A stretch of 32,122 nucleotides of DNA from Alphaproteobacteria bacterium. Its GTDB lineage: Bacteria; Pseudomonadota; Alphaproteobacteria; VGDZ01. Position 1 is the first letter of the stretch. The number at the start of each line of letters is the position of its first letter. Where the stretch lies: positions 1 to 32,122 of the forward strand of contig VGDZ01000032.1 of assembly GCA_016869515.1 (NCBI GenBank), given 5' to 3'. The position numbers and the translations under genes are program-made. This document shows, piece by piece, positions 1 through 32,122 of this stretch. Under the pieces are notes generated by a model. That model did no database searches and had not been told where the DNA came from. It saw only the letters and a list, made by a program, of their open reading frames with translations.

Positions 1-151
1 CAGCACCACCGCCAGCCGCGCCACCGCCAGCCGCGCCGCCGCTAGCGCCACCAGCGGTGCCACTGCCCGTCTGGGTCTGCGCGAAGGCCACGCTCGGCGC
101 AACCGCGAGCGCGATCACCAAGCCGGTCACCGTCAGAGCTTTCTTGAACAT
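1..151 (-). CDS. Gly/Ala-rich secreted protein, 5' part only
   Basis: The reading frame starts at ATG 151 and runs off the left edge of the window, so about 50 residues are visible. Residues 1-24 form a textbook Sec signal peptide: MFKK charged start, a hydrophobic core, and a likely cut after AFA (VAFA|QTQ). The mature part is almost only Gly, Ala, Ser and Thr, with repeated AAGGG units. A good Shine-Dalgarno GGAGGG lies at 161-166, eight bases from the ATG, and a promoter-like sequence sits further upstream at 183-211. I do not recognise a family; low-complexity exported proteins of this kind are common and usually unassigned. Its position downstream of ispE on the same strand with its own promoter suggests it is a separate transcription unit. 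Confidence 0.75.
   Translation of the reverse strand, partial: MFKKALTVTGLVIALAVAPSVAFAQTQTGSGTAGGASGGAAGGGAAGGGA
8..37. repeat. two tandem 15-bp units in the Gly/Ala-rich gene
   Basis: The 15-mer ACCGCCAGCCGCGCC occurs twice in perfect tandem (8-22 and 23-37). The unit length is a multiple of three, so it adds whole five-residue Gly/Ala units to the secreted protein encoded on the minus strand. It probably continues to the left of the window. Confidence 0.8.
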
Positions 152-182
152 GTAAAAAACCCTCCGATTGATCTCTTCCGAG

Positions 183-211
183 ATACTAGCCAGAAACCAT
201 TTGGTCTTCAA
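183..211 (-). promoter_or_regulatory. candidate sigma-70-type promoter for the secreted protein
   Basis: Read on the minus strand, TTGAAG (206-211) is followed after exactly 17 bases by TAGTAT (183-188). Each hexamer matches 4 of 6 consensus positions. Predicted transcription would start near 176, giving a 5' leader of about 25 bases that contains the GGAGGG ribosome site at 161-166. The prediction rests on hexamer match and spacing only. Confidence 0.45.
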
Positions 212-364
212 TCCCCAACTCGAACCGTAGCCATACGGCCCTCCCGCTCGAACCCGGGGCTTGAGCACCATCCCCGCAACGCTAATGGATAGTCGGTACC
301 GCTTCAAGCCGTGCTTCGCACCCGCCTTCGCTAAACTGGCTCCTTGTTGCAATTGCGCCACAGG

Positions 365-1234
365 CTAGGAATCGGCAAGGCTTGCACAGGCTACCCAGAT
401 TTCCGGTCGTCCCGCAGCCAGGCGGATCGCCGCCGCCCTTGCCGCGCCGCCGCTTTGGAACAGGCCGAAACAGGTCGCACCACTGCCCGCCATGCGGGCG
501 AGCACGCACCCCTCGAAAGCGGCCAATTCCGCCAGAATCCGGCCGATTTCGGGACGCAGTCGAGTGGCGGATTCGGTCAGATCGTTGCGCTGGCGGCCGA
601 GCCATTCGATCCGGCCCGCGCTGCCGGGCGGCATTTGCCCTGCGCCCGAACCGAAGCGGCCGATTCTTGCGGCGAAGACCGCCTTGGTCTCGAGCGGAGT
701 CAAGGGATTGATCAAGACCGCAGGCCAATGCGGCAAAGCGCCGATCGGCGTCAGGCGCTCGCCGATTCCGCCGACTCGGACCGGCCGGCCGAACAGACAG
801 GCCGGCAGGTCGGCCCCCAATTCCAACCCCAGCGCGGCGAGGCGTTCGGCGCTCCAGTCGATCCGCCATAGCCGGCACAAGAGGCGCAGCGTCGCCGCGG
901 CATCGGCCGAGCCACCGCCCAGCCCCGAGGCCGGCGGCAGGACCTTGGTCAAGCGCAACGCAGCGCCGCGCTTGACGCCCGCCTGCCTCCGCAGCGCCGC
1001 CGCCGCCTTGAGCACGAGGTTGCGCTCGTCGCCCGGAACCGAGGCGCCGAACGGGCCGTCGCATTCCAGGCTCAGCCCCTCGGCCTCCCTCGCCGCCACC
1101 CGATCGCCCAGGTCGAGGAAGGCGACCAGGCTGTCGAGTTCGTGATAACCGTCGGCGCGCCGACCAAGCACATGCAGGAAGAGATTGAGCTTGGCGGGCG
1201 CGAGGACGGAAAGCGCGCCGTCAACTGCCGACAT
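365..1234 (-). CDS. ispE: 4-diphosphocytidyl-2-C-methyl-D-erythritol kinase IspE
   Basis: This cytoplasmic GHMP-family kinase phosphorylates the 2-hydroxyl of CDP-methylerythritol in the non-mevalonate (MEP) isoprenoid pathway. The 289-residue length is normal for the family. Diagnostic features are APAKLNLFL at 12-20 with the substrate lysine K15, the ATP-binding glycine loop GLGGGSADAA at 104-113, the catalytic aspartate D142 in GADLPACL, and the C-terminal GHMP motif AGSGATCFGLF. The ATG at 1234 lies inside the end of the upstream TPR gene, whose stop is at 1221, so the two genes overlap by 14 bases and are probably translationally coupled. The stop is TAG at 365-367. Adjacency of ispE to a TPR protein and ETF-QO is, from memory, a recurring arrangement in Rhodospirillales-like alphaproteobacteria. 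Confidence 0.97.
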   Translation of the reverse strand: MSAVDGALSVLAPAKLNLFLHVLGRRADGYHELDSLVAFLDLGDRVAAREAEGLSLECDGPFGASVPGDERNLVLKAAAALRRQAGVKRGAALRLTKVLPPASGLGGGSADAAATLRLLCRLWRIDWSAERLAALGLELGADLPACLFGRPVRVGGIGERLTPIGALPHWPAVLINPLTPLETKAVFAARIGRFGSGAGQMPPGSAGRIEWLGRQRNDLTESATRLRPEIGRILAELAAFEGCVLARMAGSGATCFGLFQSGGAARAAAIRLAAGRPEIWVACASLADS

Positions 1235-2954
1235 GGACGCGCTTGGGATCGCGCAGGCCCTCGCGCAGCTTGCGTTCGATCTCCCGCGCCAGGTCGGCCT
1301 CGGGCGACAGCGTCAGCGCCCGGCGCCATTGGAACTCGGCCTCGGCCCGGCGGCCGACCATCCACAGCGCATCGCCGAGATGGTCGTTGATCACGGCATC
1401 GCCCGGCACCAGCGTGGTGGCGCGGTCGAGATGCGTCACCGCCGCCTCGTAGCGCCCGAGCCGGAACATCACCCAGCCGAGCGAATCGACGATGTGCCCC
1501 GACATCGGCCGCAGCGCGACCGCCTTTTCGATCATGGCCTGGGCGCGCTCCAGGTTCTCGCCCATCTCGACCCAGGAATATCCCAGATAGTTGAGCACAT
1601 CCGGCTCCTCGGGCTGCAGCTCGAGCGCCTTGAGGAAATCGGCCTCGGCCTCGGGCCAGCGCTTGGCGCGCTCGAGCGCGATGCCGCGGGCATAGTGCAG
1701 GCGCCAATGCCGCCGCTCGGCCGCGGGCAGCCGCGCCAGCGCCTGGCCATAGGCCGCGATCGCGTCCGCCCAGCGCGAGCGCCGCCGCATCAGATCGCCC
1801 AGCAGCGAGGCGGCGTCGGTGCGCATCGGTTCCTCGGCCGCCATGCGCCCGAGCAGCGCCGCCGCATCGCCCACCCGATCCAGCCGGTCAAGCAGCTGCG
1901 CCACGCGCAGCCGCGAGGACCAGCCATAGGCCGAGCCCGCCGGCACTGCCTCGAGCGCCGCCAGCGAGTCCTCGATCCGTCCCTGGGATTCGAAAAGATC
2001 GCCCAACAGGCTGCGCGCGCCGGCGTGTTCGGGAACCAGCCACAGCGCCACCCGCACCGCCGCGTCCGACACTTCGCGCGTGCGCGGATCGAACATCGCC
2101 GCCGCCAAGTAGTAGTAGGCCTCGGCCAGGCCGGCGACGGCGTCCGCCACCACCGGCGGCGGCGCGACGCCCCGTTCGGCGCGGCGCAGCAGGTAGACGG
2201 CGTCGGGCGATTCGCCGCTGGAAGCCACGAAGCCGCGATAGAGCGCCAGCGCCTCTTCCTGCCGCCCTTGGCGTTCGTAGAATCCGCCCAGCGCCTCGAT
2301 CGCGCGCACCGGTCCCGAGCGGTCGGCCGGAATCACCGAGCGGTAATTGGCCTCGGCCGCCTGCGGCCGCCGCGCCAATTCGTTCATCAGCCCGGCATGA
2401 AAGGCGCGCTGCCCGGCCAGCACCCCCGAATCCGGCAGATCGGCCAGCGCCCCCAGCGCGCCGTCGACGTCCTCGAGCGCGAAGCGCGTCCACGCCAGCA
2501 CCAGCGCGCGATGCTGGGCGCCGGCCTCGCTCGCCGCCGCCGCGCCCACCCGGCGCAACGCCTCGACCGGCTTGCCGGCCTTGTGCGCCGCCGCCGCCAG
2601 CAGCAGATTGGCCGCGCCATGGCGGGGGTTGACGCTGACCACCCGCTGCGCCACCGCCAGCGCGTCGTCGATGCGTCCGTCGGCCATGTAGATCGCCAGG
2701 CCCCGCTGCAGAATGGCGGGGTCGTTGCCCGCCTCGCTCAGCGTGCGCGTGAAATAGGTCGCCGCGGCGCGCGTATCGCCTTGAGCGCGGGCGAAGCGGC
2801 CGGCGAGGAAGCCGCCGGCGGCGCTGGCCGCCTCGTGGCCTTCGTCGGCGGCGTCGAGATCGCTTTCCTGGGCGAGATCGCCGGCGCCGAGGCAGCCGCC
2901 CAACATCCCGCCGAGGGCCAGCGCCGCCGCCCATGTCCTGATTGTCCGCGTCAT
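1221..2954 (-). CDS. TPR-repeat outer-envelope lipoprotein
   Basis: This encodes a 577-residue protein. Residues 1-21 are a lipoprotein signal with lipobox LGGC, so the mature protein should begin at lipidated Cys21 and sit in the cell envelope. The rest is a long array of tetratricopeptide helices, most obvious in the C-terminal 200 residues (for example DVLNYLGYSWVEMGENLERA, then HIVDSLGWVMFRLGRYEAAV). TPR arrays bind other proteins; no enzymatic motif is visible, so the partner is unknown. I chose ATG 2954; a GTG at 2960 in the same frame overlaps the ETF-QO stop codon and is an alternative. The gene sits 2 bases after ETF-QO and overlaps ispE by 14 bases, indicating one operon. Strong third-position GC bias produces long meaningless antisense frames across it. 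Confidence 0.9.
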   Translation of the reverse strand: MTRTIRTWAAALALGGMLGGCLGAGDLAQESDLDAADEGHEAASAAGGFLAGRFARAQGDTRAAATYFTRTLSEAGNDPAILQRGLAIYMADGRIDDALAVAQRVVSVNPRHGAANLLLAAAAHKAGKPVEALRRVGAAAASEAGAQHRALVLAWTRFALEDVDGALGALADLPDSGVLAGQRAFHAGLMNELARRPQAAEANYRSVIPADRSGPVRAIEALGGFYERQGRQEEALALYRGFVASSGESPDAVYLLRRAERGVAPPPVVADAVAGLAEAYYYLAAAMFDPRTREVSDAAVRVALWLVPEHAGARSLLGDLFESQGRIEDSLAALEAVPAGSAYGWSSRLRVAQLLDRLDRVGDAAALLGRMAAEEPMRTDAASLLGDLMRRRSRWADAIAAYGQALARLPAAERRHWRLHYARGIALERAKRWPEAEADFLKALELQPEEPDVLNYLGYSWVEMGENLERAQAMIEKAVALRPMSGHIVDSLGWVMFRLGRYEAAVTHLDRATTLVPGDAVINDHLGDALWMVGRRAEAEFQWRRALTLSPEADLAREIERKLREGLRDPKRVHVGS

Positions 2955-2956
2955 GG

Positions 2957-4615
2957 TCACATGTTCGGATAGTTGGGACCGCCGCCGCCTTCGGGCACCA
3001 CCCAGGTGATGTTCTGGGTCGGATCCTTGATGTCGCAGGTCTTGCAGTGGACGCAGTTCTGGGCGTTGATCTGCAGGCGGGGATTGGCGCCGGCGGCGTC
3101 GCGCACGATCTCGTAGACCCCGGCCGGGCAGTAGCGCTGCTCGGGCGCGTCGTAATCGGCCAGGTTGATCGCGATCGGCGTCGCCGGATCCTTCAGCCGA
3201 AGGTGGACCGGCTGGTCCTCCTCGTGGTTGGTCGAGGACAGGAACACCGAGGACAGCCGATCGAAGCTGATCTTGCCGTCGGGCTTGGGATAGGCGATCG
3301 GCGCGCAGTCCCGCGCCGGCCGCAGGCCGACATGGTCGGGCTTGAGCCCGAAGGTCCAGGGAATCAGGAAACCGAAGCCGAGCGATTGCAGCCACATCTC
3401 GACCCCGCCGTAAATCGAGCCCGGCCACATGCCCCATTTCAGCGCCGGCTTGACGTTGCGCACCGCCCGCAGATCGTCGCGAATCCAGGATTCGTCGACC
3501 GCGTCCTGGTACTCGATCATGGCCTCGCGCCCCTCGCCGCCCGCGCGTAGGCGCGCGAACGCGGCTTCGGCCGCCAGCATGCCCGACTTCATGGCGTTGT
3601 GGGTGCCCTTGATGCGCGGCAGGTTGACGAAGCCGGCGGCGCAGCCGATCAGGCAGCCGCCGGCGAAGGCCAAGCGCGGCACCGCCTGCCAGCCGCCCTC
3701 GTTGATGGCGCGCGCGCCATAGGCCAGGCGCTTGCCGCCCTCGAAGGTCGGGCGAATCAGGGGATGGGTCTTGAAGCGCTGGAATTCCTCGAACGGCGAC
3801 AGATGCGGATTGGCGTAGTCGAGATGGACCACGAAGCCGACCGCGACCTGGTTGGCGTCGAGGTGATAGAGGAAGGCGCCGCCGCCGGTGTCGTTGTCCA
3901 AGGGCCAGCCTTGGCTGTGCAGCACCAGGCCGGGCTTGGCTTTGGCGGGTTCGATCTCCCACAGCTCCTTGAGGCCGATGCCGTATTTCTGCGGCTGGCG
4001 GCCGCGGCGCAGATCGAAGCGGTCGATCAGCTGCTTGGACAGCGAGCCGCGCGCGCCCTCGGCAAAGAAGGTGTATTTGCCGTGCAGCTCGACGCCGGGG
4101 GTATGCCCGGCCTTGGGCTGGCCGTCGCGGCCGATGCCCATGTCGCCGGTGGCGACGCCCTTGACCGCGCCGTCGTCGTGGAACAGCACCTCGGCCGCGG
4201 CGAAGCCGGGATAGATCTCGACCCCCAGTTCCTCGGCCTGCTTGGCCAGCCAGCGGCAGACATTGCCCAGGCTGACGATGTAGCAGCCGCGATTCGACAT
4301 CAGCGGCGGCAGAAAGAGATGCGGAACTTCGAAGCCGCCGCTTTCGGTCAGAATCAGATGCCGGTTGTCGGTCACTTCGACCGCGATCGGAGCGCCCATC
4401 TGGCGCCAATCCGGCAGCAATTCGTCCAACGCCTTGGGATCGATCACCGCGCCCGACAAAATATGCGCGCCGATCTCGGAGCCCTTTTCGATCACGCAGA
4501 CCGAGATCTCGGCTTGGTGCTTCTTGGCCAGTTGGCGCAGGCGGATCGCCGCCGCCAGCCCGGCCGGGCCGCCGCCGACGATCACCACGTCATAGGACAT
4601 CACATCGCGCGCCAT
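2957..4615 (-). CDS. Electron-transfer-flavoprotein:ubiquinone oxidoreductase
   Basis: This membrane-associated enzyme (552 residues, normal size) passes electrons from reduced ETF, generated by acyl-CoA and other dehydrogenases, to the ubiquinone pool. The N-terminus has the FAD dinucleotide-binding fold (YDVVIVGGGPAGLAAAIRL, residues 8-26) and the family signature IEKGSEIGAHILSGAVIDP. The C-terminal ferredoxin-like part carries the four cysteines for the single 4Fe-4S cluster: C496 (CPAGVYE) and C521, C524, C527 (NCVHCKTCDIKDP). Two starts are possible, ATG 4615 and ATG 4600 (MSYDVV); the first is preceded by purine-rich GAGGGATAGGGACC and is preferred. It is the first gene of the ETF-QO/TPR/ispE unit and is divergent from the caspase gene. 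The ETF subunit genes are not in this window. Confidence 0.96.
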   Translation of the reverse strand: MARDVMSYDVVIVGGGPAGLAAAIRLRQLAKKHQAEISVCVIEKGSEIGAHILSGAVIDPKALDELLPDWRQMGAPIAVEVTDNRHLILTESGGFEVPHLFLPPLMSNRGCYIVSLGNVCRWLAKQAEELGVEIYPGFAAAEVLFHDDGAVKGVATGDMGIGRDGQPKAGHTPGVELHGKYTFFAEGARGSLSKQLIDRFDLRRGRQPQKYGIGLKELWEIEPAKAKPGLVLHSQGWPLDNDTGGGAFLYHLDANQVAVGFVVHLDYANPHLSPFEEFQRFKTHPLIRPTFEGGKRLAYGARAINEGGWQAVPRLAFAGGCLIGCAAGFVNLPRIKGTHNAMKSGMLAAEAAFARLRAGGEGREAMIEYQDAVDESWIRDDLRAVRNVKPALKWGMWPGSIYGGVEMWLQSLGFGFLIPWTFGLKPDHVGLRPARDCAPIAYPKPDGKISFDRLSSVFLSSTNHEEDQPVHLRLKDPATPIAINLADYDAPEQRYCPAGVYEIVRDAAGANPRLQINAQNCVHCKTCDIKDPTQNITWVVPEGGGGPNYPNM

Positions 4616-4780
4616 GGTCCCTATCCCTCACCCGACCGCCGGTTGCCAAATTGACACGGGCGGGCCCGCAATTCCACTCCGGCCGGCTGTTGCGGCACCG
4701 TTGCGGCGCGCAAAACCGCGCCATGGGGCAGGTTCGCGCCCGATCGGCGCGCGGCGGGTAGCCAGTGGCGCGCATCCGAG

Positions 4781-4810
4781 CCGCAAATGCGCGCAAATGC
4801 GCGCAAATGG
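4781..4810. repeat. three tandem 10-bp repeats (GCGCAAATGC type)
   Basis: The units are CCGCAAATGC (4781), GCGCAAATGC (4791) and GCGCAAATGG (4801); the second is the consensus and the outer two differ by one base each. The 10-bp period is close to one helical turn, so all copies face the same side of the DNA. This would suit cooperative binding of a regulator of the divergent genes, but that is inference. Confidence 0.75.
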
Positions 4811-4947
4811 CCAATTTTTAACTAGTCTTGTCTTTGATATCATTACGGAATCACCCATTGATCCCAGCCAAAGCGCCAAATTGGCCCCGGCCGGCGTTAA
4901 CCTTTCCGACGGGAAACGGGGTGTCAGAAAAGGGGCTTGCGGCGACA

Positions 4948-4976
4948 TTGGCGGTTTTCGGTGCATCCTGTACATA
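4948..4976 (+). promoter_or_regulatory. candidate promoter of the caspase gene
   Basis: TTGGCG (4948-4953) is followed after 17 bases by TACATA (4971-4976). Both resemble sigma-70 hexamers, and the region is locally AT-rich. It would give a leader of roughly 105 bases before ATG 5090. The support is sequence resemblance only. Confidence 0.35.
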
Positions 4977-5089
4977 TAGCGAATATTACGCGAAAAAACA
5001 AGTACGAATACCGATTGCCGCTGTAACTATCTGGTAGTACCATGGAATGAGTTTGCTACCGGTTTCGTTGTCTTGGCGAGAGGGGCGGC

Positions 5090-6889
5090 ATGCGCGCGAT
5101 CGGCTTGCTGGGCATGATGTTGGTATGGGCTTCGATCGCCCCCGTCAGCCTTGCCCAGATGCCGATCAATTCCGACGCCATCGCCATCGTCATCGGCAAC
5201 CGGACCTACAAGCATCCGCGCGTGCCGGCGGTCGACTACGCCCACAACGATGCCGAAGCGATGCGGCGATTCGTGGTCGAGGTGCTGGGCTATCGCGAAG
5301 GCAATGTCGTGGTGCTGAAGGACGCCAGCCAAGCCGAGATGATCTCGGCCTTCGGCAGCGCCGAGGATCACCAGGGCCATGCCTATCGGCTGGTGCGGCC
5401 CAAGCGGTCGGACTTGACGGTGTTCTTTTCCGGCCATGGCGTGCCGGGCCGGGCGGGCGGCGGCTATCTGCTGCCCAGCGATGCCGACCCGGCCACGGCC
5501 GAACTCAACGGCTATGCCTTGCGCACGCTGTTCGCCAACCTGGCCAAGCTCGAGGCGCGCTCGGTGACGATCCTGATCGATGCCTGTTTCTCGGGCGATT
5601 CGCCCAAGGGCCGGCTGATCGAATCCGCCAGCCCGGTCTTTGTCCGCGGCGCCTTGCCGGCGGCGGCTTCGGGCCTGACGGTACTGACCGCGGCCCAGTC
5701 CGATCAACTGGCAAGCTGGGATCACGATGCGCGCCATGGCCTGTTCACCCAGCATGTGCTGGAGGGGCTGTACGGCGCCGCCGATGCCGACCAAGACGGC
5801 CACGTCACCGCGGTCGAGTTGAAGGCCTATCTCGACGAGGAAATGACCTATGCCGCGCGGCGGCGGTTCAACCGCCAGCAGCATCCCAGCCTGTTGGGCG
5901 ACGAGAACCGGGTGCTGGCCAGTTTTCCCGCCGGCCGGCCGCCGCCGCGGCCCTATCTGATTCCGCCGACGCCGGCGCCCGCCCCGGCAATGGCGCTGGC
6001 GCCGGTCCCGCGCGCGACCGGCCCGCAAGCGGCGGTGGGATCGCTGGCGCCGCCGCAAGCGCCGCGATCCTTCCGCGACTGCGCGGATTGTCCCGAGATG
6101 ATCCGAATCCCGTCCGGCAGTTTCGTCATGGGCTCGCCGCCCGACGAACCCGGCCGCTACGACGAGGAAGGCCCGCAGCGCCGCCTGGCGGTGCCGGCTT
6201 TCGCCCTCGGCAAATACGAAGTGACGCGGGCCGAATATGCCGCCTTCGTCGCCGCGACGGACCGGGCGGACGGCGCCGGCTGCCGGCATCTGACCCGGCC
6301 CGAGGACGAGGCGCCGATCACCTGGCGCGATGCGCCCTACGGCGAGGGCCCGCGGCATCCGGTGAGCTGCGTCAGTTGGCAGGATGCGCGTGCCTATGCC
6401 GAATGGCTGGCGCGGCGCACTGGCCGGCGCTATCGGCTGCCGAGCGAGGCGGAATGGGAATATGCCGCCCGCGCCGGCTCGGCCGCGGCGACGCCCTGGG
6501 CGGCGGAGGCAAGGCCGATCTGCGCCTTCGCCAACATCGCCGACAAGACCGCGCGCCTCCGCGTGCCGGGCGCGCTGCGGCTCAATCTGGCGGAGTGCGA
6601 CGACGGCCAGGCCTTCGCCGCCCCGGTCGGCTCATATCCGCCCAATGCCTTCGGCCTGCACGACATCATCGGCAACGTGTTCGAATGGACCGAGGATTGC
6701 TGGAATGCGGGCTATGACGGCGCGCCCGCCGCCGCGGTGTCCTGGCGCGCCGGCCATTGCGCCAACCGCGTGCTGCGCGGCGGCTCCTGGCTCAGCACCC
6801 CCGGCCGCGCCCGCACCGCCTTCCGCGACTGGCTGGCCGCCGACCAACGCAGCGACGGGGTCGGCTTCCGGGTGGCACGGGAGGAGTGA
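5090..6889 (+). CDS. Exported caspase-family (C14) protease with C-terminal FGE-like domain
   Basis: The protein is 599 residues. Residues 1-22 are a signal peptide (SLA|QM), so it is probably periplasmic or secreted. Residues ~28-280 are a p20-type caspase/metacaspase domain with the catalytic dyad His116 (FFSGHGVPG) and Cys166 (LIDACFSG). Residues 232-243 (DADQDGHVTAVE) fit a 12-residue EF-hand calcium loop. A Pro/Ala-rich linker (~282-325) leads to a formylglycine-generating-enzyme/SUMF1-type domain (~334-599) with MIRIPSGSFVMGS, RLPSEAEWEYAARAG, GNVFEWTEDCW and RVLRGGSWL. The catalytic cysteine pair of true FGE is absent (the stretch after GGSWL has no Cys), so this domain is more likely structural or ligand-binding. 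Start ATG 5090 follows GAGAGGGG. It stands alone between intergenic regions. Substrate and role are unknown. Confidence 0.9.
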   Translation: MRAIGLLGMMLVWASIAPVSLAQMPINSDAIAIVIGNRTYKHPRVPAVDYAHNDAEAMRRFVVEVLGYREGNVVVLKDASQAEMISAFGSAEDHQGHAYRLVRPKRSDLTVFFSGHGVPGRAGGGYLLPSDADPATAELNGYALRTLFANLAKLEARSVTILIDACFSGDSPKGRLIESASPVFVRGALPAAASGLTVLTAAQSDQLASWDHDARHGLFTQHVLEGLYGAADADQDGHVTAVELKAYLDEEMTYAARRRFNRQQHPSLLGDENRVLASFPAGRPPPRPYLIPPTPAPAPAMALAPVPRATGPQAAVGSLAPPQAPRSFRDCADCPEMIRIPSGSFVMGSPPDEPGRYDEEGPQRRLAVPAFALGKYEVTRAEYAAFVAATDRADGAGCRHLTRPEDEAPITWRDAPYGEGPRHPVSCVSWQDARAYAEWLARRTGRRYRLPSEAEWEYAARAGSAAATPWAAEARPICAFANIADKTARLRVPGALRLNLAECDDGQAFAAPVGSYPPNAFGLHDIIGNVFEWTEDCWNAGYDGAPAAAVSWRAGHCANRVLRGGSWLSTPGRARTAFRDWLAADQRSDGVGFRVAREE

Positions 6890-6996
6890 GGGGGGCGTGC
6901 CTGTGCGGCCCAGAGTCAGGTCGAACCGTATGAGACTGCCGTTGAGTCCGAGAGCAAATTGACCGCTGTGCGCGTGCAGCCGAACCAGGTGGCAAG

Positions 6997-7644
6997 CTAG
7001 AGGCGCAATTGCTTACTCGCGGCCTGACCGTCATTCCAAACGAGATAAGCCGTATCACTGCACAAAATCCAAATTTCTTGAAAGGCATCTTTGGCGCATC
7101 TGGTCGCGCTCTGGAAGCAGTCTTCGATTTCGCGTTGTCGAATCCCGTACACACTGATGCTGTTCAGGTAAATAACGAGCCCGGTACGCCCAGCATACTC
7201 ACTTTCCAACTTTCTGCCGCAAGCCGATTTGAGAATTGCAGAAACTTGGTCAGCCCACTCAATCGAGTTCCCTAAGGAGACGTGCTTTACAAGGGACGCG
7301 CCTTGAGCCGCCTTCCTCGCCGCTGCCCGATACTGGGCGCCACGACGACGGCCAGGAAGATCGGCTTCAGTAGCCTCGAACTTTTGGACAGTCGCATTCT
7401 GGCAAATTTCGAAATCTGGCCATTGGTCTGCGACGAGTCGAACGGCCTCCACGCCCCGTCCAGCTCCGAATTTACCCGCGATCCATGCTTCTCGAACGAA
7501 CCCTACCCCCGCTTGGGTAAACAAGTTCTCGGAGCCAAGCCTATCCATGAGGTTGTCGACATATTCGAGCATTCGCCCGGGTGCGCGCCACTTCTGAAGC
7601 CACCCGCGATGCTGGCTGATTTCTTCTTTCGAAAAACGCTCCAC
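6997..7644 (-). CDS. Unrecognised 215-residue protein, AT-richer accessory gene
   Basis: I cannot assign a family. The frame starts at GTG 7644, with AGGTG about nine bases upstream, and ends at TAG 6997. Its base composition is visibly less GC-rich than its neighbours and its codon choice is less biased, which suggests recent acquisition. The protein is soluble, without signal peptide or membrane segments. The most conserved-looking part is the middle: WPDFEICQ (about 80-87), then KFEATEADLPGRRRGAQYR. A D...E-x-x-E-A-D spacing after beta-like segments recalls nuclease-type folds such as PD-(D/E)XK, but there is no lysine in the right place and I do not claim this. It lies 10 bases downstream of a truncated antitoxin gene and may be expressed from that gene's promoter. 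Confidence 0.7.
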   Translation of the reverse strand: MERFSKEEISQHRGWLQKWRAPGRMLEYVDNLMDRLGSENLFTQAGVGFVREAWIAGKFGAGRGVEAVRLVADQWPDFEICQNATVQKFEATEADLPGRRRGAQYRAAARKAAQGASLVKHVSLGNSIEWADQVSAILKSACGRKLESEYAGRTGLVIYLNSISVYGIRQREIEDCFQSATRCAKDAFQEIWILCSDTAYLVWNDGQAASKQLRL

Positions 7645-7654
7645 GATAACGCAC

Positions 7655-7876
7655 CTAATATCTGATCGGCGCAGCCGCTCTTGCCGCCGCCAACGGTCTG
7701 GCCCATTCGCGCAGGCGGATGGCGCGAATCCGGCCGGGCGAAAGTTTCGCCACCGGCGTCAGGCACATGGCATCGAGCGCCTTCATGGTCCGATTGTCCA
7801 TCGCGCCGGCCGCGTGCAGCCCCTGCGCGGTATCGTGAATCGCTGCCAGTATATCGCTGCGATAACGCTTAGCCAT
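7655..7876 (-). pseudogene. 3'-truncated HTH antitoxin/regulator gene (NadS/HigA-like)
   Basis: The first ~50 residues (AAIHDTAQGLHAAGAMD, then TMKALDAMCLTPV and LSPGRIRAIRLRE) match the N-terminal half of the NadS/HigA-type antitoxin-regulator family. In that family this segment is followed by an XRE helix-turn-helix beginning a few residues later and the protein is about 100 residues. Here homology stops at LRE and the frame continues with WARPLAAARAAAPIRY to a TAG at 7655, so the DNA-binding helix-turn-helix is missing. I looked in the other two frames just downstream and did not see the missing part, so this is replacement of the 3' end rather than a frameshift. No RelE/HigB-type toxin gene is visible upstream. 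A short product without DNA-binding function could still be made. Confidence 0.7.
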
Positions 7877-8015
7877 GATTCTGGGTCCGCAAGGCTCCGA
7901 TACGAGGCGCTATAGCACAGAGTTCGATGGGGTGGCGCCGCGTACGAGAGCCGTTGCCCGGCCGCGCCGATATCTGCCATTGTCCCGCCGCGGCTTGACC
8001 GATGGGAGGTAGGCT

Positions 8016-8228
8016 ATGCGCACGCGCAACACCGCCAAGCTGTCGTCCAAGCACCGGATCTCGATTCCCAAGGCGGTGCGCGCGGTGAAGCGCTGGCGGG
8101 CGGGGCAGGTCTTCGCCTTCATCCCCAAGGGCGAGGGCGTGCTGCTGGTGCCGGTGCCGCGGCGCGACGCGTTGCTGGGCCTTGCCCGAGGCGCCAAGCC
8201 CACCGGCTATCGCGACCGCGCCGGGTAA
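8016..8228 (+). CDS. vapB: AbrB/MazE-fold antitoxin, VapB-like
   Basis: The 70-residue protein has the swapped-hairpin AbrB fold signature: AKLSSKHRISIPKAVR (residues 7-22), RWRAGQVFAFIPKGEGVLLVP, then a C-terminal tail ALLGLARGAKPTGYRDRAG like VapB antitoxins, where the tail normally wraps the VapC toxin. Start ATG 8016 has a strong site GGGAGG at 8004-8009. In an intact module vapC would begin at or just after the vapB stop. Here it is followed by unrelated antisense sequence and only the last ~38 codons of vapC remain at 8411-8530. The antitoxin therefore appears to be an orphan; if expressed it could act on related toxins elsewhere or regulate its own promoter. Confidence 0.8.
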   Translation: MRTRNTAKLSSKHRISIPKAVRAVKRWRAGQVFAFIPKGEGVLLVPVPRRDALLGLARGAKPTGYRDRAG

Positions 8229-8235
8229 CGACGCC

Positions 8236-8427
8236 CTACCGTGCCAGGTTGAGCGCCCAGTCGTAGTCGTAGCCCGCGACACGCCGCGCGCCTTCGAGCC
8301 GGGCGCGCAGTTCGGGCGCGGCGTAGCGCGCCAGATGCGCGATCACGCCGGCCTCGTCGCCGCCGAAATCGCCGCGGTACCAATCGTAGATCGACGACAG
8401 CCGCAGGCCGCAATCGGCCGATGCCAT
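8236..8427 (-). pseudogene. DUF547 protein, C-terminal fragment
   Basis: Read on the minus strand, residues ADCGLRLSSIYDWYRGDFGG and the end VAGYDYDWALNLAR closely resemble the C-terminus of DUF547-domain proteins, with a natural-looking stop TAG at 8236. Only about 62 codons are present; the large N-terminal part (normally over 150 residues) is absent, and upstream on this strand the sequence changes abruptly into the antisense of a vapC remnant at about 8422. There is no credible ribosome site for the ATG at 8427. I read it as a transplanted 3' gene end sitting in antisense between vapB and the vapC remnant. Confidence 0.7.
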
Positions 8428-8530
8428 CGTCTATGCCACCGCCATGGCGCGCGGCGCCGATCTCTTGACTTGCGATCGCCATTTCGCGGGCCTGCCCCGC
8501 GTCAGCATCGTGCCCAAGGCGAAGACCTGA
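8411..8530 (+). pseudogene. vapC: VapC PIN-domain toxin, C-terminal remnant
   Basis: The plus-strand frame reads SADAIVYATAMARGADLLTC and continues with DRHFAGLPRVSIVPKAKT to TGA 8530. This is the C-terminal third of a PIN-domain ribonuclease toxin. The ADA(I/L)VYATA and LLTxDxHF motifs carry the last acidic residues of the active site. The N-terminal ~90 codons with the first catalytic Asp and the Glu are missing, so no toxin can be made. It is in the same orientation as vapB at 8016-8228 and about 185 bases away, as expected if the middle of a vapBC operon was replaced. Confidence 0.75.
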
Positions 8531-8621
8531 GTTCGCGATCGACCGGAGACGCGCACGCGCCCTCCGGCGTAGACTGGAATCCGGACCACGACTGATCGCC
8601 ACCTCCGCCGACGGAGAAGCC

Positions 8622-9908
8622 ATGACCCAACCGGACCGGATTGAGGCATTGTTGGCCGAGCGCGAGGCGCGCAACCTGCAGATCCTGGCGGCGGTGCTGT
8701 TCTGGGGCGCGCTGGCGATGATCGGGCTGATCGGGCTCGAAACGGCGTTCGGTCGCGGCACACCCTTGGGCGAGATTATCCCGTGGCTGGTATCGTCCAC
8801 GATCGTGGCGGCGGTGTTTTACGAGCTGCTGCGCAGGCGGCTTTGGACCTCGGGCGTCGGCCTGGCGATCGCGCTGATGGGCGGATGCTTCGTCGGCGAA
8901 TACATGTTCGCCTTCCACCGTCTGTTCGAGGCCGAGAACCTGCCGCTGGCGGTCTTGACCAAGATGCCGGGGGCGACCATGGGGCTGGGGGCAGTGGCGA
9001 CCATGAGCCTGGCCTTGCGGCCGATCTATGTCGTCATCGTCGGCTCGGGCTCGATCCTGGCGCTGGCGACGGTCTATCTGCTGGCGCTGATGGACCCACG
9101 CAGCCAGGTGGTGCTGTCCGGGCTCGAATCGATACTCGGTCCGGCGGTCGATTCGGTCCGCGTCATGGCCGAAATCCTGTTCCTGGTCACCGGTACGGTG
9201 GCCGTGGCCTTCGCCACTGCCGTCGCCCGCGCCACCACCCGCGACGCGGCGCGGCTGCAGCATACCGCCGACGAAATCGGCCGCTATTTCTCGCCCAATG
9301 TCGCCGCCGGCCTGCTGCAGGGCGACCGCGGCGTGTTGCTGCCGGGCGGGCGCGAGCAGGACATCGTCGTGCTGTTCAGCGACCTGACCGGGTTCACCCG
9401 GCTGGCGGCCGGACTGCCGGCGCAGGAAGTGCTGGCGGTGCTGTCGGACTATCAGGAACGGATGGTGGCGGCGATCTTCCGCGAGGGCGGCACGCTCGAC
9501 AAGTTCATCGGCGACGGCATCATGGCCACGTTCGGCACGCCCGAGCCGTTGCCCGACGCCGCCGACCGCGCCTTGCGCGCGGCCCGCGGCATGATGGCGG
9601 CGCTGGACCAGCTCAACCGCGAGCGCGCCGCCAAGGGCCTCGCCCCGCTGGCCCAGCGCATCGGCATCCATGCCGGTCCCGCCATCGTCGGCAGCATCGG
9701 CACCAGCCAGCGCTTGGAATTCACCGCCATCGGCGACACCGTCAATGTCGCCAGCCGCATCGAGGGCGCCTGCAAGCGCAGCGGCCAGGCGGCGATGGTC
9801 TCGGCGGCGGTGGTCGAAAGGCTGTGCGCGCCCGCGATGCTGACACCGCTCGGGCCGATGCAGCTCGACGGCCAGGCCGAACCGATCCGCCTGTTCGCGC
9901 CGGCGTGA
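8622..9908 (+). CDS. Membrane-bound class III adenylate cyclase
   Basis: The 428-residue protein makes cAMP from ATP. The N-terminal ~200 residues contain about six hydrophobic segments forming a membrane domain of unknown ligand. A short linker with AADEIGRYFSP-type sequence leads to the cyclase homology domain (~245-428). Visible catalytic residues are the metal aspartates D254 (LFSDLTGFTRL) and D298 (KFIGDGIMATFG), the purine-specifying pair K294 and T368 (EFTAIGD), and the transition-state residues N375 and R379 (TVNVASRIE). Lys/Thr favours ATP over GTP, so adenylate cyclase is the better call. Start ATG 8622 follows ACGGAG. It converges on the 2H phosphoesterase gene with an 11-base gap. 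It differs in architecture from the second cyclase at 12235. Confidence 0.92.
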   Translation: MTQPDRIEALLAEREARNLQILAAVLFWGALAMIGLIGLETAFGRGTPLGEIIPWLVSSTIVAAVFYELLRRRLWTSGVGLAIALMGGCFVGEYMFAFHRLFEAENLPLAVLTKMPGATMGLGAVATMSLALRPIYVVIVGSGSILALATVYLLALMDPRSQVVLSGLESILGPAVDSVRVMAEILFLVTGTVAVAFATAVARATTRDAARLQHTADEIGRYFSPNVAAGLLQGDRGVLLPGGREQDIVVLFSDLTGFTRLAAGLPAQEVLAVLSDYQERMVAAIFREGGTLDKFIGDGIMATFGTPEPLPDAADRALRAARGMMAALDQLNRERAAKGLAPLAQRIGIHAGPAIVGSIGTSQRLEFTAIGDTVNVASRIEGACKRSGQAAMVSAAVVERLCAPAMLTPLGPMQLDGQAEPIRLFAPA

Positions 9909-9919
9909 ACCGCGCGGGA

Positions 9920-10429
9920 TCAGCCCAAGGCGTGCCGCAGGCGGGTGGTGAGCTTGTCTTCTCCCACCGCCACCACTTCGAGCAACTTGACCGCGGCCTC
10001 GAGCGGACCCGGCGGCGGGGGCAGGCGCTTGTGCGCGTCCTCGGCGCTGTGCTCGAGCTCGAACCGGCCGAGGGTGAGATGCGGCTGGAAGGGCCGCTTC
10101 TTGTCCTTCATCCAATCCAACGGCGGCGCCAACAGCCGTTCGTGCACCGCGCGCAGCTTGTCCTCGCCCTTGATCAGCGGCAGCCAGATGTAGAAGCCGC
10201 CATCGTACCAATCGCGGTTGATCCGGGGCGGTCCGAAGCCGAGCGCCAGCGGCGCCTGCTCCTCCATCACCCGTTCGCAGATCCGGGCCTCGGCGCCCTT
10301 GGGCGCCTTGAACAACAGCGTGACATGCGGGCCGATATGGGGCGACTGGGGATCGTGCGCCTTGCGCGCGGCGTCGACCCAGGCGCGCAGCGGCGGGGCG
10401 AATTGCGGTATGGCTACGACGTAGAGCAT
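9920..10429 (-). CDS. 2H phosphoesterase / 2'-5' RNA ligase-like protein
   Basis: The 169-residue cytoplasmic protein has both signature H-x-T motifs of the 2H superfamily: PHVTLLF near residue 33 and PHLTLGRF near residue 118, which together form the active site. Family members (LigT/ThpR, and eukaryotic cyclic phosphodiesterases) act on 2',3'-cyclic or 2'-5' linked nucleotides; the exact substrate cannot be read from sequence. I start it at ATG 10429 (MLYVVAIPQFAPPL) because the fold begins there; the frame stays open for 41 more codons upstream, but those overlap a terminator-like hairpin at 10464-10494. The ribosome site at this ATG is weak. Confidence 0.85.
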   Translation of the reverse strand: MLYVVAIPQFAPPLRAWVDAARKAHDPQSPHIGPHVTLLFKAPKGAEARICERVMEEQAPLALGFGPPRINRDWYDGGFYIWLPLIKGEDKLRAVHERLLAPPLDWMKDKKRPFQPHLTLGRFELEHSAEDAHKRLPPPPGPLEAAVKLLEVVAVGEDKLTTRLRHALG

Positions 10430-10463
10430 GGACGCAGAATGCCGTCCCCGAAGCAGAAATTGA

Positions 10464-10494
10464 AGCCCCGCCGGCGCGAGGCACGAGCGGGGCT
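10464..10494 (-). terminator. hairpin terminator on the minus strand
   Basis: A perfect 8-bp inverted repeat, AGCCCCGC (10464-10471) and GCGGGGCT (10487-10494), encloses a 15-base loop. In minus-strand orientation the stem is followed by TTCAATTTCTG, a modest T-rich tail. It lies directly after the stop of a possible 27-codon gene and downstream of the FKBP gene, so it probably ends that transcript before the 2H phosphoesterase gene. Confidence 0.55.
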
Positions 10495-10496
10495 GG

Positions 10497-10580
10497 TTAG
10501 GATGGCCTTGCAGGCTCATCGCCCGATCCAGAGACCGGGCCTCGTTCTCCAAACTTCGACGTCTCCTGAGGTGGCGTCAT
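10497..10580 (-). CDS. possible 27-residue small protein
   Basis: ATG 10580 opens a frame of 27 codons ending in TAA at 10497. A full-strength AAGGAGG (10594-10600) lies upstream, although the 13-base spacing is longer than ideal; another ATG at 10593 directly abuts it in a different frame. The stop is followed after two bases by the hairpin terminator at 10464-10494. The product begins MTPPQETSKFGERG and is polar, with no signal peptide or membrane segment. I know no family for it. The arrangement of ribosome site, short frame, stop and terminator is the only support; the peptide could equally be chance sequence in the trailer of the FKBP mRNA. Confidence 0.35.
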   Translation of the reverse strand: MTPPQETSKFGERGPVSGSGDEPARPS

Positions 10581-10685
10581 GCGGTTTGGGCATCCTCCTT
10601 TTGAGGTTGCAAGCGAAGCCTGCGCCCGCCGGCCCATCTTGTCAATGCGCCAAGCCGGCACCCCGGACGCTCATGCGAATTGGAA

Positions 10686-11117
10686 TCAGCGCAGGCCCAA
10701 CAGCTCGACCTCGAACAGCAGCGTGGCGTTGGGCGGGATCACCCCGCCCGCGCCGCGCGCGCCATAGCCCAGCGCCGGCGGGATGATCAAAGTGCGCTTG
10801 CCGCCGACCCGCATCGTCGCCACGCCCTCGTCCCAGCCGCGAATCACCTGGCCGCGGCCGAGCGGAAAGTCGAAGGGCTGGCCGCGATCGACCGAGCTGT
10901 CGAATTTCCGACCCTTGGCCTCGCCGTCGTAGAGCCAGCCGGTGTAGTGCACGATCGCGGTCTGGCCGGCGCGCGGGCTGGCGCCCTCGCCGATCTTCTG
11001 ATCGACATAGCGCAGCCCCGAAGGCGTCGTCACCGTGCCCTGGGCATCGACCGTCGCCGGCGCCGACGCCGCGAACGCCCCCATCACCAGCGAAACCAGC
11101 CACGTCGCCAAACGCAT
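10686..11117 (-). CDS. Exported FKBP-type peptidyl-prolyl cis-trans isomerase
   Basis: The 143-residue protein starts with a signal peptide (cut after VDA, residue 25) and is therefore periplasmic. The remainder is one FKBP domain: [12 protein letters not shown], then [53 protein letters not shown] and the closing [16 protein letters not shown]. These contain the usual aromatic residues of the rotamase pocket (Y, F, W and the terminal F). It should speed proline isomerisation during folding of exported proteins. Start ATG 11117 has AAGGAGG at 11121-11127, a close spacing. It follows the EamA transporter gene by 23 bases on the same strand and may share its mRNA. Confidence 0.93.
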
Positions 11118-11140
11118 GTCGCCTCCTTGCGCCCTGCCGT

Positions 11141-12037
11141 TCAGTCCGCCGGCTCGGCCGGCCGCGCCGTCACCTGCCGGCGCAGGACCACCTCCCGCCG
11201 CAGCACGTAGAGCGCGCTGCCGACGATGACCGCCGAGCCGATCCAGGTGAAGAGATCGGGAAACTGGTCGAACACCAGATAGCCCAGCGTGGTGGCGGTG
11301 ATCAACATGACGTAGTTGAAGGGGGCGATGGTCGCCGCCGGGCCCAGGCTGAAGGCGCGGGCGATGCAGTAATGCCCGGCCGCGCCCAGGGGCCCCAGCG
11401 CGCAGAACAGCGCCCAGTCGCCCGCGCTGCGCGGCGGCTCGACGAAAAAGGGCGCCGCCAGGCTGAGCGCGACCGTCCCCACCAGCACCGAATAGGTCAC
11501 CGAGGTCGCGGGCGAATCCTCGGCGCCGACCTTGCGCGTCAGCGACTGATAGAGCGCGTTCAGCATCGACGCGCCGACGGCGAAGAACGCCGCCGGATGC
11601 AGCACGTCCAGCCCCGGCCGGATCACGATCAGGGCGCCCAGGAAACCGACCGTCACCGCCGTCCAGCGCCGCCAGCCCACCGCCTCGCTCAACAGCGGCC
11701 CGGCCAGCGCGGTGATCATCAAGGGCGTGGTGAAGGTGATGGCCGAGGCGTCGGCCAGCGGCACGTAGATCAACGCGGTGAAGAAGCACATGGTCGACAG
11801 CACCAGGCACAGCGAGCGGCCGATGTGCAGGAGCGGCTGGCGGGTGACGAACAGAAGCGGCCCCCGCGCCGGCAGGAAGGCCAGCAGCACGATCAGGAAG
11901 TGGCCTAGACTGCGCGCCCACACCACTTGCAGCGTGGGATATTCGGGACCGAGCAGCTTGGCGACCATGTTCATCGCCCCCAGCGCCACGGTCGAAAGCG
12001 ACATCCACAGGATGCCGGCGACGACGTTGCTTGGCAT
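11141..12037 (-). CDS. EamA/DMT-family inner-membrane transporter
   Basis: This 298-residue protein has about ten hydrophobic segments arranged as two five-helix EamA repeats; the first repeat includes [15 protein letters not shown] and [16 protein letters not shown], and the second contains [16 protein letters not shown] and ends in [18 protein letters not shown]. Members of the drug/metabolite transporter superfamily move small metabolites; the substrate here is unknown. I chose ATG 12037 ([10 protein letters not shown]) because the first helix follows at once; an in-frame ATG at 12103 would add 22 Arg/Pro-rich residues. No clear ribosome site precedes 12037. A TATACT-like hexamer lies nine bases upstream, so a leaderless transcript is conceivable, though no good -35 match is present. 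Confidence 0.88.
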
Positions 12038-12096
12038 GCGGGCGGCAGTATAGGCGCGCGGCCGCCCGCGCCGGGCAACCATTTTCGCCGGCCGGC

Positions 12097-12125
12097 TTGT
12101 CAATTTCCCCCCGACCCCGCATTGT
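12097..12125 (+). promoter_or_regulatory. weak candidate promoter for the uORF-cyclase-amidase run
   Basis: TTGTCA (12097-12102) matches the -35 consensus at 5 of 6 positions and is followed after 17 bases by CATTGT (12120-12125), which matches -10 at only 3 of 6. It is in the right place, about 30 bases ahead of the small ORF at 12158. The call is speculative. Confidence 0.25.
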
Positions 12126-12157
12126 CCCGCGCACGCTTTTCAGTCGAGGAATCCGCC

Positions 12158-12238
12158 ATGCACCGCAGCCTCGTCGCCGCCATCGGCCTGCCGGGCGACG
12201 GCTTGCGCGATCTGAACGCACCCGAGAACCGGACGTGA
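12158..12238 (+). CDS. 26-residue upstream ORF coupled to the cyclase
   Basis: ATG 12158 is preceded by CGAGGA with seven-base spacing, a better ribosome site than that of the following cyclase. The 26-codon frame ([15 protein letters not shown]...) ends in a TGA that overlaps the cyclase GTG start as GTGA (12235-12238). The likely role is to bring ribosomes to the cyclase start by termination-reinitiation. The peptide itself has no recognisable motif. An alternative is that this is chance sequence and the cyclase starts from an unseen upstream signal. Confidence 0.45.
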
Positions 12239-14046
12239 CCCGGCGCCGATTGTCGGTGCCGATCGCGCTGGCGCTGGCGGGCGCGTTCGCGCTGGTCATC
12301 CTGGCGATGGCGGCGACGCAGATCTGGACCGCGCTGGGCCAGCGCGAGGCGCGGCTGTCGCTGATCCGCGAGCGCAACGACCGGGCGCTCGATGCCATGG
12401 CGACGGCGGTGCGCAACCTGCTGGAGCCGGTCTCGGCCCAGGTCGAATACCTGGTCGAGCGCATCGACGCCGGCGCCCTGGACCCGGCCGATACCGCCCG
12501 CCTGGCCGAGCAGATGGGGGCGCTGATCGCCGCGACGCCGCAGGTCAGCGGCGCCTTGTTCGTGGCCCTGCCGACCCTGAATGCGGTGCGGGTCGACCGC
12601 CTGCCCGGCTCGGCGGCGCCGCAGATCACGCACTTCAATCTGCGGCAGGTCGAACAGGGCGAGGCGCGGGCGCGCACCACCCTGGCCGCGGCGGCGCCGT
12701 TCTGGGGCGAGCCGATCTGGGATCCGGTGCATCTGCAGGCGCTGATCAACCTGCGCGCGCCGGTGCGGCGCGGCGGCCATGTCGTCGGCGGCGTCGGCAT
12801 CACGGTCTCGGTCCACGGCCTGTCGGAACACCTTTCCGAGACCGGCGGCGAGCATGGCTTCGTGCTGCGCGGCCGCGATCGCGTGCTGGCTTTCCACAAT
12901 CTGGTCTGGCCCGAAATCGCGGATGCCCGCAGCGCCGAACGGCCGCTGCCCCGGCGCGACGAAGTCGACGACCGCGTGCTGGCGGCGCTGTGGGAGGCCG
13001 ATCATTCCCATCGCGGCCGCGCCGCCGCCTTCGGCCGCGGCGAGGGTCATATCCTCCGCCTGGACAACGAGCGCTTCGGCGTGATCCACCGCACCTTGCG
13101 CGGCTATGGCGACGAGCCCTGGTATATCGGCCGCTACTTCCCGCTTTCCGAATTGGACGAGGAGTTCGATCGCATCCGCGACACCTTCGTCGTCACCGGC
13201 GTGGTGTTGACCCTGGCGCTGGCGCTGGCGGCGGCGCTGGCGCGGCGCATCGGCCGGCCGATCCGCCAACTGGCCGAGGCCGCGCTGGCGATGCGGGCCC
13301 TGCGCTTCGATGCCGCCCAGCCGCCGGTGACGCGGCTGAGCGAGATCGCCGCCGCGGCGCGGGCCTTCGAGGCCATGCGCGAGGGCCTGAAGTGGTTCGC
13401 GCTCTACGTCCCGCAGCGGCTGGTGCGGCGGCTGGTGGCGCGCGGCGCCGAGGTGCCGACCGAGATCAAGCCGGTCACGGTGATGTTCACCGACATCGTC
13501 GGCTTTACCTCGCTGGCCGAGCGCATGTCGGCCGAGGAAGTGGCGGGGCTGTTGAACCGCCACTTCACGCTGCTGGCGGCCTGCATCGATGCCGAGGGCG
13601 GCATGATCGACAAGTACATCGGCGACGCGGTGATGGCGGCCTGGGGCGCGATCGAGCCCGATCCCGAGCAGGCGTTGCGCGCCTGCCGCGCCGCCCGCGC
13701 CATCGCCCGCGCCGTCATCGAGGAGAACCGCCGCCGGCATCAGCAGGGCCGCGAGCCGGTGCGGATGCGCATCGGCATCCATTCCGGCCCGGTGGTGGTG
13801 GGCAATATCGGCGCCGCCGAGCGGGTCAACTTCACCCTGGTCGGCGCCGCGGTCAACGCCGCCCAGCGCATCGAACAGGCCGGCCGCGCCCGGCAAGGCG
13901 ACGCGGATTGTGTCATCATGCTCAGCGCCGCCACCGCCGCCGAGGCCGGGCTGGCGGCCGAGACCGAGCCGGCCGGGGAGTTGCGCATTTCCGGCCGCGA
14001 CGAGGACATCGCCATCTGCCGTCTGAAAGAGGAGTCCGTTCCGTGA
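12235..14046 (+). CDS. Class III adenylate cyclase with periplasmic sensor and HAMP domain
   Basis: The 603-residue protein begins at GTG 12235. Order of parts: membrane helix (~8-28), a large extracytoplasmic region (~30-310, Cache-like by arrangement), a second membrane helix (~315-340), a HAMP linker ([18 protein letters not shown]), and a cyclase domain (~405-600). Catalytic residues are metal aspartates D420 ([11 protein letters not shown]) and D464 ([12 protein letters not shown]), purine-selecting K460 and T534 (NFTLVG), and N541 and R545 (VNAAQRIE). The usual GDTVN is GAAVN here, but the substituted residues are not catalytic. It should sense a periplasmic signal and set cAMP. It overlaps the uORF at its start and the amidase at its end, both by GTGA, so expression of all three is probably linked. 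Confidence 0.92.
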
Positions 14047-15506
14047 CCGAGTTGCTGGATCTTTCCGCCGTCGAATTGCGCCGCCGCATCGGCGCCAAGC
14101 AGTTGTCGCCGGTCGAGCTGGTCGAGGCCAGCATCCGCCGCATCGAGCGCCTCGACCACGCCGTCAACGCCATGGTGGCGCGCTGCTTCGAGCGCGCCTG
14201 GCGCGAGGCCAAGCGGGCCGAGAAAGCGGTCGCCAAGGGCGAGCCGCTCGGATTGCTGCACGGCCTGCCGCTGGCAGTGAAGGATCTCGAGGAGACCGAG
14301 GGCCTGCGCACCACTTTCGGCTCGCCGCTGTTCCGCAACTACGTCCCCAAGCGCGACAACCGGCTGGTGGCGGCGATGCGAGCCGCCGGCGCCATCGTCG
14401 TCGCCAAGACCAACACCCCGGAATGGGGCGCGGGCGCCAACACCGTCAATCCGGTCTACGGCGCGACCGGCAATCCGTTCGATCCGCAACGCAGCTGCGG
14501 CGGGTCCTCGGGCGGATCGGCGGTGGCGCTGGCCGCCGGCATGGTGCCGCTGGCCTCGGGCTCGGACACCGGCGGCAGCCTGCGCATTCCCGCCAGCTTC
14601 TGCGGCGTGGTCGGCTATCGGCCCTCGATCGGGCTGGTGCCCAACGACCGCACCATGATCGCCTGGACGCCGATCTCGGTGCTAGGGCCGATGGCCAATC
14701 GCGTCGCCGACGTGCGGCTGCTGTTGGCGGCGCAGGCCGGATTCGATTCGACCGACCCGTTCTCGGCCCCGGTCGATGCCGCCGATCTGGCGCGCTCGCG
14801 CCCGGTCGATCTGTCGCGGCTGCGCGTCGCCGTGTCCGAGGATCTGGGCGTTTGCCAGATCGACAAGCGGATTCGGGAAACCTTCCGCGCCCGCGTCGCC
14901 AAGCTGGCGCCGCATTTCGGCAAGGTGGTCAAGCGCGATCCCGATTTCCGCGGCGGCCACGAGGCCTTCGCCGTCGCCCGCGCCATCTCCTTCCTGGCCA
15001 AGCACCGCGAACGGGTGGCCAAGCATCGCGACCAGGTCGGCCCCAACATCGTCGCCAATGTCGAGGAGGGCCTGCGCTACACCGCGCGCGACGTGGCCGA
15101 GGCGCAGATGACCCAGACCCGGATCTACCAGAACCTGCAAAAGCTGTTCGAGGAGTTCGACCTGGTGCTGTGCCCCTCGGTGGCGGTGCCGGCGCCGCGC
15201 TGGGCCCAGCGCTTCGTGCCCGAGATCGACGGCGTCAAGCTGAAGAGCTATTTCCACTGGCTGGCGCCGACCTATCTTCTGTCGCTGACCGGCCATCCCA
15301 GCGTCTCGCTGCCCTCGGGGCTGGAGCCGACCGGCCTGCCCTTCGGCCTGCAGGCCTTGGGACCGGCGCGGCGCGATCGCCGGCTGCTGGACATTTCCGA
15401 GGCGATCGAGGCGGTGCTGGAATCGGACGCGGAAACCGCCCGGCCCAAGCCCAATCTTGCCCGCCTGGCCAAGGCGCCCACGCTCAAGGGCGGCTGGAAA
15501 GCCTGA
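14043..15506 (+). CDS. Amidase-signature family hydrolase (first copy)
   Basis: The 487-residue cytoplasmic enzyme hydrolyses a carboxamide. The Ser-cisSer-Lys triad is complete: K80 (LAVKDLEE), cis-Ser S155 (CGGSSGGS) and nucleophile S179 (DTGGSLRIPAS), with the same spacing as in FAAH-type enzymes. It is not GatA by context, since no gatB or gatC neighbours are present. Start GTG 14043 overlaps the cyclase stop (GTGA) and has a good AAAGAGGAG site eight bases upstream. The next gene starts inside its stop (TGATG). The substrate is not evident. A second, clearly different amidase of the same family lies at 18190. Confidence 0.93.
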   Translation: MTELLDLSAVELRRRIGAKQLSPVELVEASIRRIERLDHAVNAMVARCFERAWREAKRAEKAVAKGEPLGLLHGLPLAVKDLEETEGLRTTFGSPLFRNYVPKRDNRLVAAMRAAGAIVVAKTNTPEWGAGANTVNPVYGATGNPFDPQRSCGGSSGGSAVALAAGMVPLASGSDTGGSLRIPASFCGVVGYRPSIGLVPNDRTMIAWTPISVLGPMANRVADVRLLLAAQAGFDSTDPFSAPVDAADLARSRPVDLSRLRVAVSEDLGVCQIDKRIRETFRARVAKLAPHFGKVVKRDPDFRGGHEAFAVARAISFLAKHRERVAKHRDQVGPNIVANVEEGLRYTARDVAEAQMTQTRIYQNLQKLFEEFDLVLCPSVAVPAPRWAQRFVPEIDGVKLKSYFHWLAPTYLLSLTGHPSVSLPSGLEPTGLPFGLQALGPARRDRRLLDISEAIEAVLESDAETARPKPNLARLAKAPTLKGGWKA

Positions 15507-15838
15507 TGTGGATCATGATCAGCGGCCCCTATGCGACCGGGGCCGCCGATCGAGCGGCGCGAGCGGCCAATCTGGCGGCGCTCAACCGCGCCGCGTTGGA
15601 GGTCTGGCGCAAGGGCCATGTGCCGGTGATCGGCGTCAACCTGGCGCTGCCGGTGATCGAGCAGGCCGGACCCGAGCATTACGACGCCATCATGCTGCCC
15701 TTGTCGCTGGCGCTGGCCGAACGCTGCGATGCCTGCCTGCGGATCGGTGGCGCTTCGGCCGGCGCCGACCGCGAGGCCGAACTGTTCCGCGCCAAGGGTA
15801 AGCCGGTCTATCGAGCGCTTAAGGAAATCCTGCCTTGA
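15506..15838 (+). CDS. DUF4406-like / nucleoside deoxyribosyltransferase-like small protein
   Basis: The 110-residue soluble protein starts MWIMISGPYATG, a beta strand and glycine loop typical of the nucleoside 2-deoxyribosyltransferase-like Rossmann families, and continues with a helix, GHVPVIGVNLALP, and a second strand with LRIGGASAGADREAELFRAKG. The DREAELFRAKGKPVY ending is the usual family close, where an acidic residue lies in the active site. The exact reaction is unknown. ATG 15506 overlaps the amidase stop codon (TGATG), so the two are probably co-translated and may act in one pathway. Confidence 0.65.
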   Translation: MWIMISGPYATGAADRAARAANLAALNRAALEVWRKGHVPVIGVNLALPVIEQAGPEHYDAIMLPLSLALAERCDACLRIGGASAGADREAELFRAKGKPVYRALKEILP

Positions 15839-15871
15839 CTTGGCGGCTGGGCGACCCCATGTCTCGCCGTC

Positions 15872-16189
15872 ATGAGCGAACTCGAAATCGACGTCGCCGC
15901 GCTGGCGGCGATGAACGGCAACAAGCCCCTGCTGCTCGATGTGCGCGAGAGCTGGGAGACCGAAATCTGCGCCCTGCCCGGCAGCCTGTTCATTCCGATG
16001 AGCCAGATCGAGGCGCGCTTGGGCGAGATCCCGCGCGACCGGCCGGTGCTGGCGGTGTGCCATCACGGCGGCCGTTCGCTGCGCGTGGCGCAATGGCTGC
16101 GCGGCCAGGGCTTCGCCGGCGTCCAGTCGCTGCGCGGCGGCGTCCATCAATGGGCCGAACAGATCGACCCCAAGATGGCCAAATATTGA
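15872..16189 (+). CDS. Single-domain rhodanese (sulfurtransferase)
   Basis: The 105-residue protein is one rhodanese domain: LLLDVRESWE (substrate-side DVRE motif), then VLAVCHHGGRS with persulfide-forming Cys63, and the closing LRGGVHQWAEQI. The six-residue active loop CHHGGR is of GlpE/PspE-like length, so it should handle sulfur rather than phosphate. There is no signal peptide, so it is cytoplasmic. It carries sulfur from a donor such as thiosulfate to an acceptor that cannot be inferred. ATG 15872 has a poor ribosome site, and the gap from the preceding gene is 33 bases. Confidence 0.92.
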   Translation: MSELEIDVAALAAMNGNKPLLLDVRESWETEICALPGSLFIPMSQIEARLGEIPRDRPVLAVCHHGGRSLRVAQWLRGQGFAGVQSLRGGVHQWAEQIDPKMAKY

Positions 16190-16202
16190 AACCTGCTCCG
16201 GC

Positions 16203-17207
16203 TTGATCGCGCTTTCGGTTCTCGACCAGTCGCCGATCCCGGCCGGCACGGCGCCGGCCGATGCGATTCGGGAATCGGTCGAGCTGGCCAAGCTGTGCGA
16301 CCGGCTGGGCTATCGCCGCTATTGGCTGGCCGAACATCACGCCTCGGGCGGGCTGGCCGGCACCGCGCCCGAGATCCTGTTGACCCGCATCGCCGCGGCG
16401 ACGACGCGCCTGCGCATCGGCTCGGGCGGGGTCATGCTCAGCCATTACAGCCCGCTCAAGGTGGCGGAAGCCTTCCGCGTCGCCGAGGCGCTGTTCCCGG
16501 GCCGGATCGATCTCGGGATCGGCCGCGCCCCAGGCTCGGACGGACGCACCGCCCAGGCGCTGCAGGCCGGGCCGGGCGCGCCCGGGATCGAACATTTCCC
16601 GGCCCAGATCGCCGACCTGATCGGCTATTTGCGCGACGAACTGCCGGCCGATCATCCCTTCGCCGGCGTCGCCGCCCAACCGCGCGGACCCGGCATGCCC
16701 GAACTCTGGCTGTTGGGATCGAGCGATTATTCCGGCGCCTGCGCCGCGCATTTCGGCGCTCCCTTCTCCTTCGCGCATTTCATCTCGGGCGAGGGCGGCG
16801 AAGAGGTGATGGCGGCCTATCGCCGCGACTTCAAGCCTTCGGCCTTCTGCTCCGCGCCCCGCGGTTCGATCGGCGTGTTCGCGCTGACGGCCGAGGATTC
16901 CAAGCGCGCCCATTACCTGGCCGCCAGCCGCGATCTGTGGCGGCTGCGGCTCGATCGCGGCGAACTGGGCCCGGTGCCGACGCCCGAGGAGGCGCTGGCC
17001 TATCCCTATAGCGAGGTCGAGCGCCGGCGCCTGGCCTTCCATCGCCGGCGGATGGTGGTCGGCGATCCCGGCGAGGTGAAGCAGGGGTTGGAAGAATTGG
17101 CGGCGCGCTACGGCGTCGACGAGGTGGTCGTGGTCAGCATCTGCCACGACCCCGCCGCGCGCCGGCGGTCCTACGAATTGCTGGCCGAGGCGTTCAGTCT
17201 GGGTTGA
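16203..17207 (+). CDS. LLM-class flavin-dependent oxidoreductase
   Basis: This 334-residue TIM-barrel enzyme belongs to the bacterial luciferase-like monooxygenase family. Typical features are LSVLDQSPIPAG at the N-terminus, GYRRYWLAEHHA (about 37-48), RIGSGGVMLSHYSPLKVAE, and FPGRIDLGIGRAPGSDG, which binds the flavin phosphate. It resembles the YhbW/MsnO8-type subgroup, which uses FMN, but the substrate is unknown. The only start consistent with the conserved N-terminus is TTG 16203, 14 bases after the rhodanese stop and without a strong ribosome site. Its 3' end overlaps the convergent glycosyltransferase gene by 37 bases. Confidence 0.92.
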   Translation: MIALSVLDQSPIPAGTAPADAIRESVELAKLCDRLGYRRYWLAEHHASGGLAGTAPEILLTRIAAATTRLRIGSGGVMLSHYSPLKVAEAFRVAEALFPGRIDLGIGRAPGSDGRTAQALQAGPGAPGIEHFPAQIADLIGYLRDELPADHPFAGVAAQPRGPGMPELWLLGSSDYSGACAAHFGAPFSFAHFISGEGGEEVMAAYRRDFKPSAFCSAPRGSIGVFALTAEDSKRAHYLAASRDLWRLRLDRGELGPVPTPEEALAYPYSEVERRRLAFHRRRMVVGDPGEVKQGLEELAARYGVDEVVVVSICHDPAARRRSYELLAEAFSLG

Positions 17208-18142
17208 AGCCTAGCGAAGCGCCACAGCAGGAAGGCCGTGGCCAGCCCGGCCAGGACCAGCGCCGGCCAGGGCGCTTGCGTCGACCAGTAGGCCAGCGCG
17301 ACCAGCACCAGATTGAGCGCGACCACTTCGATCAGCACCGGACGGTGGCGGCCGCCGCGGGCCTGGACCGCGCGCTGGTAGAAATGCTGGCGATGCGCCT
17401 GCCAGACCTTGTCGCCGCGGGCCAGGCGCCGGAGCAGGGTAAGGGTGGCGTCGGCGCAGAAATAAAGCGGCAGGATGATCGCCGCCGCCCATTGCCCCTC
17501 GGCCGCCAGCAGCAGCAGGAGATAGCCCAGCCCGAAGCCGAGCGGGATCGAGCCGGCATCGCCCATGAACACCCGCGCCGGCGGCCAGTTGAGGGCAAGG
17601 AAGCCGAGCGCGGCGCCGGCCAGCCACAGCCCGGGCTCGGCCAGCGCCCCGCCCAGCAGCGCGATGCCGAGGCCGATCGCCGCCGCCTCCTGGCCGGCGA
17701 TGCCGTCGATGCCGTCCATGAAATTGAACAGGTTGACGAACCACAGCCAGCCCAGCCCGATCAGCCCGCGCTCGAGCCAAAACGGCAGCACCCCGCCCAA
17801 CAGCGAGACCTCGGGCAAGAGCGCGAGGCCCGCGCCCACCGCCAGCGCCTGGACCATCAGCCGCAAGCGCACCGGCAGATCGCGCAGATCGTCGACGAAG
17901 CCGACCGCCGCCAGCAGCAAGAGCAACACCGCCGGCGCCCGCAGCTCGGTCACCGTCGCCCAGCCCAGCGCCAGCACGGCGACGATCGCCAGCCCGCCGC
18001 CGCGCGGCGTCGGCGCGCTATGGCTGGAGCGTTGGTTGGGTCGGTCGAGCACGCGCCTTCGCCGCAGCGCCTCGGCCAGGATGAGGGTCAGGACAGCCGC
18101 GGCCAGGGCGGCGACGGCGAGCGGAACGAGGGGATGGTCCAC
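17171..18142 (-). CDS. WecA/MraY-family polyprenyl-phosphate sugar-1-phosphate transferase
   Basis: This polytopic inner-membrane enzyme (323 residues) moves a sugar-1-phosphate from a UDP-sugar to undecaprenyl phosphate, the first step in making a lipid-linked glycan. Family motifs are all present: RPNQRSSHSAPTPRGGG (34-50), metal-binding GFVDDLRD (DD at 84-85), NLFNFMDGIDGIAG (137-150), FMGDAGS (192-198) and the cytoplasmic HRQHFYQR. It is closer to WecA-type O-antigen initiators than to MraY by these motifs. I chose GTG 18142 because the first helix starts right after it; the frame remains open to 18202 but that would overlap the divergent amidase gene. Its 3' end overlaps the LLM oxidoreductase gene. 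Confidence 0.92.
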   Translation of the reverse strand: MDHPLVPLAVAALAAAVLTLILAEALRRRRVLDRPNQRSSHSAPTPRGGGLAIVAVLALGWATVTELRAPAVLLLLLAAVGFVDDLRDLPVRLRLMVQALAVGAGLALLPEVSLLGGVLPFWLERGLIGLGWLWFVNLFNFMDGIDGIAGQEAAAIGLGIALLGGALAEPGLWLAGAALGFLALNWPPARVFMGDAGSIPLGFGLGYLLLLLAAEGQWAAAIILPLYFCADATLTLLRRLARGDKVWQAHRQHFYQRAVQARGGRHRPVLIEVVALNLVLVALAYWSTQAPWPALVLAGLATAFLLWRFARLQPRLNASASNS

Positions 18143-18189
18143 GCGCGGATTTGTAGCCCCGGACGCCGAGAAACGATAGGCTCGGCTCC

Positions 18190-19641
18190 ATGGAACCGGC
18201 ATTTCTTTCCGCCACCCAATTGGCCAAGCAGTTGCGCGATCGCAAGCTCGGCGCGCGCGAGCTGCTGGAGCATTTCCTCAAGCGCATCGCCCGCTACAAT
18301 CCGCGGCTCAACGCCGTCATCGGCCTCGATGTAGAACGGGCGCGGCGCCGCGCCAACCTGGCCGACAAGCTGCTGATGAAGGGCGGCGAGCTCGGCCCGC
18401 TGCATGGCGTGCCGATGACGGTCAAGGAGAGCTTCGATCTCGAAGGCCTGCCCACCACCTGGGGCGATCCCAGCCAGGTCGGCAACGTCGCCAAGACCGA
18501 TTCGCTGGCGGTGAAGCGCTTCCGCGCCGCCGGCGCGGTGGTGTTCGGCAAGACCAACGTGCCGCTGATGCTGGCCGATTGGCAAAGCTTCAACGCGGTC
18601 TACGGCAGCACCAACAATCCTTGGGACCTCACGCGCTCGCCGGGCGGATCCTCGGGCGGATCGGCGGCGGCGCTGGCCGCCGGCCTGACCGGGTTCGAGG
18701 CCGGCTCGGACATCGGCGCCTCGATCCGCAATCCGGCGCATTATTGCGGGGTCTACGGCCTCAAGCCGACATGGGGCATCTGCCCGCCGACCGGCCACGC
18801 CTTGGGCGGGCGGGTGGCGATGGGCGACATTTCGGCGATCGGGCCCTTGGGCCGCTCGGCCAAGGACCTCGAACTCGGGCTCGACATCATGGCCGGGCCG
18901 GACGAGATCGAGGGCGCGGGCTGGGTGCTGGCGCTGCCGCCGCCCCGCCACAAGCGCGCGGGCGAATATCGCATCGCGGTAATGCTGGAGGACCGCAACG
19001 CCGAGGTCGACCGGCCGGTGCAGGACGCGATCCGCAAGGTCGCCGAGCATTTCGCCCGCGAAGGCGCCAAGGTCTCGTTCACCGCCCGGCCGGCGATCGA
19101 CACCGATATGGCGCAGAAGGTCTATATCGCGCTGCTGCGCGCCGCCACCTCGGGCCGCCAGAGCGATGCCGAACTGCGCGCCAGCATCGAGGCCGAGCGG
19201 CAACTGGCGGGCGGCGACGAAAGCTATCGCGCCCGCATGGTCCGCGCCAACGTCATGCGGCATCGCGATTGGCTGGCCTTCAACGAGACCCGGCATCGCA
19301 TGCGCCTGGCCTGGGCGGCGTTCTTCCGGGAATGGGATGCGGTGCTGATGCCGGCGGCGTCCTCGGCCGCGGTGCCGCACGACCAGAAGGGCGAGCGCTG
19401 GCAGCGCCAGATCACGGTCAACAACAAGCGCGTGCCGACCACCGACCAGCTGTTCTGGGCGGGCTATCCCGGCATGGCGCTCTTGCCGGGCGCGGTGGCG
19501 CCGGTCGGGCTTTCGCCCGAGGGCCTGCCGATCGGGGTGCAGATCGTCTGCGCCCAGTACCACGACCGCACCGCCATCCATTTGGCGCGGCTGATCGAGC
19601 GCGACTACCAGGGCTTCGTGCCGCCGCCCGGCTACGACTGA
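18190..19641 (+). CDS. Amidase-signature family hydrolase (second copy)
   Basis: The 483-residue enzyme has the complete amidase triad: K79 (MTVKESFD), cis-Ser S154 (PGGSSGGS) and nucleophile S178 (DIGASIRNPAH). The usual DxGGS is DIGAS, a Gly-to-Ala change next to the nucleophile seen in some branches of the family. It is only distantly similar to the amidase at 14043 outside the active-site blocks, so the pair is unlikely to be a recent duplication. ATG 18190 is 47 bases from the divergent glycosyltransferase start. It is followed after five bases by an N-formylglutamate amidohydrolase gene, so both may serve amide breakdown. Substrate unknown. Confidence 0.92.
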   Translation: MEPAFLSATQLAKQLRDRKLGARELLEHFLKRIARYNPRLNAVIGLDVERARRRANLADKLLMKGGELGPLHGVPMTVKESFDLEGLPTTWGDPSQVGNVAKTDSLAVKRFRAAGAVVFGKTNVPLMLADWQSFNAVYGSTNNPWDLTRSPGGSSGGSAAALAAGLTGFEAGSDIGASIRNPAHYCGVYGLKPTWGICPPTGHALGGRVAMGDISAIGPLGRSAKDLELGLDIMAGPDEIEGAGWVLALPPPRHKRAGEYRIAVMLEDRNAEVDRPVQDAIRKVAEHFAREGAKVSFTARPAIDTDMAQKVYIALLRAATSGRQSDAELRASIEAERQLAGGDESYRARMVRANVMRHRDWLAFNETRHRMRLAWAAFFREWDAVLMPAASSAAVPHDQKGERWQRQITVNNKRVPTTDQLFWAGYPGMALLPGAVAPVGLSPEGLPIGVQIVCAQYHDRTAIHLARLIERDYQGFVPPPGYD

Positions 19642-19646
19642 GCGCC

Positions 19647-20462
19647 ATGGCCGAGGTCTTCGCCTATCGCGCGGGCGCGCTGCCGATCCTGCTGTCGATC
19701 CCGCATGGCGGCCGCGCCATCCCGGCCGACATCGCCGCCGCCATGAGCGATGCCGGCCGCGCCGTCGCCGACACCGACTGGCATCTCGACCGGCTGTGGG
19801 ACTTCGCCAATTTGCGCGGCTGCCACGTGCTGGAAGCGCGCTACAGCCGCCACGTCGTCGACCTCAACCGCGATCCCGACGGCAAGCCGCTCTATCCCGG
19901 CGCCGAGAACACCGAACTGGTGCCGCTGACCGGGTTCGGCCGCGAGCCCTTGTGGCGCATCCCGCCCGACGCCACCGAGATCGAGCGCCGCAAGCGGCTT
20001 TATTGGCGGCCCTATCACGACCAATTGGTGGCCGTGCTGGCGGCGATCAAGGCCGCGCACGGCATCGCCATGCTGTTCGAGGCGCATTCGATCCGCGGCC
20101 GCGTGCCGCGGCTGTTCGAGGGCGAATTGCCCGATTTCAATTTGGGATCGGCCGACGGCCGGTCCTGCGATCCCGCGCTGGCGCAGCGGATGCTGAACGT
20201 CTGCCGCGCCGTGCCGGGCTATAGCGCCGTCCTCGATGGCCGTTTCAAGGGCGGCTACATCACGCGCCGTTACGGCCGCCCGGCCGAGCACGTCCACGCC
20301 GTCCAACTCGAACTGGCGCAGCGGGTCTACATGGAAGAGGCGCCGCCCTGGACCTATTCGCCGCGCAAGGCCGATTTGCCGCGCCATGGGCTGATGGCGC
20401 TGATCGACACCCTGGCCGATTACGCGCGGGCGTTCATGTATTCGGCCAGCGCCGCGCGCTGA
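19647..20462 (+). CDS. N-formylglutamate amidohydrolase family
   Basis: The 271-residue cytoplasmic protein matches the FGase family: ILLSIPHGGRAIP (first metal-binding His), DTDWHLDRLWDF, RHVVDLNRDPDG and LFEAHSIRGRVP, the last giving another metal ligand. HutG of this family releases formate from N-formyl-L-glutamate at the end of a histidine breakdown route. No other hut genes are in the window, so it may act on a different N-formyl or N-acyl amino acid, perhaps the product of the adjacent amidase; that link is inference. ATG 19647 is five bases after the amidase stop. Its 3' end overlaps convergent glpD by 43 bases. Confidence 0.85.
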   Translation: MAEVFAYRAGALPILLSIPHGGRAIPADIAAAMSDAGRAVADTDWHLDRLWDFANLRGCHVLEARYSRHVVDLNRDPDGKPLYPGAENTELVPLTGFGREPLWRIPPDATEIERRKRLYWRPYHDQLVAVLAAIKAAHGIAMLFEAHSIRGRVPRLFEGELPDFNLGSADGRSCDPALAQRMLNVCRAVPGYSAVLDGRFKGGYITRRYGRPAEHVHAVQLELAQRVYMEEAPPWTYSPRKADLPRHGLMALIDTLADYARAFMYSASAAR

Positions 20463-21901
20463 GCCGGGGTCAGCCGCAGCCCGGCCTTGGTCCGCCGCCA
20501 CATCACGTCCTCGGCGCGGCGCGCCCATTCCTCGGCCATCAGCCAATCGACCTCGCGCCGATAGAGATCCGAGCCGAAGCGCGTGCCGAGATCGGCCTCG
20601 CCGCGCACGCCTTCCAGCATGCGATCGACCCGCGTCCCGTGCCGACGCGCAAGCCGCTTGACCAGGCCCGGCCGCAGCTCGGGAAAGCGCCGCCGGAGGC
20701 CGTCGAGAAAGGCCTCGAAATCCGCCCCCGCCATGTCGCCGCCGGGCAGCGGCGCGGCCTCGGTCCAAGCCCGGCCCATGGCCGGGAAATAGGGCGCCAG
20801 CTTTTCCAGCGCGTGCTCGGCCAGGCGGCGATAGGTGGTGATCTTGCCGCCATAGATCGACAGCGCCGGCGCGCGCCCGTCCTGGTCCTCGACCTCCAGC
20901 ACGTAGTCGCGGGTCACCGCCGAAGGATCGTCGCTGCCGTCGTCGAACAGCGGTCGCACGCCGGAATAGCTCCACGCCACTTGGCCGGGATCGGCCTTGA
21001 GGTCGAGGAAGCGGTTGGCGGCGCGGCAGAGATACTCGGTCTCCTCGGACGAGATCGAAACCGGTCCCGGCGGGCCGTCGACGGCGATGTCGGTGGTGCC
21101 GATCAGCGAAAAATCGGTCTCGTAGGGAATGACGAAAATCACCCGCTTGTCGTCGTTCTGCAGCATGAAGGCATGATCGCCGTCGTGGCGCTTGGGCACG
21201 ACGATGTGGCTGCCCTTGACCAGGCGCACGGTCGGCCCGGCATTGGCGCCGAGGCCCTTGCGCCGGAACTGCTCGACCCAAGGCCCGGCGGCGTTGACCA
21301 AGGCGCGGGCATGGACCGGTCCGCGGCCTTCGAGTTCGACCGTCCACAGCCCGTCCGCGCGCCGCGCCGCCAGGCAGCGCGTCCGGGTCAGGATTTCGGC
21401 GCCCTTGTCGCGCGCGCCGACCGCGTTCAGCGCCACCAGCCGGGCATCGTCCACCCAGCAATCGGAATAGGTGAAGCCCTTGCCGAAACGCGGCTCCAGG
21501 CCGCGGCCAAAGGGCCCGTGCAGATCGACCGCGCGCGAGCCCGGCAAGCGGTCGCGCCCGCCGAGATGGTCGTAGAGGAACAGGCCCGCGCGCAGCATCC
21601 AGGCCGGGCGCTGGTCGGGGGTGTGCGGCAGCACGAAGGTCAGCGGCCAGACGATATGCGGCGCCGCCTTCAGCACCACCTCGCGCTCGGTCAGCGCCTC
21701 GCGCACCAGCCGGAATTCGTAATATTCGAGATAGCGCAGGCCGCCATGGATCAGCTTGGTCGAGGCCGAGGACGTGGCCGAGGCCAGATCGTCCTGTTCG
21801 ACCAGCAGCACATCGAGGCCGCGGCCGGCAGCGTCGCGGGCGATGCCGGTGCCGTTGACGCCGCCGCCGACGACGATCAGGTCGCGGACGCGCTCGCTCA
21901 T
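20420..21901 (-). CDS. glpD: FAD-dependent glycerol-3-phosphate dehydrogenase GlpD
   Basis: The 493-residue membrane-associated flavoenzyme oxidises sn-glycerol-3-phosphate to dihydroxyacetone phosphate and passes electrons to ubiquinone. Visible features: FAD-binding DLIVVGGGVNGTGIARDAAG (8-27), the family signature SSASTKLIHGGLRYLE, VRLVKGSHIVVP, the IPYETDFSLIGTTD block, GVRPLFDD, and SIYGGKITTYRRLAE near the C-terminal cap domain. Length is normal. ATG 21901 overlaps the stop of the MscS gene (ATGA, 21898-21901), so the two are coupled. No glpF, glpK or glpR is present in the window. Confidence 0.96.
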   Translation of the reverse strand: MSERVRDLIVVGGGVNGTGIARDAAGRGLDVLLVEQDDLASATSSASTKLIHGGLRYLEYYEFRLVREALTEREVVLKAAPHIVWPLTFVLPHTPDQRPAWMLRAGLFLYDHLGGRDRLPGSRAVDLHGPFGRGLEPRFGKGFTYSDCWVDDARLVALNAVGARDKGAEILTRTRCLAARRADGLWTVELEGRGPVHARALVNAAGPWVEQFRRKGLGANAGPTVRLVKGSHIVVPKRHDGDHAFMLQNDDKRVIFVIPYETDFSLIGTTDIAVDGPPGPVSISSEETEYLCRAANRFLDLKADPGQVAWSYSGVRPLFDDGSDDPSAVTRDYVLEVEDQDGRAPALSIYGGKITTYRRLAEHALEKLAPYFPAMGRAWTEAAPLPGGDMAGADFEAFLDGLRRRFPELRPGLVKRLARRHGTRVDRMLEGVRGEADLGTRFGSDLYRREVDWLMAEEWARRAEDVMWRRTKAGLRLTPAQRAALAEYMNARA

Positions 21902-23997
21902 GGCTTGGCTCCCGCGGCCGATGCCGTCTCGGCGCCGCTTTCGACCAGCACCCGCGCCAGCGCGCGGTAGAACCGCCGCTGCACCTTCCACTGCTTGGCC
22001 GGGCGGGTCATGATCCGTGCCTTGATCGTAGTGCCCTCGGCGGTGACCCGGTCCATCGCCCACACCTCGACCCGCCCGCGCAGCAGCCGCTCGATCTCGG
22101 GATCCTTGCGCAGCCGCGCCTCGGCCGCCTCCAGCGCGCCCAGTGCCCGGTCCAGCGTCATGCCCGCGGTCGGCAACTCGATCATGGCGTAGGAGAAGTC
22201 GCGCGTCATGTTGGCGATCGGCCCCACGCCCGACAGCGCGATGGTGTGCAGGTTGCCGGCGATGTCGCGCAGCTTGACCGCCTTGAGGCCCAGCTTCTCG
22301 ACCCGGCCCTGGCGGCCGGCGATCTCGATGGTGTCGCCGACCGAGATGGTGTTGTCGACCAGCACCGAGATGCCGCCGATCATGTCGCGCACCATGTTCT
22401 GCGCGCCCAGGCCGATCGCCACCCCCAGCACGCTGGCGCCGGCCAAGAGCGGCAGGATGTTGACCCCGAAATTGGCCAGCACGATCAGCACCGCCATCGC
22501 CGCCAGCAGCGCGCCGATGCCGACCCGCGTCATCGGGAAGATGGTCTTGAGGCGGTTGGCGCGCTGCATGTCGTCGGCCGCCACCAGCCGCGCCACCTGG
22601 TTTTCCATCGCCACCGAGGCGGCCTCGAACAGACCGAGCGCCACCAACGCCACCGCCGCCACCATGCCGACCGAATCGACCATCCGCCTGCCGCCGCCGT
22701 CGATCAGCCAGGCCAGCGCCTCGATCGACCAGGATTCCAGGATCAGCACCAGGGCCATCAACTGGATCAGCACGCCCAAGACCCGGCGGCCGAGGCCGGC
22801 ATAGCGCGTCACGCGCAGCGACAGCGCCGGCCCGGCCTTGGCGCCCGAACGCTCGCGCAGGCGTTCGACCCAGCGATCCAACAGCCCGCGCGAGGCCAGC
22901 ATCGCCGCCACCGCCGCCAGCGTGCCCAGGCTGCCGCGCAGCATGGCGGCGAATCCGTCGGGCACCTTCAGCACCCAAATGGCGTACAGCGCCACCAGCC
23001 AGATCGTGGCCAGGACGTGCCATAACCCGGCGATGCCCTGGCGCGTCGCCGCCACCAGCGTCGCTTCCTCGGTCGCGGCGGCGCGACCGACGATCGCCGC
23101 CGCCACCGCCTGGCGATGCCGCCAGATCGGATGCAGCAATTGCCCGAGCGCGATCAGGCCAAGCAGGTTCTGGCCGCCGGCATAGGCTTCGCGCGGCAAT
23201 CCCAGCGCCAATGCCGCCTCCAGCACGAAAGCGCCGTAGATCAGCACCGCCGAAGCCCGCCGCAGCACGGCGAACAGATAGACCGCCGCGGTATCGCGCA
23301 GCGCCAACACGCGCAGTCCGGGATTGCGCGGACGGAACGCGGCACGGCCGATGGCCGATACCGCCGTCGCCAGGATGTGCGCGTTGACCACCGCCAGCAG
23401 CAGCACCCGCGCCCGATCCGGCGACTCGCGCGCCAGCATGGCGCCATAGGCGGCGACGCCGAAGGCCAGGATCGGCGCCAGATCGAGCAACAGAACGGCG
23501 ATCGAAGGCAAGACGCGCTGCACCCGCCTGGGCGGTTGCAGGCCGGCCAGGCGCCGCCGCGGCCCCTTCAACGCCCACCACAGCGCCACTTGTGCCGCCG
23601 CACCCGCACCCGCGCCCATGGCAAGATCGATCAGCGCCTCGCCCCAGAACGCGCGCCCGGCGGAGCCGCCGACCTGGCCGGCCAGCCAGGCGCCCAGGTG
23701 CCGCAGATCGCGCAACTGCCCGAGGATGGCGCCGAAGCTGGCGCGCAAACCCGCCAGCCGCTCGGACACGGTCTTGAGGGCGGCGTCGATTTCCTGCTCG
23801 ACCGCTTCGGCGGCGCCGGTCTCGGGCGCCGACGCCTGCATCAGCAGCTTGAGCTGCTCGATCAGCTTGGCGCGCGCGCCCTCGTCCTCGAGGATCGAGA
23901 CCAGCGCCTCGACCTCGCGGCGCTTGGGCGCCTCCTGCGCGAAGGCCGGCAGCGACGCCAAAACCAGCGCGGCCACGGCCAGAATCCACCGCCTCAT
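21898..23997 (-). CDS. Large MscS-family mechanosensitive channel
   Basis: The 699-residue protein has a signal peptide (1-20, AFA|QE), a periplasmic coiled-coil-like region (~25-120), about ten membrane helices, and a C-terminal MscS core. The pore helix and beta domain are clear: SVLGVAIGLGAQNMVRDMIG, then VDNTISVGDTIEIAGRQGRVE. A cytoplasmic alpha/beta domain follows. Extra N-terminal helices and this length resemble E. coli YbiO-type paralogues rather than the 286-residue MscS. It would release small solutes on hypo-osmotic shock. Its stop overlaps the glpD start, an unusual pairing, perhaps linking osmolyte and glycerol handling (inference). Confidence 0.93.
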   Translation of the reverse strand: MRRWILAVAALVLASLPAFAQEAPKRREVEALVSILEDEGARAKLIEQLKLLMQASAPETGAAEAVEQEIDAALKTVSERLAGLRASFGAILGQLRDLRHLGAWLAGQVGGSAGRAFWGEALIDLAMGAGAGAAAQVALWWALKGPRRRLAGLQPPRRVQRVLPSIAVLLLDLAPILAFGVAAYGAMLARESPDRARVLLLAVVNAHILATAVSAIGRAAFRPRNPGLRVLALRDTAAVYLFAVLRRASAVLIYGAFVLEAALALGLPREAYAGGQNLLGLIALGQLLHPIWRHRQAVAAAIVGRAAATEEATLVAATRQGIAGLWHVLATIWLVALYAIWVLKVPDGFAAMLRGSLGTLAAVAAMLASRGLLDRWVERLRERSGAKAGPALSLRVTRYAGLGRRVLGVLIQLMALVLILESWSIEALAWLIDGGGRRMVDSVGMVAAVALVALGLFEAASVAMENQVARLVAADDMQRANRLKTIFPMTRVGIGALLAAMAVLIVLANFGVNILPLLAGASVLGVAIGLGAQNMVRDMIGGISVLVDNTISVGDTIEIAGRQGRVEKLGLKAVKLRDIAGNLHTIALSGVGPIANMTRDFSYAMIELPTAGMTLDRALGALEAAEARLRKDPEIERLLRGRVEVWAMDRVTAEGTTIKARIMTRPAKQWKVQRRFYRALARVLVESGAETASAAGAKP

Positions 23998-24038
23998 GCC
24001 GCCAAGATAGCCCGCCCCGGGCGGCGCACAAGCCGTTA

Positions 24039-24059
24039 CGGCGGCGTCGCAAGCCGCCG
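24039..24059. terminator. GC-rich hairpin between two minus-strand genes
   Basis: CGGCGGC (24039-24045) and GCCGCCG (24053-24059) form a 7-bp stem with a GTCGCAA loop, just after the stop of the membrane-protein gene at 24108 and before the MscS gene. There is no T-tract on either side, so termination is possible but not shown; a processing or stability element is equally possible. Confidence 0.3.
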
Positions 24060-24107
24060 CCGATCCGACGAGAAGAGCCCGATCTTAGTCGTCTAGTGGC
24101 CCTTGGT

Positions 24108-25208
24108 TCATGGATCGCGACGTTCCGGATCGGCAGTCGTCCGGTCGTGGTTGGCTTCAGTCGCGATTTGCCTTGCCAAGATCGCGAACGCCAAGGCGAC
24201 GAGAGGCGCCATGTCGGTCATGACGCGAGTCTCGGCCATGACCGAATGGACAAACATGAACAACCAGAAAGCTGCCACCACCGCCAGCAACCGAATTGCG
24301 ATTTCGTCAAGCAGCCGCCAACAGAAAACCAAGGGGAATATCAACAAACCCCAAACGGAAAATATCGTGATCGAGTTGTAAATGTCTCCGATCGTGACTC
24401 GGCCGTCCGAGACAAGGAAGATATATTTCAAATTTCCGGTAGTTCGTAGGACAAATCCCTTCAAATCGAACTGCTGGAACGCATCGCATCCGGGCGGTTC
24501 GCGCAGCGAGAGCTTCAGCACCATGTACGTGCCCACTCCAGCCAAGACCATGCCCCCACACCAGAGAAGTACGGAGCGGTTCCTTGCCCACGACGTCCCA
24601 ACCGAGAACGGTGCCGCCAAGCGCACCCGCAATGCCGCATACAACAGGACCAGGAAAATTGTCGCTTCCCGGTTGGCTATCGCGAAGGGAATCATAGCCA
24701 GCAGCCAGCCCGGCCGGTTGGCCAGGACAAGCGCCAAGCCGGTCGTCATGAACAACAAGGACAGTCCGGTATAGGGAACCCAATCGCCGCCGGACTCGAT
24801 CGTATTGAATTGCCACAGAACGGCGTATGCGAACGGCAACAGCGCAACGATCGAATAGGGACGACTGCGGAAGAATCGTTCTACCGTCGACCGGAAGATC
24901 AGCAAAGCCGCAGTCACACTGGCGATATCGACCGCGTACCAAAATCGCTTTTCCGCGATCCGCAGATTTTCGAACCCCAAGGCCAGCAGCGCCTCGCGCA
25001 CCGCATAGAAAGGCCCAAGCCGCGATCGCGGCGGATAGCACCGACCCAGTTCGATGTTGTTGAAAATGTAGGCGATCCGCTCGGTCGACAAGAAATAGTA
25101 CGTCTTGGTCACGACCACGGCGAAGGCCAGCGCGATCCCCAAGCACAGGACATGAAACGCCCATCCGTTGCGACTTGTTGTCGACGTCGCGCCAACGCCC
25201 GTTGCCAT
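24108..25208 (-). CDS. Multi-pass membrane protein, unknown, lower GC
   Basis: The 366-residue protein has roughly eight to nine hydrophobic helices (for example FHVLCLGIALAFAVVVTKTY, then LLWCGGMVLAGVGTYMVLKL and LLAVVAAFWLFMFVHSVMAE). A hydrophilic loop after the first helix includes GRCYPPRSRLGPFYAVREAL. The arrangement recalls integral-membrane GT-C-type glycosyltransferases or polymer ligase-like proteins, but I see no DxD or EED motif near the first loop, so no function is assigned. Base composition is visibly lower in GC than in flanking genes. It starts at ATG 25208, divergent from the radical SAM glycan operon, and may belong to the same locus. Confidence 0.75.
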   Translation of the reverse strand: MATGVGATSTTSRNGWAFHVLCLGIALAFAVVVTKTYYFLSTERIAYIFNNIELGRCYPPRSRLGPFYAVREALLALGFENLRIAEKRFWYAVDIASVTAALLIFRSTVERFFRSRPYSIVALLPFAYAVLWQFNTIESGGDWVPYTGLSLLFMTTGLALVLANRPGWLLAMIPFAIANREATIFLVLLYAALRVRLAAPFSVGTSWARNRSVLLWCGGMVLAGVGTYMVLKLSLREPPGCDAFQQFDLKGFVLRTTGNLKYIFLVSDGRVTIGDIYNSITIFSVWGLLIFPLVFCWRLLDEIAIRLLAVVAAFWLFMFVHSVMAETRVMTDMAPLVALAFAILARQIATEANHDRTTADPERRDP

Positions 25209-25445
25209 GTCCTGGATACCTCAGGTCCCTTGACGATCTTAGTCCCGGAACAGCTCTTTTCGGAAGGTGACTGTGTGGGTCTATATCATGCCTCGGGCAG
25301 TCTCGGCGAGCGGTGGGTGCATGCGACGGGAACCAAGAGAGATTGGAACGGGGTAGATCGGCCAGGTCAGCCACGCAAAAACCCCTCGCCTTGTGACGGT
25401 TTGACGCCTTGGCGGAACTGGCCAAGCACGTCATTTGGTGATACT

Positions 25446-25466
25446 AGGCCGGCCCGATACCGGCCT
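25446..25466 (+). promoter_or_regulatory. stem-loop in the leader of the radical SAM gene
   Basis: AGGCCGG (25446-25452) and CCGGCCT (25460-25466) form a perfect 7-bp stem with a CCCGATA loop, 15 bases ahead of the AGGAG ribosome site at 25482-25486. There is no T-tract. It may affect mRNA stability or translation, or be an operator dyad. The rest of the 25209-25493 gap shows nothing else I can support. Confidence 0.4.
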
Positions 25467-25493
25467 GGACCCCGAAGGGCGAGGAGATTTGCG

Positions 25494-26819
25494 TTGAAGA
25501 TCCTGGTGCTCGACGTCTACCCGCGCAAGGGCTATCGGGTGACCAAGGACACCAATGGCGGCTACGGCACCTCGAACGATTACGGACGGGGATTGATTCC
25601 CTATCTGCTGACCCGCCTGGTCGCCAAAGGCGTCGATTGGCCGCCGATGTTCTCGGCCTATGCCGCGGGCGCGCTGCGCCATGCCGGGCACGAGGTGCGA
25701 TATTCGCGCGACGTGGCGGATGCGGCCGGCGCGGATCTGTGCGTGCTCCCGTCCTCGATCGTCGCACATGAGACCGAGGTCGAGGCGGTCAGGACGGTGA
25801 CCGCACAGGGCATCCCCGCCATGGTCATCGGTCCATTTGCCGGCAGCGTCCCCGAACCCTACATCGCCGCCGGCGGCAAGGTGCTGGGCGGCGAGCCCGA
25901 GATGTATCTGCGCGCCTCGCTGCCGCCGACGGTCGAGGGCGTCAAAGCGTTGCCGGACATGATCCCGGCGGCGGCGGCGGCGGAGGTCGACGCGCTCGGA
26001 TTCTATCCGGCCTGGGACTTGATGACCGGTTCTGCGCCGCGCATGCGATTCATCGGCAAGGGCATGACGGTACCGATCCTGGCGACGCGCGGCTGCCCTT
26101 ATTCCTGCAGCTACTACTGCACCTACCCCCTGCAGCAGGGCCGCAAGGTGCGGGCGCGCGATCCCGAACACGTGGTCGGGGAGATGGCGCATTGGCAGGA
26201 TACACTCGGGGTCGGGTCGTTCATCTTCCGCGATCCGGTGTTCTCGATCGACCGTCGCCACACCTTGGCGCTGTGCGATGCCATCGAGCGCTCCGGGCGC
26301 AAGTTCGCCTTCGGCATCGAGACCCATCTCAAGAACCTCGACGACGAGTTGGTGGCGCGCCTGAAACGTGCCGGGCTGCGCATGATCTATGTTGGCATCG
26401 AATCGGTGACGCCCGAGGTGATCAAGGACGCGCGGCGCTTCTCGCTGGCGGTCGACGAGCAGAGCGCGCGCGTGCGCATGGTCGAGGCGGCCGGCGTCAA
26501 GCTCAAGGCGATGTACATCTTCGGCCTGCCGCGCGACACGGTCGAGACCTGCGAGGCGGCGATCCGCTACGCCGTGGCGCTGAACTCGACTTACGCCCAG
26601 TTCAACATCTTCACCCCCTATCCCGGCACGCCGATCTTCCAGACCTACCGCGAGCGCATCGTCTCGCGGCACTACGAGGATTTCGGCCAGTCGATGCTGG
26701 TGTTCCGTCACGACAATCTCAGCCCGGCCGATGCCCGCGACCTCCTCAGCCGCGCCTATAGCCGCTATTACGGCAACCCGGCGTGGTGGCTGCGCCACGC
26801 GTTGCAGGCCTTCGCGTGA
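25494..26819 (+). CDS. B12-binding-type radical SAM enzyme with CX3CX3C motif
   Basis: The 441-residue protein starts at TTG 25494, seven bases after AGGAG. Residues 1-140 look like the N-terminal cobalamin-binding (Rossmann) module: KILVLDVYPRKG, then LRHAGHEVRYS, DLCVLPSSI and VIGPFAG. Residues ~190-400 are the radical SAM barrel, with IFRDPVFS, FGIETHLKNLDDELVARLK, IYVGIESVTPEVI, YIFGLPRDT and FNIFTPYPGTP. The cluster cysteines are C201, C205 and C209 in RGCPYSCSYYCTYP, a CX3CX3C spacing one residue longer than the usual CX3CX2C. Relatives methylate or rearrange lipids, sugars and other small molecules. It overlaps the next gene by GTGA, so its substrate may be a sugar or lipid-linked glycan; this is inference. 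Confidence 0.9.
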   Translation: MKILVLDVYPRKGYRVTKDTNGGYGTSNDYGRGLIPYLLTRLVAKGVDWPPMFSAYAAGALRHAGHEVRYSRDVADAAGADLCVLPSSIVAHETEVEAVRTVTAQGIPAMVIGPFAGSVPEPYIAAGGKVLGGEPEMYLRASLPPTVEGVKALPDMIPAAAAAEVDALGFYPAWDLMTGSAPRMRFIGKGMTVPILATRGCPYSCSYYCTYPLQQGRKVRARDPEHVVGEMAHWQDTLGVGSFIFRDPVFSIDRRHTLALCDAIERSGRKFAFGIETHLKNLDDELVARLKRAGLRMIYVGIESVTPEVIKDARRFSLAVDEQSARVRMVEAAGVKLKAMYIFGLPRDTVETCEAAIRYAVALNSTYAQFNIFTPYPGTPIFQTYRERIVSRHYEDFGQSMLVFRHDNLSPADARDLLSRAYSRYYGNPAWWLRHALQAFA

Positions 26820-27646
26820 ACCCGCCCGTCGTCGGCCTGACCGGCGCGACGGGTTTCCTCGGCACGGCATTGACGGCGGCGCTGACGCGGCGCGGGGCGC
26901 GGGTCGTGGCGCTGCGGCTTGGGCCATTGCCCAAGCTCGACCGGCCGACCATCGAAGCGCTGCTGGCGGGGGCGGGCCCATTCGATCGTCTGATCAACTG
27001 CGCCGCCGACAAACGGCCGCGCGATGCGCGCGCTTGGTTCGTCAACGCCGAGCTGCCGGGTATCCTCGCCGCGCTGGCCGGCCCGGGACGGCTGATCCAT
27101 GTCAGCACCGCCAATGTCGATCACCCCGATCAGGGCGATCCCTATACCGAAAGCAAGCGCGCCGGCGAACGCGGGCTGGCGGCAGGTGGCGCTACGGTGC
27201 TGCGGCCGGGATTGATCTGGTCGTGGAGCGGCCAAGGCGATGGCGCGCTGTTCGCGCGTTATCTTGATCTGCCGCTTCCTTGGCACCCGATGCTCAGTCC
27301 CGGCAATCGCTATCGGCCGGTTCTGGTAGGCGATCTGGCCGAGGCGATCGCGGAGTTGGCATTGTCGGATCGTCCACCCGAAATCGTTCGCATCCTAGGG
27401 GACCGCGCCTGCAGCCTGTTCGACCTGTTTGCAGACTATGCCGCCGGGCGCAGGCGCCGGGCCCTGCCGCTGGCGCTGGGCTGGCTCGGCCGCCTGCCCG
27501 GCGCCTTGACCCGGCCGATGACCCGGCATGAGCGCCTGATCCAGCTGCTGCCGCTCGATCGCACGCGGTCAGGTCCGGTGCCGGGCATCCGTTCGGCCGC
27601 GCGCGAGCTGGTGCTGCCCTTCCCGCCCGCGCCGCGCGGCGCTTGA
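26816..27646 (+). CDS. NAD(P)-dependent sugar epimerase/dehydratase-like protein
   Basis: The 276-residue protein is an extended short-chain dehydrogenase: VVGLTGATGFLGTAL at the start (TGxxGxxG cofactor loop), LIHVSTANVDH with the catalytic Ser/Thr region, and YTESKRAGE containing YxxxK. It is shorter than classical nucleotide-sugar epimerases (about 310-340) and resembles RmlD-like or atypical reductases. Substrate unknown. GTG 26816 overlaps the radical SAM stop (GTGA), so the two are coupled; longer starts upstream would lie inside that gene. The next gene, a glycosyltransferase, follows after 34 bases. Confidence 0.85.
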   Translation: MNPPVVGLTGATGFLGTALTAALTRRGARVVALRLGPLPKLDRPTIEALLAGAGPFDRLINCAADKRPRDARAWFVNAELPGILAALAGPGRLIHVSTANVDHPDQGDPYTESKRAGERGLAAGGATVLRPGLIWSWSGQGDGALFARYLDLPLPWHPMLSPGNRYRPVLVGDLAEAIAELALSDRPPEIVRILGDRACSLFDLFADYAAGRRRRALPLALGWLGRLPGALTRPMTRHERLIQLLPLDRTRSGPVPGIRSAARELVLPFPPAPRGA

Positions 27647-27680
27647 CCAGCCGCACCGGCTCTTCCATAAGCGGGGCGGC

Positions 27681-28772
27681 ATGTCGCCCCTGCTCACGGT
27701 CATCGTTCCCACGCTCAACGAGCGGCCCAACATCCGGCCACTCCTGGCCAAGCTCGACCAGGCCCTGGCCGGCGTCGCCTGGGAGGCGATTTTCGTCGAC
27801 GACGCCTCGCAGGACGGCACGCCCGACGAGGTGGCGGCGGTCGCGGCCGAGCGACCCAATGTCCGGCTGATCGAGCGCGTCGGCCGGCGCGGCCTGTCCT
27901 CGGCCTGCATCGAGGGCATGCTGGCCAGCACTGCCAAGCTGGTAGCGGTGATCGACGGCGACCTGCAGCACGACGAATCGATCCTGCCGCGGATGCTGGC
28001 GGCCTTTGCCGCCGATTCGGCGCTGGACCTGGCCATCGGCAGCCGCTTCGTGCCGGGCGGCGGGGTCGGCGAGTGGAGCGCCGGCCGCCTGACCGTCAGC
28101 CGCTTCGCAAGTCAGTTGGGCCGCCTCGTGCTGCCGGTGCCGTTGGCCGATCCGATGAGCGGCTTTTTCATGCTGCGACGCGAGGTCGCTCGCCGTCTTG
28201 CACCCAGGCTCAGCGCGCGCGGCTACAAGATCCTGCTCGACCTGGTCGCCACCGCCGGCCCCGGCGTCAAACTGGTCGAGATCCCCTACACCTTCCGCGA
28301 CCGCCAGGCGGGCGAGAGCAAGCTGAGTTCGCGCGTCGTCCTCGACTATCTGATCATGCTGGCCGACAGGCTGGTCGGCCAATGGGTGCCGATCCGTTTC
28401 GTGCTGTTCGTGGCCATGGGCATGGTCGGCCTGACCTTCCATCTCGCGGTGCTGGGCCTGTTCCATGTCCTGGTCGGCCAGGGCTTCCGGCCGGCGCAGT
28501 TCATCGCCGCCGGCACCGCGATGACCGTCAACTATTTCCTCAACAACGCCGTGACCTACCGCGATCAGCGCAAGCAGGGCGCGGCGCTGCTGCGCGGGCT
28601 GGTGGTGTTCTACCTGCTGTGTTCGGCCGGGCTCTACATCAACCTCGAAGTCGCCGGCAGCGCCTTCGACAAAGGCGCGGCCTGGTGGTTCGCCGGCACT
28701 CTCGGCGCGCTGGTCGGCGCCCTGTGGAACTTCGCCGTCAACACCGCCTTCAACTGGCGGGTTCAAGCCTGA
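27681..28772 (+). CDS. DPM1-type GT2 glycosyltransferase fused to GtrA domain
   Basis: The 363-residue protein has a cytoplasmic GT-A domain (~1-225) and a C-terminal GtrA-like membrane domain (~230-360, four helices). Motifs include TVIVPTLNERPNI, VDDASQDGT, the DxD-like IDGDLQHD, GSRFVPGG, and the polyprenyl-phosphate mannosyltransferase block YKILLDLVA followed by YTFRDRQAGESKLS. Such enzymes transfer mannose or glucose from a nucleotide sugar to polyprenyl phosphate. GtrA domains are thought to help flip the product across the membrane. Start ATG 27681 follows AAGCGGGG. With the upstream radical SAM and epimerase genes it suggests a modified, lipid-linked sugar for the envelope. Confidence 0.93.
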   Translation: MSPLLTVIVPTLNERPNIRPLLAKLDQALAGVAWEAIFVDDASQDGTPDEVAAVAAERPNVRLIERVGRRGLSSACIEGMLASTAKLVAVIDGDLQHDESILPRMLAAFAADSALDLAIGSRFVPGGGVGEWSAGRLTVSRFASQLGRLVLPVPLADPMSGFFMLRREVARRLAPRLSARGYKILLDLVATAGPGVKLVEIPYTFRDRQAGESKLSSRVVLDYLIMLADRLVGQWVPIRFVLFVAMGMVGLTFHLAVLGLFHVLVGQGFRPAQFIAAGTAMTVNYFLNNAVTYRDQRKQGAALLRGLVVFYLLCSAGLYINLEVAGSAFDKGAAWWFAGTLGALVGALWNFAVNTAFNWRVQA

Positions 28773-28781
28773 CCGCAGGCC

Positions 28782-29519
28782 TCAAATCATGATGCCGCCG
28801 TCGACGATCAAGGTCTGGCCGGTCATGAAGCGGGATTCGTCGCTGGCCAGGTAGATCGCGGCGTCGGCCATCTCCTCGGCGGTGCCGAGGCGACCCGCCG
28901 GCTGGCGGGCGATGAAGGCCTTCCAGATCGCCTCGCCGCCGCCTTGCGCGGCGACGCGCTCGTGCAAGGACGGGGTGTCGACCGTGCCCGGACAGAGCGC
29001 GTTGCAGCGCACGTTCTTGCCCACCAGGTCGGCGGCGATCGCCTTGGTCAGGCCGATCACCGCGCCCTTGGAGGCGCCGTAGGCGAAGCGGTTGGCGATG
29101 CCCTTGAGCGAGCCCGCCACCGAGGCGACATTGACCACCGTGCCGCCGCCCTTCTGGATCATCGCCGGCAGGAAGGCGCGGCAGACCCGGAACATCGCCC
29201 GCACGTTGAGATCGAACGAGAAATCCCAGTCCTTGTCCGAGGTGTCCAGCACCGTGCCGTGATGGACGTAGCCGGCGCAGTTCATCAGCACATCGAGCGC
29301 GCCAAGCTCCTTGGCCAAGGCCTCGATCGCGGCGCCATCGAGCACGTCGAGCCTGCGGGTCTCGAGCCCGGGCCCGGCCAAGGCCGAAAGCTTGTCCGCG
29401 GCCACGTCGGTCGCGATCACGCGCGCGCCCTCGCGGGCGAAGGCGGCGGCGCTGGCGCGGCCGATGCCTTGGGCCGCGGCCGTCACCAAGATTCGTTTGC
29501 CGGCAAGACGTCCAGCCAA
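28782..29519 (-). CDS. Short-chain dehydrogenase, DHRS6/2-keto-3-deoxy-L-fuconate dehydrogenase-like
   Basis: The 245-residue cytoplasmic NAD-dependent enzyme shows VTAAAQGIG (cofactor loop), NCAGYVHHGTVLDTSDKDWD, NVASVAGS (catalytic Ser), YGASKGA (YxxxK), CNALCPGTVDTPSL and the closing GQTLIVDGG. The FNCAG-(Y/F)-VHHGT and DKDWDFSFDLNV blocks are typical of the DHRS6-like group, which includes 2-keto-3-deoxy-L-fuconate and hydroxybutyrate dehydrogenases. I chose TTG 29519 because AGGAG lies seven bases upstream and the protein then begins where family members do; longer in-frame starts lie inside the DenD gene. It follows denD by 25 bases and probably shares its mRNA and pathway. The convergent glycosyltransferase gene ends nine bases away. 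Confidence 0.9.
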   Translation of the reverse strand: MAGRLAGKRILVTAAAQGIGRASAAAFAREGARVIATDVAADKLSALAGPGLETRRLDVLDGAAIEALAKELGALDVLMNCAGYVHHGTVLDTSDKDWDFSFDLNVRAMFRVCRAFLPAMIQKGGGTVVNVASVAGSLKGIANRFAYGASKGAVIGLTKAIAADLVGKNVRCNALCPGTVDTPSLHERVAAQGGGEAIWKAFIARQPAGRLGTAEEMADAAIYLASDESRFMTGQTLIVDGGIMI

Positions 29520-29544
29520 TTTCGGTCTCCTGCTTGGTGTGGCG

Positions 29545-30534
29545 TCAGACGGCGATACGGCCGCCGAGTTCGTCCTCGACGAAACCGCGGATGACGCTGT
29601 CGATGTCGGGATCGTGCTCGAAACCCAGCTTGCGCGCCAGCAAGGAATCGCAGCCCTTGGGCCAGGTGGCGACGATGCGCTGGATGAAGGGGTCGGGCAC
29701 GAACTTGATCCGCTCCGCCACCTTGGCGCCGGCGACGCGCGCCAGCGCCTCGACCATGGCGCCGATCGACACCATCTGCCCCGGCAGCGTGATGGTACGC
29801 GTGGCTCGAAAAGCCTTGGCATCGACCTGATGGGCGCGGATCAGCGCCTCGACCACCTTGCGCGGGCTGAGGATGGGATGGCGCACCTCGCGATCGACCG
29901 GGCAGATCGCCTCTTGGCCGGTCAGCGGCTCGCGGATGATGCCGCTGGCGAAGGACGAGGCCGCCTTGTTGGGCTTGCCCGGGCGGACGACGATGGTCGG
30001 CAGCCGCAGCGAGCGGCCGTCGAGGAAGCCCTTGCGCGAATAATCCGACACCAAGAGCTCGCCCATCACCTTCTGCGCGCCGTAGCTGGTCTCGGGCGTG
30101 GGCGGGGTGTCGTCGGTCACGGTCTCGGGAATGGCGCCACCATAGGCCGCGACCGAACTGGTGAACACGACCCGCGGCTTGGCGCCGGAATGGCGGCAGG
30201 CTTCGAGCACGTAGCGCGTGCCGTCGAGATTGATGCGATAGCCGAGATCGAAATCCTGCTCGGCTCCGCCCGACACCACCGCGGCGAGATGGAACACCCC
30301 GCCGACCTGGGGATCGATCAGGGCGCGCATCTGGGCCGCATCGGAAATGTCGCCCGCCACGGCGCGGGTCTTGAGCTTGAGACCCTCGGTGCGCGGCGCC
30401 TCGACGTCGAGCAGGATGAGTTCCTCGATCGGCGTCTCGCGCCCGCCCGGCCCCGCCAGGCTGCCGCGTGCCGACAAGGCGCGCGCCAGCCGCTGGCCGA
30501 TGAAACCGCCGCCGCCGGTGATCAGGACTTTCAT
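29545..30534 (-). CDS. denD: D-erythronate dehydrogenase-like epimerase (DenD)
   Basis: The 329-residue extended short-chain dehydrogenase starts MKVLITGGGGFIGQRLA and has VFHLAAVVSGGAEQDFDLGY, VFTSSVAAYGG (catalytic Ser), the YGAQK YxxxK site and LRLPTIVVRPGKPNKAASSF. The SGGAE-DFDLG and RPG(K)PN-AAS blocks are those of the DenD family, which oxidises D-erythronate at C2 with NAD in breakdown of four-carbon sugar acids. The kinase and isomerase of that pathway are not in this window, so activity on a related sugar acid is possible. ATG 30534 has GGAGG ten bases upstream; a longer frame to 30579 is less likely. It is followed by the SDR gene at 29519. Confidence 0.88.
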   Translation of the reverse strand: MKVLITGGGGFIGQRLARALSARGSLAGPGGRETPIEELILLDVEAPRTEGLKLKTRAVAGDISDAAQMRALIDPQVGGVFHLAAVVSGGAEQDFDLGYRINLDGTRYVLEACRHSGAKPRVVFTSSVAAYGGAIPETVTDDTPPTPETSYGAQKVMGELLVSDYSRKGFLDGRSLRLPTIVVRPGKPNKAASSFASGIIREPLTGQEAICPVDREVRHPILSPRKVVEALIRAHQVDAKAFRATRTITLPGQMVSIGAMVEALARVAGAKVAERIKFVPDPFIQRIVATWPKGCDSLLARKLGFEHDPDIDSVIRGFVEDELGGRIAV

Positions 30535-30579
30535 GATGGACCATGCCTCCGTCGAACCCGGCGGACTATAAGCAAGCAC

Positions 30580-31812
30580 TCACTCGTGGCGCAATGCTTC
30601 GATCGGATCGAGCTGCGCCGCACGCCGCGCCGGATAGAAGCCGAAGAAGATACCGACCAGGGCGCTGAAGCCGACCGCCAGCGCCACCGCCTCGGGCTGG
30701 ATCAGGATCGGCCACCCGCCGACCCGGGCGATCGCCACCGCCGCCCCCGCCCCCAGCGCCACGCCGGCGACGCCGCCGATCATCGACAGCGACACCGCCT
30801 CGATCAGGAACTGGGCCAGGATGTCGCGCCGTCGCGCCCCCACCGCCAGCCGCAACCCGATCTCGCGCGTGCGCTCGGTGACGCTGACCAGCATGATGTT
30901 CATGATGCCGATGCCGCCGACGATCAGCGACACCGCCGCCACCGCCGCCAGCAAGAGCGCCAGCGTGCGCGAGGAGGCATCGCGGGTCTCGGCCACTTCC
31001 GACAAATTGCGCATCCAGAAATCGTCGTCCTGATGCGGCTGCAGCCGGTGGCGCTGGCGCAGGAGATTGCGGATCTGCTGCTCGGCTTCGGCCATGTCGT
31101 CGCCGTCGCGCACCTTGACCAGGATGGTGCCGACGGCACGGGCATTGGCCTGGCTGGTGCCCAGCACGCGGCGCTTGGCGGTGGTCAGCGGCACGATCAC
31201 GGTGTCGTCCTGGTCCTGGCCGAAGGTGTTTTGGCCCTTGCGCTGCAGCACGCCGATGACGGTGAAGGGCACGTTCTTGACCCGCACCTGCTGGCCGACC
31301 GGATCGCTTTCGCCGAACAGGTTGTAGGCTACGGTGTAGCCGATCAGCAGCGTCTGGCCGGCAGAGTCGAATTCCTCGGGATTGAAGCCGCGGCCCTGAT
31401 CGATCTCCCATTCCCGCGCCTCGAAATAGCCGGGATGGACGCCCTGCACGACGGTCGACCAGTTGAGGTTGCCGGCCACCAGCTGCGCCGTGCCGCGCAT
31501 GATGCCGGCCGAAACCTGGATGCTCGGGATCTCGCGCTGCAGCGCCACCGCGTCGTCCTCGGACAGGGTCAGGCGCGAACCCGAACCCATCCGCACCCCG
31601 CCCGAGGTGACGCTGCCCGAGACGATGATCATCAGATTCGAGCCCAGGCTCTTGATCTGCTGCAGCACCAGTTCGCGTGCGCCCGAGCCCACCGCCACCA
31701 TGGCGATCACCGCCGCCACGCCGATGAAGATGCCGAGCATGGTCAAGAGGCTGCGCAGCAGGTTGGCGCGCAACGCCTCGAGCGAGGAGCGGACGGCTTC
31801 GAGCAGGTTCAT
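30580..31812 (-). CDS. MacB-like ABC transporter permease
   Basis: The 410-residue protein has the MacB/FtsX topology: a first membrane helix at ~18-42 ([20 protein letters not shown]), a large periplasmic domain (~50-275), then three helices near the C-terminus, with the FtsX block [25 protein letters not shown] and ending [20 protein letters not shown]. Such pumps work by mechanotransmission, exporting substrates from the periplasm through an outer-membrane channel with a membrane-fusion partner. In this case the ATPase is a separate protein encoded immediately upstream, overlapping by ATGA at 31809-31812. Substrate unknown: macrolides, peptides and lipoprotein-like substrates are all known in the family. 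Confidence 0.94.
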
Positions 31813-32122
31813 GCCGCCAGCTCTCCCGGCGGCAGCGCCGCCAGCAGCGTCGCCGCATCGGCCGGTTCCTGCGCCTGGTCGGCGACCAGCTTGCCGTCGC
31901 GAAAGCGCAGCAGCCGGCGGGCGAAGCGCGCGACGTCGGGTTCGTGGGTCACCACCACCACCGTCATGCCCTGGCGGTTGAGGTCCTGGAACAGCGCCAT
32001 GATCTCGAGGCTGGTGCGGGAATCGAGCGCGCCGGTCGGCTCGTCGGCCAGGATCAGCGCCGGGCTGTTGACCAGGGCGCGGGCGATGGCGACGCGCTGC
32101 TGCTGGCCGCCCGACAGCTGGG
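31809..32122 (-). CDS. MacB-type ABC transporter ATPase, C-terminal part
   Basis: This is the 3' end of a gene whose start lies beyond the right edge; about 104 residues are visible. They include the ABC signature [15 protein letters not shown], Walker B LILADEP, the D-loop TGALDS and the H-loop VTHEPD, so the nucleotide-binding half is functional as far as seen. The C-terminus is extended by about 25 Ala/Asp-rich residues after [10 protein letters not shown]. It pairs with the overlapping MacB-like permease. A membrane-fusion protein gene would be expected further right. Confidence 0.95.

Follow-up and report, generated by a model that had tools for sequence, protein, structure and literature searches.

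The radical SAM protein encoded at positions 25494-26819 of the window (the whole stretch of 32,122 nucleotides that was analysed) is most likely an enzyme of the AprD4 kind from an unstudied branch. Its cluster motif is CX3CX3C, the established spacing of the characterised enzyme AprD4; it reflects no error and no new geometry.

The radical SAM gene and its cluster motif

The gene and its motifs are positioned as follows.

25494-26819, + strand: AprD4-like radical SAM protein, 441 amino acids, TTG start, probable sugar 1,2-diol dehydratase (PF04055, NF033070, 6fd2)
25545-25568, + strand: N-terminal family motif KDTNGGYG, residues 18-25 (Gly22 and Gly25 invariant in 37 rows)
26091-26123, + strand: cluster-binding motif GCPYSCSYYCT, read by direct translation
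26226-26243, + strand: family motif FRDPVF, residues 245-250 (Arg246 in 37/37 family rows, 8/95 outside)
26319-26324, + strand: Glu276-Thr277, candidate active-site pair, common to AprD4 (Glu276 in 37/37 family rows, 14/95 outside)

The translation of 25494-26819 contains ILATRGCPYSCSYYCTYPLQQGRK, and the cluster motif is RGCPYSCSYYCTYPLQQGRK. Direct translation places C201 at 26094-26096, C205 at 26106-26108 and C209 at 26118-26120. The motif is C201-PYS-C205-SYY-C209 and, as the sequence-only reading had stated, is one residue longer than CX3CX2C. The protein passed the superfamily domain test (Pfam Radical_SAM PF04055, 46.7 bits; cut-off 29.5) and departs from the canonical radical SAM criterion, CX3CX2C. 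Since exceptions to CX3CX2C are known in the superfamily, AprD4 (PDB 6fd2) among them, it stays eligible for membership. The same genome (3.69 Mb in 166 contigs) was scanned for PF04055 and gave 14 matches; only the window gene has CX3CX3C, and the other 13 have CX3CX2C.

In the family alignment the extra residue sits right behind C205, in the column of S206. When CX3CX2C relatives are aligned, the Tyr208 column is the F/Y that ordinarily precedes the third cysteine, so a single residue has been added, and the Tyr-Tyr pair as such is not the insertion. The earlier claim of a single inserted codon stands, while its assignment to Tyr-Tyr has to be corrected to the position directly after C205.

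Relatives and family hallmarks

A contig scan with the window protein alone as query gave no matches in genome contigs. A profile built from the window protein and AprD4 led to 80 loci in species-representative genomes, and their motifs were tabulated for each reading-frame match; one of the two search patterns required CX3CX3C, and the share of this spacing among the matches is no estimate of its frequency. All of the nearest 27 loci (L021-L047) have CX3CX3C. Their best-segment identity is 44-56%, and they come from Thiomargarita, Thioploca, other Thiotrichaceae, SAR11 and other Alphaproteobacteria. The same spacing was found in remoter loci of Verrucomicrobiota/Lentisphaerota (L048, L049), in AprD4 loci of Actinomycetota (L051, L053-L055), and in Omnitrophota (L052), Planctomycetota (L064), Nostoc (L095) and a Thermoplasmata archaeon (L061). 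Since two further class-level genomes found with a full-length profile (L131, L132) carry it too, its constancy among the nearest relatives is not tied to the spacing-demanding pattern alone.

The AprD4-like family alignment, which includes the window protein and reaches from SAR11 to the archaeon, has CX3CX3C in all 37 rows. The three cysteines, Y208, Y211, P212, G216, F245-R246-D247, F250, E276 and E303 are invariant. YP follows as residues 2 and 3 past the third cysteine in every row, the window protein included, and the N-terminal GGxG motif reads GAFG in two rows. The CX3CX3C proteins are marked by the GGxG-type motif, FRDPxF and YCxYP, and also by E276-T277. The spacing is fixed within this coherent group, which bears out the earlier suggestion of a distinct subfamily. 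Glu276 and Thr277 are candidates for a catalytic role.

The comparison set outside the family consisted of 95 CX3CX2C relatives. Only three of them carry GGxG, FRDPxF and YCxYP together: L050 from Pacearchaeota (match 3876-4583), L056 from Omnitrophota (3674-4288) and L057 from Elusimicrobiota (2156-2824). Since these proteins combine the hallmarks with CX3CX2C, the spacing seems to vary within the family. In trees built without the motif columns, the CX3CX3C proteins separate into an AprD4 group and a window group, and the latter also takes in L050 and L057. Constraining the CX3CX3C groups to one clade gave a borderline p-AU of 0.050. A single gain followed by losses is possible, as are two gains.

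Comparison with AprD4

The best curated profile for the window protein was NCBIfam AprD4 (NF033070; E 1.2e-42). The score of 146.4 bits is far short of the cut-off of 500 bits for the AprD4 equivalog (paromamine dehydratase). AprD4 (6fd2) was also the best solved structure by sequence (E 2.5e-35), at an identity of about 25-34%. An AlphaFold2 model made from the family alignment reached a mean pLDDT of 93.5. Its top fold match was again 6fd2 (E 7.2e-28, TM 0.81; runner-up E 1.3e-17 or weaker, TM near 0.6), a match that may be favoured by the AprD4 sequences included in the alignment behind the model.

The cluster motif of AprD4, GCPYPCRFYC, is itself CX3CX3C, and the AprD4 chains carry the FRDPVFS and ET signatures in common with the window protein. 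The primary AprD4 papers reportedly remark on the unusual motif. AprD4 was purified, assayed and crystallised by others. The sequence-only reading had considered a possibly undescribed variant with altered cluster geometry, and had named a characterised family with this spacing as the finding that would speak against it; AprD4 is such a family, and the geometry is not new.

The title of 6fd2 describes a radical SAM 1,2-diol dehydratase in complex with the substrate paromamine. In apramycin biosynthesis AprD4 works with the NADPH reductase AprD3 in C3' deoxygenation, which proceeds by diol dehydration and then reduction (PMC5461906; PMC7941887). Elsewhere in the literature the string CX3CX3C occurs with 'radical SAM' for a sactibiotic peptide. 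A review (PMC9692996) gives the NifB motif once as CX3CX3C and elsewhere as CX3CX2C, and the former is probably a misprint.

The window protein and AprD4 also have in common the GGxG motif, the predicted fold, the lack of a cobalamin motif and the association with an SDR reductase. Unlike AprD4, the window protein has neighbours of the glycan-assembly type, with an RmlD-like reductase directly downstream; at the AprD4 locus the nearby reductase gene, presumably AprD3, codes for a classical SDR. There is no aminoglycoside gene cluster around the window gene; the neighbours are the SDR, a GT2-GtrA protein, an erythronate dehydrogenase and others.

The window protein also shares its domain layout, a Rossmann-like N-terminal domain and a radical SAM core, with the cobalamin-binding radical SAM group of BchE, HpnJ, TsrM and MgmA, and similarity to this group is detectable by profile and by fold. 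However, the group has CX3CX2C and many of its members bind cobalamin, whereas the window family has CX3CX3C and lacks the cobalamin motif DxHxxG. DxHxxG is absent from all 37 family rows but also from all 95 CX3CX2C relatives compared, and is therefore non-discriminating. The score of the window protein for B12-binding PF02310 (14.9 bits) is below the cut-off of 32.1.

Neighbouring genes

Three genes lie next to the radical SAM gene or close by.

26816-27646, + strand: RmlD-like NAD(P)-dependent reductase (SDR), 276 amino acids (RmlD_sub_bind 31.0 bits, cut-off 27); its start overlaps the radical SAM stop by 4 bases
27681-28772, + strand: polyprenyl-phosphate-type family 2 glycosyltransferase with a C-terminal GtrA membrane domain (Glycos_transf_2 95.9 bits, GtrA_DPMS_TM 47.6 bits)
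24108-25208, - strand: multi-pass membrane protein, 366 amino acids, about 6 hydrophobic segments, divergently oriented to the radical SAM gene, uncertain whether part of the system

The reductase resembles RmlD (dTDP-4-dehydrorhamnose reductase) in its Pfam family, just above the cut-off, in its fold and in the YxxxK pair, which is kept as YTESK. Fold matches of its AlphaFold2 model (pLDDT 90.4) include the RmlD and MAT2B family alongside further extended SDRs. However, with 25 bits the reductase falls far short of the 224 bits required for an RmlD equivalog, and it adjoins a radical SAM gene instead of standing in an rml operon. The membrane protein at 24108-25208 had no Pfam or NCBIfam match, and it may act in the same pathway as a membrane-bound glycosyltransferase. 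Further away on the - strand, the window encodes a D-erythronate dehydrogenase (29545-30534; NF043036, 438.7 bits against a cut-off of 325) and the glycerol-3-phosphate dehydrogenase GlpD (20420-21901; 744.8 bits).

The run of radical SAM, SDR and glycosyltransferase genes has exactly the same order in L027. The Thiotrichaceae variant of this order has a WecG/TagA-type transferase, and six SAR11 loci (L032, L038, L040, L043, L045, L046) have a classical SDR just upstream. Among the window-branch loci, an SDR lies at most two genes away in 21/29, against 4/212 genes lying farther out at these loci (Fisher p 1e-7), and a glycosyltransferase in 15/29, against 3/212 (Fisher p 6e-6); the related SAR11 loci do not count as independent observations in these statistics, and the test leans toward near genes, since its neighbour profiles derive from these very loci. 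At the other eight loci no SDR lies that close, and three of these (L023, L034, L036) lack a glycosyltransferase within two genes as well. Three SAR11 loci (L038, L040, L042) show a run of radical SAM, GT2, a small protein (~150 amino acids) and a large membrane-type protein (434-442 amino acids), apparently a SAR11 glycan-modification operon with unannotated members.

Proposed reaction and alternative explanations

We think it rather probable that the window protein is a cobalamin-independent enzyme of the AprD4 kind which dehydrates a sugar diol, and that SDR reduction of the product yields a deoxysugar for a membrane-linked or cell-surface glycan. C201, C205 and C209 would hold one [4Fe-4S] cluster, which would bind SAM and cleave it reductively to the 5'-deoxyadenosyl radical. 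The radical would abstract a hydrogen from a hydroxylated carbon of a sugar 1,2-diol, and water would leave the neighbouring carbon to give a keto-deoxy sugar. The adjoining RmlD-like reductase would then convert the ketone with NAD(P)H into a deoxysugar, and the GT2-GtrA protein would move it via a polyprenyl-phosphate carrier into the cell-surface glycan. The loop just past C205 presumably accommodates the extra residue as part of the normal active-site architecture of the family, with an unchanged ligand set.

The position of AprD4 as the top characterised match by profile, sequence and predicted fold favours this dehydratase reading. So do the CX3CX3C, FRDPVFS and ET signatures common to both proteins, the dehydration and reduction carried out by AprD4 with AprD3, the SDR and glycosyltransferase genes that recur close by in the window branch, and, for independence from cobalamin, the missing DxHxxG motif and the low B12-binding score. 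Counting against it are the low identity to AprD4, the missed NF033070 cut-off and a reductase of the RmlD type rather than a classical SDR. The loci that have no nearby SDR also count against it, as do the trees, which do not firmly unite the AprD4 and window groups.

The same fold and cluster could serve another outcome, in which a sugar or polyol carbon is epimerised or oxidised and the SDR acts on the product. Sugar-acting radical SAM relatives do carry out dehydrogenation and epimerisation, BtrN and NeoN being examples on sugar substrates, and the type of the partner reductase varies between branches. The partitioning of DesII between outcomes is discussed in PMC11434129. However, R246, E276, FRDP and GGxG are common with the dehydratase AprD4 and indicate the same active site, and the recurrent coupling to a reductase fits the need of a dehydration to a ketone. 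We therefore consider epimerisation or oxidation unlikely.

A substrate other than a sugar, namely a lipid or polyprenol diol of membrane-lipid synthesis which the glycosyltransferase would decorate, appears quite improbable. Several SAR11 loci lie near a gene group that, by eye, includes a cyclopropane-fatty-acid-synthase-like protein, but these genes are mostly in the opposite orientation and are confined to a few SAR11 genomes that are close relatives, whereas the sugar-type partners recur over branches and phyla.

Only the unusual spacing speaks for a cluster that is genuinely altered, held by a fourth protein ligand and not cleaving SAM. Outside the motif, only C261 is well conserved in the 37-row alignment (33/37). 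It is a cysteine in 70/95 CX3CX2C relatives as well, nearly as frequently, and is therefore no special ligand of the CX3CX3C group. A fourth cysteine ligand was rejected, and the earlier proposal of one finds no support. In addition, others have demonstrated radical SAM dehydratase activity for AprD4, which has the same spacing (PMC5461906), and we regard an altered cluster as very improbable. A sequencing or assembly error in the inserted codon, which a single contig with one copy could suggest, is refuted by the intact reading frame and by independent relatives in many phyla with the same spacing, of which the nearest are about 40-55% identical: tabulated across homologues it was identical in 37/37 rows, which excludes a local error and agrees with the original dismissal of a sequencing slip.

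Distribution and significance

The window branch was found in 3/385 sampled genomes of the window's class. In this class the scores fall from 571 to 220 bits after the branch members, and the lower matches that were inspected do not have the hallmarks. Plasmid and phage records searched for relatives of the window protein gave none at the limits used, and viral contigs gave only distant radical SAM proteins with at most 30% identity. A mobile-element origin of the window gene was rejected on these results.

The motif is already known, and its value here is chiefly for annotation, as the CX3CX3C group would escape any search that insists on CX3CX2C. A further suggestion is more tentative. The window branch may represent an unrecognised radical SAM deoxysugar route for lipid-linked surface glycans in SAR11, sulfur-oxidising Thiotrichaceae and rare Alphaproteobacteria, and a single dehydratase-type family may naturally switch its cluster spacing between CX3CX3C and CX3CX2C. 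Since L050, L056 and L057 bear the hallmarks with CX3CX2C, the role of the extra residue is testable, and these proteins are natural counterparts for a direct comparison of its effect. If the deoxysugar reading is true, radical SAM diol dehydration, whose biochemistry is known from aminoglycoside biosynthesis, would have a second use in the synthesis of surface glycans, and this use would extend to bacteria that rank among the most abundant in the sea.
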